Positions 1 through 64,000 of a stretch of 64,000 bases of DNA are shown one piece after another. A program made the position numbers and the translations under genes. The notes beneath the pieces were generated by a model, which saw nothing but the letters and a program-made list of their open reading frames with translations, was not told the DNA's origin and searched no databases. Position 1 is the first letter of the stretch, and every line of letters begins with the position of its first letter. Origin of the DNA: Candidatus Poseidoniales archaeon (lineage in GTDB: Archaea > Thermoplasmatota > Poseidoniia > Poseidoniales > Thalassarchaeaceae). The stretch covers positions 50,360 to 114,359 of the forward strand of contig DUAE01000030.1 of NCBI GenBank assembly GCA_012960975.1, in the 5' to 3' direction.

Positions 1-1117
<1,117 letters not shown>

Positions 1118-1190
1118 TTAAGTGCCTAAAACCCTCTCTTTACTCTACTTTCTTAATGAGCGAATGATTGTTATCACTAGTCTTCATTAT

Positions 1191-1268
1191 TGGTGGGCCA
1201 GCCAGGATTTGAACCTGGGTCTCGCGACCCCCAGCCGCGAAGTATAGGCCAAGCTAACCTACAGGCCC
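1191..1268 (-). tRNA. tRNA-Pro (anticodon GGG), CCA encoded
   Basis: Read on the minus strand, the acceptor GGGCCTG pairs with CTGGCCC (one G-T wobble). The anticodon stem CGCGG/TCGCG encloses loop CTGGGGG, giving anticodon GGG. The T arm is CCAGG-TTCAAAT-CCTGG. The D stem GGTT/TACT is weaker, with one mismatch. Discriminator A is followed by a genomic CCA. No intron is seen. It sits 50 bases downstream of rpoN in the same direction, next to a strong UUCG hairpin, and may be co-transcribed with the ribosomal operon. Confidence 0.93.
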
Positions 1269-1275
1269 TTTGGGC

Positions 1276-1295
1276 AATCCTAACGAATTAGGATT
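1276..1295 (-). promoter_or_regulatory. Perfect 8-bp hairpin with UUCG loop between rpoN and tRNA-Pro
   Basis: The minus-strand RNA would read AAUCCUAA-UUCG-UUAGGAUU, a perfect 8-bp stem closed by a UUCG tetraloop. It lies 7 bases before the mature 5' end of tRNA-Pro and about 23 bases after the rpoN stop. It could mark a processing or termination point between the protein operon and the tRNA; the function is inference. Confidence 0.55.
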
Positions 1296-1318
1296 AGGTC
1301 AAAGCACTAACTGACGAT

Positions 1319-1525
1319 TTATGTCTCGCGAGAGATACTGAACGGGGCAACCTCGTCCATTAGATCGACGTGGCCAACGAACATTCTTCGGCAGCAGTAT
1401 CGCTCGATTTCGAGTTTGTCCAAAACGATTTGAGCATCCTCTCCAAGAGCGATAGATTCTTTGTATTCACTATACTTGTGAGCAATGACTTTGCCACAGC
1501 TCCAACATCTAACTGGAATCAACAT
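1319..1525 (-). CDS. rpoN: DNA-directed RNA polymerase subunit N (Rpb10 homologue)
   Basis: 68 residues, the usual size of this zinc-binding RNA polymerase subunit. The start MLIPVRCWSCGKVI and the later RYCCRRM carry the CxxC and CC zinc ligands characteristic of Rpb10/RpoN. In the archaeal enzyme it helps hold the assembly platform (subunits D, L, N, P) together. It is last of the protein genes in the eL18-uL13-uS9-RpoN operon, starting 11 bases after the uS9 stop, an arrangement conserved in many archaea. Confidence 0.97.
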   Translation of the reverse strand: MLIPVRCWSCGKVIAHKYSEYKESIALGEDAQIVLDKLEIERYCCRRMFVGHVDLMDEVAPFSISRET

Positions 1526-1536
1526 TTCTCTTCACC

Positions 1537-1974
1537 TCATCTGTACGACTTCTGCCACTTCTTCCGAGCGCCGCGACCCATTTGGTGCTTCGCTTCCTTT
1601 CGGCGTGGATCGTTAACTAGTAAACTACGGTCGAACCGTAGATATTCATCTCGAAGTTCTTCATCAATACCCTCAGCACCGCCGTTATAATGGACTAATC
1701 CGCGGGCGATTGCTGTACGAATCGCATCGACTTGTCCCATCTGGCCACCGCCTTCTACATTGACTATAATGTCAACATCAGCTAAACGATTCATACCTTC
1801 AGCAATTTGAACCGGCTCAAGCGCCTTACGACGAGCGAGGCTTGGCTCCATGATGTAAATTGGTTGGCTATTTACACGGACACGGCCTTGTCCTTTTCGG
1901 ACGGTTGCTCGAGCGATTGCAGTCTTCCTCTTTCCACTGGTATTTACAGCGGTTTTCCTCTGCTTCTTTGCCAT
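1537..1974 (-). CDS. rps9: Small ribosomal subunit protein uS9
   Basis: About 145 residues. [22 protein letters not shown] near the N-terminus and the basic C-terminus [13 protein letters not shown] are the signatures of uS9, whose C-terminal tail reaches tRNA in the P site. The ORF track begins at 1992, but a GGAGG ribosome-binding site lies 8 bases before the ATG at 1974 (MAKKQRKT), which also just clears the uL13 stop; I take 1974 as the start. An ATG at 1980 is a weaker alternative. Confidence 0.96.
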
Positions 1975-1976
1975 AT

Positions 1977-2462
1977 TCATTGACCTCCCCAACGTGTTGC
2001 ATCCACACCGAGTGAGGATGAAATTTCACCCAACCGGACGAACTTCAATGGTAGTGGGCGATTTAGATGAGTTGTGTCCCCCCATGCGTGGCCGTCAGGC
2101 AATTCCTCTCCAGAGAGGTTTGCTGGCTGACCGATAAGTACACGAAGGTCCCTTACTGCATTTCGACCACTGCTATTCTTCTGATATGGCAGCATTCCAC
2201 GAACGGTGCGCTTCATGATTTGGTCAGGCATTCTTGGGAAGAACGGCCCCTTACGAGGATGGTTCAACTTGTACTTGAAATCGTAATCTGCAAAAACCGT
2301 CGATTTGGGTCCCGAGACGATCGCATGTTCTGCGTTCACAACAATAACTCGTAGTGGACTTCCAGCCTTTCGCGCGGAAAGTAATTCCTTTGCAACATGG
2401 CTAGCCAATCTACCGAGAACCTTGTCGGTTGCATCGTAAACAAGTGTTCCTGCTTCAGCCAA
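1977..2462 (-). CDS. rpl13: Large ribosomal subunit protein uL13
   Basis: 161 residues. [19 protein letters not shown] near the N-terminus, then [13 protein letters not shown] and [19 protein letters not shown], are the conserved uL13 segments; archaeal/eukaryotic forms carry this MLP-type block. It binds 23S rRNA early in large-subunit assembly. The gene overlaps the end of eL18 by 8 bases and is followed at once by uS9, indicating translational coupling. Confidence 0.97.
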
Positions 2463-2820
2463 GGATTCTCACCCCCGAGCCTTCTGGGTTTTCGTTCATC
2501 AATTCACGGATAGTGATTACACGTCCGCCTGCTTCTTCAATTTTAGAGCGGGCTCCAGAACTGACACTGTAGGCGGCGACGTTAGGCTTTCCAATCACAT
2601 CACCGCTACCGAGCAACTTGCCTGGCACGAGGACAATGTCCTCTTGCGCAGCATAGCGCGATAGACGGCTGAGGTTTGGTTCAGCCCAGTTGCTGCGACT
2701 GGTTTCCAATCGCAGAGCAACGTCTCGCCATAGTGCAGAACCGGTAGACCTGCTCTGTGCCCTCAAATCACCGATTAAGGCGATAAGGGCAGCATTGGTC
2801 TTTTTCGGTTTCTTCATCAT
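2455..2820 (-). CDS. rpl18e: Large ribosomal subunit protein eL18 (L18e)
   Basis: 121 residues, the usual archaeal length. Recognised by NAALIALIGDLRAQSRS, WRDVALRLETSRSNWAEPNLSRL and the C-terminal AGARSKIEEAGGRVIT-like block (here SGARSKIEEAGGRVITI), typical of the L15/L18e fold. It belongs only to archaeal and eukaryotic ribosomes, so it also marks the window as archaeal. First gene of the operon; a purine-rich GAGGGAGTC precedes the tandem ATG codons. Confidence 0.97.
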   Translation of the reverse strand: MMKKPKKTNAALIALIGDLRAQSRSTGSALWRDVALRLETSRSNWAEPNLSRLSRYAAQEDIVLVPGKLLGSGDVIGKPNVAAYSVSSGARSKIEEAGGRVITIRELMNENPEGSGVRILG

Positions 2821-2884
2821 AATGACTCCCTCGACGTTTCTTGGGTATCGCGGCCACCTGCCTACCTGTTATGAATGCTACTAC

Positions 2885-2899
2885 CACCCCTAAGGGGTG
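2885..2899 (-). promoter_or_regulatory. 7-bp inverted repeat between the surface giant and the ribosomal operon
   Basis: CACCCCT-A-AGGGGTG is a perfect inverted repeat in the 148-base gap between the end of the giant gene (2969) and the eL18 start (2820). It lies about 65 bases before eL18. The one-base centre makes it better suited to a protein-binding palindrome than to an RNA hairpin. The gap holds nothing else I can name; no convincing TATA box is seen. Confidence 0.35.
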
Positions 2900-2968
2900 T
2901 TTCGACATGCTGCGGACATGTGAGGGTTGCAGCCCAAATAATTGAGCGTGCAATTCCTCCGTCTGGCC

Positions 2969-5900
2969 TCATAAACTGAAGCCGTCGTTCTCATTTTCTT
3001 CATCAATTCCAGCAATTCTTGTATTACCTTCAGAATCGATGAACTCACCGGCTTTCACACGCGAGCCATAAAGGGTCGATTCATTAGACGATGTTCGGTT
3101 CAACATACTCTCGCCGAGAGCATTGCTTAGATGATTGATAAGCGCCTGTAGAGCAGCGATAGCTCGGTCCCTCTGATCCGCACCGATTTCATGGTCTGAA
3201 TATCGCGCTTCTTCAAAGATTGAAAACAATGTGTCCAAATCTTCAGGTGGCATTATTCCTCCAAGCATAGCATTTATTGCATCCTCAAATTCACGAGTTG
3301 TTTCATAGACTTTCTTCATAGCACCACGGCTGCGGAAGAAACGAACTAAATCCTTGTAACAATTGAAAATCGTCTGAATATAATCATTCGATGCTTTCAA
3401 TGACATCAATGAATCTGTGAGGATACCGCGAATTATTTCGATTCGGCGGCGTTCATTGTAATTTCGATACATTATCGCACCGATTAGAACAGCGAATGCT
3501 AGAGCAATTCCAATAACTGTCAAGACCTTGAACGTGAAGAAATTCGCGTTTTGTTCAACAAGCGGCTCTCCGAGATAAATCACCGGTGTGCTGTTAAGGA
3601 ATTCTTCTTGGAAAAACGATGATTCTTGGAAATGAATCAGAACTCGCCATTTGCCATTCACAGCATTAATATCGAGCTCGCCAGGAACTTCTTCTCCGGT
3701 GTAAATAAAGCTAAAATTCGCCTCACCGTGCTCATTTGTCACAGCGTATTCAACATTATTTGTTTCCCATCCTGTGCCATTCCAATACTGGAAGGTGAAG
3801 ATGACTGTTTCGCCTTCAACTGAAACATCCAAACGGTCTCGCAAAATTGCCACAGCCCCAGCGACTTCATCACCGACCTGGTAACCCAATGGATTTGACC
3901 AATGGTTCTTCAGCAAAATATCAACCTTGCTTCTGACCAATACTTCGATATCTTGGAATGAGCCGTTGACGAGAGGGGTCGTCTCAGCTCGACAACCTCC
4001 AGGTAATTCCTTAGTCGGCTCATATGCAACTCTAATCGTTCTGAAGCCCTCTAACTGATTTCCATTTGGTTCAACACCACGGCGGCTTGGATTATCATCC
4101 GGATCGCCGGAGTACCATTCGATTTCACCGGTTCCATCACGGGTGATGGCGGTTGCAATCGGACGAGTATTCGTTTCAGGATCGAGGTAGATGTTGAGAC
4201 ACTTTCCACCGACTGGGTTTCCATTGACTTGAGTCAACATTGCATCGATATGGAACGATTCCTTTAGGTAAAGAACAGGGAAAACAGTTCCGTTTTGGAA
4301 TTGATATGTGTCGACATCAGTACGGAATGGCCCTACTTCTTGGAAGGTCATTGTAGAGTTAGAAAAGACAGGGAAGAACTTCGTTATACTCGCATTTTTA
4401 TATCGATATTGATCTCCGGTTTCGTATGAAAGGAAATTCACAGTTACCTTCGCTTGACCTGCTTGAACATCATTTAGTGGGCAAATTACATCGAACATCC
4501 CATTGATGTCAGTTACATCACCTTGGCAAGATTTTACGCCTAAATCAGAGCCAACCATTTCGTATTGAACCTGGATTGCTCGGTTCGATAGATTCGAGCC
4601 AAGCTCATCGATTAACTGACCGGTAACAACCATCGGTTTATCGATAGCTTGGCCAGTAAGTGGGTCGATTTCAGAGGTGTAAACAATCTGATCATCAACA
4701 GAAAGCGTGGTGCGGCCAATCAGGCTGAATCCACGCTCATCATGACGGAAAATCTTTCGATAATGATCGCTGTTGAGAATTTGGTCGCAAGGATCCCAAG
4801 CACCTGAAATTCTCAACATTTCCTCATCGAGAGGTTCACAACCTTCATGGGGAAGGTTTTCTGCGAAACGAAGGATGACATTGACTGGCCCGAATCCATC
4901 AGGAAGGAAGGAATAAGGGTCATCTCTGAGCAATTGTGGATCTAACAACATTCTGTAATTGATTGTACCCGCATTAGGGCAAAGCGTCTCAACGATTTGC
5001 CTATGAATACGTTGTTCGAAATCTACGCCTTCAAGAATCACTAAAATTTCGCCGCCGTTTTCATCACATCCATCGAGGAATTCGCCTTTATCCTTGATAG
5101 CAGCAGTTCGATTATCGTCTGTTACCTGAGCACTGAATTCCCAATAATCTCCACTCGAAAGACGATTTTCTGTCGTACTTTGGAGAGACACAAATGTTCG
5201 AGAAACAACCCAGAGGTTGATTTCGTGGGCACTGCCTTGGCGATATGTGTCGCCTGGAAATGTATAACTTAGAGTGAAATTGCCGAGTTGATGCATTTCA
5301 TCAATCGTCAAATTGACTTGAAGAACACCGTTGTGATCGGTTATCGCTATATCGCTAGTTCCGTCTGCAGACCAAGTGAAATTCACTGGAGCATCGCGAA
5401 CAGGCTGATACGCATTGTCGATAAGCCGTGCCTCAATTGTTGTATTTTGTCCTCGATAAAGACGTGGTATCATATTCATTTGGAAATCGGTAGTACCGAT
5501 GACAGAGATGTTCACATATGCACCTGTCGGCGCGAGAACATTCGATTGATTTCCAGTAAAGTAGAAATTCGAATTTGTAAAATCTGCACGGATTCCAAAT
5601 ACGCCTGCTGCATATTGAGAATACCAGGTCCAGTTGTAATCGAATACTGCTTGGCCGTTCACCATATCTGGAGCACGCGCGAATCCAGTCTCTTGGGACC
5701 CTGCGAAAACACCGTTGTGATCTACATCAACCTGTAGAGCCATAGGGTCGTGAGGCCATGCGGTCATAGTTCGGTTCCAAACCGTTCCAATAATTCTGAA
5801 TGCTTCTCCTGTGAACATTTCTGGTACAATTTCACATCTCGCATCGCTTTCCGGATCTCTTGGGTCAATCGGTCCACATGGTGGAACGTTGAAATCCCCC

Positions 5901-8900
5901 CCATTTTGCATTGCGATGAACCAATGGGTGCCATTCGAAGAGAGGAATGGGCGTAATCTGCCAGACTCGCCAGTCAATCCTTCAGGAGTACCATCCCATA
6001 GCATAGCAAATGGTTTTCCAAGACTTTCTGTACCGAAATCAAGGCCGGCATTAGCCAAGGACGGGGCGTGGAATAATGCTCGCCATGCTCCGAAAGATGA
6101 GCCGGTAAATTGAGTTGAATCCCAAAAGTAAACTGGCCGGACGGATGGGGTTATCACATCTGCTTCGATATACATTCTATGCATAGATCGGATTGCGAAT
6201 GAATCTGTTTCATCGCCCTCTAGATATGGCCAAGGCCATTCTGCACCTAAATCGGGTCGAGACATACCAATGAAAAGATAGTCACCAATCGGTAAACTGG
6301 TGTTTGTATATTCATATATTCCAATCACGCTGTGTGATTTTGAAGTGTTATCCCAAACAATTTCCTCATAAGCACCAGGAACTTTCCCTACTCCATTATC
6401 AATTGTTGAATTCCATTGGACCTGTTTCCAAATACCCTGGCTTCCGCTCGATTGAACAAAGGAAAGTGAAATCCATCCTCCTGAATCAGATCGATAACCG
6501 TAGCCATAACCATCGAACACAGTAGGATGAGTGGCATTACCAAATGGACCACCGTGAACGGTGAACGAAATTGGTGCATGTGAGAGTCTATTGTCAAATT
6601 TACCTCTCTCCCAATCTGCAGTATAGTGTACCTTGTAATCGATGAAGAGTGGCTGTTCATCACTGCGGAAATATGTCCATGCAACATAATCAATTGTCGT
6701 GTTCGCTCGGACTTCGGTTGGAACCGGTTCGGTCGCAGCACCATCGTGAATGAACATTTCAGTTACTTCTGCATATACATTGTAAGTCAGATTAGATCCG
6801 ACTGACAAATCCTCTGGGAAAAGGAATTGACCAACCACATAATTACCATTCTCGTCGGTAAGAACATCGATAGTCTCGAGAGCGGTTGTACCATTACGGG
6901 CCCAATCAATATGGATTTGAACGGGTAGATTTGGGGCTGGCATGAAGACTCCCTGCTCAGGATCTAGCCAATTTACAGTACCATTAAACTTGACTGCATA
7001 ACGATAATCAAGCCACATTACATCTGGGACTGTTAGTGTAATTCTAGTAGGTATTTTATCATCTTCATCTAAGATGCCATCATTGTCAGAATCCCAGTCA
7101 GAAGTATTTCCATCCTCTTCCTCAAACTGATCCCAATCCGCATCTGTACGATTATCGCTATCATCATCTTCATCGATTGCATCTGGGCCGGTTTTAGGAT
7201 CAGTTGGATTAGCAATGCCTTCGCCGCCTCCGAAATCATCATGATCCCATGGATTAGTTGATTGATTATTGAATCGAGATGGCCAAAGCATAACTTCGTC
7301 AGCATCTTCCATTCCATCTGAATCATCATCCAAGTCAATATCATCTCGCAATCCATCATTGTCGTGATCCCAGGGTGAAATTAGAGGAGTCGCTGTAGCC
7401 AATTCGAGAGTGTTGACTCGCCCATCTCCGTCCCAATCATCATCAGCCCAGTTCAATATTCCATCATTATCGTGATCCCAAACCAATTGTTCTTCTCCGA
7501 CGAAACAAAGTAGTTCTTGGTCTACATCGAGAATTCCATTGTTATCATCATCTGGATCCTCGCCATCCGGAACACCATCGTTGTCATTGTCGACATCGTA
7601 ATACTTCGGATGTAGTAATCCTTGTCCCAGTATTCCAACATCCCAAACAGCTTGGAACCATCCGTCACCATCCGGGTCGGTATCTGTCCCATCATCATCA
7701 TTGTCCTCACAATTTGAACCGATGAAGAAATTGCCATCTGGCTCGGTATTTGCATCGTCATCATGGTCATCATTTGTGTCGACTTCGAAATAATCCCAAA
7801 TACCATCGTTGTCATCGTCGACATCCCAATGATCGTAAACATTGTCGAAATCATCGTCCAAGTCTGCAGTATCATTGAACATACATTGTGGATTCATATT
7901 TCCTAAAACGGGTGCTCCACAATCGTCATCTGGATCGATGTCATTATTGAGCAAATCTGCCTTTTCATCAGGGAACCAATTTGCATTTGAATCAGCATTC
8001 CACTGGAAAAAGCCGTAGTTTAAGCCAACATAAGCAATCCACAAATCTCTGTTATTTGCTATTTGATTGTATGTTACGGCAGAGCTTGGGCTAGGATTAC
8101 TCCCTGGGTCGAAAGTAAACCAAAAGCAATTCTTGTTACATGTCCATTGACCTTGAGAATTACTGCCATTATATGCACCATCATCATGTTCTGAATCTGG
8201 GCGAGAACTGTATGGATATGTGTATATCAATTGACCTTGGTTTGTTGAAGTTGGCCGAATAATCGGTGCTCCGTAGAGCCATGCATAGAACAAACCGCAA
8301 ACGTATTCCTCAGCTAATCCTGCCATAAATGCGAGGAAAAGAGAAGAGCCACATTCATTATCATCAAAAGTACCACCAAATTTGATGTCATTAACGTCGA
8401 GTTTGCCATCATTACCTTCATCCTGATCCCACCAATCAGGCAGCCCATCACCATCTTGGTCGATATCGATTCCGTTGATTAGGGAATCTCCATCAGTATC
8501 TATATCAAAGAAATTGCCGCCATTGAAAGAACTCCAACGTTGAATAACATGCCAATAAAGTTCTGGGATCTTTCCGCTATCATCAGGTGAGATTGCCGAA
8601 TCATATCCATTGTAATTCAAAATAAATCCATCTTCAGAAGTGAATGGATTAAACATCCATGATTGATTCCAATAGAAGTTATGGGCGATATCGTGTGCAT
8701 ATATCTGACCATCGTTCGAACCGTCGAGCAAATCACCATCGTCAGTTGGATAAGTATAATCAAAAATATCAGTAGTGTCGAAGTCTTGAATTCCACAATT
8801 TCCATCATCTGGGTCGTAATAATCAGAAATTCCGTCGTTATCATCATCCCAATCCTCATCATTTTGTAATCCATCGCCATCGATGTCTGTATCGAGATTG

Positions 8901-10912
8901 TTGGGTCCGTCGTCTCGATAGCGCGAACCATTCAACATATGCATGTCATTGTCATCATCGAAATCACAATTATCATCTATATCGAGCCAATCTAGAATCC
9001 CATCGTTATCATCATCGACATCATCCCAATTATTGATTCCGTCACCATCCCAGTCATTATAACCAGTATACGACTTTCTCAATAAGTAACAATTGTCATG
9101 AGGGTTCTGTGGATTTGGATTAGTAAGACTCGGGCAATCCCAGCCATCTACTGTGTCCTGGTGAACATTTGGGAAGATATCAAGTTCGTTGATTATCCCA
9201 TCATTATCCAAATCCCAAGGTTCGTCGGTTGGATCAAGGGCAGGTGCACCGACTGGATTGTCAGGGAAGGGGGTTCCTCCCATATCTGGGTCAAGCCAAT
9301 CCCATACCAAATCGTAATCTTGGTCGATAACTCGATAGCGGTCATCATCTAAATCACGGTCGTAATCGAGTTCACAATCGATTCCCGGGATCTCGATTGG
9401 GCCGGACACAGGTAAATCACCAACACCATCTCCATTGGTATCGACTTGATGGCAACGATCAGGAATTCCATCATTATCATCATCGACATCATACATATCG
9501 GCCAAACCGTCGTTATCATCATCGGTATCCGAAGAATCTGGTGAGCCGTCATTATCATCGTCTGGATCGATGAAATTTGGAATTCCATCACCGTCTAAAT
9601 CACCGTCGACAATATAGCTAAATGATTGCTCGCGGGGATGCCAAGCCATTTCTCTCTCAACGAAATCAACGCCTCCGACATATTGAGAGTAAGTATTCAA
9701 ATTAGCTGTTGAATTTACATTAATTGTCCCAGTCATTGTTGGATGAATTGTACAATCATAAGCGAAAGATCCTGCCGTGGCAAAGGTCATTGAAAATGTC
9801 CCACTAGGTGCAATATTACCACTGTCGAATAATCCTCCAATGCTTTCAGTAACTGTATGATCAGTGGTATCAGCATTCGTCCAGACGATTGTGTCACCTA
9901 CATTGATATTGATATTTCTTGGAGAAAAACCAGCACTAGTTATCGAAACTTGATGCACTTGAGCAGAATGCCAATCTACTGCTGCTGACCAATTTGCTGC
10001 GGTTTCTGTGATATTTCCAGAACGAGTCGAATCCCAAGGGTGTTCATCCCATAGATCTACTACTCCGTCACCATCATCATCCAAATCAAAGTAATCAGCA
10101 TCCCCATCACCATCGAAATCACATGGCCAAGTGAATTGATCGATTCGACCATCGTTATCATCATCTTCATCATAAGAACCTCGACCTGAACCATCAATAT
10201 CTTCATCCGGGATTCCATCATTGTCGTGATCGTAGGGATTCTGGTCAATTCTGTAACCATTTCCAATTACTAAACCAGTCCAAGGGTGAACGGTATTCGA
10301 TTGAACATAACGATCGGAACTGACATTTTGAGGATCCGCGCCTTGTGAATAATCGATTGGCCCTTCTAGAATTCCATCGTTATCATCATCCCAATCGAAT
10401 TCATCTTGAATTCCATCATTATCGTGATCGTAAGGATCTGTCCCATAACAGCCATCGAAACGCTCGATTAAATCAGCGATACCATCGTTATCATCATCTA
10501 AATCATACAAATCTGAGATGCCATCGTTATCGTGATCTTTGGTATCCGTCTCTTCAAGGAAAAATCCATAACTCGGATCCAACGCAAGGGCGGCACGGTC
10601 ACTTATCTTCCCATAAACTGCCATCGGATCATTATAAAATGGATCGGTAAAGGTTGGATTAGTAAAGCTATTTTGAGCAGCAGGCTGACTTACTCCATCT
10701 CCAGCAACGGGACCAGATGCTGTGTTAATTTGTTGATATGATGTACGCTTTTCGGCAGGTTCCCACTCAACACCATTTACCTCTTCATATGAATCAAAAT
10801 CTTGGAATGAATACATTTGTGTGCTAAACAACATCAAAAATACCATCAAGACTGCTGTAATTCCTTTTTTGGTATTTGCAATACCGAATCCATTACTCAT
10901 TTTACCTAACAT
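2969..10912 (-). CDS. Giant surface protein: calcium repeats, embedded cupredoxin, C-terminal anchor
   Basis: About 2647 residues. Hydrophobic signal segment near residues 18-36 (ITAVLMVFLMLFS). From about 125 to 1290 there are dozens of Asp-rich DxDNDGIxD repeats of the thrombospondin-type-3 class that bind Ca2+. A blue-copper domain interrupts them at about 325-402, with ligand pattern TDHTV, then DCTIHPTM, i.e. His, Cys, His, Met as in plastocyanin/azurin folds. From about 1300 to 2450 come Ig-like and regulatory-like beta modules. A membrane helix follows at about 2463-2485 (VLTVIGIALAFAVLIGAIMY) and then a cytoplasmic tail of about 160 residues resembling DUF4129 (ETTREFEDAI, FSIFEEARYS). 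Inferred to be an exported, C-terminally anchored protein of the cell envelope. GTG at 10921 or ATG at 10912 may start it; the ATG follows GGTGGTC. Confidence 0.85.
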   Translation of the reverse strand: MLGKMSNGFGIANTKKGITAVLMVFLMLFSTQMYSFQDFDSYEEVNGVEWEPAEKRTSYQQINTASGPVAGDGVSQPAAQNSFTNPTFTDPFYNDPMAVYGKISDRAALALDPSYGFFLEETDTKDHDNDGISDLYDLDDDNDGIADLIERFDGCYGTDPYDHDNDGIQDEFDWDDDNDGILEGPIDYSQGADPQNVSSDRYVQSNTVHPWTGLVIGNGYRIDQNPYDHDNDGIPDEDIDGSGRGSYDEDDDNDGRIDQFTWPCDFDGDGDADYFDLDDDGDGVVDLWDEHPWDSTRSGNITETAANWSAAVDWHSAQVHQVSITSAGFSPRNININVGDTIVWTNADTTDHTVTESIGGLFDSGNIAPSGTFSMTFATAGSFAYDCTIHPTMTGTINVNSTANLNTYSQYVGGVDFVEREMAWHPREQSFSYIVDGDLDGDGIPNFIDPDDDNDGSPDSSDTDDDNDGLADMYDVDDDNDGIPDRCHQVDTNGDGVGDLPVSGPIEIPGIDCELDYDRDLDDDRYRVIDQDYDLVWDWLDPDMGGTPFPDNPVGAPALDPTDEPWDLDNDGIINELDIFPNVHQDTVDGWDCPSLTNPNPQNPHDNCYLLRKSYTGYNDWDGDGINNWDDVDDDNDGILDWLDIDDNCDFDDDNDMHMLNGSRYRDDGPNNLDTDIDGDGLQNDEDWDDDNDGISDYYDPDDGNCGIQDFDTTDIFDYTYPTDDGDLLDGSNDGQIYAHDIAHNFYWNQSWMFNPFTSEDGFILNYNGYDSAISPDDSGKIPELYWHVIQRWSSFNGGNFFDIDTDGDSLINGIDIDQDGDGLPDWWDQDEGNDGKLDVNDIKFGGTFDDNECGSSLFLAFMAGLAEEYVCGLFYAWLYGAPIIRPTSTNQGQLIYTYPYSSRPDSEHDDGAYNGSNSQGQWTCNKNCFWFTFDPGSNPSPSSAVTYNQIANNRDLWIAYVGLNYGFFQWNADSNANWFPDEKADLLNNDIDPDDDCGAPVLGNMNPQCMFNDTADLDDDFDNVYDHWDVDDDNDGIWDYFEVDTNDDHDDDANTEPDGNFFIGSNCEDNDDDGTDTDPDGDGWFQAVWDVGILGQGLLHPKYYDVDNDNDGVPDGEDPDDDNNGILDVDQELLCFVGEEQLVWDHDNDGILNWADDDWDGDGRVNTLELATATPLISPWDHDNDGLRDDIDLDDDSDGMEDADEVMLWPSRFNNQSTNPWDHDDFGGGEGIANPTDPKTGPDAIDEDDDSDNRTDADWDQFEEEDGNTSDWDSDNDGILDEDDKIPTRITLTVPDVMWLDYRYAVKFNGTVNWLDPEQGVFMPAPNLPVQIHIDWARNGTTALETIDVLTDENGNYVVGQFLFPEDLSVGSNLTYNVYAEVTEMFIHDGAATEPVPTEVRANTTIDYVAWTYFRSDEQPLFIDYKVHYTADWERGKFDNRLSHAPISFTVHGGPFGNATHPTVFDGYGYGYRSDSGGWISLSFVQSSGSQGIWKQVQWNSTIDNGVGKVPGAYEEIVWDNTSKSHSVIGIYEYTNTSLPIGDYLFIGMSRPDLGAEWPWPYLEGDETDSFAIRSMHRMYIEADVITPSVRPVYFWDSTQFTGSSFGAWRALFHAPSLANAGLDFGTESLGKPFAMLWDGTPEGLTGESGRLRPFLSSNGTHWFIAMQNGGDFNVPPCGPIDPRDPESDARCEIVPEMFTGEAFRIIGTVWNRTMTAWPHDPMALQVDVDHNGVFAGSQETGFARAPDMVNGQAVFDYNWTWYSQYAAGVFGIRADFTNSNFYFTGNQSNVLAPTGAYVNISVIGTTDFQMNMIPRLYRGQNTTIEARLIDNAYQPVRDAPVNFTWSADGTSDIAITDHNGVLQVNLTIDEMHQLGNFTLSYTFPGDTYRQGSAHEINLWVVSRTFVSLQSTTENRLSSGDYWEFSAQVTDDNRTAAIKDKGEFLDGCDENGGEILVILEGVDFEQRIHRQIVETLCPNAGTINYRMLLDPQLLRDDPYSFLPDGFGPVNVILRFAENLPHEGCEPLDEEMLRISGAWDPCDQILNSDHYRKIFRHDERGFSLIGRTTLSVDDQIVYTSEIDPLTGQAIDKPMVVTGQLIDELGSNLSNRAIQVQYEMVGSDLGVKSCQGDVTDINGMFDVICPLNDVQAGQAKVTVNFLSYETGDQYRYKNASITKFFPVFSNSTMTFQEVGPFRTDVDTYQFQNGTVFPVLYLKESFHIDAMLTQVNGNPVGGKCLNIYLDPETNTRPIATAITRDGTGEIEWYSGDPDDNPSRRGVEPNGNQLEGFRTIRVAYEPTKELPGGCRAETTPLVNGSFQDIEVLVRSKVDILLKNHWSNPLGYQVGDEVAGAVAILRDRLDVSVEGETVIFTFQYWNGTGWETNNVEYAVTNEHGEANFSFIYTGEEVPGELDINAVNGKWRVLIHFQESSFFQEEFLNSTPVIYLGEPLVEQNANFFTFKVLTVIGIALAFAVLIGAIMYRNYNERRRIEIIRGILTDSLMSLKASNDYIQTIFNCYKDLVRFFRSRGAMKKVYETTREFEDAINAMLGGIMPPEDLDTLFSIFEEARYSDHEIGADQRDRAIAALQALINHLSNALGESMLNRTSSNESTLYGSRVKAGEFIDSEGNTRIAGIDEENENDGFSL
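7050..10560 (-). repeat. Degenerate DNA repeat tract encoding Asp-rich calcium repeats
   Basis: The plus strand here repeats variants of ccatcgttatcatcatc, the reverse of codons for DDDNDG. Unit spacing is irregular and separated by unique stretches (for example the cupredoxin segment near 9700-9950). It is the coding repeat of the giant protein and not a separate element, but such near-identical short units can recombine and change repeat number. Confidence 0.75.
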
Positions 10913-11028
10913 CGTGACCACCGAAGTACTTTCGCTGACTCTGCACTACTTATCAACGACTACCCTCGTGTGCACGTAAACGTATCAGAGACAGGTTTGG
11001 GTATCATTATTCATCCACCCCCCATATT

Positions 11029-11037
11029 CTTAAAAGA
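11029..11037 (+). promoter_or_regulatory. TATA-like element for panD
   Basis: CTTAAAAGA lies about 25 bases before the panD ATG at 11058, the spacing expected between an archaeal TATA box and the start site, so the transcript would be leaderless or nearly so. The 145-base divergent gap with the surface giant (10913-11057) otherwise shows only a C-rich run near 11015-11023. Confidence 0.45.
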
Positions 11038-11057
11038 ATTTTTTTCCGCAGGATTTG

Positions 11058-11438
11058 ATGACAGCTTACCGAACCGTCCTCAACTCGAAAATTCACCGAG
11101 TTTCTGTTACCCTGGCTGATCTCGATTGTGTCGGCTCAATTTCAATCGATGAGGGTCTTTGGGACGCTGCTGGAATTGCTGAATGGGAACAGGTCAGCGT
11201 CCTAGATATTACGAATGGTTCAAGGATAGAAACATACGCAATTCTAGCGCCTCGCGGCTCTGGTGAAATCTGTATTAACGGAGCTGCGGCACACCATATA
11301 AATCTAGGTGATTTAGTCATTATTTGCACATACAAATCAATCAAAGAAACTACGATTTCTTCACATTCACCAACGATTATTCATGTCGATAAATCAAATG
11401 AAATTATTGAAATTTCGGATGCCGAATCAATATACTGA
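11058..11438 (+). CDS. panD: Aspartate 1-decarboxylase (pyruvoyl enzyme)
   Basis: About 126 residues, the family length. Converts L-aspartate to beta-alanine for pantothenate and coenzyme A. The precursor cleaves itself at the Gly-Ser bond in CVGSISID to form the catalytic pyruvoyl group, and that motif is present. KIHRVSVT (with the conserved Lys), APRGSGEICINGAAAHHINLGD and the GDLVII segment complete the signature. PanD of this type is bacterial; many archaea instead make beta-alanine with a PLP-dependent decarboxylase, so transfer is likely. ATG at 11058 preferred over the TTG just before it. Its stop directly abuts the stop of rlmH on the other strand. Confidence 0.93.
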   Translation: MTAYRTVLNSKIHRVSVTLADLDCVGSISIDEGLWDAAGIAEWEQVSVLDITNGSRIETYAILAPRGSGEICINGAAAHHINLGDLVIICTYKSIKETTISSHSPTIIHVDKSNEIIEISDAESIY

Positions 11439-11873
11439 TTAGACTCGATGGTAAGGCAAACCTTTGATGATTGTAACGGCTCGATAAAGTTGCTCTAAAA
11501 GCACGACTGCTGCCAATTCATGAGGGAGAGTAATCGGTCCTAATGAAAGTGATTTAGCTCCAGTTTGCTGCTCACCAAACCCACCAGGGGGCCCGATTAC
11601 GAGGTGTACATCTTGGCTTGCTAATCGCCACTTTTTCATCTCTTCAGCATAACCCATGCTATCAATAATTTCTCCATCTTCATCGAGCAGGATTACCGTT
11701 GAATCACCAGCTCGCTTTATCACGGTTTTCAAATATTCATTAGGGTCGGTTTGATTTCGGTGTTCGACCAATGAAACACCATCCGAAGAAAGGCGATTTG
11801 CATACTCATTTATTGCGATGCGAAATGCAGCATCTTTTGGCCTTCCATGAAGATGAACTACAATGCGAGCCAT
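11439..11873 (-). CDS. rlmH: 23S rRNA (pseudouridine1915-N3)-methyltransferase RlmH, SPOUT family
   Basis: About 144 residues, matching RlmH. The C-terminal half carries the knot: IGPPGGFG, then SLSLGPITLPHELAAVVLLEQLYRA and the terminal IKGLPYH, which are near-invariant. The enzyme methylates the pseudouridine in helix 69 of the large subunit, at the intersubunit bridge. ATG at 11873 (MARIVVHLHG) fits the family start; the longer ORF to 11912 adds an unconserved leader. RlmH is mainly bacterial with a scattered archaeal distribution. Confidence 0.92.
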   Translation of the reverse strand: MARIVVHLHGRPKDAAFRIAINEYANRLSSDGVSLVEHRNQTDPNEYLKTVIKRAGDSTVILLDEDGEIIDSMGYAEEMKKWRLASQDVHLVIGPPGGFGEQQTGAKSLSLGPITLPHELAAVVLLEQLYRAVTIIKGLPYHRV

Positions 11874-11950
11874 ATGCGTGGCAGAACCCGCTAGTCTTTG
11901 ATGAATTCGCAAGCATCAAAACTGTGAACACGCTGGCTAAACTGAGTAAG

Positions 11951-12268
11951 ATGGGTTGGTGGCCGTTCAAAAAAAAATCTAAACCAATTCATGATGATCC
12001 TCATGTCAAAGGTACTAGGCTTTGGATTCAAGAATTGCGAGATGTTTGCGAACGAAATTATGACAATTTTACAGAGGGGCAGCGAGTAGTTCGACAGATG
12101 CAAATAGAATGGATTGACGCGAATCGAGAAGGGGTTGTAGACAATTTGTTGCTAGAAGGGCTAGATCGACGTGCATTTCGGCTACTAAGAGCCGATAGCA
12201 AAGAATGGTTGGTATGGCTCGACAACGAAGATTTTTGGAAGCCCGGCTGGCGCGGTGACATCGAATAA
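11951..12268 (+). CDS. Small uncharacterised protein (105 aa)
   Basis: I do not recognise this protein. From the ATG at 11951 it reads MGWWPFKKKSKPIHDDP and continues as a soluble, helix-prone, charged and Trp-rich chain (WIQELRDVCERNYDNF; SKEWLVWLDNEDFWKPGW). The longer ORF from 11771 would run antisense through the start of rlmH and is not credible. It ends 11 bases before the membrane protein gene, whose ribosome-binding site overlaps its stop, so the two are probably one operon. Confidence 0.65.
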   Translation: MGWWPFKKKSKPIHDDPHVKGTRLWIQELRDVCERNYDNFTEGQRVVRQMQIEWIDANREGVVDNLLLEGLDRRAFRLLRADSKEWLVWLDNEDFWKPGWRGDIE

Positions 12269-12279
12269 GAGGTGTTTTG

Positions 12280-12972
12280 ATGATTTTTTGGATTTCTTTA
12301 TTTCTCATTTTGGGTGCCACTGTGTTCCATTATTCTCGCGCCCAACCTTTTCCAGAAAAAAGTGGAAAATTTGCCTTTTTATTAATTACTACTGGATTAA
12401 TAATGATTATTTCCATTAGTGCCCCTCGACCTACTGAAGATTTGGTTGCTCCGGTGGTTGCCACAATTATCGGTGGGCTCGCCGTCATCATAGGTACAAT
12501 CCATATGTCGATTCTACGAGATGACGTGATTATCGCACCATTTGGAGGATTTCTTCTTTGTATTGGTGCAATCGATTTGCTCTCATCTCAATGGGTTGGA
12601 GCCGGACAAATCGAACAAATCGGCTCATTCGCTTTCGCCTCAATTCTAGTATTATTAGAGATTTACTTAGCATTCAAAGGATTGGTTGTCGGAATTCAGG
12701 GCATCTCTTGGTCAAAATCTGGGTTGAGGCAAATCCACAGGGGAATTTTGTTAGGAGATTCAGGTGCCATCACTCATTTTGAAAAATCATGGGATATGGA
12801 AAATCAATGGATAAACGCGATGAGTCATTCCGCATTATCGTTAATTTATCGTCATCTAAATGATGAAAATATGGAGAAAAAACACACCATTGAGTTAGAA
12901 CAATTGGGTGGTTGGCAAAGTGTTGATGAATCTTGGATAATTACTATCGAAAATGCATTAGAACTTCTTTGA
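12280..12972 (+). CDS. Uncharacterised multi-pass membrane protein (230 aa)
   Basis: Function unknown. Five or so hydrophobic segments are visible: FWISLFLILGATVF at the N-terminus, FAFLLITTGLIMIISI, VVATIIGGLAVIIGTI, GGFLLCIGAIDLL and FASILVLLEIYLAF. A soluble tail of about 75 residues follows (from about 155) with HFEKSWDMENQW and an alpha-helical end (SLIYRHLNDENMEKKH) that resembles a single TPR-like helix pair. ATG at 12280 has GAGGTG 5 bases upstream. Confidence 0.75.
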   Translation: MIFWISLFLILGATVFHYSRAQPFPEKSGKFAFLLITTGLIMIISISAPRPTEDLVAPVVATIIGGLAVIIGTIHMSILRDDVIIAPFGGFLLCIGAIDLLSSQWVGAGQIEQIGSFAFASILVLLEIYLAFKGLVVGIQGISWSKSGLRQIHRGILLGDSGAITHFEKSWDMENQWINAMSHSALSLIYRHLNDENMEKKHTIELEQLGGWQSVDESWIITIENALELL

Positions 12973-12978
12973 GTGTAG

Positions 12979-13006
12979 GTCTCGAACATTTTTTTGTAGT
13001 CGAGAC
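12979..13006 (+). promoter_or_regulatory. Inverted repeat with T-run before the adenosyltransferase gene
   Basis: GTCTCGA and TCGAGAC form a 7-bp inverted repeat separated by 14 bases containing seven T residues. It follows the membrane protein stop at 12972 and precedes the adenosyltransferase start by about 37 bases. It may end the first transcript (T-run) or bind a regulator; the sequence cannot decide. Confidence 0.35.
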
Positions 13007-13042
13007 GATTTCATAGAGTGCAACCCAATCCGACAAGTGGAT

Positions 13043-13678
13043 ATGGTTCGCATCACAAGGATTCACACCGGTGGCGGAGATGGAGGTGAAACTTCTCTCC
13101 TCGATGGAGAAAGGGTTGGAAAGAATCATCCCCGTGTTGCATTTTATGGCACAATCGATGAAGTAAATTCACAGATTGGAGCCGTCAGAATGGAACTAAA
13201 TCGAATCGAAAAAATAGTACCAGATGGTGGTCAAAAAACAAATCTAATTCGTGCAGCAGAATTGGCAGACAAACGCTTAGGTATTATTCAACAAGAATTA
13301 TTTGACATTGGGGGGGAATGTTCTTGCACACCTGGAAAATTACCGAAAATGATGGAAGTAATATCTGAGCAGCAATGCGAAAGATTAGTCGAGGAGATGA
13401 ACGAATGGATCGAAGATCTCGAGCCACTCGAATCTTTCATAATTCCCACAGGATCTCCTCCCGTCGCTACCCTGCACGTAGCTCGGTGTGTCACGCGTCG
13501 AGCAGAAAGGGACGCTTGTGGACTTCGCTCAATTGAAGGTGAAGATGCCATTAGAGCAGAAGTAATATCATACTTGAATAGGTTATCTGATTGGCTCTTC
13601 GTTCTCGGAAGATGGATTACATTAAAAACCGGTGAACAAGAAGTTTTGTGGATGCCTCTCGGTAAAAGAAATGCTTAG
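13043..13678 (+). CDS. Cob(I)alamin adenosyltransferase, PduO/MMAB type
   Basis: About 211 residues. Transfers the adenosyl group of ATP to cob(I)alamin, making adenosylcobalamin. The N-terminal ATP loop IHTGGGDGGETSLLDGERV, the FYGTIDEVNSQIGAVR segment and the later TLHVARCVTRRAERD helix are the PduO-family signatures; the Arg-rich last motif binds ATP. Its likely client in this window is the class II ribonucleotide reductase at 30751. ATG at 13043 is preferred, with GTG at 13037 possible. Its TAG stop overlaps the NUDIX gene stop in the tetranucleotide TTAG. Confidence 0.92.
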   Translation: MVRITRIHTGGGDGGETSLLDGERVGKNHPRVAFYGTIDEVNSQIGAVRMELNRIEKIVPDGGQKTNLIRAAELADKRLGIIQQELFDIGGECSCTPGKLPKMMEVISEQQCERLVEEMNEWIEDLEPLESFIIPTGSPPVATLHVARCVTRRAERDACGLRSIEGEDAIRAEVISYLNRLSDWLFVLGRWITLKTGEQEVLWMPLGKRNA

Positions 13679-14088
13679 ACGGGGCGACCAACAGAAAGAA
13701 GATGGGTGTGTGCTGAATTTATCATCTCTTTTTCTTGTTCAAAAGTCAATTGAGAGTGAGCAGATTCGAAGTCAAGCCACAGATAATTTCGATGTTCATG
13801 CGATAGTTTAACAGTCAATTCATCAGTTTCAGCAAGGTACCAATATACTTGTTTTGGAGTTTTTACACCCTTTCTGAAAAATGTATATTCTGTCCTCATC
13901 TCCCAGCCATCTAATATTTTGACCGATTTGATTCCCGTTTCTTCAGAAAGTTCCCTCACCGCGGTTGAATGATAGTCTGAATCAGTGTCCTCGATGTGAC
14001 CTTTTGGAAAGCTCCAATGGCCTTGGGGATATTGCAATAATAGGACACTATCATAATTGATTAGAATGAAACCACATGATGTCTCCAT
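13675..14088 (-). CDS. NUDIX hydrolase, diadenosine-tetraphosphatase-like
   Basis: About 137 residues from the ATG at 14088. A NUDIX box is visible as WSFPKGHIEDTD followed by AVRELSEETGI; the RELSEE metal-binding helix is intact, but the first half has one extra residue and Asp where the canonical Glu sits. The N-terminal SCGFILIN and KGHIED resemble Ap4A pyrophosphohydrolases, which remove stress dinucleotides, though NUDIX substrates are hard to predict from sequence. Convergent with the adenosyltransferase gene and divergent from the DHH gene. Confidence 0.88.
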   Translation of the reverse strand: METSCGFILINYDSVLLLQYPQGHWSFPKGHIEDTDSDYHSTAVRELSEETGIKSVKILDGWEMRTEYTFFRKGVKTPKQVYWYLAETDELTVKLSHEHRNYLWLDFESAHSQLTFEQEKEMINSAHTHLLSVGRPV

Positions 14089-14173
14089 GCAACACACGGT
14101 GAGGACTTTGCCTATTCAATTGTTGCAACCGAGTGGCAAATACAATTGAGTAGAGTCCGCCTGTCAAGAAAAG

Positions 14174-15154
14174 ATGGAAGAGGCCGCACTCGCTCTAAAT
14201 ATCAGAAGAATCGTTACCGATAGTGATCTCGACGGAGTTGTCACAGGCGCAATTCTGCGTCGTTGGTGGCCAGAAGCCGAGGTAGTATTTGGCCACCCTG
14301 GAAACCTTCGGGCAGGCATGATGGATCATTTAATCGACCGACATACGGCGATTTGCGATTTACCTAGACACGAAGACTGTGGACTCAGTATCGATCATCA
14401 TCAATCCAACGAGCCGAATGCATCAGAGGATAGCGAAACAGTAATTCTCTGGAGGTCAACACCATCAGCAGCAAGAATTGCCTATGATTTACTATCTGAA
14501 AAAATCGATTTATCCGATTTGACTCAGATGATGATATGGGTCGATAAATTGGATGGTGGGGGTGTGACAAAAGAAGAATTCATGGGCAATCACCCCGTAG
14601 TTTGGCTCGGGAGAATTATCGGTTCTGATGCTGGAATAGCACTCCATATTCTTGAATCACTTCAAGCGGGCTCTTCTGTTGTTTCGATATTAAACGACCC
14701 AATTATCGAGAATATAGTGAAAGAAAGAAAAGCGCGTCAAAGTATTCTCGGCGAGTCAATTATTTCGAATATGAAAATTGTAGATCGCCTTGCAATAGTA
14801 CGATTTGAAGATAGCGGATTTCGATCGAATGGCTATCACATCACAGCCCTTGCTGGTGAAAATTGCGATGCTTGTCTGGTAATACACGGGGATGTTGGGG
14901 TGGGATTTGATGAAGAAGACAAGTATCCTGTCTCTGCTTCATTCTACACAAATTCATTCCTACACAAAAACGGCGGAATTTTTGATTTGACAAAACTTGC
15001 CACACGTTTTGACTCTGATGGGGGTGGTCACGCAAATGCATGTGGTTGTAGAATAAAACCATTAGAAAATGGTGTGGTCGTAGAGAGGATGGTTAACTCA
15101 AAAGATATTGAGAAAAACCTCGAAACATGGCTATCATTGTGGTCAAATCGTTAA
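14174..15154 (+). CDS. DHH-family phosphoesterase
   Basis: 326 residues. Metal-binding motifs: VTDSDLDGVV near residue 15, the name-giving SIDHHQSNE at about 75-83, and IWVDKLDGGG at about 123. The C-terminal DHHA1 half ends with DGGGHANACGCRI at about 290-302, the substrate-binding glycine motif. The family includes nanoRNases, pAp phosphatases and archaeal RecJ-like exonucleases; the compact size with no zinc finger fits a small-oligonucleotide phosphodiesterase. The exact substrate is not determinable. Its TAA stop overlaps the next gene's stop on the other strand. Confidence 0.88.
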   Translation: MEEAALALNIRRIVTDSDLDGVVTGAILRRWWPEAEVVFGHPGNLRAGMMDHLIDRHTAICDLPRHEDCGLSIDHHQSNEPNASEDSETVILWRSTPSAARIAYDLLSEKIDLSDLTQMMIWVDKLDGGGVTKEEFMGNHPVVWLGRIIGSDAGIALHILESLQAGSSVVSILNDPIIENIVKERKARQSILGESIISNMKIVDRLAIVRFEDSGFRSNGYHITALAGENCDACLVIHGDVGVGFDEEDKYPVSASFYTNSFLHKNGGIFDLTKLATRFDSDGGGHANACGCRIKPLENGVVVERMVNSKDIEKNLETWLSLWSNR

Positions 15155-15621
15155 AGATATTTGAAAAGATAAAGGAAACCAAGAAAGGCATGAATCAATA
15201 TCAATAACGCCATTATATCGCTAATCCTTCCGTGCAAATCTTTGATCTGAGAAAACGATTGGCCACTATCTCTTTTCGATTTTACTGACCTACCTAATTT
15301 TCTGAGGTAGAGAATCATTGCCAAACCGAGTAAACCAACCCACCCATGGAAATGGCCAGGGAGTATATTGGTTGACGAAAATGAGCCATTAATAATCGTA
15401 AAATAAATCGCTTTCGAAACAAAGGCAAGAAGGATTACTCCCATTACACCGTAGGTTAATTTTTCTCCAACTTCTTCGTGGTTTTTCAAGGCGATTTTTC
15501 TGTTATCTGATTTTAGGAGCGATCCTTTTTGCCTCCATTTCCTCTGATTGAAGAAAACCCAAATCAATCCAAGTGCTGAAATTGGATGGAGGAGAATGAT
15601 GATTGTAGCTAGCGCTTCCAT
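15151..15621 (-). CDS. Four-helix membrane protein, DUF4079/cytochrome-b561-like
   Basis: 156 residues with four hydrophobic helices: TIIILLHPISALGLIWVFF, LTYGVMGVILLAFVSKAI, GWVGLLGLAMILYL and IMALLILIHAFLGFLYL. Histidines sit within or at the ends of helices (LHPIS, PGHFHGWVG, DLHGRIS, LIHAFLG), a pattern like DUF4079 and b561-type proteins that bind haem or quinone. The family link is by eye and needs a profile search. Convergent with the DHH gene, sharing a TTAA at the stops. Confidence 0.7.
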   Translation of the reverse strand: MEALATIIILLHPISALGLIWVFFNQRKWRQKGSLLKSDNRKIALKNHEEVGEKLTYGVMGVILLAFVSKAIYFTIINGSFSSTNILPGHFHGWVGLLGLAMILYLRKLGRSVKSKRDSGQSFSQIKDLHGRISDIMALLILIHAFLGFLYLFKYL

Positions 15622-15733
15622 GATTTTTGCTACATGATAGTCAAACTTGAGGTCTTGCTTTCACCTCCTTGCTTAGCAAAGCGGATAATTCATAACAAAA
15701 TTAACGGGCGAAGAGTCGTCGGAGTGGCTTAAT

Positions 15734-18700
15734 TTGGAGCAGTATCTACTCGATTGTCTCGAAGACCTGCATAAAGCAGGTGATGATGAAGTACGTCGAA
15801 AGAATGCAATTCAGAGATCGGCAACATGGGATTTACTCGATAAGAGTTGGAAACCTTTGGCAATTATGGCGGCCTCAAAAGAAGCTCCAATCGTGAAAAA
15901 AGATTCGCAAGATCAATCTGGTCGACCGAGGGGTGCAAACCGAAGCCACCGGAGTCGAGGGGGACGCCGTGGGGGGCGAAATTCAAGACGGGGGTTCGAG
16001 GATAATCTTCCCTCACCTGATAGAATTTTAGGGGATGATCATTCAGCAGGATTCAAACTTGCAGTTTTAATTGCCCAGAAGCATAAAATGACTACAAATT
16101 GGGATGATTCTTGGGATGGGAATTTAGATTTGGTAAGAATTGAATGCGCTCAAGGGTTACATCCAGTCTGGAGTCGATTGGCACGTGAGGCCCCTCTCTT
16201 TGCTGAGATGGAGAGGTTTCCCGTAAATGAAATTGAAGCTGAAATCTATGATTCGAGTGAATGGATTGCCGCTGCTCATATTGACCCCGAAGACTCTATA
16301 CAATTGAGAGAATGGCTTTCTCTCCCCCCCCCATTCAGATTGAATTCCGGCCAGGCGCTTGCACTGGATAAAATAAAGAAGGATCTTGCTGGAAAACCAC
16401 GGCCACAATCTTGGCCTAAAACAATGAAAGAATATTTGCGTGGACTTGAGGGAATTTCTGCAATCTTGGAAAGTTTAATTCTATTGGGTTCAAAACATCT
16501 CGATGCAATCGATTCATTAGGCCGGGTTGGTAATAATGATTCATTACAATCATTAGCTGAAAAACATGCGAGACTTTCGTCTCATCGAAATGGAAATTTC
16601 GATGAATGGTCGACATCAATCCAACAAACTGGTGATGATAATCTATCAAAGGCAATTAGGGTTGAAGTCTGGAAGAATTACAATTCTTCCTATTCAAATT
16701 TAACAAAAGAAGAGCTGCTCACGGGGATAAAAATCTTGTCTGAAGAATCAATTCCCCACGCACTCAACTGGCGTATCGCGGAACTTTCGTCAGAATCTGG
16801 GGGGATGAAAGAGGCACTTGCCATTATCCAAAAATTGTCTATCGAGAATGATTCGCACCTAAGTATTGCTCTCAAAATTTCTACCGCCACCAAATCTCCG
16901 ATTTTAGAAGAAAAAATTCTTTCAGCAATTTCAAACATCTCTGAAAAAAGAGTTGCTGAAATAATGCAAACTGATAATTTGCCAATTTCAATTCAATTGG
17001 CAGCAGCAGCGGTCCTAACAAATATCAATGATGTAAGGTATACTAATGAAATTCTTTCAGTATTTACTAGAGCCGCTGACGTAACTTCTCTAGCAGAAAA
17101 AATGATTGCAGATGATTCACTAGCACTCGCCTATCCATTCAGAGCATTGATGGTATGTCAGCTGATATCTGCTGTAGATGCATTGAATATATCTTCGAAT
17201 CTGAAAAATCTCAAATCTCGCGCATTATTAGCTTTGGAAGAATCAACAGAAGATGATACTCTCTCTGAAGTATCACTTTCTCTAATCTCTCTTCTCGCCG
17301 GAGTACCATCAAACATGGATTCAATTCACCAAAAACTCGATATTGATGGAGTTGTAATCCTAAATCAAGTACGAAGGGCCCTCTCTTCAGATGGAGATGG
17401 ATTCGTTAAAGAATCTCTAATTGAATCATTAGAAACATCGATTCGAGCAGCAGATGTTTCCCATCTTGAGGCGAGATTGTTTTCTGCTTTGATTGATGCT
17501 TTATATCTCAATTTAGCAACCTTAGGATTACAAATGGGTGAAGTTGACAAGAAAGAAAGTTCAATAGAAATATTTGAAAAATTATCGAATAGTAATGAAT
17601 TGACTAATAGAACGATTCGTTCACTCGATGACCTCGTTGTCGAGCACAGCATAGGAATTGTGTCTCTAGAAAAGTGGTACAGAATCAACGACAAAGATTC
17701 TGCCGAATATCATGTTGTAAGGGCTGCGGTTGAAAGGGAAAGGGGGAATCGTGCAAACGCCGCTCGTTCTTACAAAGAAGCTTCAATAAAAATTGTAGAA
17801 GATTATGAAAACTCATCAATTTTATTGAGAAAATCCTTGATTGAATTCGCCCACGCTGGAGTATGGGATGAAGCCGTTGAAATGATTGAAGATAACCCCC
17901 AATTAATGGCTGCAGTTACACAAAAATTCCAGCTTTACCTGCATACCTGTGCAGATGTTTCAGCAGGATATACAGACAAAGCAACTCGCCGCTTAATCGA
18001 GTTTGTATCAAAAGAAGAATGGGCGGATCCTGAATTTGAAGGAGTCGACGCAGAATTCAATAAACGGCGAAAAGAATCGTTAGAATTACTTCAACGATAC
18101 CCTGATGAACATAATTTACCAAAGGAAATGTTCAATGGAAGAATTCGTGCAGCTTTCAAGACCTTAGAAAAAAGTGGCGCTTCTCGTCAATCTGATTTAG
18201 AGCGAAGATTCCATTTCGAATTGCATGATAAAAAAGATATCTTCGAACTGACTTTGCTCGGTGGGCAAATCGCTGAGAAAAAACCACTAAGAGGAATTCG
18301 AAGATTCGAAGAAGCGATTGAAACTGGATTTTTTGATGATTTAGGTGTTCGACGTTTAAGAGATACACAGCGTGCTGTTTTCGTAAGTCACAGCAATAGT
18401 ATTCCAGTAAAAGATCGCAGGACTTTACACCATTTAGGCCTCAAACCACTCATTTTAATCGATACGAATGTGTTAATTGATGCTTTGAAAGATGATTTGC
18501 TTAGAGAAATTTCAAGTGACCAATACGGATCTCTAGATTGGACTATCGAAAGGTCGTTTCATATGATGTTAATTCGAAGAAGTAAGGGTGATGTTTTTGT
18601 TACCATTCCTCCATCGGCAAGAGGAGAATTCAAACATCGAACGAAAAGTCCGGACTCAGTTCTAGATTTATTTGAAGGAGTTTACATCAACCACCAAGAA

Positions 18701-19111
18701 TGGAAAAAAATCATTACTCCAGCATTCTTGAAAGAGAGGGTGGAAATTATCTTAAATTCATTCAACACATGGAACCAATTGATCGAAATAGCTAATCGAG
18801 ATGATGTGGAATTAGAAGAATTCTTGTTAAAGCATGAGCAGATTTTTGAAATGGTTGATCAATATAAAAGGGCGCGTTCTAATTCAGTACCAATCCGAAC
18901 AGAATTGAAAGGCAAGGAAATTTATCCAGAAAATGGTGATATCGAAATTATGCAAGACGCCGCAGGATTGGCAAAATTGCCCCTTCAAGAAATTGGTTGC
19001 GTCTTAGTCGCGACAAGAGATTCTGATTTTAGATTGATTTCACGTGCTCTAGAAGAGCGATATGGTTTCGGCGTTATCTCTGATGCTCAGCAATTAAACA
19101 GTCGAATCTAA
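15734..19111 (+). CDS. Large helical protein with RG-rich segment and C-terminal PIN nuclease domain
   Basis: 1125 residues; I know of no named family with this layout. Residues about 62-90 are an Arg/Gly-rich, RNA-binding-like linker (SRGGRRGGRNSRRG). Residues about 100-880 look all-alpha and repeat-like (TPR/HEAT-type solenoid). The C-terminus is a PIN domain: LILIDTNVLIDAL with the first catalytic Asp at about 910, PPSARGEFKHR, a middle acidic residue in IMQDAAGLA, and VATRDSDFRLIS. All four acidic positions expected of an active PIN RNase can be found. The start is TTG at 15734 with GGAG about 9 bases before. No antitoxin-like partner is adjacent, arguing against a VapC system. Its end overlaps the flavoprotein gene by 18 bases. 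Confidence 0.8.
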   Translation: MEQYLLDCLEDLHKAGDDEVRRKNAIQRSATWDLLDKSWKPLAIMAASKEAPIVKKDSQDQSGRPRGANRSHRSRGGRRGGRNSRRGFEDNLPSPDRILGDDHSAGFKLAVLIAQKHKMTTNWDDSWDGNLDLVRIECAQGLHPVWSRLAREAPLFAEMERFPVNEIEAEIYDSSEWIAAAHIDPEDSIQLREWLSLPPPFRLNSGQALALDKIKKDLAGKPRPQSWPKTMKEYLRGLEGISAILESLILLGSKHLDAIDSLGRVGNNDSLQSLAEKHARLSSHRNGNFDEWSTSIQQTGDDNLSKAIRVEVWKNYNSSYSNLTKEELLTGIKILSEESIPHALNWRIAELSSESGGMKEALAIIQKLSIENDSHLSIALKISTATKSPILEEKILSAISNISEKRVAEIMQTDNLPISIQLAAAAVLTNINDVRYTNEILSVFTRAADVTSLAEKMIADDSLALAYPFRALMVCQLISAVDALNISSNLKNLKSRALLALEESTEDDTLSEVSLSLISLLAGVPSNMDSIHQKLDIDGVVILNQVRRALSSDGDGFVKESLIESLETSIRAADVSHLEARLFSALIDALYLNLATLGLQMGEVDKKESSIEIFEKLSNSNELTNRTIRSLDDLVVEHSIGIVSLEKWYRINDKDSAEYHVVRAAVERERGNRANAARSYKEASIKIVEDYENSSILLRKSLIEFAHAGVWDEAVEMIEDNPQLMAAVTQKFQLYLHTCADVSAGYTDKATRRLIEFVSKEEWADPEFEGVDAEFNKRRKESLELLQRYPDEHNLPKEMFNGRIRAAFKTLEKSGASRQSDLERRFHFELHDKKDIFELTLLGGQIAEKKPLRGIRRFEEAIETGFFDDLGVRRLRDTQRAVFVSHSNSIPVKDRRTLHHLGLKPLILIDTNVLIDALKDDLLREISSDQYGSLDWTIERSFHMMLIRRSKGDVFVTIPPSARGEFKHRTKSPDSVLDLFEGVYINHQEWKKIITPAFLKERVEIILNSFNTWNQLIEIANRDDVELEEFLLKHEQIFEMVDQYKRARSNSVPIRTELKGKEIYPENGDIEIMQDAAGLAKLPLQEIGCVLVATRDSDFRLISRALEERYGFGVISDAQQLNSRI

Positions 19112-20077
19112 TGATTCACCCAGACGACGCATTATAACTGTCGCAGATTCAATATTATCGATCGTCTCGACGCTCTTACCGGCAGAGAAGTATTGTTTCT
19201 TCTTGGCAGCAGAACCACCTTTTTTCCTAGACAAGGCCCGAAGTTTAGAAAAAGATAAAATGTTCAAGAAAAGCCTAGCAGTGTGTCGAAAACGGCCAGT
19301 TAGTAAACGCCTCATTAACCAAGAATTGTTCTGTTTGAAATGTTTTGAGCGAATAACAGATATCGGGACACCTGTCAAACGGTTGGTCCAAACAATATCA
19401 TTCTCTTTTGCTTCAACTATCGCATCTTTATAGTCTTGAGGAGATGTGCATTCTGTAGTTGCAATAAATCGTGTACCCATTTGAACACCATCATAGCCAA
19501 TGGCTAATACTTCTGCTAACTCCTTCTCACTACCAACTCCACCTGCACAAATTAGTGGCATTCCAAGATCGGATAATTCTTCATAGAGTTCAGCTGCTGA
19601 TTTCTCACCGAGATGTCCTCCTGCTCTGTCGTTAACACAAATCAAACCATCGATACCACACTCAATACCTTTCAATGCATGTTTTCTAGTCGTAACATCA
19701 TGATAGACGACCCCCCCTTTAGCGTGAACTCGTTTACATACCCAATCGGGTTTTCCAAGAGATGTTACAAAAAATCGGATACCTTCTTCCAAGGCGATGT
19801 CTATCCATTGAGACATTCGATCAATATATTTCTTTGAACCCTTTTCTATTAGAGCATTGAACCCAATCGGCTTATCAGTTAGGCTTCGGATATGCCGAAC
19901 ACCCTCGCGAAAATCCCAATCATGCACATAGGTAAGTGAAGCAGGTTGGATAATTGCGATGCCCCCCCCTTCGGAGGCAGCAGCGACTAACTCGGGGTTC
20001 GAACATGGAAACATCGCACCACAAATAATTGGATATTCGATGCCCGCATCTTCTGTAAATTTATTTTGATAACTCAT
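19094..20077 (-). CDS. Nitronate monooxygenase / FabK-like FMN flavoprotein
   Basis: 327 residues with a TIM-barrel FMN fold. YPIICGAMFPCSNPELVAAA at the N-terminus, CVNDRAGGHLGEKS (phosphate-binding loop and conserved His), LICAGGVGS and DGVQMGTRFIATTE are the nitronate monooxygenase/2-nitropropane dioxygenase signatures; the same fold is used by the enoyl-ACP reductase FabK. As last gene of the lipid operon, a role in enoyl or nitronate chemistry on acyl intermediates is plausible but inferred. It begins directly after the stop of the DUF4442 gene. Confidence 0.88.
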   Translation of the reverse strand: MSYQNKFTEDAGIEYPIICGAMFPCSNPELVAAASEGGGIAIIQPASLTYVHDWDFREGVRHIRSLTDKPIGFNALIEKGSKKYIDRMSQWIDIALEEGIRFFVTSLGKPDWVCKRVHAKGGVVYHDVTTRKHALKGIECGIDGLICVNDRAGGHLGEKSAAELYEELSDLGMPLICAGGVGSEKELAEVLAIGYDGVQMGTRFIATTECTSPQDYKDAIVEAKENDIVWTNRLTGVPISVIRSKHFKQNNSWLMRRLLTGRFRHTARLFLNILSFSKLRALSRKKGGSAAKKKQYFSAGKSVETIDNIESATVIMRRLGESLDSTV

Positions 20078-20575
20078 TCAATCATCTCTCATTGAAAGGA
20101 TGTTCCATTCAAATTTCCAATCCGAAACAACATCGCCATCTGAATCGATTCCTTTTGCGTGCATCACACAATTTACCGATTTACCACTAATTTCAGATTC
20201 TTCAATCGCTGCTCTGGCTTTTCCGGCATCCTCACAAATAAATTTGATGCGCCCTTTAGCTTGTTTGACGAATTTGACATCAGTGCCAATAACGAACATA
20301 CGTATTTTTCCAGAATAGGCTCTAGAGAGTGCAAAAGGTGTGGCACCGGTTGCAAATTCGGCTGCCATACCTTGTGCAGCCCAGTACATCGTTTTGAACG
20401 GGTTTTGAGAACGCCATCCGCCCTTGACTGAAATTTGGCAATAATCTTCGCTTACCTCATCAATTTTGAGACCTACGAAAGCAGCTGAAGGCATCGAAAT
20501 CATAGTGAAAAACCTGAACCGAAGGGGTTTCAACAAACCTCGATACTCTTGTTCCAACTTACTCTGATCAATCAT
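20078..20575 (-). CDS. DUF4442 hotdog-fold protein, probable acyl-CoA thioesterase
   Basis: About 165 residues. MYWAAQGMAAEFATGATPFAL (here split by the hotdog helix) and the strand pattern IRMFVIGTDVKFVKQAKGRI match DUF4442/PaaI-like hotdog proteins, which commonly hydrolyse or bind acyl thioesters. It lies between acyl-CoA-binding protein and the FMN enzyme in the lipid operon, 6 bases after the former, which supports a thioesterase role. A TTG at 20578 precedes the ATG. Confidence 0.8.
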   Translation of the reverse strand: MIDQSKLEQEYRGLLKPLRFRFFTMISMPSAAFVGLKIDEVSEDYCQISVKGGWRSQNPFKTMYWAAQGMAAEFATGATPFALSRAYSGKIRMFVIGTDVKFVKQAKGRIKFICEDAGKARAAIEESEISGKSVNCVMHAKGIDSDGDVVSDWKFEWNILSMRDD

Positions 20576-20581
20576 CAACGG

Positions 20582-20860
20582 CTAATCCCCCCTCGACGAA
20601 GGTAACTCGGGGTTCATCAATGAATCCACAAGGTCACAATATCGCTCCATCGCTTCATCGGCAGAAACTCCTCGTAATTTTCTCCAAGCACGAAATTTGG
20701 CCATGGCAACAAGTCCCGATATACCACTGATGCATCTGGCATCGCCATCTGTCGCCTGTTTGTATAATGCATAAAGTTCCAAGAGTTGTTCATCACTTGG
20801 CTTTGCGTTCAATTTCCAAACCCTCTTGCTCGATTTTTTGAAGCGCCTCAATAGGTTCAT
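20582..20860 (-). CDS. Acyl-CoA-binding protein (ACBP)
   Basis: About 92 residues, the classic ACBP size. Helix 2 motif SDEQLLELYALYKQATDGD, then AMAKFRAWRKLRGVSADEAMERYCDLVDSL, matches the YxxYKQAT and KxxAWxxLKGxS pattern that grips the CoA moiety. ACBP buffers long-chain acyl-CoA and hands it to enzymes; it is common in eukaryotes and scattered in bacteria, so an archaeal copy is noteworthy. The ATG at 20860 overlaps the hydrolase TGA (ATGA) and has a GGAGG 7 bases upstream; this overrules the longer ORF from 20878. Confidence 0.9.
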   Translation of the reverse strand: MNLLRRFKKSSKRVWKLNAKPSDEQLLELYALYKQATDGDARCISGISGLVAMAKFRAWRKLRGVSADEAMERYCDLVDSLMNPELPSSRGD

Positions 20861-21963
20861 CGCATCGCCTCCAACCAATATTCAACTCTCTTGGCTCTCT
20901 CTGGCCTATCAACCCGCGATGTGTGAGGCATATTCTCAATGGTGTGGATTTCACAATCAACTTCATCATTGTCAAAATGCTTGAGTAATAATTCGAAGTG
21001 GGCCGAGCCGAGCATTTCGTCATCTTCTGCTTGAACAACTAGAATTGGAACCTTGGGTATTCCCCAATAAGGCAGTTCGGATGTTGCATAACGAACCGGG
21101 AGGTCGGGATGAATTCGTTCATATTCTCGACGAAGAACATGTCGAACCCAAGGTCGTGCCATAACCATTTTTCCTGGTAATTTTTCATCAATGATTTTTG
21201 GAAATGATGAAACTGGAGATTCAAGAATGATTCCATTGAGAGCGTGTTCCCACCATCCAGATTGATGGCTAGCAAGCCGGATGGTGATGAAACCCCCCAT
21301 TGAATGGCCATATATCCACAACTTTTCAGGCGTAAAACCAAGTTGCTGCGGGGCGGCTTCGAGAATGGCTTCGGCATCAGCAATTACTTTCAGCAATGTC
21401 CAATCCATTCGCCCTTGTTGAGTTCCAAATCCCCTTTGATCCATCCCAATGATATTAATTCCAAAGGATTGAATGTGTTGGCAACGTGATTCTCCATGCC
21501 CAAGTGACGAATCATATCCATGTAAATAAAGCAGTAAATCTGTACTTGATTGATCAGATTTTAGTATATGCCCAACCATTTTTTCTTCCCCCCAACCAAG
21601 GAAATCAAATTTTTCCCAACGACTATCTGTAATAGGTGTTGAATCTTTATTGGACGTTGTAAAAACAGAAAGGTAAATCTTCCAATAAACGAAGAGCCAG
21701 AGGCCGATTGGGATAGATGAGCCAACCAAAACGAAAGCCAAACGGCTAGCCCTAAGATGAGGAAATGCAATTATGGCTACTGCCTCAAGCAAAAATACGA
21801 TTGTCAAGACGGTTGGGACATCTGGGGTCCAAGTCGTTGGCGTCTTCGCATAGGCAGCTGCGCGACGAGCTCTCAAGAAGATTTTGTCGCGCCGACGAGG
21901 GCCTTCTGAAGGCTGCTTTCTTCGACCTCTCAACTTAAGCCTACCAGATTGAGGAATAGCCAT
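20857..21963 (-). CDS. Membrane-anchored alpha/beta hydrolase (esterase/lipase-like)
   Basis: About 368 residues. A basic N-terminus (RLKLRGRRK, RRRDKIFLRARR) leads into two hydrophobic helices at about 50-95, so the enzyme is membrane-bound with the catalytic domain after them. Oxyanion region LLYLHGYDSSLG, nucleophile elbow GHSMGG, acid in AEDDEM and catalytic His in NMPHTSR form a complete serine hydrolase triad. Position in the operon suggests it releases fatty acids from lipid esters or hydrolyses acyl thioesters. The ATG at 21963 overlaps the acyl-CoA dehydrogenase stop (TGATG). Confidence 0.85.
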   Translation of the reverse strand: MAIPQSGRLKLRGRRKQPSEGPRRRDKIFLRARRAAAYAKTPTTWTPDVPTVLTIVFLLEAVAIIAFPHLRASRLAFVLVGSSIPIGLWLFVYWKIYLSVFTTSNKDSTPITDSRWEKFDFLGWGEEKMVGHILKSDQSSTDLLLYLHGYDSSLGHGESRCQHIQSFGINIIGMDQRGFGTQQGRMDWTLLKVIADAEAILEAAPQQLGFTPEKLWIYGHSMGGFITIRLASHQSGWWEHALNGIILESPVSSFPKIIDEKLPGKMVMARPWVRHVLRREYERIHPDLPVRYATSELPYWGIPKVPILVVQAEDDEMLGSAHFELLLKHFDNDEVDCEIHTIENMPHTSRVDRPERAKRVEYWLEAMR

Positions 21964-23765
21964 CACATCATCTCCAAAGGATACTCCATTAGATGTTTAT
22001 GACCGGATTGTATGGATGCTGCCAAAGAAATAGTCTCAGGGAATATTCGCTTGAAAAATACTCGCGCACTGGCTAACTTTGCTTGATGGAATTTTGAATC
22101 GGGATTATCTAGGCAAACTCTCGCCATCTTTGCCCACATATAAGCAAGTACAACATTTGCGAAATAACGCAGATAATCGCTTGCACCTGCTGCGAGGAAA
22201 TGCGGATTACTCATACCTTCTGTAACCATCAGCAAAGTTAATTGTTGCAGGCCTTTCACCCCTTGATGTAATGGTTTATTGAATTCCTCCATGCCTTTAA
22301 CACCCCTATTTTCCTCGATAAAATCCACTAGTGGCCACATCAAATAGCGTAAATTTCTGCCGAGATTTTGTGTGATCTTTCGTCCGGCGAGGTCGAGCGC
22401 TTGAATTCCGTTGGTGCCCTCCCAAATCTTTGATATTCGGACATCACGGTAGAATTGCTCAACGCCGTATTCCGAACAATATCCAGCCCCTCCCATAACT
22501 TGCATACATGTATCAATCGTTTCACAACCTAAATCTGTGAAGTGGGCTTTGACAATTGGAGTCAGCAAAGCAACGAGGGCTTCGACTCTTTCCCTTTCCT
22601 TCTCGTCTTTGCTATGCATCTGATCAAGAAGAATTCCTACCCAAACTGCGAGGGCTCTGCAACCTTCATTGTTAACTTTTGAAATTAATAACATTCGACG
22701 TACGTCAGGGTGCACGAGGATATTGTCCGCGGACTCTTGAGGGTCTTGAACACCTCTTAAATCACGGCCTTGGCGACGTTCTCTAACCCACTCGAGTGAA
22801 TTCTGATAAGCAACTTCACCGAGAGCGAAACCCATTATTCCAGTATCGAGGCGTGCGCCGTTCATCATCTCGAACATCAATGCCATTCCATTATGTAAAT
22901 CACCGACCAGCCAACCGACTGAATCATCGAAATTCAACACACAGGTCGGCGATGCATGGATCCCCATCTTCTCTTCGACACCTGAGCAAGTAACACCATT
23001 TCGAGCACTACTCAATTCCTGAGATAGTCCATCAACTCCTCCTGATTGCCATCCTTTAGGTAGGTATTTAGGAACTAAAAACAAAGAGATTCCTTTCGTG
23101 CCTTTAGGAGAATTAGGAGCCTTTGCGATAACCATGTGAACGATATTTTCAGTTAAATCGTGCTCTCCAAAACTAATGAAAATCTTAGTGCCAGAAACAA
23201 GGTATGAACCATCATCTTGAGGCAATGCTTTCGAGCGAATAATGCCGAGGTCTGTACCTGCATGAGGTTCGGTAAGACACATCGTTCCAGCCCATTCTTT
23301 AGTACCAACATTTGTCGCATAATGGTCAACTAGACTCTCTTCTGCATGTGTAGAAATCAGATGATATACACCTGTAGCAAGCCCGGAGGCGACCGATAAG
23401 GACATATTGGAAGCAATAGTGAATTCATTCATCATCGCCTCCATGTAATTCGGTAATCCCATACCTCCATGCTCTGGTTTTGTTCCTATCCCATACCAAC
23501 CAGTATCGATGCCTTCTCTGTAAGCTTCTTTGAATCCAGAAGGCATGATTACCTCTCCATTCTCGAAGTGAATACCTTCTTCATCACCAATTTGATTGAG
23601 AGGAAGAAGGACTTCTTGGCAGTGCTCACCATAGCCTTCCATCATCATTTGAATAAATTCACTATCAATTTCTTCCATTCCGAGTGATCGGGCAACTTCG
23701 ACTACATCGAAAACTTCGTGAAACAAAAATTCATAATCTTTGTAAGGGGGATTGTAAATTACCAT
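21963..23765 (-). CDS. Acyl-CoA dehydrogenase (long form)
   Basis: 600 residues, the length of the larger FadE/AcdA-like branch with a C-terminal extension. FAD- and substrate-binding blocks: AGTMCLTEPHAGTDLG, SGTKIFISFGEHDL, and the catalytic-base region VRISKIWEGTNGIQALDLAGRK. CMQVMGGAGYCSEYGVEQFYRDVR is the C-terminal helix signature. It introduces the 2,3-double bond into acyl-CoA, the first step of beta-oxidation, passing electrons to an ETF that is not in this window. Third gene of the operon, 9 bases after the hydroxyacyl-CoA dehydrogenase fusion. Confidence 0.95.
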   Translation of the reverse strand: MVIYNPPYKDYEFLFHEVFDVVEVARSLGMEEIDSEFIQMMMEGYGEHCQEVLLPLNQIGDEEGIHFENGEVIMPSGFKEAYREGIDTGWYGIGTKPEHGGMGLPNYMEAMMNEFTIASNMSLSVASGLATGVYHLISTHAEESLVDHYATNVGTKEWAGTMCLTEPHAGTDLGIIRSKALPQDDGSYLVSGTKIFISFGEHDLTENIVHMVIAKAPNSPKGTKGISLFLVPKYLPKGWQSGGVDGLSQELSSARNGVTCSGVEEKMGIHASPTCVLNFDDSVGWLVGDLHNGMALMFEMMNGARLDTGIMGFALGEVAYQNSLEWVRERRQGRDLRGVQDPQESADNILVHPDVRRMLLISKVNNEGCRALAVWVGILLDQMHSKDEKERERVEALVALLTPIVKAHFTDLGCETIDTCMQVMGGAGYCSEYGVEQFYRDVRISKIWEGTNGIQALDLAGRKITQNLGRNLRYLMWPLVDFIEENRGVKGMEEFNKPLHQGVKGLQQLTLLMVTEGMSNPHFLAAGASDYLRYFANVVLAYMWAKMARVCLDNPDSKFHQAKLASARVFFKRIFPETISLAASIQSGHKHLMEYPLEMM

Positions 23766-23774
23766 TTTCTCACC

Positions 23775-26159
23775 TCAATTCCTCAACGGCTTACCCGTTT
23801 GCACCATATGCTCCATCCTCGCAAGCGTACCTGTTGTCCTAGATAACTTGCTGATTGCTTCACGCTCCATCCGCAAAATATCTTCTTCTGAAAGTTCATC
23901 GAGAGTATCGGTGTCGCCACCAGAAAGTATCGATGCTAATTCAGATGTTACCACGACATCATGAGGTGTTGCTTGACCAGATCGTGCTAAGTCTGCCACA
24001 GCCATATCAAGAGCATACTTCGCCGTTGCTCCAGGAAGGTTGTATGTGTATGGTTCGGGGGGCAAATAGCCGTCTACTAATTCGAGGGCGCGCGCTTTTG
24101 CATCTGCAATCAAGCGGTCTCGATTCATGGTTATTCGATCTTCGGGACGGAGGTACCCCATACGCCTTGCTTGTTCAGCAGATTTGGCAACTTGAGCGGT
24201 TCCAATCTGCTCGAAGGCTTTGAGAATTGGGCCCATTGGCCCAGCAGAAACGAGATTGAATGGACCGAGTCGGCCCAACAATTCCTTGCACCCGCCCCAC
24301 CCCGGAACAATTCCTACTCCAACTTCGACAAGCCCGATATAAGATTCTGAATGGGCTTGAACAGCATCACAATGCATCAGAACTTCGCACCCGCCGCCAA
24401 CACAGACCCCGGTTGACGCTGCAACGACTGGAACCGGAGCATACTTCAATTCTTGATAGGTTTCTTGTCCAAGCACGATGAAATTTTCAACATCCTTCCA
24501 AGCACCTAAATTCGCTGCAAACAATGCCAATCCTAGATTTGCTCCAGCACTGAAATTCTTACCATCATTTGCGATTACGATGGCTTTCCATTCATCTTCT
24601 TCAGACAAGTAAACCGCATTTTGCAATATCTCCATACTGAATGGATCCATCGCATTCATTTTCGAATGATATTCAACGAGTAATACTCCATCTCCTGCAT
24701 CCCAAAGGCTCGCTGAGCCGTTTCTTCTGATCGGTTTACCTCTGCGCTTTAGATCTGTCACCGTAAGGGTATCTGTTAGTCGATTGATTACGACATATTC
24801 GCCGTCAGTATTGAGGCGGTGGATGTTGCCATCTTCTATCTTGTAAAACGAACCAGCATGGGCTGCTTTTTGGAGTAGAGGTGGAATGGGTTTTCCTGCT
24901 GCTTCAAGACGCTTAACAAGTTCTGATGCCCCGATTTCATCAATTATTTCAAAAGGTCCACGCTTCCAATTAAAACCAACTTTCATCGCTCCGTCAATTG
25001 CACTGATATCATCTGTCACTTCGGGGACAAGATAAGCAGCATAAGAGAGTGTGTCGAGTAAGATTTCAGTAACGAAAGCTGCGCCTTGGTCGTGGTGATC
25101 AAGCATTCTCAGAATTCCTTGTTTAGCCATCTTTGCAGATGCGAAACCTGCTCGTCGATTTGCAGGGGCATATTCTCCAGTCAAGAGATTTCTAGCTTCT
25201 TTGGCTTTTCCGCCACCTTCGCGATTGAGGCGATAGAAGCCACCCTTGCCTTTTCGGCCAATATATCCTTCTTTGATCATCGATTCAATGATTTCATTTC
25301 CCGCACCAGCAATTTGGTGGAATGGGTCATCTGGTTGAAGGTGTTCGATTAGGCTTGCCATGATATACGGAGTTAGGTCGATTCCGACTAAATCCATCAG
25401 GCCAAAAATAGCAGTTTTAGGAATGCCGAGGGGGCGGCCGAGCATGGCATCTGCTTGTTCTACTGTGAAGCCATGCTCTAAGGTCGCATGAATCGCGCGT
25501 TGAATGAAAAACACACCAAGCCGATTGCCGATGAATCCGGGCTTGTCGTTACAATGGATTACTCGCTTGCCAAGGCGAATATCGGCAAATTCGACCATTC
25601 GAGACACAACCGATTGGTCGACTTCAGGTCCCGACACTAACTCAAGCAATGGCAAATATCGGGGCGGGTTGAAGAAATGAGTTATGAGAAATCGACTTGA
25701 TAACTCATCCGACATCTGTTCTGTCAGGGACGAACGAGGAAGAGTAGATGTATTTGAGGAAACGATAGTTTCAGGGCCGACATATTTGTCGAGTTTTTCG
25801 TAGAGGGAACGCTTTATCCCTAGATTTTCGATAATTACTTCAACTACCCAATCATAGTCTTTCAGCAATGAAAGATGGTCTTCAATATTACCCGCAGTAA
25901 TACGTTTTGCGTAGGATTTATGCATTAGCATTTCGGGGTTAGATTTTGCCATTTTTGCAATTGCTTCAGCTGCAATGGAATCTCTAGCCGACTGATCTTT
26001 CGAATCCGCTTCGGCTTTTGGAAGAATGTCGAGGAGAAGCACTTCACAGCCAGCATTAGCACAATGAGCTGCAATTCCTGCGCCCATAACCCCACTACCA
26101 ATTACGGCTACCCGTTCAATACTCGGGATTGCCGAGTTCGATGATTGGCTTTTTGACAA
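23775..26159 (-). CDS. 3-hydroxyacyl-CoA dehydrogenase / enoyl-CoA hydratase fusion (FadN-like)
   Basis: 794 residues. The NAD domain comes first (VAVIGSGVMGAGIAAHCANAG, residues about 17-37), then the dehydrogenase body (SSNTSTLPRSSL; RFLITHFFNPPRYLPLLELV; CNDKPGFIGNRLG). The crotonase domain is C-terminal (about 490-720) with ANDGKNFSAGANL and GVCVGGGCEVLMHCD forming the oxyanion hole. This order is that of Bacillus FadN, the reverse of E. coli FadB. The protein would hydrate enoyl-CoA and oxidise the product. The conserved crotonase Glu pair appears in GLVEVGVGIVPGWGG. Confidence 0.95.
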   Translation of the reverse strand: MSKSQSSNSAIPSIERVAVIGSGVMGAGIAAHCANAGCEVLLLDILPKAEADSKDQSARDSIAAEAIAKMAKSNPEMLMHKSYAKRITAGNIEDHLSLLKDYDWVVEVIIENLGIKRSLYEKLDKYVGPETIVSSNTSTLPRSSLTEQMSDELSSRFLITHFFNPPRYLPLLELVSGPEVDQSVVSRMVEFADIRLGKRVIHCNDKPGFIGNRLGVFFIQRAIHATLEHGFTVEQADAMLGRPLGIPKTAIFGLMDLVGIDLTPYIMASLIEHLQPDDPFHQIAGAGNEIIESMIKEGYIGRKGKGGFYRLNREGGGKAKEARNLLTGEYAPANRRAGFASAKMAKQGILRMLDHHDQGAAFVTEILLDTLSYAAYLVPEVTDDISAIDGAMKVGFNWKRGPFEIIDEIGASELVKRLEAAGKPIPPLLQKAAHAGSFYKIEDGNIHRLNTDGEYVVINRLTDTLTVTDLKRRGKPIRRNGSASLWDAGDGVLLVEYHSKMNAMDPFSMEILQNAVYLSEEDEWKAIVIANDGKNFSAGANLGLALFAANLGAWKDVENFIVLGQETYQELKYAPVPVVAASTGVCVGGGCEVLMHCDAVQAHSESYIGLVEVGVGIVPGWGGCKELLGRLGPFNLVSAGPMGPILKAFEQIGTAQVAKSAEQARRMGYLRPEDRITMNRDRLIADAKARALELVDGYLPPEPYTYNLPGATAKYALDMAVADLARSGQATPHDVVVTSELASILSGGDTDTLDELSEEDILRMEREAISKLSRTTGTLARMEHMVQTGKPLRN

Positions 26160-26168
26160 ATGATCACC

Positions 26169-27305
26169 TCACTCTATTTTTGAAAGAATTGTAGCGATTC
26201 CTTGGCCGCCACCAATACACATAGTTGCGAGTGCATGGTTAGCGCCCTCGCGGACGAGTAAACTTGCTACCTTTCCTGTGATTCGGGCACCACTCGCACC
26301 TAATGGATGGCCAAGGGCGATTGCCCCCCCATCTACATTGACTTTTGATTGATCCAATCCCAACTCCTCAATCACTGCTAGTGATTGGGCAGCGAATGCC
26401 TCATTGAGTTCAATAATATCAATGTCACCGAGTGTAAGTCCAGCACGATCTAGCGCCTTTCGAGTTGCTTCTACAGGACCAATTCCCATAATTTCTGGTG
26501 AGCACCCAGAGACCGCGATTGAAGCGATTTTTGCGAGGGGAGTCAAGCCATTTGCTAGGGCGAATTCTCCTGTGCAGACTACAACAAAAGCAGCCCCGTC
26601 TGTCAAGGGAGATGCGGTTCCAGCAGTAACAGTCCCGTCTGCATCGAAAACTGGGCGTAATTTTCCAAGTGTTGTGGCATCCGTTCCTGGACGTATACAT
26701 CCATCCGAATCTATGACCTTTGATTTAGTAGAAATCTCAATAATTTCATCTGAAAATTTACCCGTCTCGCGCGCAGCGCTTGCTCTCGCATGGCTTTCAA
26801 TCGCAAATGCTTCCTGAGTAGTACGGTCGATCCCATATTTAACTGCAAGATTCTCAGCAGTTATTCCCATCGAGGTGAAGGCTCCGGGAGCTTCCTCCAG
26901 AAGACGTGGGTTAGGCATTGGATTGAATCCAGTCATCGGAATTCGAGTCATTGATTCGATGCCACCTGCGATGAAACACTCGCCAGCGCCCATGGCAATT
27001 CGCCCGGCTGCATCATGAATCGCTTGCATGCTTGAGCCACAGAAACGATTGATTGTAACTCCGGGAACTGTCTCAGGAAGATCGGTTAGGAACGTTATCA
27101 TTCTAGCCACATTGAAGCCTTGCTCACCTTCTGGAAAGGCGGTTCCAACAATCAAATCTTCAACTAAAGAAGGATTGAGATTCAACTTCTTGAGGAGCCC
27201 ATCGATAACCGCAGCAGCGATATCATCAGGGCGTGTTCGAGCGAGTTCTCCTCGGCGGGCGGGAGTAAATGGTGAGCGGGCGTATCCAGCGATTACCGTG
27301 TTCAT
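26169..27305 (-). CDS. Acetyl-CoA acyltransferase (thiolase)
   Basis: About 378 residues. Nucleophilic Cys in NRFCGSSMQAIHDAAG, then GGIESMTRIPM, NEAFAAQSL, the catalytic His in GGAIALGHPLGASGAR and the proton-shuttling Cys in TMCIGGGQG are all present, so it is an active degradative-type thiolase. It cleaves 3-ketoacyl-CoA to acetyl-CoA. First gene of the lipid operon. The ATG at 27305 (MNTVIAGYARSPF) fits the family N-terminus; a GTG at 27320 is the longer option. An AT-rich TATA-like TTTAATTATT lies about 27 bases upstream of the ATG. Confidence 0.95.
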   Translation of the reverse strand: MNTVIAGYARSPFTPARRGELARTRPDDIAAAVIDGLLKKLNLNPSLVEDLIVGTAFPEGEQGFNVARMITFLTDLPETVPGVTINRFCGSSMQAIHDAAGRIAMGAGECFIAGGIESMTRIPMTGFNPMPNPRLLEEAPGAFTSMGITAENLAVKYGIDRTTQEAFAIESHARASAARETGKFSDEIIEISTKSKVIDSDGCIRPGTDATTLGKLRPVFDADGTVTAGTASPLTDGAAFVVVCTGEFALANGLTPLAKIASIAVSGCSPEIMGIGPVEATRKALDRAGLTLGDIDIIELNEAFAAQSLAVIEELGLDQSKVNVDGGAIALGHPLGASGARITGKVASLLVREGANHALATMCIGGGQGIATILSKIE

Positions 27306-27323
27306 ACAGGTGTTCAACACTCA

Positions 27324-27398
27324 GTGTAATAATTAAACCGTCAAGTTTCTAAAATCACAATAACTACAATTTGCTACATTCGATGTATTTTATTACAC
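27324..27398 (-). promoter_or_regulatory. Lipid-operon promoter with paired operator-like inverted repeats
   Basis: GTGTAATAA at 27324-27332 and its exact reverse complement TTATTACAC at 27390-27398 face each other across 57 bases just upstream of the thiolase start. The second copy is part of TGTA-N6-TACA (27384-27397), which overlaps another palindrome, TACAT-TCG-ATGTA (27375-27387). The TATA-like stretch lies at about 27329-27339, inside the first repeat. This arrangement suits a dimeric repressor with two sites around the promoter; the regulator is unknown. Confidence 0.5.
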
Positions 27399-27468
27399 CT
27401 ACCCAGTGCAACGATTTCTCTAATTATTTTTAAGAATTTGTAATTTCAAATAAATTTCACAATTATAC

Positions 27469-27476
27469 GAAAAAAT
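27469..27476 (-). terminator. T-run after the DEAD-box helicase gene
   Basis: On the minus strand, six T residues within ATATTTTTTCGT lie about 80 bases after the helicase stop at 27555. Archaeal polymerase can terminate at T-rich tracts, and the next gene in this direction begins only at 27305 with its own promoter. The rest of 27477-27554 has no recognisable feature. Confidence 0.35.
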
Positions 27477-27554
27477 ATTACAATTCGTTAGGGAACTCCT
27501 TATTGTACCTTGGAGACCACATTACCGAACTCAATAACGGACCTAGTTCTTGTG

Positions 27555-28868
27555 TTATTTACGGCTTCGGCCGCGGCCTGAACGCCGACTATTGCGTCCA
27601 CCTTTGGATTGATGATTTGATTTCTCATTCGAGCGATTGCCGTTGGATTTGTTATTGCGCGGCTGGTGCCGACCACGCCCGCGGCCCCGATTCTGCTGCT
27701 TCTTAGGTGCCTTGTTACCCTTACACGACCGTGCCTTCTCTGAATGGAAAGGGTGTTCCTCATCTACTGGGATGGCTTGACGGATTGTCTTCTCAATATC
27801 GCGCAGATATTCACCTTCGTTTTCATCACAAAAAGCAATGGCGATACCACCTTGGCCAGCACGTCCTGTACGGCCAATTCGGTGTACATAGACTTCGGGC
27901 TCGTTAGGCAGATCCAGATTGATGACGTGGCTGATATCAGAGACATCGATGCCACGGCTCGCCACATCGGTGGCGACTAGTACCTGAAGGCTACCATTAC
28001 GGAATCGGCGGAGGGATTTCTCACGCGCACCTTGGCTCTTGTTGCCGTGGATTGCGAGGGCTTCGATACCGTCTTGTCCAAGTTGTCGGACAATACGATT
28101 GCAACCGTGCTTGGTTCGACCGAACACAAGCACCTTTTCGGGTCGCCCCTCCTTGATAATGTGAGTCAAGAGACCACGCTTGTCGCTTCTCATGACAAAC
28201 ATAAGAGATTGTTCGATGGCCTCTACGGTGGCCGATTCAGGTGTGATTGAGACACTTACCGGGTTGTAGAGCATATCACGGGACAATTCGGCGATCGAGC
28301 TTGGTATGGTGGCACTGAATAGCAGACTCTGGCGCTTCTTTGGAATATGTGCTAAAATTTTACGGATATCTCGGATGAAACCCATGTCGAGCATTCGATC
28401 CGCCTCATCGAGAACGAGGAATTGGACTGATGAAAGGTTAACGTGTCTCTGAGAGATGAGGTCAAGCAAGCGGCCGGGAGTGGCAACTAAGATGTCAACG
28501 CCACGACGTAGAATCTTCACCTGAGGGCGTTGTGATACTCCGCCAAACATAGCCATCGAACGGATGTCTAGGTATCGGGCATATTGCTCGATATTGTCGT
28601 GAATTTGGGCTGCAAGCTCGCGTGTTGGGCACAGCATCAAAGCGCGGATACGGCGTGAGCCCTTCCAAGGATTTTGGGATATTGCATCAAGAATTGGCAG
28701 AGCGAATGCTGCGGTTTTTCCTGTGCCCGTTTGGGCGCAACCGAGCATATCTCGGCCTTTAATGAGATCTGGGATGGCCTGGGATTGAATTGGCGTCGGA
28801 GTGACATAACCAATCTCGTCGAGAGCATCCAACAAAGGCTGACTGAGGTTGAGGGAAGTGAAATCCAT
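27555..28868 (-). CDS. DEAD-box RNA helicase (RhlE-like)
   Basis: About 437 residues. Motifs in order: Q motif (GYVTPTPIQSQAI), I AQTGTGKT, Ia PTRELAAQ, II VLDEADRMLDMGF, III SAT, IV-V (VLVFGRTKHG; VATDVASRGIDV) and VI HRIGRTGRAG. The last 60 or so residues are basic and rich in Arg, Gly and Asn (RGRGRGRHQPRNN), an RNA-binding tail. It unwinds RNA, probably in ribosome assembly or cold adaptation. ATG at 28868 (MDFTSLNLSQ) is the family-like start, 10 bases after the isocitrate dehydrogenase stop; the longer ORF to 28937 overlaps that gene. Confidence 0.94.
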   Translation of the reverse strand: MDFTSLNLSQPLLDALDEIGYVTPTPIQSQAIPDLIKGRDMLGCAQTGTGKTAAFALPILDAISQNPWKGSRRIRALMLCPTRELAAQIHDNIEQYARYLDIRSMAMFGGVSQRPQVKILRRGVDILVATPGRLLDLISQRHVNLSSVQFLVLDEADRMLDMGFIRDIRKILAHIPKKRQSLLFSATIPSSIAELSRDMLYNPVSVSITPESATVEAIEQSLMFVMRSDKRGLLTHIIKEGRPEKVLVFGRTKHGCNRIVRQLGQDGIEALAIHGNKSQGAREKSLRRFRNGSLQVLVATDVASRGIDVSDISHVINLDLPNEPEVYVHRIGRTGRAGQGGIAIAFCDENEGEYLRDIEKTIRQAIPVDEEHPFHSEKARSCKGNKAPKKQQNRGRGRGRHQPRNNKSNGNRSNEKSNHQSKGGRNSRRSGRGRSRK

Positions 28869-28878
28869 AGGGGTCAAC

Positions 28879-30108
28879 TCACATGTGTGTGATAATTGCG
28901 GCACCAAACTCACTGCACGTGAGCAGTTTTGCATCATTCATCTGGCGCTCGAAATCGTAGGTAACTGTCTTGGCAGAAATTGCACCTTCCACCCCTCTTA
29001 CAATAAGGTCAGCGGCTTCATTCCAACCCATATGTCGAAGCATCATCTCTGCAGAGAGGATTAGGCTTCCTGGATTGACCTTGTTTTGACCTGCGTACTT
29101 TGGCGCCGTACCATGGGTCGCCTCAAAAATTGAAATTCCAGTATCGTAATTGATGTTCGCGCCCGGTGCGATTCCTATGCCCCCTACCTGAGCGGCGAGT
29201 GCGTCTGATATGTAGTCACCATTGAGATTCATCGTTGTCAAAACACCATACTCACGCGGGCGTGTGAGGACTTGTTGTAACATCGCATCTGCGATAACAT
29301 CTTTCACAGTAATCGTGTTGTTAGTTTTTGGATTTTCAAAAGTGCACCATGGGCCACCGTCGAGTTCGGTAGCACCAAACTCTTCTTTTGCAAGTTCATA
29401 TCCCCAATCACGGAACCCGCCTTCAGTAAATTTCATGATGTTGCCTTTATGGACAAGAGTTACCGAATCTTTGTCATTATCTATGGCATATTGGAAAGCT
29501 GCTCGAACGATCCGGGCAGTTCCTTCCTGACTAATTGGCTTGATTCCAATTCCACTAGTGTTAGGAAATCGAATTTTATCAACGCCCATTTCATTCTGTA
29601 AAAAATCGATAACTTTTTGGACTTCTGGACTTCCAGCTTCCCACTCAATTCCTGCATAAACATCTTCGCTATTCTCTCGGAAAATAATCATATCAACTGC
29701 TCCAGGGTCACGCACGGGGCTTGGTGTTCCTGCATACCAACGGACTGGACGGACACATGCAAAAAGGTCGAGTTGTTGGCGTAGTGCAACGTTTAGGCTG
29801 CGAATACCACCTCCGACTGGTGTTGTTAAAGGACCTTTTATGGAAACTAATCCCGTTCTCATCGCTTCCAGAGTAGATTCTGGCATCCACTCGCCGGTTG
29901 CATCGAATGCCTTCTGTCCTGCAAGGACTTCATTCCAGTGAATTTTGCGAGTGCCACCATAGGCGCGCTCGACTGAAGTGTCAACTACATCGATCATAAC
30001 AGGAGTGATATCGACGCCAATTCCGTCGCCTTCAATATAATGAATTACAGGCTCATTTGGCACGTTTAATTTGCCATCGAGCATTGTAATTGGGGCGCCC
30101 GATGACAT
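28879..30108 (-). CDS. icd: Isocitrate dehydrogenase
   Basis: About 409 residues, the size of the dimeric bacterial/archaeal enzyme. [19 protein letters not shown] at the N-terminus, LKGPLTTP-like block (here [18 protein letters not shown]), substrate-binding [41 protein letters not shown] and [20 protein letters not shown] are all conserved. It decarboxylates isocitrate to 2-oxoglutarate; the cofactor is probably NADP+, but this is not proven by eye. The ORF track extends to 30345, into the divergent osmC gene; ATG at 30108 ([13 protein letters not shown]) is the sensible start. Confidence 0.95.
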
Positions 30109-30180
30109 ATCTCTCAGAGCGGCGACCTGCCATTCATTGATGAAGCCGACCCCCGTGGAACAAAACGAAGGTGAGACGAG

Positions 30181-30573
30181 ATGAAGGGGTCTGTTGAATG
30201 GGTTGAAGGGAAAGTAATGAGGGGGATTACTGAATCGGGAAAGGTAACAGAATTTTACAGTGATACGGCTGCGAATCCGATGGAAATTGTACAACAAGCT
30301 CACGCGGCATGTTCGATGATTGACCTTTTTAACGGCTTGAAACATAGAATGGACGATGTAAAGTCGATGAGAATTGACATCAATACAGATAGAAAACCCA
30401 AGTCCCCTCGGGTTTTCACTGATATCAATATGAAATATATAATCGAAGGAGATATTCCTGAAAAATTAGTTCGACGAATTATCCAAGCCAGCCACGACAA
30501 GTATTGCTCGGTTGGTAAAATGCTAACCAAATCTGGTGCAGTACTGACTTGGTCACTAGAAATTCAGCCATGA
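30181..30573 (+). CDS. OsmC-family peroxiredoxin-like protein
   Basis: 130 residues. Two conserved cysteines sit in [11 protein letters not shown] (about 43) and [13 protein letters not shown] (about 110), the redox pair of OsmC/Ohr proteins that reduce organic hydroperoxides with thiols. The HAACS and [10 protein letters not shown] contexts match the YhfA-like OsmC branch. In an organism degrading fatty acids, lipid peroxides are a sensible substrate, but this is inference. Divergent from isocitrate dehydrogenase, sharing a 72-base gap. The following 177 bases to nrdJ contain a hairpin only. Confidence 0.87.
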
Positions 30574-30684
30574 AATTTGTCTCAATTTATAACAAAAAAA
30601 TTGTTTGTTGTAATCTAAGATTAAATGCCTAATTGCACTTTCTCAAAGGCTCTCTTTACTCAATCATTAAAGTCCCTCGGTGTT

Positions 30685-30701
30685 CAAGGGAAAATCCCTT
30701 G
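30685..30701 (+). promoter_or_regulatory. 7-bp hairpin in the nrdJ leader
   Basis: CAAGGGA-AAA-TCCCTTG forms a perfect stem 50 bases before the nrdJ ATG. I looked in the 30574-30750 gap for a cobalamin-riboswitch B12 box and saw none. The hairpin could be in the 5' leader or serve as an operator for ribonucleotide-reductase control. Confidence 0.4.
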
Positions 30702-30750
30702 CGAGAGAGAGTGACTCAACCCACTCACATGATAACCGGAAAATGATACA

Positions 30751-33700
30751 ATGCAGAGCCGAAACAAAGAATCCATTTCCAACGACGCTGACGATATTGC
30801 ATCCGAAGATGGATTAATTATCGAGCGCCGATTTACATCTGCTGGAGACGACCCGTTCGATGGATTCGATTGGATTACAATGGATGTTGAAATCCGTAAC
30901 CCCGATGGCACTATGGCAGATGCTATCGAAGGTGTTCAGCTTCCTTCAGGATTTTCTGGAGTGCCGGGGAAAGTATGCGCTCAAAAATATTTGAGAAAGG
31001 CTGGAGTCCCAATTCATCTGCGAAAAGTTACGGAAGATGGTATTCCTATTTGGTTACAACGAAGTGAGCCCGATCATGAAAAACTGCAAACTTTACCAGC
31101 CGATGAACGATTCACTGGCGAACTCGATGGACGACAATTATTCCGTCGTCTCGCTGGCACATGGACCTATTGGGGCTACAAACACGGCTATTTTGCCAGT
31201 GAAGTTGATGCTCGGGCATATTACGATGAAATGTGTTATCTGATTGCAAGCCAACGCTCTGCTCCAAACAGCCCACAATGGTTCAACACCGGCCTTCATT
31301 GGGCATATGGAATCGAAGGGCCTGCACAAGGCCATCATTATGTCAATCCAACAACTGGTGAACTCGAGTTATCGGCTAATGCATATGAACATCCTCAACC
31401 CCACGCTTGTTTCATTCAGTCCGTTAGTGATTCACTAGTAGGAGGGACAGGATCAATTATGGGATTATGGAATAGAGAAGCCTTATTGTTCAAATTCGGT
31501 TCAGGAACCGGTTCAAATTTTTCAAACATCCGCGGAGCTGGTGAACCTCTTTCAGGTGGAGGAACCTCTTCCGGATTGTTGTCGTTCCTCAAAATAGGCG
31601 ACCGTGCAGCGGGCGCTATCAAATCGGGTGGAACTACCCGTCGTGCTGCCAAGATGGTTACACTCGATTTAGATCATCCAGATATCGAAGAATACATCGA
31701 TTGGAAATCAAGTGAAGAAGAAAAAGTATCAGCACTAGTAATCGGCTCAAATATATTACAACAACATGCAAACGCATTGATGGATTCTATCTGGGCTCAC
31801 GAAGACGATGATTCTAGGTTCGATCAGTCTAAAAATTCGAGTTTACACAAGACGATGGTTCAGGCCATTCGTGACAATGTTCCTCAACCACACATCCAAA
31901 GAATTGTCGACCTAGCTAAACAAGGATGGAAAGGAGTTGATTTCGAATGTTTCGATACCGATTGGCAAGGTGAAGCATACCTCTCCGTTTCGGGCCAAAA
32001 TAGCAACAATTCCGTTCGTGTACCTAACTCATTCATGGAGGCCGTAAAAGCTGGCGATGATTGGGATCTCGTGTGGAGAACCGAGAAAGATAAGGCTGCA
32101 AAAGAAGATCGTGAACCGAGTGCATGCAAAATCCTAGATGCTGGTGAACTTTGGGATAAAATTGCATACACTGCTTGGGCTTGTGCAGATCCAGGGGTAC
32201 AATTTGATACTACAATCAACGAATGGCATACCTGCCCAGAAGGTGGAAGAATCAACGGTTCAAATCCTTGCTCAGAATATATGTTCCTAGATGATACCGC
32301 ATGTAATCTTTCAAGCATTAATCTGCTACACTTTTACGACCTCGACAATCAGACATTCCAGATTGATGATTTCAAACACAGTGTACGATTGTGGACTGCC
32401 ACTCTTGAAATAAGTGTACTTATGGCTCAATTTCCATCGGCTGAAATCGCCCAGAAATCATACGAATACAGAACTCTCGGCCTTGGCTATTGTAATATTG
32501 GCTCCGTACTAATGCACATGGGAATTCCATATGATGATGAAAGAGCCTACGCGATTTGCGGGGCACTAACCGCAATTATGTGCGGTGAGTCTTATGCCAC
32601 TAGTGCAGAAATGGCGGCAATTCTCGGGCCTTATCCTGATTATGAAAGGAATGCGGAGCACATGCTCAGAGTCATGAGAAATCATAGAAGAGCAGCATAC
32701 GATGCTCCAGCAGAGGAATATGAAGGATTGTCAATCGCCCCTCAGGGAATCAATGCAAAGAAATGCCCACAAGACCTTCTCACAGCAGCAAGAGACGTCT
32801 GGGATAAGGTAATTCGAGAAGGAGAGGAACATGGATTCCGTAATGCGCAAACAACTGTTATTGCTCCGACCGGAACTATTGGGTTGGTAATGGGTGCAGA
32901 TACGACTGGTGTCGAACCGCAATTCTCTCTAGTCCAATTCAAAACTCTCGCTGGCGGCGGCTCGTTGAGAATTATCAATCGCGGCGTACCAAACGCATTG
33001 CACCGCCTCGGTTATTCAGATAGTGTTTCAAAATCGATTGAAGAATATGTTACGGGTACAAAAAACCTCATTAATTGTCCACATCTTTCTGCAGAAAAAC
33101 TACAATCAGAAGGATTTACATCTGATATTCTTACGAAAATTGAAAATTCATTCAGCGATGTTTTCGACCTTCGATCCGGGTTCTCTCCTTCCATCCTCGG
33201 AGAATCTTTCTGCTTAAACGCCCTTGGTATGACTGAAGAACAATTCAATGATGGTTTCTTTGATATTCTATCCCATATCGGCTTAACCTCAGCCCAAATC
33301 AATGAGGCTAATGATGTGGTCTTTGGAAAAGCTACTCTTGAAGGTGCTCCAGGATTAAAGGATGAACATCTCGCTGTCTTCGATTGTGCTACACCCTGTG
33401 GCAAATATGGTACACGGTCGATTGATTGGCGCGCTCACGTTTTGATGATGGCTTCGGCTCAATCGTTCATTTCCGGAGCAATTTCGAAGACCATTAATAT
33501 GCCATCTAATTCAACTGTTTCTGAAATTCGTGATGCATACGACCTATCACACTCAACGATGAATAAAGCGTGCGCAGTCTACCGAGATGGCTCAAAACTT
33601 TCCCAACCATTGATGAATCAATTAGTCGATTCAACTGCTTTGGCAGAGGATGAACACGAAGAAGAAATCGTAGCTCAACAAATGGTTCAGCAAGTCATTG

Positions 33701-34404
33701 AGCAATTGCCAATCCCTCAAGAAATTTCTCAACCAGTAGCAACAAACTTCGTCCACGAATACATTGCATCAAGAAAGCCACTACCTGATGTTCGAAGTTC
33801 GAGTACGATGAAAGCGAGAGTTGGGGGGCATACCGTCTATCTCTCATCGAGCACCTATGACGATGGCAGACTTGGTGAAATCATGATTACAACTTCGAAG
33901 GAAGGCGCGGCATGGCGCTCAATGCTAAACCAATTCGCGATAGCAGTGTCCATCGGATTGCAATATGGAGTCCCATTGGATGCTTTCGTGAAATCGTTCA
34001 CCTTCCAAAAGTTCGAACCGAGCGGAATGGTTACTGGTGGTAGTGGTAGAGTAAAAATGTCGACAAGTATCGTCGACTATATCTTCCGAGAACTTGCCAT
34101 CCATTACATTGGTCGCAACGACCTTGCTCATGTTACTCCAGAAGATCTGGATAAAACCTCGATTAGTCGCCCAGAAATTACCGATGAAGGCATAGCTCGA
34201 AATCAAGGTCAACGTAGAGAAGTTCAACTCACTCTCGATGCTATTCCTTCAAACATTGAAGATTCCGAAGCGAAGACAAGAAGAATTGCCAGAGAACGAG
34301 GATTCACAGGCGATATATGCAATGATTGTGGTAGCAGTCAAATGGTTCGGAATGGAACTTGTTTGAAATGCAATGCCTGCGGAGCAACCACTGGTTGTTC
34401 TTAA
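30751..34404 (+). CDS. nrdJ: Adenosylcobalamin-dependent (class II) ribonucleoside-diphosphate reductase
   Basis: 1217 residues, a long NrdJ. Reduces ribonucleotides using adenosylcobalamin to make a thiyl radical. Active site: the Asn-Cys-Glu triad in NPCSE (about 505-509) with the radical Cys; the disulfide pair is probably the Cys in PHACFIQSVSD and that in DDTACNLSS. Barrel segments GTGSNFSNIRGAGEPLSGGG and VIAPTGTIGLVMGADTTGVEP are conserved. A TSCPD-type domain lies at about 1010-1110, and a C-terminal zinc-ribbon-like CNDCG...CLKCNACG ends in GCS, likely the swinging reductant tail. No intein is seen. Oxygen-independent, suiting variable habitats. The stop abuts the next gene on the opposite strand. 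Confidence 0.96.
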   Translation: MQSRNKESISNDADDIASEDGLIIERRFTSAGDDPFDGFDWITMDVEIRNPDGTMADAIEGVQLPSGFSGVPGKVCAQKYLRKAGVPIHLRKVTEDGIPIWLQRSEPDHEKLQTLPADERFTGELDGRQLFRRLAGTWTYWGYKHGYFASEVDARAYYDEMCYLIASQRSAPNSPQWFNTGLHWAYGIEGPAQGHHYVNPTTGELELSANAYEHPQPHACFIQSVSDSLVGGTGSIMGLWNREALLFKFGSGTGSNFSNIRGAGEPLSGGGTSSGLLSFLKIGDRAAGAIKSGGTTRRAAKMVTLDLDHPDIEEYIDWKSSEEEKVSALVIGSNILQQHANALMDSIWAHEDDDSRFDQSKNSSLHKTMVQAIRDNVPQPHIQRIVDLAKQGWKGVDFECFDTDWQGEAYLSVSGQNSNNSVRVPNSFMEAVKAGDDWDLVWRTEKDKAAKEDREPSACKILDAGELWDKIAYTAWACADPGVQFDTTINEWHTCPEGGRINGSNPCSEYMFLDDTACNLSSINLLHFYDLDNQTFQIDDFKHSVRLWTATLEISVLMAQFPSAEIAQKSYEYRTLGLGYCNIGSVLMHMGIPYDDERAYAICGALTAIMCGESYATSAEMAAILGPYPDYERNAEHMLRVMRNHRRAAYDAPAEEYEGLSIAPQGINAKKCPQDLLTAARDVWDKVIREGEEHGFRNAQTTVIAPTGTIGLVMGADTTGVEPQFSLVQFKTLAGGGSLRIINRGVPNALHRLGYSDSVSKSIEEYVTGTKNLINCPHLSAEKLQSEGFTSDILTKIENSFSDVFDLRSGFSPSILGESFCLNALGMTEEQFNDGFFDILSHIGLTSAQINEANDVVFGKATLEGAPGLKDEHLAVFDCATPCGKYGTRSIDWRAHVLMMASAQSFISGAISKTINMPSNSTVSEIRDAYDLSHSTMNKACAVYRDGSKLSQPLMNQLVDSTALAEDEHEEEIVAQQMVQQVIEQLPIPQEISQPVATNFVHEYIASRKPLPDVRSSSTMKARVGGHTVYLSSSTYDDGRLGEIMITTSKEGAAWRSMLNQFAIAVSIGLQYGVPLDAFVKSFTFQKFEPSGMVTGGSGRVKMSTSIVDYIFRELAIHYIGRNDLAHVTPEDLDKTSISRPEITDEGIARNQGQRREVQLTLDAIPSNIEDSEAKTRRIARERGFTGDICNDCGSSQMVRNGTCLKCNACGATTGCS

Positions 34405-35739
34405 TCAAATAATCTTTCCAATCGATTGACTGCGCATAGATATTCTCTTGAAAAGTTCATTGTGTGCTTCTGAGTCTATCTCCAGAATTGATTTCGATAT
34501 TGCTGTTAATGAGTCAGGGTTTATTCTGCCTAATTCTAGTAATAATCCAGATAATTGAGAACGTGCGGAAAGGTTAGAACTTACCCATAATGCCGGGATT
34601 AAATTACCTGAATCTTTAGAATCAACTGACAAATAATACCTAATCCCTGATTCAACCAACCGTTGAACCATTCGTTCATCTCCACTTTCAATAACCAATT
34701 TCGCAAATTCAGTAAAAGAAATTATATCGGATCTTGAAAGACCTCCGAGATATGTAGTTGCCAAAATGCGCGTATCTGAATCGAGATTTACTAGCAATTT
34801 TTTCATCAATTCCAATGCAAATTTAGGGTCATCACTTTCAATCCTAGACAAATTCGATGCAACAGTTCTGCGGCCAAATATATCTTCGTGAAGAACAGCC
34901 GCAGAAAGAATTTCACGCGACCGCTCTGAATCGTTGGAAAAAGATTGAATTCCGGCCCTTATAAGAACTGCAAGACCATCACCTCGTGCATGACTTATGG
35001 CAGATTCTATACGATTTGGAACGGATAATACAGAAGAGACGTGGGGTCCAAGTGCTAAGTTTTCAAGCCAATAAGGCAAAATAGAATTCGCTGAATTCTC
35101 ATTCATTGAAAGGATGTCGAGTATTGCATTAGCAGCTAGCGTTCCGGTAGGATGAGCGATTTCTTCGATGAAATCTGTCGTTTGGTTATCATTCCATTCC
35201 ATGTGAAATGGCCCAGTCACTTTATTGATTGGCCAATTACCAGGGGGACGTGCGACAACAATCGATGAAAATAAATGAAAACATCCATCCCTAGCGATTT
35301 TCGAACTATTTAATGCCAATCCTATCAAAACACTCGATGCCAAATACCACCTATCCGCATTTGGAACTGATTCATCTAACGCCAAAATTAACCAGTCTTT
35401 TATTGTTAGAATTAGTATCTTTTCACCGATTAATTCTGCATTTTTTGAAATCCATTTTTCCCGACTAGCCTCTGGATCAATGTCTCTCTTGACATAATCT
35501 GGCTCAATTGATTCGATTACCATTTCGAGCCGGTATCTGAAGCCTGCTCGATCACTAGATGTAATCCCAAGGGCTTGCTGCGCTAAATCGGTTGAATCGG
35601 CCGGAGGTAGAGCAGGAAAATCGGGTAATTCAAGTGGAGGGTGAGGCAGAGGTTCATATTGAAAAGCAAGAGAAATTGAGTCTTTCATCAATTTGGTGTG
35701 TGCATCCCAAACGAGGGCGCTAGCCTCTCGTCGAACCAT
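34405..35739 (-). CDS. Uncharacterised HEAT-like helical protein (444 aa)
   Basis: Function unknown. The central and C-terminal parts show paired amphipathic helices (HEDIFGRRTVASNLSRIE; DPKFALELMKKLLVNL; TRILATTYLGGLSRSD) spaced about 35-40 residues apart, typical of HEAT/ARM solenoids. The N-terminal 80 residues are Pro-rich (EPLPHPPLELPDFPALPPA). No membrane segment or signal is seen. It begins 14 bases after the tfb stop and may be its operon partner; its stop meets that of nrdJ with no gap. Confidence 0.75.
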   Translation of the reverse strand: MVRREASALVWDAHTKLMKDSISLAFQYEPLPHPPLELPDFPALPPADSTDLAQQALGITSSDRAGFRYRLEMVIESIEPDYVKRDIDPEASREKWISKNAELIGEKILILTIKDWLILALDESVPNADRWYLASSVLIGLALNSSKIARDGCFHLFSSIVVARPPGNWPINKVTGPFHMEWNDNQTTDFIEEIAHPTGTLAANAILDILSMNENSANSILPYWLENLALGPHVSSVLSVPNRIESAISHARGDGLAVLIRAGIQSFSNDSERSREILSAAVLHEDIFGRRTVASNLSRIESDDPKFALELMKKLLVNLDSDTRILATTYLGGLSRSDIISFTEFAKLVIESGDERMVQRLVESGIRYYLSVDSKDSGNLIPALWVSSNLSARSQLSGLLLELGRINPDSLTAISKSILEIDSEAHNELFKRISMRSQSIGKII

Positions 35740-35753
35740 ATATGTGTCACGAC

Positions 35754-36680
35754 TTAAATCTCAAGTTCAATGTTCAAATTTTGGATTAATTCCTTGTATC
35801 GATTACGGATTGTGACTTCGGTCACTCCAGCAACTTCTGCTACTTCCCTCTGAGTGCGGCGCTTACCACACAACACACTTGCGATGTAAATAATCGAGGC
35901 TGCAATCCCAGTTGGGCCACGGCCACTGGTCAATTCCTTTTCTTGTGCCGCTGCGATTAATTCGTATGCCTTAGCCTGAACTTCAGCATCAAGATCGAGG
36001 CCAGAACAAAACCGAGGAATATAATCTTCGGGCTTGGTCGGAGGAATTTTCATTTTCAATTCTCTAACCATGAAACGATAGGTTCGTCCGATTTCTTTTC
36101 GGCCGGTTCTGCTAGCTTCACCAATCTCATCAAGAGTTCTTGGATTCTGACATTGTCTGCATGCAGCGTAAAGAGATGCAGCTGCAACTCCTTCGATAGA
36201 ACGGCCACGAATTAAGCGGGCTTCGACTGCTTTCTTGTAATTCACAGCAGCAGCTTCACGAATTGATTTAGGCAAATCAAGGCGGCTTGCCATACGATCC
36301 AATTCTGCAAGAGCCATTGCGAGGTTACGCTCGGTTGCATTACTCACACGCGAGCGCTTCTGCCACTTTCTCATTCGGTAAAACTGTGAACGATATCTTG
36401 AAGAAATTGCTTTGCCTGAATAATCTTTGTTTTGCCAATCAATATCCGTCGATAACCCCTTGTCGTGCAACATCACGGTCATCGGTGCACCGGTACGGGC
36501 TCGTTGGTCGCCTTGTTCTGGGCTGAATACACGCCATTCGGCGCCTTGGTCAATTACCTTGTCCTCAAGCACCAACCCACAGTCATCACAAACGACCTCA
36601 CCACGAGTTTCGTCTCGGTTTAAATTACGGCTTCCACATTCATCACATTTTACTGTGTCTTCTACAAGATAATCTGCCAT
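35754..36680 (-). CDS. tfb: Transcription initiation factor B (TFB, TFIIB homologue)
   Basis: About 308 residues, standard for archaeal TFB. N-terminal zinc ribbon with two CxxC pairs ([21 protein letters not shown]), then the B-reader region ([15 protein letters not shown]), then two cyclin-like repeats beginning near residues 105 and 205, each with the [29 protein letters not shown] helix, and a DNA-contacting helix-turn-helix ([22 protein letters not shown]). It recruits RNA polymerase to TBP-bound promoters. AAGGAGG 8 bases before the ATG at 36680 sets the start; the track ORF to 36746 is too long. Confidence 0.97.
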
Positions 36681-36729
36681 TCCATCGCCTCCTTTCTGAG
36701 AGAAAGGTAAAATACTCCGCCAAACCATC

Positions 36730-36739
36730 ATATATAAAA
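36730..36739 (-). promoter_or_regulatory. TATA box of tfb
   Basis: Minus-strand TTTTATATAT lies about 55 bases before the tfb ATG, predicting transcription from near 36710 and a leader of about 30 bases holding the GGAGG site. The whole 36740-36800 stretch is AT-rich and also holds the divergent promoter for the aconitase-family gene. Confidence 0.6.
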
Positions 36740-36855
36740 CTAACAAAATAATAATTAGGATAAAAGTCTACAAAATCACTAACTTACGATGAAGAAATAT
36801 ATTGAAAATGGTGATATATCAGGCAGCCTTGGCAATATATGTAATAGGTGCTCTG

Positions 36856-38856
36856 ATGACCGTCCAATGGCCTCCACCAGAAATTTCTCTCACCCCTGGT
36901 AAGCGTGTATTATTTCTTACAAAAAACCTTGAATTGATTCGGAAACAACTCTATGAAGGATTAAATCTCAAAATGAAGAACCTTTCCGTTGAAGATCTTC
37001 TCGATGACATCAATACTGACATAATGACTCCTGCCTGGGTTTGTTTTGACTATGATCCTGCAATAATCGCAGAAAATGCCTACGCTGGATTATTGCATAA
37101 TGGAAGACGAGTTTTCGAACCCCAAGCATTGATTGATGGTGGGTTCGAAGTTATCGTATCTGGTCACCGAAAAGGTACCGGATCTAGTAGAGAGACTGCC
37201 CCGCAGTGTGAACGATGGTCTGGAATTCGAATTGTAATCGCTGCTTCATTCGCCCCAATTCATGAGCGAAATAACATAAATCTTGGTCAATTGATGGGCG
37301 ACCACACCATGCTTGAAAGATTGCAAGATGGTGAGCAAATTTCATTGAATGAATTTACTGAAAAATACGACCCTGTAACTCGTTTAATTCTCGAGAATGG
37401 AGGTCTTTTTCCATTCGCAAAGAATCTGGAATCTGGTAATTTTCGACTGCCGGAAGTTAGCCTTGAGGAACGGCCGATGACGATGGCTGAAAAAATAATT
37501 TCAAACAAATTAATCGGGATGAAAGATGCTCGTGGTTATGTCAAACCAAATGATGCCGTTCTGGCTTCTGTCGATGGGGGATATTCACACGAGTTTACTA
37601 CGGCACAGGTTCATGAATTTTTGAAATTAGAATATGGTGGCGATTATTCTGTGCCGAATCCAAGCAAATTTGCTGTTTTCGAAGATCATTTATTGTACGC
37701 GACTGGAGTTCCAAGATTCAGCAAATTTGCTAACAAAATTCAACTTCTACGCGATTTACAAAATACATTTCAGGTTCACACTGGTGTTCGAGATTATTCC
37801 GCAAAAGATGGTATTTCACCAGGAATTTGTCATCAAGTCGCACGGGAAGAATTCATCGATGTTGGAGATTTCATCCAAGCCACAGATAGCCATACCTGCA
37901 TGGGTGGGGCAAGTAACTCTCTTGCCTATGGTGTTGGTTCAACAGAATATGCAAATCTAATTCATAATCAATTTGCTTTCGTTAAAGTTCCAGAAAGCAT
38001 CCGATTTAATCTAGTAGGAACTTTGGATGATGGTTGCACGGCTAAAGATATAATATTACACATCCTATGGAAGTACGCTACAAACTCAGATACTCTCGAT
38101 CGTAGCATGGAATTCGGCGGATCCGGGCTCACCAGTTTATCAATGGATGAACGAGCAACTTTGTGCAATATGGCGACTGAATGCAGCGCAAAAACTGGAA
38201 TTTGTGATGCTGATGATTTAACTATCGAATGGCTATTAGATAGACGGCCTCATCTAACTGCAGAAGCCATTCGAGACTCTTTTGTTACCGCCGATCAGGA
38301 TGCTGTCTACGATGGTGGCGTACACACTATCAATCTCGACAAAATACGCCCAATGGTCGCTCATCCAGGAAACCCAGATGAGGGCGTGCCATCCGATCCA
38401 ACAAATGGTGCCTATGTTTCTGACATTGGGAAAATCAAAATCCACATTGCTTACGCTGGCTCATGCACAGCTGGAAAAGAGGATGATTTTGCTTACTATG
38501 CAGAAATTACCGAAGCTGCATTAGCAGCAGGAATGACAATTCATGAAGATGTTGAATGTTACATCCAGTTTGGTTCAAAGGCGGTTAAAGATTTGTCCGT
38601 GCGCAACGGTTGGACAGAAATGTTTGAGCGTGCTGGAATCAAGCTAATCGATCCAGGTTGTGGCGCTTGCATAGGCGCTGGTCCTGGAGTAAGCAATACG
38701 AAAGAACAGGTCAGCGTGTCAGCAATAAATCGAAATTTTCAAGGGCGATCCGGACCAGGTAAACTCTATCTCGCTAGTCCATTGACCGTAATGGCAAGTG
38801 CATTTACCGGCCATATTACGGCCTGGAATGTGAACCTTTTTTCGGAGTCAATTTGA
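36856..38856 (+). CDS. Aconitase/isopropylmalate-dehydratase family enzyme with the swivel domain first
   Basis: About 666 residues from ATG 36856 (preceded by AGGTG; the track starts at 36802). Residues about 40-180 are the LeuD-like swivel domain (DDINTDIMTPAW; KGTGSSRETAPQCERW), which in canonical aconitases is at the C-terminus. The catalytic half follows, with TDSHTCMGGAS, GSCTAGKEDD and DPGCGACIGAGPG supplying the three Cys ligands of a [4Fe-4S] cluster and the SHT-type active site. It is therefore an intact hydro-lyase, order small-then-large subunit fused. Substrate (citrate, isopropylmalate or other) cannot be settled by eye. Divergent from tfb and upstream of a flavin-binding protein. 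Confidence 0.85.
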   Translation: MTVQWPPPEISLTPGKRVLFLTKNLELIRKQLYEGLNLKMKNLSVEDLLDDINTDIMTPAWVCFDYDPAIIAENAYAGLLHNGRRVFEPQALIDGGFEVIVSGHRKGTGSSRETAPQCERWSGIRIVIAASFAPIHERNNINLGQLMGDHTMLERLQDGEQISLNEFTEKYDPVTRLILENGGLFPFAKNLESGNFRLPEVSLEERPMTMAEKIISNKLIGMKDARGYVKPNDAVLASVDGGYSHEFTTAQVHEFLKLEYGGDYSVPNPSKFAVFEDHLLYATGVPRFSKFANKIQLLRDLQNTFQVHTGVRDYSAKDGISPGICHQVAREEFIDVGDFIQATDSHTCMGGASNSLAYGVGSTEYANLIHNQFAFVKVPESIRFNLVGTLDDGCTAKDIILHILWKYATNSDTLDRSMEFGGSGLTSLSMDERATLCNMATECSAKTGICDADDLTIEWLLDRRPHLTAEAIRDSFVTADQDAVYDGGVHTINLDKIRPMVAHPGNPDEGVPSDPTNGAYVSDIGKIKIHIAYAGSCTAGKEDDFAYYAEITEAALAAGMTIHEDVECYIQFGSKAVKDLSVRNGWTEMFERAGIKLIDPGCGACIGAGPGVSNTKEQVSVSAINRNFQGRSGPGKLYLASPLTVMASAFTGHITAWNVNLFSESI

Positions 38857-38880
38857 ACTACTTGGATTTGTTCGCAAATA

Positions 38881-39543
38881 ATGATGGCTGATTATGAAAT
38901 TAAAAAGCACACAAAAATAAATCGGATTCCGAGCCGTGGACATTATGATGAAGAAACGGTTAATTCCATTATTGATTCTTCACTAATTTGCCATCTGGGA
39001 TTTGTACAAAACGACCGGCCATTCGTCATTCCCTGTATTCATGGAAGAGATGGAAGAACTCTATATCTCCATGGCGCAAAGGCTAGTCGATTAATGGATG
39101 AAAGTGGCTCTGGCAAAGAATTATGCATTACATTCACTCATGTCGATGGCATAGTTCTTGCTCGTTCACTCTTTCATTCATCGATGAATTATCGCTCTGT
39201 TGTCGCCTTTGGAAAAGGTAGGGCACTCAACACTGATGAAGAGAAAATGCATGCGCTCGATATTGTCAGCGAGCAACTCTGTAGAGGTCGATGGGAAGGG
39301 GCTCGTACCCCTACAGAAAAAGAATTACGGGCAACTTCTGTCGTAGCTGTTGATATTGATCATGCTAGTGCAAAAATTCGTACTGGTGACCCTAACGATG
39401 ACGAAGAGGACCTAGCGGGACCTTGGTGGGCAGGCGTTCTTCCAGTAGAAACACAAATACTTGCACCTATTCCTTCAGAGAATTTGAAAAACAATCCAAA
39501 AACACCACAACATGTACAAGATCGGGTCAGTGACATTCTCTAA
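38881..39543 (+). CDS. PNPOx-like flavin-nucleotide-binding protein
   Basis: 220 residues of the split-barrel FMN fold. SSLICHLGFVQNDRPFVIPC, LYLHGAKASRLM, LCITFTHVDGIVLARSLFHSSMNYRSVVAFGKGR are typical of the COG3467 branch of pyridoxamine-phosphate-oxidase-related proteins, which bind FMN or F420/haem and act in redox reactions. No specific substrate can be given. It lies 24 bases after the aconitase-family gene, same direction. Two tandem ATG codons (38881, 38884) are possible starts. Confidence 0.88.
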   Translation: MMADYEIKKHTKINRIPSRGHYDEETVNSIIDSSLICHLGFVQNDRPFVIPCIHGRDGRTLYLHGAKASRLMDESGSGKELCITFTHVDGIVLARSLFHSSMNYRSVVAFGKGRALNTDEEKMHALDIVSEQLCRGRWEGARTPTEKELRATSVVAVDIDHASAKIRTGDPNDDEEDLAGPWWAGVLPVETQILAPIPSENLKNNPKTPQHVQDRVSDIL

Positions 39544-39644
39544 ATCAATAATAAAATTGCTATGTTTTACTGAAAGATAGCGTAGCCTTCAATAGGCGTC
39601 AGAGTCCGGGAGAGTATACCACAAGTTGGCCCCATGTCATCAGG

Positions 39645-39666
39645 ACTTGGGAGGACCAAGTGGAGG
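39645..39666 (+). promoter_or_regulatory. Hairpin overlapping the ribosome-binding region of top6B
   Basis: ACTTGG-GAGGA-CCAAGT is a perfect 6-bp stem with a purine loop that itself resembles a ribosome-binding site. It is followed immediately by the GGAGGG at 39661-39666 that serves the ATG at 39675. An upstream CCAC-AAG-TTGG (39620s) can pair with the same CCAAGTGG strand, so two mutually exclusive folds are possible. Regulation of topoisomerase VI translation is inference. Confidence 0.45.
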
Positions 39667-39674
39667 GATTGCCC

Positions 39675-41795
39675 ATGGTAGATGCTAAAGAAATCTCAAG
39701 TAAGCAAAAACAAATCGCTGTCAGTGAATTTTTTGAAAAGAACAAACATTTTCTTGGATTTGATTCCCTACAAAGATCTTTAATTACCGCTGTCAAAGAA
39801 GCAGTGGATAATTCTCTTGATGCATGTGAAGAGGCTCGTATCCTTCCAAACATTCGTATTCATATCGACCGATTAAAGGGAGGTGAAATTCGACTTATCG
39901 CTCAAGACAATGGCCCTGGCATTCCTCGTGATGCTGTCGAGCATGTATTCGGAAAGTTCCTGCTCGGTTCTCGGTTTCATGCCATTCGTCAAACTAGAGG
40001 TCAGCAAGGAATTGGCATTACTGGGGTGGTAATGTATAGCCAACTAACCACTGGAGAAAAGACCAAGGTAACCTCAAAAATTGCTTCGGACTCGTCGGCA
40101 GTTTTTGTTGATATCGGATTAAATACTCGAAAAAATCGTGCAATAAAATCTCGTGAAAAAAGAGATGTGTGGTTTGATGAAATTACAGGCGAAGTAGTTG
40201 AACATGGCCTTAGAATCGAAGCGAGAATGAAGGGGAAATATCAACGTGGAAAACAATCGGTTTTTCAATATCTCAGAATGACTTCAATCGTCAATCCTCA
40301 CGCCACAATAAACCTAATCGTCCGAGATAGCGATGGGGATGTCTATGAGCAGGGGTCGTGGAACCGTACGACCAATAGATTGCCCCGGGTTGTAGAAGAA
40401 ATCAAGCCTCACCCCCATGGAATTCAACTTGGAACTCTACAAAGAATGTTAAGGGAATCTGAAGAGCGAAAAATGACCTCTTTCCTCCGCCATAATTTCT
40501 CAGGAGTGAGTATGAGGGCTGCTAAGGAGATTTTATCTCGAGCGGAAATCAATGAGAATAGGTCGCCAAAAAGAATTAGCACAAATGATGCCCATGGAAT
40601 GTTAGATGGATTTCAAAATGTGAAGCTACTGCCTCCCCCAACTGATTGTCTTTCGCCTATTGATGATCTATTAATCAAGAAAGGGCTTTCTAAAGCAATT
40701 GATTCACGATTTGCAGCAACTGTAACCCGGATTCCAACTGTCAGCCAAGGAAACCCGTTTCAGATTGAAGTTGGGTTGGTATTCGGTGGCGATCTTACCG
40801 CAGATGGGCCGATTGAAGTTTTGAGATTTGCAAATCGTGTTCCATTGATGTATCAGCAAGGCGGATGCGCATTAACGAAAGCTATCGAATCAATCGATTG
40901 GAAACGATATGGGCTCGACCACCCTGGCGCCAAAGGGCTACCGAAGGGTGCCGCCGCCGTATTGATACATCTCGCTTCTACAAATGTTCAATTTACAAGC
41001 GAAGCAAAGGAAGCGGTCGCAGAAAATGATGAGGTATTCGAAGAAATTCGTAGAGCATTATTGGAGGTTGGTCGAGGTCTGAAAAATCATTTAAAGAAAA
41101 AGGCTCAGCGAAAGAAAGCAAAGGAAAAGTTTGAATTAATCAATGTAATTTTACCTGAAATATCAAAAAAAACCTCTAAACTTCTAGGAAAACCAGAACC
41201 AAACCTATCTCCTGTGATTACTCAAATAATGAATGCCGTTTTCTGTGAAGAAACATTAGGTTGGGATTCTCAACAAAAATTAGCGACTTGCTTAATCGAA
41301 GTTTTCAATTACACGGCGAGAGCGAGAGCTTACACTATTCTAGTCAAATGGCCTGAGAGCGACACTGTGAAAATGGCAGTGAACCCACTCGGGGGAAGAA
41401 AGGAAGCGAGGGGGATTTGGGCTTGGCGAATCGAAACTATCAATCCAGGATGTTCAACCACAATAAACATCGGCCTTTCCGGATTGACAAAAGGAGATTG
41501 GGCAGATACTGATATTTTCTTCCGAGGAAATGGCGATATTATTGGTGCGACAAAAATCGATGAAAAATTACTCGAGGAAATGCGCACTACGGAGTCTTTG
41601 AATGCTGCTCAAAACGAGATAAATGAACAATATTCAGAAAAAGAGGTTGACCATTTAATCCAACGTGCAGATTCTGCAGCAAAATCCGAATTAGATAGCC
41701 AACTCATTGATGCTCCTCCACCCGAATCTCATAGTTCATCAATCCAAAATGGCGAACCAAAAATATCCGATTATCTTACGGAGGAATTAGAATGA
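39675..41795 (+). CDS. top6B: DNA topoisomerase VI subunit B
   Basis: About 706 residues. GHKL ATPase motifs: EAVDNSLDACEEA (Asn/Asp that bind Mg-ATP), AQDNGPGIP, GQQGIGITG and the transducer lysine region. A small H2TH insert (GVSMRAAKEILSRAEINENR) and the transducer domain follow. With Top6A it forms the type IIB topoisomerase that relaxes and decatenates DNA, related to Spo11-TopoVIBL. The C-terminal 60 residues are acidic and variable. GGAGGG 8 bases before ATG 39675 fixes the start over the GTG at 39660. It overlaps top6A by 4 bases. Confidence 0.97.
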   Translation: MVDAKEISSKQKQIAVSEFFEKNKHFLGFDSLQRSLITAVKEAVDNSLDACEEARILPNIRIHIDRLKGGEIRLIAQDNGPGIPRDAVEHVFGKFLLGSRFHAIRQTRGQQGIGITGVVMYSQLTTGEKTKVTSKIASDSSAVFVDIGLNTRKNRAIKSREKRDVWFDEITGEVVEHGLRIEARMKGKYQRGKQSVFQYLRMTSIVNPHATINLIVRDSDGDVYEQGSWNRTTNRLPRVVEEIKPHPHGIQLGTLQRMLRESEERKMTSFLRHNFSGVSMRAAKEILSRAEINENRSPKRISTNDAHGMLDGFQNVKLLPPPTDCLSPIDDLLIKKGLSKAIDSRFAATVTRIPTVSQGNPFQIEVGLVFGGDLTADGPIEVLRFANRVPLMYQQGGCALTKAIESIDWKRYGLDHPGAKGLPKGAAAVLIHLASTNVQFTSEAKEAVAENDEVFEEIRRALLEVGRGLKNHLKKKAQRKKAKEKFELINVILPEISKKTSKLLGKPEPNLSPVITQIMNAVFCEETLGWDSQQKLATCLIEVFNYTARARAYTILVKWPESDTVKMAVNPLGGRKEARGIWAWRIETINPGCSTTINIGLSGLTKGDWADTDIFFRGNGDIIGATKIDEKLLEEMRTTESLNAAQNEINEQYSEKEVDHLIQRADSAAKSELDSQLIDAPPPESHSSSIQNGEPKISDYLTEELE

Positions 41796-42901
41796 GTGAT
41801 TATACTAAAAGAAAGTCAAAGGAAGAAGTGATACTATCTCTGAAAGGTATTGCACTCGAAATGCATAATAAAATGGAACGGGGAAATCCCCCTACAATGA
41901 CTTTACCAGTTCGTTCTAAGACAAATATTGCTTTTGATAAAAAATTAGAAGTTTACAAATATGGCAAAAAGAAAACTGTGCGAGATGCGACGAGTCTCGG
42001 CTCGGCGCGACAATTGCTCCGATCGTTATATGTGACTGAATTTATTGAACAAATGATTGAAGCAGGAAAATCTTCAACATTAAGAGAAATGTATTACATC
42101 AGTGAAAGTTGGGGGCATGGTAAATTTGGAACCCAAAATGATAGTAATAATCTCGCTGAAGATCTAGAAATCGTTACGAAATGCTTACGGGAAGATTTCA
42201 AACTCCGTCCTGAAGAAGATGGGGCGAGAATAATTGGAAATGTTACATTTGAGGAAAGAAATCGGAAAGGAAATTGGATGCGAATCAATTGCCGTGACGA
42301 TGTTGGAGATTCAGGCTATGGCGTACCATATAATGTTGAATCAGAGAAATTAAAATTAATTACAGAAGACGTTGATTTCATTATGGCTATCGAAACCGGT
42401 GGAATGTTCGATCGATTGGTGGAAAACGGTTTCGATGAAGATGCAAGATGCGCATTGATTCACCTAAAGGGCCAACCGGCTCGTTCTACACGAAGAATCA
42501 TGAGAAGAATGAGTGATGAATGGAAAAAACCCATAATCGTCTTCAGCGACTGCGACCCTTGGTCTTTCAGAATTTTTGCAAGTATTGCCTATGGTGCAAT
42601 AAAAACAGCCCATATTTCTGAATATCTAGCTACAAAAGGTGCACATTATCTCGGCATCACAGCAGACGATATCCTCGCATATGATTTGCCTAGTGATGAT
42701 TTGACCAAGCAGGATTTGAATGCACTTGATGCCGAATTAACCGATCCTCGCTTCAATTCTGGTTGGTGGAAAGAACAGATTAATCTCATGAAGGAAATGG
42801 GCAAAAAGGCCGAACAGCAATCCTTAGCAAAATATGGTTTGGATTTCGTCACCGACACATATCTTCCTGAAAAATTATCTGCTATTGGTTTAGATTATTG
42901 A
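41792..42901 (+). CDS. top6A: DNA topoisomerase VI subunit A (Spo11-like)
   Basis: 369 residues. The winged-helix (CAP) domain carries the DNA-cleaving tyrosine in LREMYYISE at about residue 103; the Toprim domain has the metal-binding Glu in IETGGMFDRL and the FSDCDPW acidic pair. The order B-then-A with ATGA overlap is the usual archaeal operon and matches the 1:1 subunit requirement. The last bases overlap or abut the following membrane protein gene. Confidence 0.97.
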   Translation: MSDYTKRKSKEEVILSLKGIALEMHNKMERGNPPTMTLPVRSKTNIAFDKKLEVYKYGKKKTVRDATSLGSARQLLRSLYVTEFIEQMIEAGKSSTLREMYYISESWGHGKFGTQNDSNNLAEDLEIVTKCLREDFKLRPEEDGARIIGNVTFEERNRKGNWMRINCRDDVGDSGYGVPYNVESEKLKLITEDVDFIMAIETGGMFDRLVENGFDEDARCALIHLKGQPARSTRRIMRRMSDEWKKPIIVFSDCDPWSFRIFASIAYGAIKTAHISEYLATKGAHYLGITADDILAYDLPSDDLTKQDLNALDAELTDPRFNSGWWKEQINLMKEMGKKAEQQSLAKYGLDFVTDTYLPEKLSAIGLDY

Positions 42902-42939
42902 ATGCTAAATCTGAAAGCCATCAGCCATCAGCCTCGGCT

Positions 42940-43710
42940 ATGGCGAATAAGACCCGGGCATGGGCAAAATGGCTTTCAGGCATTTCATTAGCCCTTTTGG
43001 TTCTTGGATTAATCTCTTATTCGAATGCTTCCGACGTGATGCTTGGCGAAATGGATCCATCCATCAATCATTTGTTGGAATTAAAACCAGGCGAAAATGC
43101 CATCGTCAATTTCGAAGGGGGTGGCCTCTATACCGCCCTTCGAATAAGTGAAAATGGGATCACCGTGGATGCTGATTTACGGCTTGTGTTTTCAGATGGT
43201 GAATTAGTTGATGGGCGCGCTTCAAAGGCAATTGAGTTCGCAAGACCTGGGGGGGATGGAGAAACCACATATGTTCCGGTCCGACTTTTCGAAAAAGAAA
43301 AAGGCGGTGAATATCGTCTTTACAATGATGGAAATGATACTCTTTGGCTCGTCGATGATTTACAATCTCAATTGAACATGATGTCTTCTCCCTGGGTATT
43401 ACTATTCATGACTGGGTGTTGTTTTGGTCTACCGATTGGACTAGTGGCGGTGATTCTTCTTGGAATTAATTTTCGAAAGAAAAAAAATGACCAACAAGTG
43501 TCTGGTATCAAAATAGAAAATAAAGTATTGAGCACCGACGAAATTTATCGACAATACCATTCAAATCGCAATGAAAAAGAAAACGAGGTCAGCCAAACGG
43601 TCCCAAGTCCGTTCCTTACTTCCTCAGAAAACATTGTCAATACAAACAAAGTTGAATCCTCAAACATCGAAAAAGAAACTAAAGATTGGCACGATTGGGA
43701 TGAAGGTTGA
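42940..43710 (+). CDS. Uncharacterised membrane protein in the top6 operon
   Basis: About 256 residues from the ATG at 42940; a TTG at 42898 that overlaps the top6A stop would give 270. Helix 1 (WLSGISLALLVLGLISY) and helix 2 (PWVLLFMTGCCFGLPIGLVAVILLGINF) flank a beta-rich extracellular loop of about 110 residues with VPVRLFEKEKGGEYRLYNDGNDTLWLVDD. The C-terminal 70 residues are charged, Ser/Asn-rich and probably disordered in the cytoplasm. No function recognised; the operon position may reflect convenience. Confidence 0.7.
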   Translation: MANKTRAWAKWLSGISLALLVLGLISYSNASDVMLGEMDPSINHLLELKPGENAIVNFEGGGLYTALRISENGITVDADLRLVFSDGELVDGRASKAIEFARPGGDGETTYVPVRLFEKEKGGEYRLYNDGNDTLWLVDDLQSQLNMMSSPWVLLFMTGCCFGLPIGLVAVILLGINFRKKKNDQQVSGIKIENKVLSTDEIYRQYHSNRNEKENEVSQTVPSPFLTSSENIVNTNKVESSNIEKETKDWHDWDEG

Positions 43711-43797
43711 GTGCTAAATTACTATGATTCCCTCTTTGGAGCAAAAAGTTGGGTTTTTTAACCACCCTCATACTACCTAACCTTGAGTTGAGAAGTG

Positions 43798-44535
43798 ATG
43801 GTCGAGTTTGATGAGGCGATGAACATTCTCGAAAATAAGGCACGACGACAAATTTTACGTCATTTGGTTAAGGAACCTCACTATCCTTTACAACTTTCAG
43901 AATTGCTAGAAATAAGTCAGCAAGCCGTAATGAAACATCTGAAAGTTCTCGAAAATGCAGAATTTGTCGAATCGGAACGAGTGCCTTCGGAAAGAGGTGG
44001 GCCTCCAAAGAAAATGTATCGAGTTAATCAATCGTTTTCGGTCCGGCTCGATCTTGGGCCAAATCTATTCCGTGCCGAACATCGAACGATGCCCGGTGGG
44101 GGCCCGATGAAATTGTCAAATAAATTACCCAGCGAACTTGACGAGGTAATTAATCGGCTTGGAACTCGCAGAAAGTTGCCGATGGCTGAAGCCATAGATA
44201 TTCTTGCTGAGTTAGATCGAGCGCTTGAAAAAATCGATGAAAGCAGAGATGCGGTGATTGCTTTACACCAACAAATTATGCATAAGGTCACTCCGAGTGT
44301 TAGTGAGCATTCAGAATCTTATGAAGAGAGAATTATGGCCCGAGAAATCATGAATCAACCAAGGCGGCCACTCGATTTGGATTTGTTTTCACATAGTTTA
44401 CGCATTCAATCAACTGATGCCGAATCGATGATGGAGAGCTTACGCGACCAATTGATGCGAGATTTTGCAGCAAATAGTGGCAACTTTGTTGCTGCTCGCG
44501 ATGGCACCCCTCTACCATGGTGGCTAATACGCTAA
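43798..44535 (+). CDS. Winged-helix transcriptional regulator, ArsR-like
   Basis: About 245 residues. The N-terminal 80 form an ArsR-type winged helix: NKARRQILRHLVKEPHYPLQLSELLEISQQAVMKHLKVLENAEFVE with the recognition helix SQQAVMKHLKVL, then a wing (ERGGPPKKMYRV). No metal-binding Cys cluster is seen, so it is not a metal sensor of the classic kind. The C-terminal 160 residues are helical and unassigned, perhaps a dimerisation or sensor domain. Faces the VWA giant convergently, one base apart, so it is unlikely to be its operon partner. ATG 43798 preferred over GTG 43795. Confidence 0.85.
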   Translation: MVEFDEAMNILENKARRQILRHLVKEPHYPLQLSELLEISQQAVMKHLKVLENAEFVESERVPSERGGPPKKMYRVNQSFSVRLDLGPNLFRAEHRTMPGGGPMKLSNKLPSELDEVINRLGTRRKLPMAEAIDILAELDRALEKIDESRDAVIALHQQIMHKVTPSVSEHSESYEERIMAREIMNQPRRPLDLDLFSHSLRIQSTDAESMMESLRDQLMRDFAANSGNFVAARDGTPLPWWLIR

Positions 44536-44536
44536 A

Positions 44537-47500
44537 TCAGAAGACTATGTCGTCATCATCTTGGAGATTTGCGAGCATACTACTCTTCTCTGCAAATTGG
44601 GTCAAAGCATCCATTCTCCGCCCATACATTACAACACCCGCTACTCCAATCAGTGCAAATGTCGCTCCGAGAATAATTACTGGAACCGAATATCTTGCAA
44701 TGATTTCTACACCGACATCGAGAAGTCCCCAACTCGAACCCATCTTTTGATCGACTTTTACAAAATTGTTACTCTCATCGGTCTCGACGATTACGTTATC
44801 CGGATCGACAACGACAACGATGTCGTGACTTCCAGCTTCTACCATATACAGCAGTGTAATTTGTGGCGGTTCCTCATTAGGATCGGACGGCATTATCGCT
44901 TGGATTAACTGACGGTAGGCGATATTGTCTTCGTCGCATCCTCGTTTCTTGATTTCCTTTATCGTCTGATCAACACACAAAACGATATTTACAGAAGTTG
45001 CATGTGCATTTCCTAAATTCTGAATTTGAACATTCACAGACAGCATGTCACCAATTGAGCCGGTGTATATGCGGACATCCACATCCACAATCGTCAAATC
45101 TGGCGCTCGTAATCGTAATTCAATGACCTGTTCATTTGTATCACAATTAGGAGCGAAATTATCCGGCCGACCATCATGATTCATATCGATAGTACATGAG
45201 TCGTCCCAAACTGGCGTTTCATCGAAGTCACCTCCTACTACAGAAGAACCAAAACTGGATAGAACCTTGATTCCTACCTCTCGATTAGCTAATGCTGCGA
45301 GAGGATCGATGGACACAATTGCGACTACCTGCAACGTAGTATATGCGGGCATTGTGGGCATAGTTACCGCCCCGGTTCGTGCATCAACATAACACGTGCC
45401 GTCCGCCGGTGTGTCGCTAATTGTTAGCATAGCACACTTCTTCTCAGAAGGATACTCAGTGTCAAATCCTTCTATCAAAGCGTATTCAATCACCCAACTG
45501 GAAAGTGTGTTCATACCCGGAACTATGTCCCATCCTGCACCATCCATCGTGTGGTTGTGGAGGGTTGGTTGATCGGGCACATTTCCGAAGTTTGTCACAT
45601 TCATCGTGAACCGAACGACACGCCCGGGAGCAGTTGTTTTGATTCTGCTCTCAACAGTTGGATCGATGGTGATTCGCATATCATGGAATTCGATAATTTC
45701 AATTTGTAAAGTGATGACATCTCGCACTTTTGTCCCTTCAAATGACTCTTCACTAAACACTTGCAAAGTAACTGTGTACATGCCTGCCAAAGTTTCCTCT
45801 GGTATGTTAATTATGAGTGAAATCATTTGAGATTCATCGCGCTCGAGTTCCTCGAATAAAATTCGTGGTATTTCAATGTCCCAAACATCTGAATTACCGT
45901 CTTGGTCAACGATTGATCCGATGGCCATCTCATATCTATCAGCGCCATTTCCAGTATTTTCAATTGTTATCTCCAATGGATATGATTCTCCAGGATGCAG
46001 AGATAATATCGTCTCTGAGGTTGCTTCTAATTCATATCGTTGAATTATATTAGTGACTAAAACCACTGAGTCTCTAACCTTATGGGCACCCTCTAAGTGT
46101 GCCTTAATAGTTACAGAATCTCCTAAACCGGCACTTGCATTATACGGCGCACACATTATCGCAGTTACTGTGTAAGGAGCATCGATAATCGACCAATATC
46201 TTGGACTGTCATCAGGAATGCTATTCCCGCCAGGAGCATTTGCAAAGTCTATATCGACTGTCCAGTGATTAAATCTCCAAGTCTGTTCACTTATCTCTGA
46301 AGGGCGTTCATCCGGACCCCCAGGAGTTGTGAATACAAGGTGACCGGGGGTGAAATGTTTAGTCACCTCAATATCGAATTCAGCACAATCTCCAGGGAGA
46401 ACGTGCTGAGTCGTATCGCCAAGATTGAAGACGATATTGCCGGAACTCTTTATCGAAACATTGACCCATAATTCTAGCACATCAAATGTGCCTCTATCAA
46501 TTGAGAGAACTGGCTCACCCGTTGACCATCCCTTGAGGTAAATTACGAAAGTACCTGGCTCTTGAGAGGTGGGTACGCTAACCTGTAAATTACGAGTAAC
46601 GGATTGCCCCGGATCTAAAGAGAGGGAAATCGGAAAATTAATGCCCCAACCAAATGGCAATGCCCACTCTGTTTGACCTTCGAGCGTTGCAGGATTATAG
46701 AATGCGAACGTATCGTATACATTTCCAGTATTAGTAACCGTGATTGAGAATATTGCCGATTGGCCTTGTTCAACATCAGCTTGGAAGTGGGAGGTGTCTA
46801 ACTCAATTCCGTGAACCACGTCCATCAATGTTAGAGTTAATCGCTCGTCACGAATTGCAGGATCTTTGTGAGACAAAGCAGAAACTGTAATTGTCGCAAG
46901 TTCATCTTCATGTGATTGGTAAATTGTTGGAGCACGAATTTGTAAATACATTGGGACTACATCGCCACCGCGAAGGAACACTGGTGTAGAATCAAATATT
47001 GGAGTATTGTTCGAAGAAAAGAACAATGTCGCACTCCAATTCATCGGTACACCATCCATCGTTACGGTGAAAGTATCCGACACAAGTTCGGCTGGGCCGG
47101 GAGTGGGGTTTGAAATTGTCATATTGTAGGTTGTTTGCTCCCCTGGTTCAATGGTGTGATAATAAGTTTCATCCCCAGCCAATGATACCTCGACTAAACC
47201 CGTCAACACATGAACGTAACAAAGGGTGTAAGATCCTCCGTTGTGTTGATCGTTACACTTGTTTGTATCCGACCAAGCGATATGAGCTCCGCTACCAAGA
47301 TCATTTGCGAAACCAGGGGCTTGACCGAGTTCTGGCACCGCGCCCGAATTTGGGCCTAACTTATCTGATTGCCATTCGGTAATTGGTAAAAGTTCCCACG
47401 TATCAAAAACAGAAGATGCAATCGAATTAAGAGGGAACCCATTTGGATAATCATCATTTGTATGATTCAAACGAGTGTACATAATTGTCTCACCCTGTGA

Positions 47501-49615
47501 ACCATTGTAATTATCCAACCAAGTTAAGTGAACATTATCAAATGAATCAGTAAGTATTGCGGGCATATGTGAATTAGCACCAAATGGTCGATCGGTTGGA
47601 ATTCCATCATATCCTTCTACTTGGGAAATAGCTCCATCTGCAATTTGCTTGATGCCGTATGCTGGTAATCCGCCGGGTGCTCCGTCCCAGGCGCCCGCAC
47701 CCCTCATTCGAAGTCTGGTGTAATAAATTTCGTAGTTAACATCAATGTCAAATCCATATGCACGTCCATCCATCCAAGTGAGGTGAGTATTGCCTGAAGT
47801 ATCGAGTGCGATAGCTGGATGAAGGCTATATGCATCATTCAATGTGATTCTGGTATCATTCACTACAACTAAATGTCCATAGCCAAGACCGTCCATAGAT
47901 GGACCTAAATCTTGAATATATTTATCAGCGGTGGTGTCAACAAAAGTTCCAGAATCTCCTTTTGACCAACCAGGCCATGGAGCTTCGAGTAAAGAAAGTG
48001 GGTCGAGAATTGTCATGAAGATTTCACGAGAATTATTTGTCGATAAATAGACGAGAGCTTCGACCATCAACTGCATCTCTGCAGAATTGGAAGCAGAAGT
48101 TGGGAATGTGTACATCATGCCTTCAGCATTCGTCAATCTAAGGGTTGTACCAGGACAAGTTCGAGTTGATAAACTGTTGAAACCGTTCGGGCACTGAGCC
48201 AAGTCCATCATGTGTGAACCAACATCGGTTGAGCCCGAACCAAATCCTGCTGCGTGAAGAGGGATTGGGATAATTCCGGCATCTACACAGGCGTCATGTG
48301 CTTCATTAATCGATTGAATATCATCAGATTGTTGTGCTGGGCTTCCACCATATGGCCCTTCGTCGGAGATTGGAATTACTATTTTCGTAGCGTTTGGGTT
48401 CCAATGGTGATCTAATTGTGTTGGAGGATTACCGGGGACATTTCCGTTGATATCTTCCCAAGATAAACAAGCCCAAGTCGACGCCGGACCCCAGAATTCA
48501 CTGTAATATCCGCCATCTGTCGGCAAATTGATTGCTCCGTTATTGTAAACAACGTCATTCAACTCTCTGATTCCGCCAGAGTCATCATTGGGTGCTAATC
48601 CTAGTGCCGTTGTGCGAGGGCCTTGGTTTCCACTTCCACCTGTTGCATACGCTGTTGCACAATTTCCACTCGTTGCTGCTGAAGGCCAATTCCCACTAAG
48701 GGCGTATAGTGTTTCGTAAACGGTCATATTCGCCCGCTCCAATAGAGGTTTTAATCCCTGGAAAGTGCCGCCACTCGCAAAGTTTCCACCATAGAATACC
48801 ACACACATGTCAGCCCATTCTGCATTCATAGAACCAGAAGTGTCGATTGGTACGACCATCTCGACTTTTCCTCCACGTGTATCGTCCCAAACGATTTGAA
48901 CAAAGTCATCAGCATCAATAGCGAGATCGGGATGGCCTTTGTGACCAATGATTGGAGTCAATAGGGTTTCATCGACTGCAATAATTGCTTCACGTGCTGA
49001 AATATCGGCTTCCAACATTGCGTAGTAAATTTGTGGTTGTTGGTAATACTTATCCAGAGGTTCAAAAGAGTCTTCCCAAACGATGTGTGCGTTATTATTC
49101 GAATCGACATCGACGGCTGGCCAATCTCGATTTTGAGAATGTCGTGAAACTATTGTGTCGTCGATGACTGAAATTACAGCATCTAATGCGACACTGCCAT
49201 CACGATCATCTTGGAATGGATCTATGACTGTATATTTGATTGCCCACTGGCCGGCCTTGTCGGTCCAGACTATATGGGCGCGGCCATTATCGTCGACCCG
49301 AATATCCGGGTGCCAAGCCCGATGAGAACCGGCATTCGAAATCTGCGTTGCTTCGATTAGAGTGTCACCACGAGCATTGGTTAATTTGTAGAAAAGATGC
49401 TGGGTATTACGGCTCCAAACGAAGTGAGTATTGCCTTGTTCGTCGGCATCTACTGCAATCATACGATCATTTGCAGAACCACCATTGACGATTTGTACCG
49501 CGTCGGTAAGAACTATTTCGCTCGCATTTACAATAGGTACTCCCATCGCAGCAAATGTGCTCAATACCATTAACAAAACCATCAGCACGCTCTTCCTAGT
49601 TTTTCCAGTTTCCAT
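44537..49615 (-). CDS. Giant surface protein with VWA domain between propeller-like repeats and C-terminal anchor
   Basis: About 1692 residues; ATG at 49615 has GGAGG 7 bases upstream. Signal segment SVLMVLLMVLSTFAAMG. Propeller-like repeats (DEQGNTHFVW; DDNGRAHIVWTD; DSNNNAHIVWED; DDFVQIVWDD) fill about 60-255 in track numbering, then a von Willebrand A domain with MIDAS motif DTSGSMN at about 268, about 300 residues long, then more repeats (DTSGNTHLTWMDGRA; DSFDNVHLTWLD). Several beta-sandwich modules follow and a CARDB-like domain near the end (NVQIQNLGNAHATS; VIVETDESNNFV). A membrane helix (VPVIILGATFALIGVAGVVMY) precedes a 30-residue tail. Inferred metal-dependent adhesin anchored in the membrane. 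AT-rich TATA-like stretches lie at about 49643-49670. Confidence 0.87.
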   Translation of the reverse strand: METGKTRKSVLMVLLMVLSTFAAMGVPIVNASEIVLTDAVQIVNGGSANDRMIAVDADEQGNTHFVWSRNTQHLFYKLTNARGDTLIEATQISNAGSHRAWHPDIRVDDNGRAHIVWTDKAGQWAIKYTVIDPFQDDRDGSVALDAVISVIDDTIVSRHSQNRDWPAVDVDSNNNAHIVWEDSFEPLDKYYQQPQIYYAMLEADISAREAIIAVDETLLTPIIGHKGHPDLAIDADDFVQIVWDDTRGGKVEMVVPIDTSGSMNAEWADMCVVFYGGNFASGGTFQGLKPLLERANMTVYETLYALSGNWPSAATSGNCATAYATGGSGNQGPRTTALGLAPNDDSGGIRELNDVVYNNGAINLPTDGGYYSEFWGPASTWACLSWEDINGNVPGNPPTQLDHHWNPNATKIVIPISDEGPYGGSPAQQSDDIQSINEAHDACVDAGIIPIPLHAAGFGSGSTDVGSHMMDLAQCPNGFNSLSTRTCPGTTLRLTNAEGMMYTFPTSASNSAEMQLMVEALVYLSTNNSREIFMTILDPLSLLEAPWPGWSKGDSGTFVDTTADKYIQDLGPSMDGLGYGHLVVVNDTRITLNDAYSLHPAIALDTSGNTHLTWMDGRAYGFDIDVNYEIYYTRLRMRGAGAWDGAPGGLPAYGIKQIADGAISQVEGYDGIPTDRPFGANSHMPAILTDSFDNVHLTWLDNYNGSQGETIMYTRLNHTNDDYPNGFPLNSIASSVFDTWELLPITEWQSDKLGPNSGAVPELGQAPGFANDLGSGAHIAWSDTNKCNDQHNGGSYTLCYVHVLTGLVEVSLAGDETYYHTIEPGEQTTYNMTISNPTPGPAELVSDTFTVTMDGVPMNWSATLFFSSNNTPIFDSTPVFLRGGDVVPMYLQIRAPTIYQSHEDELATITVSALSHKDPAIRDERLTLTLMDVVHGIELDTSHFQADVEQGQSAIFSITVTNTGNVYDTFAFYNPATLEGQTEWALPFGWGINFPISLSLDPGQSVTRNLQVSVPTSQEPGTFVIYLKGWSTGEPVLSIDRGTFDVLELWVNVSIKSSGNIVFNLGDTTQHVLPGDCAEFDIEVTKHFTPGHLVFTTPGGPDERPSEISEQTWRFNHWTVDIDFANAPGGNSIPDDSPRYWSIIDAPYTVTAIMCAPYNASAGLGDSVTIKAHLEGAHKVRDSVVLVTNIIQRYELEATSETILSLHPGESYPLEITIENTGNGADRYEMAIGSIVDQDGNSDVWDIEIPRILFEELERDESQMISLIINIPEETLAGMYTVTLQVFSEESFEGTKVRDVITLQIEIIEFHDMRITIDPTVESRIKTTAPGRVVRFTMNVTNFGNVPDQPTLHNHTMDGAGWDIVPGMNTLSSWVIEYALIEGFDTEYPSEKKCAMLTISDTPADGTCYVDARTGAVTMPTMPAYTTLQVVAIVSIDPLAALANREVGIKVLSSFGSSVVGGDFDETPVWDDSCTIDMNHDGRPDNFAPNCDTNEQVIELRLRAPDLTIVDVDVRIYTGSIGDMLSVNVQIQNLGNAHATSVNIVLCVDQTIKEIKKRGCDEDNIAYRQLIQAIMPSDPNEEPPQITLLYMVEAGSHDIVVVVDPDNVIVETDESNNFVKVDQKMGSSWGLLDVGVEIIARYSVPVIILGATFALIGVAGVVMYGRRMDALTQFAEKSSMLANLQDDDDIVF

Positions 49616-49702
49616 AATACAACCTCCAGCACAATGCTGTAACATTATATTTCGGATTTTTTCTATACTTAACTGCTACCCTTTCGGGTCACAAAAGGCA
49701 CT

Positions 49703-49710
49703 AAAAAAAA
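49703..49710 (-). terminator. T-run after the DUF2299-like gene
   Basis: Eight T residues on the minus strand (CCATTTTTTTTAG) follow the stop at 49730 by about 20 bases, and a small GNRA-type hairpin ACCC-GAAA-GGGT (49678-49689) lies further on. Together they would separate this gene from the VWA giant downstream, which has its own promoter. Confidence 0.45.
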
Positions 49711-49729
49711 TGGAGGTTTTTCTAATTGA

Positions 49730-50365
49730 TTATGCCCATTCATCAGGGTCAAAATCACGACCAAAACCACCGGTCTCATCCATATCCACTGAAGATTTGG
49801 GGTTGCCACTTACGCCAACTTTTGATGAAGATTTACGGGCTTTTTTTGCAATCCAATCATCGACAGGTCCTGGTTTTCCAGTTCCTGGCCCATAGCCGAA
49901 TTTTATTTTATGTATTAAAGCTAATTTGGATAACCAAACATGGCGCATCGTATGCATAAATTCGTTTTGAGTGAGTCCATCGAACCAAATCGGCCTAGAG
50001 AGGTTGAAGGCTTGAAGTGGGCCGAGAAGTTCTTCTTGTTTTTTCCCAACATGTAAGACCCAATCTAAATTGGCTTGAGTCAAGTGCAATCTCATCTCAT
50101 GAAGCCAAGTTTCCCAACCACCTGAATCCTCTTCATTATGAGATATCATTTCAGATTGTTGGCCTTCATCAACCCTAGTTATAGAATATACCAAAACCAA
50201 GTTTCGGTTCTTTGGAATAACGACATTGAAAACATGTCCTTGTTTTGTCGGAGGGTATCTAACATGTAAATGCATGATGTTTTGATGATCTTTAACCTCG
50301 CGTATTTCGAGGCGTTCACTTTGCAGCCAGTCTTTGACTGCATCAACTGCCTCACGGGCGTCCAT
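49730..50365 (-). CDS. YbjN/DUF2299-like protein
   Basis: 211 residues. The N-terminal 150 resemble archaeal DUF2299/YbjN-type chaperone-fold proteins: a helix (AREAVDAVKDWLQSERLEI), strands (HLHVRYPPTKQGHVFNVVIP) and closing helices (FMHTMRHVWLSKLALIHKI). The C-terminal 50 are low-complexity Gly/Ser/Asp-rich with GPGTGKPGPVDDW. This fold often acts as a protein-binding adaptor; no partner is known here. Family assignment is tentative. Confidence 0.6.
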   Translation of the reverse strand: MDAREAVDAVKDWLQSERLEIREVKDHQNIMHLHVRYPPTKQGHVFNVVIPKNRNLVLVYSITRVDEGQQSEMISHNEEDSGGWETWLHEMRLHLTQANLDWVLHVGKKQEELLGPLQAFNLSRPIWFDGLTQNEFMHTMRHVWLSKLALIHKIKFGYGPGTGKPGPVDDWIAKKARKSSSKVGVSGNPKSSVDMDETGGFGRDFDPDEWA

Positions 50366-50387
50366 GAATTACTTTCCAAAGCCCGAC

Positions 50388-51917
50388 CTATTTGAGTGAT
50401 GCTAATCCTTTCTTCAAATCTAATAGTAAAGAAGTAAACATTTCACCTTCTGATGATTTTCGTAATTTCGTTCTTCGCATATCCTCAAGACAATCTGTAA
50501 TCCAATCATATGAAACAAGACTAATACTAGCTGTCAAATAATAAAATATAAGCAAACAAATGAATGTTATCGGCATATAAACAAGAGATGTTTTCCAAAT
50601 AATCATCGAAATTATAGCAACTATTGGCCAAATTATCGTTAATGAAAACATTGATGCGAGTAAGAAATAGGATGTTCTGGCATCTAATCCTTCATCTGTA
50701 TTATTAGCTAAAAAATAGGCTAAGCACGTTTGTATTCCGCTAGATGGCAGTGTAATTGGGAGTAATAGGATGATACTTGTAAAACCGAATATGGCCTTGA
50801 AAATTCTTAATGGTTTACGGCGATGAATTGTCAAATCAGGAGATACAGAGAATCCGTCTAGATCTTTTTGCTCAAGAATTTCTGCTGCCTCTTTCGCACA
50901 ATCGACTAATTTTTGTTGGTTATTTTCAGAACGAATACTTTCTCGAATCTTTCGCGTCGCAATAACTTCATCCTTTAATGAATAGAGTGGTTTTCCTTCG
51001 TTAAATGATTCGATGTGTGCCATTAATTTCCAAGCCCGGAATGTGGCCCAATCTGGCGCATCTGGTCCTAATTGCGCGAGTTTGCTATAGAGATTGTCCC
51101 GCAATTCAATTACATCTTTGAAGGGGGGTTCAACCCATTCTCCATCGAGTAATTTCACCTTGTCTTCCTCGGACATAACATCTGGAATTTTTATTGGTTC
51201 TCCATACTCAACGTAGTGGTCAGTTCGGAACCAATAATGCTTCCTCCAGTGTAGACCTGTAGGTTGAATCATAGGAAGTGAATTACCTCGTGCATTAGCT
51301 AAAGCTGCGGATACGAACGCGGAACGTATCGATCCAGTTCGAAGATTATGTAATCTTGTATCTTGGTGCGATTTACCCTCAGGCATTATTATCGCGGAAT
51401 ATCCTGATCCAATACAGTTTGCAACAGTCATCATACTACGGTCATTGATTTGCCTCGCTTGATTCGCGTCGGTCACACCGGCTTCAATTTCAGCCCTCCG
51501 TAAAACTGGTTGAATTCCAAAACGACGTGCCCACCAGCCCAATATTGGTCTTGTAGTTAGGTCATGACGGGATAGGGCTATCACCCTTTTTTTCTGCGTG
51601 CATAATATTACTGCTGGGTCTACCAATCCATTGATATGTGTTGAAACGGAAATTCTTCCGCCAGTTGTTGGTAGCACATTATCCGATTCACGACGCCGAA
51701 AAATAAACTGATTTGCCATAAAGAACATTACCCGTATTACAAACCAGAAACCATAGGAACCTGGGTGCTTACCAGTCAAGTCATAAGGGACTTTTAGGAG
51801 CTTTTTCACATTAATCCGCTTTGCGCTAGCCGATAGTTCGGGGAGAATCTCCGGGGCGCTCCCTTGGACTGCCACAGCGTCGCGAGTAGGGAGGGGGTTG
51901 AGAACACACCGGGTCAT
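50388..51917 (-). CDS. PlsC-type glycerolipid acyltransferase with C-terminal membrane helices
   Basis: About 509 residues. The acyltransferase core has STHINGLVDPAVIL (catalytic His and Asp), ALSRHDLTTRPILGWW, RFGIQPVLRR and IIMPEGKSHQD (the EG-motif), the four-block layout of 1-acylglycerol-phosphate/glycerol-phosphate acyltransferases. About 140 C-terminal residues contain four membrane helices, an arrangement recalling yeast Sct1/Gpt2-type enzymes. It would attach fatty acyl chains to glycerol phosphate, chemistry foreign to isoprenoid archaeal lipids. The ATG at 51917 overlaps the HIT gene stop (ATGA); the track ORF starts too early. Confidence 0.85.
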   Translation of the reverse strand: MTRCVLNPLPTRDAVAVQGSAPEILPELSASAKRINVKKLLKVPYDLTGKHPGSYGFWFVIRVMFFMANQFIFRRRESDNVLPTTGGRISVSTHINGLVDPAVILCTQKKRVIALSRHDLTTRPILGWWARRFGIQPVLRRAEIEAGVTDANQARQINDRSMMTVANCIGSGYSAIIMPEGKSHQDTRLHNLRTGSIRSAFVSAALANARGNSLPMIQPTGLHWRKHYWFRTDHYVEYGEPIKIPDVMSEEDKVKLLDGEWVEPPFKDVIELRDNLYSKLAQLGPDAPDWATFRAWKLMAHIESFNEGKPLYSLKDEVIATRKIRESIRSENNQQKLVDCAKEAAEILEQKDLDGFSVSPDLTIHRRKPLRIFKAIFGFTSIILLLPITLPSSGIQTCLAYFLANNTDEGLDARTSYFLLASMFSLTIIWPIVAIISMIIWKTSLVYMPITFICLLIFYYLTASISLVSYDWITDCLEDMRRTKLRKSSEGEMFTSLLLDLKKGLASLK

Positions 51918-52339
51918 TGCAGATGGGTGCGAATGCGCTCGGCGAGTTGCGCACCCTCCTCGGAATCGAGTTGTGTAGTGGTGAATGGCCAAGCGAGGCC
52001 GCTGCCGTCCTCGAGTTTTGGTATGATATGGAAGTGGACGTGGAACACTGACTGGAAGGCGGCCTCGCCATTATTTTGCAGGACGTTGAAGTCCACTGCG
52101 CCGGTGACTGTGAGGATGGCGCGAGATATGCGCGGCAGAACCCTCCCGATAGCCGCAGAGGACTCCTCAGAAAGAGTATCTAGGGTGGCAGCCTGCTCTT
52201 TGGGAACCACAAGGGTATGCCCGGGGCTGAACGGATTGATGTCGAGGAAGGCAAATACATATTCGTCCTCATACAGTTTATGACATGGGATTTCACCATT
52301 GATTATTCGAGTAAATATGCTTGGTTCTGCATCACTCAT
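51914..52339 (-). CDS. HIT-family nucleotide hydrolase/transferase
   Basis: 141 residues with the histidine triad HVHFHII at about 99-105, preceded by CHKLYEDEYVFAFLDINPFSPGHTLVVPKE, the full Hint/HIT signature. The family hydrolyses AMP derivatives such as adenosine phosphoramidates. Noticeably more GC-rich by eye than its neighbours. Translationally coupled to the acyltransferase by ATGA overlap and starting 9 bases after the SdhA-like gene, so the three form one operon. Confidence 0.93.
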   Translation of the reverse strand: MSDAEPSIFTRIINGEIPCHKLYEDEYVFAFLDINPFSPGHTLVVPKEQAATLDTLSEESSAAIGRVLPRISRAILTVTGAVDFNVLQNNGEAAFQSVFHVHFHIIPKLEDGSGLAWPFTTTQLDSEEGAQLAERIRTHLQ

Positions 52340-52348
52340 GCCATCATC

Positions 52349-53767
52349 TCATTTTGAATCTACGATCGATTCTGCTAAAGAAATCAACCCTTCAAGTTTG
52401 AGTGCTGCGACTAATTCGGTATTCATGATTCTGGAGGTATCAGTTAATTGAACATCCACCGCTTTCAGATCAGATAGTTCAGAAAGCGTTTTTTGTGCAT
52501 TTCCATTCATGTTCGTAACAATCCTAGAAAGCTTTGATGAAAATTCGGAAACTGAGATACCTGAATTTACGAAGAGGTTCGAAATTTTTTCTTCAACTGC
52601 TGATAATTCAGTAGTCAGAGGATCAAATCCACCAAATTGTGCAGTAGAAGCCCAAGCGCCAGCGTGCGTTCCAGCAGCAGACCCAGAAATTATATCTTCA
52701 AGTAATATATTTCCTGGTAAAATAGATTCGCCATGTAATCCAGTATTTGCTGAACGGCCTGCTGCATAAAGTCCGGTATACCACATAGAGCCCTCTTCGA
52801 ATGTTACCCTGCCATTTTCATCGACGGGGCTGCCCCCAGTTGTTGCGGAAATTCCAGCAGAAATCGGAATGACATCTGTTTCAACATTTAACCCCGTCCT
52901 ACTCTCAAGACGACGAATGGTTTGGCTAAACCAAATTTTCGCATTCGAGTTGAGGTTTCGCATATCCAAAATACATGGTTCGCCTGAAATGACGGTCGTG
53001 ATATCTGCTTCCTCTCCAGTTACCTTGCAGATTGTTCCGCCGGAGCTGATGAGTTCGATTGGAATGTGTAAATCGGTTCCTGTGACAGTCATCGAATGGT
53101 TTGCAAAATGTTCCATTCCTCGAAGAGATATTCCTGCACCTATTGCGAGACAGTTACCCAATCCTGAACCGTTTGCAATATTAGACCATAGCCCTTGGTG
53201 ACCTTCAGTTGCTAAAATAACTGACTTGGTCTGAATTCCAAATACTTCGCCATCGCCGATTCGAAGTATTGTTACTCCACGTATTTGTTGATTATCCAAA
53301 ACCAAAGAAAGAGGCAAGATATCGCTTCTTCGAGTGATTTTCCTCTTAATCACCTGCTCCTCAAGGATTTTTGTTACTGAGGAATTGGTGGAATCGCCAC
53401 ATCCAGTTAGGCGTGGTTGGCTGTGACCTGGAGCCGAAGTGGTTTGTGGGAGCCCGTCTGAAGAACGGCGGAGAACCAATCCCCATCGCTCCAATTCAGC
53501 CAATGCGCCTACGGCCTCGCCACATATTCGGGACGCGACCGTTTTGTCGACCGCGTCGCCGCCTGCAGAAATTGTATCGTCTCGGTGAGCGGTCGAATCT
53601 ACTTCTGTAATCGATGCTGCAAATCCAGCGCTCGGTGCAGAGCCTTGCCCTGCCCCTACGCCTAAAGAATCGAGAATCAATGGATTAGCACCTGCTTCAG
53701 ATGAAGCAATAGCGGCCCGGAGCGCGGCCGGTCCACTGCCTACAATTACTACATCCCAAGATTCCAT
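52349..53767 (-). CDS. SdhA/fumarate-reductase-like flavoprotein with diverged active site
   Basis: About 472 residues. Rossmann FAD site VVIVGSGPAALRAAIASSEAG, a mid segment PGHSQPRLTGCGDSTNSSV and the C-terminal LYAAGRSANTGLHGESILPGN align with succinate dehydrogenase flavoproteins. But the covalent-FAD histidine motif (H-S/T-x-A-A-Q-G-G) is replaced by GSAPSAGFAAS, and HGANRLGGNS by HGESILPGN, which loses the catalytic Arg. No SdhB-like iron-sulfur partner adjoins it. It therefore probably binds FAD non-covalently and acts on a different substrate, or is a repurposed paralogue. ATG at 53767 is preferred over the GTG at 53773. Confidence 0.75.
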   Translation of the reverse strand: MESWDVVIVGSGPAALRAAIASSEAGANPLILDSLGVGAGQGSAPSAGFAASITEVDSTAHRDDTISAGGDAVDKTVASRICGEAVGALAELERWGLVLRRSSDGLPQTTSAPGHSQPRLTGCGDSTNSSVTKILEEQVIKRKITRRSDILPLSLVLDNQQIRGVTILRIGDGEVFGIQTKSVILATEGHQGLWSNIANGSGLGNCLAIGAGISLRGMEHFANHSMTVTGTDLHIPIELISSGGTICKVTGEEADITTVISGEPCILDMRNLNSNAKIWFSQTIRRLESRTGLNVETDVIPISAGISATTGGSPVDENGRVTFEEGSMWYTGLYAAGRSANTGLHGESILPGNILLEDIISGSAAGTHAGAWASTAQFGGFDPLTTELSAVEEKISNLFVNSGISVSEFSSKLSRIVTNMNGNAQKTLSELSDLKAVDVQLTDTSRIMNTELVAALKLEGLISLAESIVDSK

Positions 53768-53836
53768 ACTCACTCAACCACGGCCACATGCCACCCTATC
53801 ATGAAGATGACGCTGCTGGACTATGTCCCGGAAAAT

Positions 53837-55267
53837 TCATTCTCGGACTGAAAGAGCTAATTTTCTAACTTCTTCTGCTGCATCTGTCATCTTCATTCCA
53901 ACACTTTCCGGATGCAGTCGAGAGGTCAGTGTTGTGTAAACAACCATCGAGGTTAGAGCGACCCCGTCTTCGCCCTTCAGCATTACTTGAACCGGGTGGG
54001 ATCCGGATTCGGAATCCGGCCATGCAAGACCTATCCATAAGACCAAAGATGTGTTTAGTAGTTTTGCTAAAGTTTGCTTTTCACCTCCTTGTAATCGTGG
54101 AACAGGGAGACGGAAATTTTGGAATTCGGGTTCTCCTTCTGCGGTTACTATCTCCACCTCTACCGTCTCTTCTGCTTCACCACTATTATGTAGCATAACG
54201 AATAATGCACCCTGGCCGTCAGAACATCGAGGTTGGAGGTCGACATCCATCCTCCACGATATATCATTAAAATTTATTTTGCCATTTTCCATTGAATCTT
54301 GGAGGCGATCTGTGAGTCGAAATAATCCTGGTTGCCATGCCCGTGTATGGGCAAGAAGTCTTTGTATCGAATCAATATTAAATTTAGAATCAGTATCGAC
54401 CAATCTATCTATCGTAGAGACTTTGAACACTCGCTTAATTTGGCTCATCATCTCCTCATCATCGATCCTGCCTCGATAATTCAAATGTAACGAAACTAAC
54501 ATTTCTTCAACAGCAGATTTAGAGGTCATACCCTCCCTAACGCCCAATGAAAGTGAATGGACCCATTCATCCCAATCACTGGCTGTTTCAGGATCTAGAT
54601 GGACGAGTAAAACTTCAGAGAGAACATTCGATAAAATACTGTCATGAAGTGTTGGTGCGTGTAATGAAAGAAGAGGAAAAGAATTCGAACGCATTGGAAT
54701 TGAGCCTTCTAATTGGAAAGTATTCATCCAGCTAATTGCTCCAAAGAGGATTGCCAAACTTACAAGGATTGTTTTCACTATATGTCCGGTCTCAATATTG
54801 AGAATTGCCAACAAAGATAATGTCGCCATTAGCGAAGTCAATATCCTAACTCGTTCACGAAGAATTCGTTCATCGAGAGTATTGATTATACGCTCCACAC
54901 CAGGGTAAGATGCTTTCGATTTAAGTCCCTGAGCCCTAAGTTGTAAACGATCTTTTGCTGACATTCTAGCGAATGCTGCAGCGAAATTAGTTGGAATCAA
55001 TAATACCGTTAAAATCGAAAAGAGCCCGATTGCTACCTCGACTGAAGAATATTCCCAATCTGTTAGGATTACTCCGGCAGAAGAGGGGGCAGCGACAGAA
55101 AACCAGAATCGAATAGATTGACTGGGTTTTATTGTCACAAAACGTGTCCAAAATTTTCGGCCAGCATCGCGAGCAGCAATTCTTCTAGCGAGAGCGAGGC
55201 TGACTCCCGTCTCTTCTTCGATGCCATGGGCATAGGGTGTTGGAAGGTTCTCACCCTGACTATTCAT
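53837..55267 (-). CDS. Uncharacterised membrane protein (476 aa)
   Basis: Function unknown. Two pairs of helices lie in the first 200 residues: SVEVAIGLFSILTVLLIPTN and RILTSLMATLSLLAILNI with TILVSLAILFGAISW. The remaining 270 are soluble: helical (SDWDEWVHSLSLGVREGMTS) then beta-rich (DVDLQPRCSDGQGALFVMLHN; VEVEIVTAEGEPEFQNFRLP). The beta-rich end may be an immunoglobulin-like fold. It begins 105 bases from tRNA-Arg, transcribed away from it. Confidence 0.75.
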   Translation of the reverse strand: MNSQGENLPTPYAHGIEEETGVSLALARRIAARDAGRKFWTRFVTIKPSQSIRFWFSVAAPSSAGVILTDWEYSSVEVAIGLFSILTVLLIPTNFAAAFARMSAKDRLQLRAQGLKSKASYPGVERIINTLDERILRERVRILTSLMATLSLLAILNIETGHIVKTILVSLAILFGAISWMNTFQLEGSIPMRSNSFPLLSLHAPTLHDSILSNVLSEVLLVHLDPETASDWDEWVHSLSLGVREGMTSKSAVEEMLVSLHLNYRGRIDDEEMMSQIKRVFKVSTIDRLVDTDSKFNIDSIQRLLAHTRAWQPGLFRLTDRLQDSMENGKINFNDISWRMDVDLQPRCSDGQGALFVMLHNSGEAEETVEVEIVTAEGEPEFQNFRLPVPRLQGGEKQTLAKLLNTSLVLWIGLAWPDSESGSHPVQVMLKGEDGVALTSMVVYTTLTSRLHPESVGMKMTDAAEEVRKLALSVRE

Positions 55268-55372
55268 GCCTTAACGGACATCGAAGTATTCTTCATGACA
55301 TCGGAAGTTTCTATCGGTTCAAACAAAGTTTTGCAACCCTACCTTTCTTGTGCGAGGTGTTCTCCCAGAATC

Positions 55373-55450
55373 GGGCGTGTAGCATAGTCTGGATAATGCA
55401 CCGGCCTCCTAAGCCGGGGACCGTGGGTTCGAATCCTGCTGCGCCCGCCA
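55373..55450 (+). tRNA. tRNA-Arg (anticodon CCT), CCA encoded
   Basis: Acceptor GGGCGTG/TGCGCCC, D stem GCAT/ATGC, anticodon stem CCGGC/GCCGG enclosing CTCCTAA (anticodon CCT, reads AGG), T arm GTGGG-TTCGAAT-CCTGC, discriminator G, then a genomic CCA. All four arms fold. No intron. No integrase or att-like duplication is seen nearby. Confidence 0.96.
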
Positions 55451-55509
55451 CTAACTAATTGGAATTATTGACACTGTAGAATTGAAATGCTAAGATTAAA
55501 TGAAAGCAC

Positions 55510-56649
55510 TCAACCAAAAGCCAAGCCATGATTTTGCCCAGATTTTGCGACTCTATGAAGAAATCTTTCGAAAGGAATTCTGGCCTGAACTGATCGTTGT
55601 AAATCAATGTCACAATCTGCAAGGGCATCCAGTAATTCCTCTCGGAGATCATCTGGAATTGATAATCTTCGACCAATAATAACTTCATGAATTTGAGAAA
55701 GAATATCGTCAGAATCAAGACCATGCTCATTCATTAACCGGTCTATTTCGGCCATTGCACCTGCCAATACCTTCTGTTTCCTACCTCGATTGTTAATCCA
55801 TCTCCATTCTACCACACGGCCACGTAATGCCAACTCTAGGAGGTGCCGGCCGGCTTGAAGGGTTGTTGCTTGGACTAATTTGTGAACCGCAGAACGGTCG
55901 GAAAGAAGATTACGCGCGTCGAGCATTTCTAGTGTGAAAAGAGCTTTTCTAAGATTCCCTTCAGCAATGTAAACAATATCTTCTATGACTCCAGTATCAA
56001 CCTCGGACCCTTCTATTTTCGCTACCGAAGACAGCACCGATTGAATCGTTTCATCATCGGTTGATGGAATTCGAATCATTTGAGATCGGGAACGAAGGGC
56101 ATCAATAATTCGGCTGGGGGCTCGTGCAACGAGAATGAATCGGGAAGCGGGGCCGACTGTTTCCATCATTCTGCGTAAATATGCTTGACGGATGTGCCCA
56201 AGGTAGTCGGCATCTTCTAAGACAATCAATCTACTAACCGGTAAGACACCTAGGGTAATTTCCAACTCATGTCCGATTGGTGCTACATCAGAAGTGTTTG
56301 AAGAAGAAATTCCTCTATCGAAAGCATCCAAACTCAAGCGACCGGCTAAAGTATCTGATGAGTTAGAACCACCTGGTCGAAGAAAATCTTCGAATTTTCC
56401 CATGGCGCCACTAGACTTAGCCAAATCTCTCGCTTGAAGAATATGAGTTGTAGAACGCCATCCAGGCCCTAACATCTGTCTTGCTACTAATTTCCAAGCT
56501 GCTGATTTACCAACTCCTGCCGGACCAGAGATTAGCAAATGTGGCGGATTTGGTGAAAGGCATGCTGAAACTAATGCTTTTCGTTGCAATTCTGGAATCG
56601 CTAAATCGTCAAACGTCCGCGGCGAATGAGTATTGAGCCAACTCGCCAT
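55510..56649 (-). CDS. Replication factor C small-subunit-like AAA+ protein, divergent
   Basis: 379 residues. Walker A GPAGVGKSAA near residue 41; sensor and lid segments AEGNLRKALFTLEML and AYLRRMMET match RFC small-subunit order (clamp loading by PCNA-loading ATPases). The Walker B reads LIVLEDADYL instead of the usual LDEAD, and the arginine-finger motif is SRS not SRC, so ATPase competence is doubtful. Could be a second, structural RFC paralogue. The gene follows rpoP by 40 bases on the same strand. Confidence 0.88.
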   Translation of the reverse strand: MASWLNTHSPRTFDDLAIPELQRKALVSACLSPNPPHLLISGPAGVGKSAAWKLVARQMLGPGWRSTTHILQARDLAKSSGAMGKFEDFLRPGGSNSSDTLAGRLSLDAFDRGISSSNTSDVAPIGHELEITLGVLPVSRLIVLEDADYLGHIRQAYLRRMMETVGPASRFILVARAPSRIIDALRSRSQMIRIPSTDDETIQSVLSSVAKIEGSEVDTGVIEDIVYIAEGNLRKALFTLEMLDARNLLSDRSAVHKLVQATTLQAGRHLLELALRGRVVEWRWINNRGRKQKVLAGAMAEIDRLMNEHGLDSDDILSQIHEVIIGRRLSIPDDLREELLDALADCDIDLQRSVQARIPFERFLHRVAKSGQNHGLAFG

Positions 56650-56689
56650 AGGCAGTCGGGAAAGTGACGGGACTTGAACTGAGCGATTC

Positions 56690-56959
56690 TCATTCCGCTC
56701 TCAAAATTTTGTGTTGGCCGCCCTTCCGAGGCTTGACAAAGATTCGATATCCACACTTGTGACAAGACCGCCCAGATGAGTTAACTTCAGTCCATGTAAG
56801 GTGGCCACAGCGTAGACACTTGTAGCGGATTTCGAGTGGATCCATGGTGGATTCACAATGGTTACACTTTGGCAGGTCAGTTTCACTCCAAACCTTACGA
56901 TCTGTGCGATTGCACTGTCGGCACTTGTGGAGGACTAGTCGCTCAGCGTTCTTTGCCAT
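56690..56959 (-). CDS. RNA polymerase subunit P (Rpb12)-like, with an extra N-terminal zinc ribbon
   Basis: 89 residues, larger than the usual 45-50 of RpoP. The C-terminal half YKCLRCGHLTWTEV, CHKCGYRIFVKPR resembles Rpb12/RpoP, which joins the RNA polymerase assembly platform. The N-terminal half adds another pair of CxxC motifs (CRQCNRTDRKVW; CNHCESTMD). So it is either an RpoP with an extra ribbon or a double zinc-ribbon protein of another role. Sits between guaAA and the RFC-like gene. Confidence 0.75.
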   Translation of the reverse strand: MAKNAERLVLHKCRQCNRTDRKVWSETDLPKCNHCESTMDPLEIRYKCLRCGHLTWTEVNSSGRSCHKCGYRIFVKPRKGGQHKILRAE

Positions 56960-57003
56960 TGAAGCCGGCGACCGAAGCCCCCTTCTTCAATCTGTAGGTC
57001 GAT

Positions 57004-57597
57004 TCACCGAGCCCTACGGGCTCTCTCACAGATGCTGACAAAGTTCTCAAAAATCTTTGCTCCATACTCGGAGTCATTCACTTCAGGATGAAATTGAAGG
57101 CCGAATCTATCGCCTAAATCGTTCTCCATTGCCTGCACATGACAAGAATTGCTGCTCGCGGTTATTTTGAAGCCAGCAGGTACGTCTTTCACCTCATCAT
57201 TATGACTTTCCCATACAATTTGAACATCAGGAGTACCGGCAAATAACTGCCCGCCCCCATTATGTAATTCGATCGATGCTGCACCAAATTCAGGGGCTGG
57301 TGCTTCCACTGATTTACCACCATAAAATCCTGCCATAAATTGGTGGCCCGCGCATATGCCAAGTATTGGGATTTTCAACCCGAGAAAATCTGCACAATTT
57401 CCTAACTCACCGGTTAGGCCAACTCGGGCTGCACCCCCTGAAAGAATCAATCCATCTAATTCTCGAAGGTCTTCAAGAGCTGATTTATTAGAGAAAATTT
57501 TGGTATCGACGCCGAGATAACGGAGCATTCTCCATTCACGATGAGTCCATTGGCCACCATTATCAATGACATCGATAACCAGTCTCTCCTCTGACAT
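57004..57597 (-). CDS. guaAA: GMP synthase subunit A (glutamine amidotransferase)
   Basis: About 197 residues, a stand-alone class I amidotransferase. Nucleophile Cys in LGICAGHQFMAG, catalytic His and Glu in FGLQFHPEVND, and the GMP-synthase-like start VIDVIDNGGQWTHREWR with LSGGAARVG. It supplies ammonia to the separate ATP-pyrophosphatase subunit, an archaeal split; that second gene is not in the window. ATG at 57597 (MSEERLVIDVID) is the start in line with the family; the track's 57645 adds an unconserved leader. Confidence 0.94.
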   Translation of the reverse strand: MSEERLVIDVIDNGGQWTHREWRMLRYLGVDTKIFSNKSALEDLRELDGLILSGGAARVGLTGELGNCADFLGLKIPILGICAGHQFMAGFYGGKSVEAPAPEFGAASIELHNGGGQLFAGTPDVQIVWESHNDEVKDVPAGFKITASSNSCHVQAMENDLGDRFGLQFHPEVNDSEYGAKIFENFVSICERARRAR

Positions 57598-57708
57598 TAG
57601 GGTAAGGGCGTTATCGGCGGGTGATGAATGATACCCTTGATTCATTTCAAAATAGAAAGTAGGTAGTGGGTGCGATTGAAATACAGAACGGTTGTCGTCG
57701 GCATCCCT

Positions 57709-57784
<76 letters not shown>

Positions 57785-57878
57785 CTCATATCTCATCCCA
57801 ATCGGGTGAGTAAGTTAAGCAGTAGTAGCATCGGCCTGACACGTCAAACAAGCAAAATCTCAATGGAATCTGAATTTT

Positions 57879-58766
57879 CTAGAATCCGAGGTCGCCGAGA
57901 TCGACGTCGCTGTTCATGTTGATTCTGACTGGGAAAGCCAACGACACCCCGCTCTCATCGAAGCGTCGAAGAATTTCGCCGACGAAGAAGGACTTCGATG
58001 GGCGCATTTTTCGAGCATTATTGACATAATATCGGATTTCCATGATAACTTCTTGATCCCCGAAATCACGCAAGACAACCTCTGGTGGTTTCGGCGTCTT
58101 GCTGATATCAGGATGGTTTTTCGCAATATCTATGATGATTTCTTCAGCTTTTGATACATTAATCCATGTAGGAATTAATCCCAGTCTAATTCGGACGCGT
58201 AATTCCATATCGGCACTATGACTGAAATTTGCTACCGTATCATTTGTCAGCAATTTGTTGGGAATGGTTAGCATCACCCCATCCGTAGAACGCACGACCG
58301 TGGTACGCAGGCCAATTTCAGAGACGTCGCCCCAACTGCTGTAGATACCACCGAGCTTCTTTGGCAAAAGTATGCGTTCGCCTTCTCGGAATGGCCTATC
58401 AACAATGATGAATATCCCCGCAATGACATTCTCCATGGTATCCTGAGCGGCAAAGGCGACAGCCAGTCCGAGAATTCCCAATGCAGCGACGAGGCCGGTC
58501 ACATTGATGCCCAATTCATTTGCTGCGGTGAGTATTACTAGGGCCCACATCAGCAGAACAGCGATTCTAAAAATGAAATTTTCAAGGGCTTCGTCGAATT
58601 CGGTTTTGTCAAATATACGGCGCAGATAGCGCTTGACGATACCGATAAGCGGAATGCCGATTATGAATATTATCAATGCAGAAACCGGAGCGGTTGCAAG
58701 TATCTCGATTGCACAAGTATATGTTGGTTCAAAGCTATTTGGAAGGTTATCAAGGCAACCAGGCAT
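57879..58766 (-). CDS. Small-conductance mechanosensitive channel (MscS family)
   Basis: 295 residues. Three membrane helices at about 20-125: VSALIIFIIGIPLIGIV, FIFRIAVLLMWALVILTAA, and the pore-lining TM3 VTGLVAALGILGLAVAFAAQDTMENVIAGIF, followed by the GxRIxxP-type MscS beta domain (FREGERILLPKKLGGIYSSWGDVSEIGLRTT; IPNKLLTND). It opens on membrane tension to let out solutes under osmotic down-shock. The C-terminal domain ends in a short acidic tail. A lone gene. Confidence 0.94.
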   Translation of the reverse strand: MPGCLDNLPNSFEPTYTCAIEILATAPVSALIIFIIGIPLIGIVKRYLRRIFDKTEFDEALENFIFRIAVLLMWALVILTAANELGINVTGLVAALGILGLAVAFAAQDTMENVIAGIFIIVDRPFREGERILLPKKLGGIYSSWGDVSEIGLRTTVVRSTDGVMLTIPNKLLTNDTVANFSHSADMELRVRIRLGLIPTWINVSKAEEIIIDIAKNHPDISKTPKPPEVVLRDFGDQEVIMEIRYYVNNARKMRPSKSFFVGEILRRFDESGVSLAFPVRINMNSDVDLGDLGF

Positions 58767-58848
58767 AGTGTGTCCCTATGCTGGCGGCTCAATAGCCTAC
58801 CGCCTGAGATGCTAGATTGCTAGACCGGTTCAATAATTGGGTGGCGAA

Positions 58849-60021
58849 TCAATCCATTGGAGCTATCCACGCCTCAAACGAGCAAAGTCTCAATGAAGCG
58901 CTATAATCACGTTTTATTCTAAGTTCAGGTAATGGTTTATCTTCAAGGAGATGGGGTAATGCAGCAACTATTGAAGCATTCGCTTCGGCGATTTCTGATT
59001 CTTTCACCACAACACGCCCACGTATCATCGAGATTTTCGAACGGTCGAGTAAAGGCACGATATTTGGTAAAAAATCAATGGTTCGATGAGGTAGGTTCAT
59101 TAAAATTAAATTCCAATTACCAATTAAATTTACATTTTCAGATAATCTCGTGGCATCTCCAACACCTAGAAGGCGTGTTTCTGAATAGCGTTTTAATTCG
59201 CCTGTAAATTCATATTCAGTTCTATCCCATTTTGAAAAATTTTCAATCATAATTTCGGCTGCATTAGGATTGAGATCTGCTGCTAAAATATCGCCGATTA
59301 AACCATCTTCACCGATTAGGCAAGCTAGAGCCGGTCCGACTCCACAAAATGGGTCACATACCCTCAATGGTTCACCTATTTCTTCTCGTAATTCCTTTGC
59401 GTATGCTAAAGTTTCTAGACGTTCTGTCTGTAATTTTGTTGAATAATATGCACGAGTTGGGTCACAAATAATGTGCCTGCCAGATTCTTTAACCACAACT
59501 CGAGTATGAGATAATTCGACAGGAATATTCGATGTCAAAATCTTATCATTGGCCCTCGCACCAAGCGGTGTTAATTTCCTAATACGAAATTCACCAAAAA
59601 CGCCCTCGTCTTCCAATACTAATCGAATATGGGGATGGGCGGTAAGTTTTGCTAATGCTATTTGTTCTTTGTAATCTTTAATCGCGTCTTCGATTCTAAG
59701 AATCATCATATCGCCAATAAATTCGTGAGCATTTGGCCACGCATCACCAAATTCATCAATTGTTTCTTGATCTATCAAGTCTGCTAAGTGACTCCACCAA
59801 TCTGAATCGATTCGATTATCTGATTCGCCTTCACGTTCGACTAATTCATAGTCGTTGAAGATTGGTGAAAAATTTTCTTTTTTTGAAAATGAAACGGGGA
59901 TTAGCCTTGCAGTGCCATTATTTGATTGTGTGATACGATACCCTTCAACCAGCAGATTCCTTTCACGAAGAAGGCTAATCACTGATTCAACTTGCTGATT
60001 AGGGACCATTAGATGTCGCAT
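58849..60021 (-). CDS. Trm5-like tRNA (guanine-37-N1)-methyltransferase
   Basis: About 390 residues from ATG 60021 (60009 and 60030 are close alternatives; the track's 60162 collides with dph5). The C-terminal half is a Rossmann methyltransferase: VCDPFCGVGPALACL (SAM loop), LAADLNPNAAEIMIENF and LILMNLPHRTIDFLP (catalytic NLP motif region). The middle FGEFRIRKLTPLGARAND and SHTRVVVKESG match Trm5 D2. It makes m1G37, which prevents frameshifting. The N-terminal D1 domain is present but diverged. Head-to-head with dph5, another translation-fidelity gene. Confidence 0.83.
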   Translation of the reverse strand: MRHLMVPNQQVESVISLLRERNLLVEGYRITQSNNGTARLIPVSFSKKENFSPIFNDYELVEREGESDNRIDSDWWSHLADLIDQETIDEFGDAWPNAHEFIGDMMILRIEDAIKDYKEQIALAKLTAHPHIRLVLEDEGVFGEFRIRKLTPLGARANDKILTSNIPVELSHTRVVVKESGRHIICDPTRAYYSTKLQTERLETLAYAKELREEIGEPLRVCDPFCGVGPALACLIGEDGLIGDILAADLNPNAAEIMIENFSKWDRTEYEFTGELKRYSETRLLGVGDATRLSENVNLIGNWNLILMNLPHRTIDFLPNIVPLLDRSKISMIRGRVVVKESEIAEANASIVAALPHLLEDKPLPELRIKRDYSASLRLCSFEAWIAPMD

Positions 60022-60033
60022 CACGTTCATGAC

Positions 60034-60047
60034 GGGCACGCGTGCCC
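60034..60047. promoter_or_regulatory. 14-bp perfect palindrome between trm5 and dph5
   Basis: GGGCACGCGTGCCC is a perfect palindrome in the 37-base gap between the two divergent starts (60021 and 60059). With so little room, both promoters must overlap or lie inside the neighbouring genes, so a shared operator is plausible. If trm5 starts further upstream, the palindrome would become coding and the idea fails. Confidence 0.45.
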
Positions 60048-60058
60048 CTCGCTTCACC

Positions 60059-60883
60059 ATGACGGAGGAGGACTTGGGGGCTGGCCTCTGGCTAATTGGC
60101 CTTGGACCAGGAGATCTCGGACAGATGACCCGTGGGGCCTTAGTCCTCTCACAAGCATGCAATTATCGATTTTTAGAGGGTTATACTGCCGTGTTACCAA
60201 TCGAAGAAGAGAATGCCTTGGAAGGTCTTGTCGGACCTTGGGGGCGATTGATGAGAGATGAAGTGGAGAAACCTGAAAAAATTCTAGATTTGGCTCAACA
60301 TTCATCAGTAGCACTCTTGGTTGTTGGCGATCCAATGCAGGCTACAACCCACATAGATTTAGAAGAACGATGTGCTGAACTTAACATTCCGTTCAAGGTA
60401 ATTCCCGGCTTGTCTGCAACTTCGCTTGCAATTTCACTTTCTGGTTTACAATCATACAGATTTGGGCGCCAAGTAACCCTTACTTATTCATATGGTGATT
60501 ATTTACCAACCTCGCCATTAGAATTAATCGATAAAAACTACAATAATAATCTTCACACCTTAATGCTGCTCGACCTTGATCCTACTGGCATGGGTATTGA
60601 AAAACCAAAACCAATGGCTCCGAAGGTTGCTGTAGAGCTACTTCAGAGAATGATTGAAAAAATTAGCGAAAGAGATGGGGGTCTCAAGCCAAGTTTGCAA
60701 ATCCCAATCGTCGATTGGGACGGAATATTACTCAGTGATATTAGCACAAATCAACAACGAATAGAAGCGGGAAATCTAGGAAAATTATCCAATTATCAAG
60801 GAGGAAATATCCATTCATTTATCCTTCCTGCAAAGATGACTGATGAAGAAAAAAAGGCATTTACAAGGAGAATGCGGAAGTAA
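60059..60883 (+). CDS. dph5: Diphthine synthase (Dph5)
   Basis: About 274 residues, the usual length. Methylates the modified histidine of elongation factor 2 three or four times with SAM during diphthamide synthesis. LWLIGLGPGDLGQMTRGAL at the N-terminus, GDPMQATTHIDL, the SAM-loop VIPGLSATSLAISLSGLQSYRFGRQVTL and TLMLLDLDP are the tetrapyrrole-methylase-family motifs specific to Dph5. ATG at 60059 is followed at once by family sequence; the track's 60029 start adds ten unconserved residues. Confidence 0.96.
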   Translation: MTEEDLGAGLWLIGLGPGDLGQMTRGALVLSQACNYRFLEGYTAVLPIEEENALEGLVGPWGRLMRDEVEKPEKILDLAQHSSVALLVVGDPMQATTHIDLEERCAELNIPFKVIPGLSATSLAISLSGLQSYRFGRQVTLTYSYGDYLPTSPLELIDKNYNNNLHTLMLLDLDPTGMGIEKPKPMAPKVAVELLQRMIEKISERDGGLKPSLQIPIVDWDGILLSDISTNQQRIEAGNLGKLSNYQGGNIHSFILPAKMTDEEKKAFTRRMRK

Positions 60884-60935
60884 ACAATGTGGCGAGAGGC
60901 TCAAGACAAACGATAGTATGGGAATGTTGTAAATT

Positions 60936-62633
60936 ATGGCCGGACCAGCAGAAGTAAGTTTCCCGGGCGATAAAAACCGCCGGAAAAAGATCCGTGTGCG
61001 TGGCATCAAACAGGCTTCAAAGCAAATTCAACAACGGCTAGAAAGAAATCTAGAAGCATTGCTTGAGGACCCGAGTGTTTTCATCCCAACAATAAATACA
61101 GAATTAGGAAAACCTCGCCGGGATCCGATGGCAGCCACTATCAAAGAAATAAGTCAATTATCAGCGAAGCGCTATGACCGACGATGGCTCTCAAAGAGGA
61201 TGGTTAAGCGTCGTGGCGATATAGTCTGTCGGGCTCTTGCAGGATGTTTGCTGGCAGCATTAGAAGATAATCATACAACGGTTTCGGTTTTCAAAAATCC
61301 AATTTATGGTTCTTCGAGTTTTATTCGGAGAGGAAATGGAAAGCAGTCCCACATGGTTGGTATTCAGAATTACAAAAATCCTAAATTGCGATTATTAGTT
61401 TTTGATGAACATGCTAAGCACGGTCTTTGGTTTTTCTCTTGGAATGGTGGATTTGTCTATACAGGAAATGTGCCGAAAGTTCCTGATGAATGGGTTCACT
61501 CAACTCTGGATTCTGCCAGTATCCAATTGAATGGCACCGAGACCCGATGGACGAGGGGCTTGGATGAAAAAACGGTTGAAAACGATGAACAGACCGATGC
61601 TGGATGGTTGAAATTAAACTTTCAAAATGGCACTACGATCGGTCTTTCTCAATCTTCTTTGGCCAAATCAAGCGAAGCTTTCGTACCATCTATTGCTCTG
61701 AATATGATACCTCCTAAACTTTCTGAGATTGCTGAAGCAGAGTGGATGTGGCGACCTGATGGTTGGCCGAAGGATCGTGAACTCCCTCCAGATGGCCGAG
61801 AACAATTGGATGGGATTCTGCTAGCTTGGATGTCTATGGCCTTAGAGGATACGGCACTCGCACGTGCATGCAGAGCGAGCATCTTGAATTCGATAGATGA
61901 TGGATTTGTTGCGGGCACTAGTTGGTACGCTCAAGATTGCAGGGGAGATTTTCTTGAGCATTTGAGTGGAACTGCGAATGAGAAGCAGGCCATTGAAGTG
62001 ATTTTAGATTCGCTAGACCGCGGCATTCATGTCCGAGCCGACGGACAAACTTTCAATTTAGAAAGTGATGTGGTCAGATTCGAAGATTTCGCATGCCATC
62101 CAATTTTAACTTCACTTTGGCCTGAACACGGAGAGTTAGTTCTTGAAGAAATATTCAAATTAACAGGTGATGAGGCTGAAGTTATTCATCAAAAACAAAT
62201 GAAGAGAAAACAAGGTTTTGGTGCGTTTTTCAAAGAATTAGGGGCTACACTTTCCATCAATCAAAAACTAGACCGGTTGCCTTGGAAGAATAATGTGTTG
62301 CCTTCGCCGCTTATTATCGCAGATAAATTAGTGAGAAAGGCAGCAGATGATGGAATAGCTGCAACAGTCGCAATCGCTCGGAAAGGAAAGGGATTAGATT
62401 CAGCGATGGGATGGGCTTGGTTAGTAGTGCAGGACCGAACAGAATCCGATTCTTGGAGATTCGACTCCTCAAGTCGAGATAAGGGGAGTGATTGGGTTCC
62501 TGCCTTACAAGCATTGTGGGATGCCGGAGAAGATCTGTTGCTCAAAGACAACTTAGATGCCGTTGAAGATTACAAGGTTGCAATGAGAAGGTTGGCGGAA
62601 GTGACTGGAAGTAATCAATTAACAGACGAATAG
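60936..62633 (+). CDS. Uncharacterised protein (565 aa)
   Basis: I do not recognise this protein. It has a very basic N-terminus (KNRRKKIRVRGIKQASKQIQQRLERN), then a mixed, soluble chain with beta-like strands (LRLLVFDEHAKHGLWFFSWNGGFVYTGNVP) and helical parts (IDDGFVAGTSWYAQDCRGDF; LVRKAADDGIAATVAIARKGKG). No signal, membrane segment or known catalytic motif is visible. It lies 53 bases after dph5 in the same direction, so a link to translation or nucleic acid is possible; the basic end fits but does not prove it. Confidence 0.72.
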   Translation: MAGPAEVSFPGDKNRRKKIRVRGIKQASKQIQQRLERNLEALLEDPSVFIPTINTELGKPRRDPMAATIKEISQLSAKRYDRRWLSKRMVKRRGDIVCRALAGCLLAALEDNHTTVSVFKNPIYGSSSFIRRGNGKQSHMVGIQNYKNPKLRLLVFDEHAKHGLWFFSWNGGFVYTGNVPKVPDEWVHSTLDSASIQLNGTETRWTRGLDEKTVENDEQTDAGWLKLNFQNGTTIGLSQSSLAKSSEAFVPSIALNMIPPKLSEIAEAEWMWRPDGWPKDRELPPDGREQLDGILLAWMSMALEDTALARACRASILNSIDDGFVAGTSWYAQDCRGDFLEHLSGTANEKQAIEVILDSLDRGIHVRADGQTFNLESDVVRFEDFACHPILTSLWPEHGELVLEEIFKLTGDEAEVIHQKQMKRKQGFGAFFKELGATLSINQKLDRLPWKNNVLPSPLIIADKLVRKAADDGIAATVAIARKGKGLDSAMGWAWLVVQDRTESDSWRFDSSSRDKGSDWVPALQALWDAGEDLLLKDNLDAVEDYKVAMRRLAEVTGSNQLTDE

Positions 62634-62671
62634 CAAGCAACCTACTCATCATAATGTTTCAAGTTCCGTAT

Positions 62672-62692
62672 CATCCCCGCTATGCGGGGATG
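62672..62692 (+). promoter_or_regulatory. 9-bp hairpin ending in the likely start codon of the transporter
   Basis: CATCCCCGC-TAT-GCGGGGATG is a perfect inverted repeat; its last three bases are the ATG at 62690, the preferred transporter start. In RNA it would occlude the start codon. An alternative ATG at 62654 puts the hairpin inside the coding region. The core also resembles bacterial type I-E CRISPR repeats, but there is only one copy. Confidence 0.5.
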
Positions 62693-64000
62693 TCCTTGAC
62701 CGAACAACAGAAATCCCCGATGGGAATATTGTTCCTCGTTGTTCTGGTCGACATGATTGGCTTCACAATAGTAATCCCATTCTTGACCTACTTCGTTCAG
62801 GATCTTGCTGCCGCGGAAGGCATCATGGATGTTGGTAAACGCGATCTTTGGGTGGGCATTGTCATCGCCACCTACTCTCTAGCCCAGTTCATTTTCACCC
62901 CTGTACTTGGCTCTCTCAGTGACAGAATAGGGCGCAGACCTATCCTGATGTTTGGGCTTTTCTCAAACACAGTCTTCTTCACTGTTTTCGGGCTTTCTCG
63001 AAGTTTGTCCATGGCGCTCATAGCACGCTTTCTAGCCGGCGCCGGTAACGGAAACATCGCCGTAGCTCGAGCCTACATCGGCGATATCAGCGAACCCGAG
63101 ATGATTGCACGCAGGATGGGTATGATTGGGGCCGCCTTCGGACTCGGATTCATGATTGGTCCGTTCATCGGAGGGCTCCTTTCCGACCCGGCCAACAGCA
63201 TCGGCGCGCCGTTTGATGGACAACTCTGGATAGACAACCCATATCTACTCCCGTGCTTGTTTTCCAGCACTCTTTCACTGGTTTCACTAACTCTCGCTAT
63301 TACCCGACTCCCTGAAACTCTGCCGCCCGATTCTCGAAGTTCCTCAGATGGCTCTTTGTTCAGCGGAATGGGGGGGATGATGACTAACCTCGTCAAGGTC
63401 ATGAAGTTCCCAACAGTATCTACATTAATTTCGATAAATTTTCTATTCATGGTGGGATTCAGCATGATGCACGGGACGTTTATCCTGTTTACATCGATGG
63501 CCCCCGCTGACGGTGGGCTTGGCTGGAGCGAGCTTGACAACGGCTGGATATTCGCCTTCATTGGACTCCTGGGTGTAATAATCCAAGGAGGGCTCATCGG
63601 TCCACTGTCTGACAAGTTCTCCATGACCCATCTGATGATTGTAGGAACGCTCCTATGCGGCGTTGGGATAGCCAGCATTCCGTATGTTCAGCATGATATA
63701 AGTTGGCTAATTTTCGCATCATCCGCAGGTCTAGCGATAGGTAACGGGCTATTCTCGCCGACCCAGTCCTCGGTGCTAACTTTTGAGGCAAAGTCACTGG
63801 GTTACGAACTCGGGATGGTCATGGGGGCGCAGGAAGGATTTGGTGCTCTAGCGCGTATCATCGGCCCGCTGTTTGCCGCCTACTTGTGGTCTCGTACCGT
63901 CCAAGGAACTGGCCTATGGACCTATCACACTAGCTTCAGAGTAGCAGGGATCATATTTGTCCTAGCCATACTGCTCCAACTCCGATTGAGATTGAATGAC
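62690..64000 (+). CDS. Major facilitator superfamily drug/solute transporter (runs off right edge)
   Basis: Open at the window end, so missing from the ORF track; translated by hand, 437 codons present. N-terminal helix GILFLVVLVDMIGFTIVIPF, then the MFS signature GSLSDRIGRRPILM between helices 2 and 3, and many further helices (ARFLAGAGNGNIAVARAYIGD; FAFIGLLGVIIQGGLIGPLSD). This is the TetA-like drug:H+ antiporter (DHA1) layout with 12 helices expected; the end appears close but is not reached. The coding sequence looks GC-richer than most neighbours (one 60-base line near 63121 is clearly above half GC), consistent with transfer or strong expression. Confidence 0.9.
   Translation, partial: MSLTEQQKSPMGILFLVVLVDMIGFTIVIPFLTYFVQDLAAAEGIMDVGKRDLWVGIVIATYSLAQFIFTPVLGSLSDRIGRRPILMFGLFSNTVFFTVFGLSRSLSMALIARFLAGAGNGNIAVARAYIGDISEPEMIARRMGMIGAAFGLGFMIGPFIGGLLSDPANSIGAPFDGQLWIDNPYLLPCLFSSTLSLVSLTLAITRLPETLPPDSRSSSDGSLFSGMGGMMTNLVKVMKFPTVSTLISINFLFMVGFSMMHGTFILFTSMAPADGGLGWSELDNGWIFAFIGLLGVIIQGGLIGPLSDKFSMTHLMIVGTLLCGVGIASIPYVQHDISWLIFASSAGLAIGNGLFSPTQSSVLTFEAKSLGYELGMVMGAQEGFGALARIIGPLFAAYLWSRTVQGTGLWTYHTSFRVAGIIFVLAILLQLRLRLND

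Follow-up and report, generated by a model that had tools for sequence, protein, structure and literature searches.

The locus described here raises the question of what a large gene does in a Poseidoniales archaeon, given that its product appears to join a long helical solenoid to a C-terminal PIN domain. The gene is located in a window of 64,000 nucleotides (C30:50360-114359) from the 1.59-Mb metagenome-assembled genome G000. An open reading frame of 1125 amino acids is present at 15734-19111 on the plus strand, as given in the original prediction. The gene (hereafter solenoid-PIN) and its surroundings comprise the following features:

13675..14097, minus strand: NUDIX hydrolase, conserved in synteny (synteny and Pfam)
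14174..15154, plus strand: DHH-motif protein, conserved syntenic neighbour, no Pfam match at E 0.001
15151..15621, minus strand: hydrophobic protein of 156 amino acids, conserved divergent neighbour, no Pfam match
15721..15724, plus strand: GGAG, probable ribosome-binding site, 9 nt before the TTG
15734..19111, plus strand: solenoid-PIN gene, 1125 amino acids, TTG start (ORF list)
19094..20077, minus strand: nitronate monooxygenase, convergent neighbour, on a flank that varies among genera

Sequence comparison revealed a GGAG also upstream of the orthologues of the same genus. Relative to the nearest relative (89% identical), the gene has a dN of 0.055 and a dS of 0.479, and the resulting low dN/dS of ~0.12 indicates a real gene under strong purifying selection. 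The apparent start codon of the orthologues at L019 and L020 is CTG or ATT just before position 1501, while TTG or ATG is found in others. Two orthologues (G007:C3:10214-13586 and G145:C42:24661-28006) are broken into two ORFs, either by a frameshift or by an assembly error.

The protein was divided into the following parts, all encoded on the plus strand:

15734..15883, plus strand: N-terminal helical segment, residues 1-50, with near-invariant R22 and W39 (alignment, AlphaFold2)
15893..15991, plus strand: disordered R/G-rich linker, residues 54-86, core GRRGGR, putatively RNA-binding (pLDDT <50, R/G enrichment in orthologues)
15995..18388, plus strand: predicted all-helical TPR-like solenoid, residues 88-885 (AlphaFold2, Foldseek neighbours)
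16136..16171, plus strand: R135..C138..G141-x-H-P-V-W146, a conserved motif located N-terminally within the solenoid (alignment)
18098..18154, plus strand: YPxEHxLPxxxFxGRVxAA, a conserved motif at residues 789-807, near the PIN domain, candidate contact to a partner or RNA (alignment)
18431..19108, plus strand: C-terminal PIN domain, residues 900-1125 (AlphaFold2, sub-threshold PIN/PIN_12 matches, PDB neighbours SMG6 and Rrp44)
18461..18463, plus strand: D910 in the DTN motif, putative first catalytic acidic residue, invariant in 48 orthologues
18626..18628, plus strand: E965, putative second catalytic acidic residue, invariant in 48 orthologues
18923..18940, plus strand: YPExGD motif, Y1064-D1069, third acidic site, which marks this PIN type (Y, P, E and D invariant)
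19019..19030, plus strand: DxDF motif, D1096-F1099, fourth acidic site (D, D and F invariant)

An AlphaFold2 model of the protein, built with 20 orthologues as input, reached a mean pLDDT of 84.5. It predicts helices for residues 1-50, disorder for 54-86, helices for 88-885 and an alternation of strands and helices for 900-1125. The stretch of about 780 residues of helical repeats that had been proposed earlier is thus represented by residues 88-885, predicted to be entirely helical.

The C-terminal part carries the evidence for a nuclease. Both motifs named in the original prediction, IDTNVLIDAL and TRDSDF, are present. The predicted order of strands and helices fits the PIN alpha/beta fold, but the Foldseek E-value of 0.07 is not significant; the domain modelled alone yielded a pTM of 0.84. 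It is also the most conserved segment of the protein, with a mean pairwise identity of 0.405 compared to 0.298 for the middle of the solenoid (residues 261-640). Among 48 distinct orthologues, which were not pre-selected by the DxDF motif, no variation was found at D910, T911, N912, E965, Y1064, P1065, E1066, D1069, D1096, D1098 and F1099, the only exception being one sequence that ends early at a contig end. The D, E, D, D order of acidic residues typical of the PIN superfamily is given by D910, E965, D1069 and D1096/D1098. Free variation of the acidic residues would have spoken against the proposed nuclease; none of them varies, and judged from the sequences the domain looks active, with six invariant acidic residues (D910, E965, E1066, D1069, D1096 and D1098). 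A catalytic-type site is therefore well supported at the level of sequence conservation, and we infer that the domain cuts RNA.

Pfam provides a further view on this assignment. Weak matches were obtained in the orthologues to PIN (9/20) and PIN_12 (7/20), with a best E-value of 7.9e-5 for PIN_12. No PIN model of Pfam was matched above its curated cut-off (solenoid-PIN scores 15.7 bits, compared to 23.6 for PIN). As the PIN superfamily is very divergent, the absence of such a match lowers the claim of a PIN domain only slightly. The acidic motifs occur in the same order as in PIN_12 (PF16289) and PIN (PF01850). PIN_12 aligned over its full length to the orthologue of G025 with 19.9 bits, which is below the curated cut-off of 32 bits, and its other matches in the phylum are mostly short ORFs.

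In our reading, which we consider to have an even chance of being correct, solenoid-PIN is a Poseidoniales-specific, metal-dependent PIN endoribonuclease that acts in RNA turnover or surveillance and is laid out like SMG6. The endonuclease part of this reading appears firmer than the pathway part. The invariant site bears on a different view of the protein as mainly a scaffold, whose acidic site would bind metal or RNA but not cut. Some PIN proteins, SMG5 among them, are indeed inactive scaffolds, but the putative catalytic residues of solenoid-PIN are all invariant, unlike those of typical pseudonucleases, which makes this view highly doubtful.

When the PIN domain was compared to the PDB with Foldseek, the best match was SMG6/EST1A, with a probability of 0.85-0.89 at a non-significant E-value of 0.07 and a TM-score of ~0.47. 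Rrp44 was the next PIN among the neighbours, also with a non-significant E-value, and EXO1 followed lower down the list. The latter match touches on the idea that the PIN domain acts on DNA structures during repair or replication, with the linker binding DNA. The PIN-like nucleases FEN1 and EXO1 cut DNA and R/G linkers can bind it, but the nearest PIN folds are those of the RNA-cutting SMG6 and Rrp44, while the EXO1 matches have a probability of ~0.1; a very low probability is hence assigned to a DNA substrate.

The endoribonuclease reading draws further on the linker, which had been described as RGG-like and RNA-binding. The enrichment in R and G turned out to be real: the best 30-residue window of the protein contains 17 R+G, whereas 2000 shuffled versions of its sequence never exceeded 14, and 20/20 aligned orthologues are enriched as well. 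At least one RGG is kept in 17/20 orthologues, and R79 is invariant across the 48 distinct orthologues. True RGG triplets are few, however (1-2), so that 'RG-rich' is the better term. The linker may bind RNA.

Within the solenoid, R135, G141 and H143 show no variation in 48 orthologues. Its Foldseek neighbours include CTR9, SKI3/TTC37 and IFT-A, with E-values of 1e-5 to 1e-3 and TM-scores of ~0.2 or lower, and several of the TPR scaffolds among its PDB neighbours are tied to RNA or transcription. SKI3/TTC37 and CTR9 likewise form a long TPR-like superhelix, but lack a nuclease domain, and the low TM-scores indicate that only the repeat type is common to them and solenoid-PIN. The modelled structure thus supports a TPR-like repeat class and no specific relative. 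TPR solenoids serve many pathways, and the scaffold therefore does not identify the substrate.

Searches of Pfam, NCBIfam, PADLOC and the PDB sequences left the protein as a whole without a significant match. Weak Pfam matches (Egalitarian winged helix, ARM_TT21 and others) and the PDB sequence matches were discarded as chance. A search of BFVD with the PIN model returned a giant-virus PIN protein alone, with an E-value of 0.05. The domain layout accordingly corresponds to no family catalogued in Pfam, NCBIfam or PADLOC. The original prediction went further and stated that the combination resembles no known system; this is too strong, since eukaryotic SMG6/EST1A has the same layout of a solenoid and a C-terminal PIN domain, the solenoid being helical and TPR-like in both, in the case of solenoid-PIN according to AlphaFold2.

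Solenoid-PIN and SMG6 differ by a helical insertion between acidic residues two and three. Comparison of the PIN profile with SMG6 by hhalign, for which a query sequence identical letter for letter to PDB 2hww was used, resulted in a probability of 34.7% over 51 columns, while an unrelated short PIN reached 54.8%. Homology to SMG6 by sequence is not supported, the profile comparison being no better than with other PINs. The statement that the protein may work like SMG6 is consequently to be understood as an analogy of layout; neither the sequence score nor the fold score for membership in the SMG6 family is significant. SMG6 is the endonuclease of nonsense-mediated decay (NMD) in eukaryotes, and NMD is not known in archaea.

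No published description of solenoid-PIN was found in the literature searched. PMC9258230 ties 199 families in two modules to Poseidoniales, and these families possibly include solenoid-PIN.

PIN nucleases and TPR scaffolds are each well known. Their occurrence together in one conserved archaeal protein, specific to its lineage and with a PIN signature of its own, is undescribed as far as the libraries and literature searched show.

Orthologues were found in 263/319 genomes and 20/22 genera of Poseidoniales (Marine Group II); many of the Poseidoniales genomes without one are incomplete. None was detected in six sampled genomes of the sister family or elsewhere among the 295 genomes sampled from the phylum. 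When 201 genomes were searched with the PIN profile, one further convincing relative emerged, a protein of 971 amino acids from G556, outside Poseidoniales (L137:6269-9181). Its C-terminal PIN domain displays the same PE..D...DxDF...FG pattern and aligned to the PIN profile with 96.9% probability (hhalign, E 1.7e-10, 191 columns), whereas four other PIN-type proteins aligned over 15-51 columns with 1.5-74.9%. Its N-terminal region has TPR-like repeats as well (weak TPR matches), but no R/G linker was seen at the N-terminus and its solenoid could not be aligned with that of Poseidoniales. It was found in 1/400 genomes of its class; ten other genomes matched the G556 protein in its TPR part only, and these were taken as generic TPR matches. 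The homologue indicates that helical repeats are joined to this PIN type outside Poseidoniales as well.

The neighbours of the gene were compared in relatives, as had been suggested for a follow-up. In 20 sampled loci the upstream order of cobalamin adenosyltransferase, NUDIX hydrolase, DHH-motif protein and the opposite-strand 156-aa protein is largely kept, and the downstream flank is variable. Because an opposite-strand gene intervenes, the DHH gene is not part of the solenoid-PIN transcription unit. Solenoid-PIN and its DHH neighbour show correlated divergence (r = 0.92), in line with vertical inheritance. The gene is single-copy, vertically inherited and, apart from the one distant homologue, Poseidoniales-specific.

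These results bear on a possible role as a defence or stress effector, in which the solenoid would sense infection or damage and unleash the PIN domain on host RNA. Toxins with a PIN domain are common, and biological-conflict systems include large repeat proteins that carry a C-terminal nuclease. VapC-type toxins share the PIN fold and its conserved acidic residues; they are proteins of ~130 amino acids with a cognate antitoxin. Solenoid-PIN, in contrast, has 1125 amino acids, and both adjoining genes, encoding the 156-aa protein and the nitronate monooxygenase, are on the opposite strand and neither is antitoxin-like or a defence gene, which agrees with the earlier remark that no antitoxin lies beside it. 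The gene also resides at a conserved chromosomal site with housekeeping neighbours, is near-universal rather than patchy, and has no PADLOC match. Searches of phages, plasmids and viral contigs revealed no relatives, which again counts against such a role. Phage defence, one of the two functions originally proposed, is thus made less likely by a gene that is nearly universal, vertically inherited and fixed in place, and by the lack of relatives in these searches, and we regard a defence or stress effector as very unlikely. Solenoid-PIN probably serves as an accessory enzyme in RNA turnover or quality control rather than as a toxin or in phage defence.

The other function proposed, that of an RNA-processing or RNA quality-control factor, may plausibly apply. 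One form of it would be a nuclease that matures stable RNA: held by the solenoid, a pre-rRNA, pre-tRNA or ribosome-assembly intermediate would receive one defined cut from the PIN domain. Stable-RNA maturation is performed by the PIN-superfamily enzymes Nob1 and PRORP, and such a task would suit a gene that is single-copy, nearly universal and vertically inherited and whose site is invariant. The genomes, however, contain the known enzymes regardless of solenoid-PIN. Among the 12 genomes tested, some carrying the gene and some lacking it, each has a single Nob1-type PIN_6 (PF17146) match elsewhere in the genome, and RNase P RNA (RF00373) was present in 12/12. Protein-only RNase P (PRORP, HARP) also combines a helical part with a PIN-superfamily nuclease; solenoid-PIN differs in that every genome examined has RNase P RNA and that Pfam detects no pentatricopeptide repeats. 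Exosome RNase PH genes are likewise present with or without it, and the idea that solenoid-PIN stands in for Nob1, RNase P RNA or exosome RNase PH was therefore rejected.

The number of RNase_PH-domain genes was three each in G000, G022, G015, G021, G018, G108, G025, G029, G026 and G276, and two each in G042 and G105 of the sister family; these ten Poseidoniales genomes thus have one extra RNase PH-like gene.

A second line of evidence comes from gene loss. No genome of genus g7 was found to carry solenoid-PIN, and in g7 genomes and in G276, the sole genome of genus g20, the flanking genes are in order with the gene absent between them. A degraded or hidden copy in g7 was excluded by a negative PIN-profile search and an empty syntenic site. 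Such clean loss shows that the gene can be lost and that its function is dispensable there; for an essential maturation step, loss in one genus would be unlikely unless the step is optional. Divergence is also fast for a core factor, with a mean identity among orthologues of 33% compared to 47% for the DHH neighbour. Taken together, we consider a maturation nuclease unlikely, though less so than a defence effector. One g7 genome has a 260-aa orphan ORF at the emptied site (L093:9506-10288, plus strand).

For the endoribonuclease of RNA turnover or surveillance, we propose that the TPR-like solenoid would serve as a docking scaffold for a ribonucleoprotein partner, while the flexible R/G-rich linker would confer weak, sequence-independent RNA affinity. 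RNA brought to the C-terminal PIN domain would be cut there, with metal ions held by D910, E965, D1069 and D1096/D1098, and general exonucleases, e.g. the exosome, would then clear the fragments. In the neighbourhood, Pfam identified no gene for a known RNA-decay factor linked to solenoid-PIN. A tentative and rather improbable extension is that the PIN subfamily with the YPExGD...DxDF...FG signature, together with its TPR-like solenoid, represents an undescribed archaeal RNA-surveillance endonuclease in a pathway functionally parallel to SMG6-mediated decay.

Solenoid-PIN is conserved in very abundant marine archaea that are small, planktonic and uncultured; the gene is invisible to current family models, and its nuclease site appears intact. 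Should it be a true RNA-surveillance or decay endonuclease, it would give archaea an equivalent of the scaffolded PIN endonucleases, which are known mainly in eukaryotes. Genus g7, which is devoid of the gene, offers a natural comparison. Elsewhere in the window, a protein of 2650 amino acids rich in DxDxDG calcium-type repeats is encoded at 2969-10921 on the minus strand.
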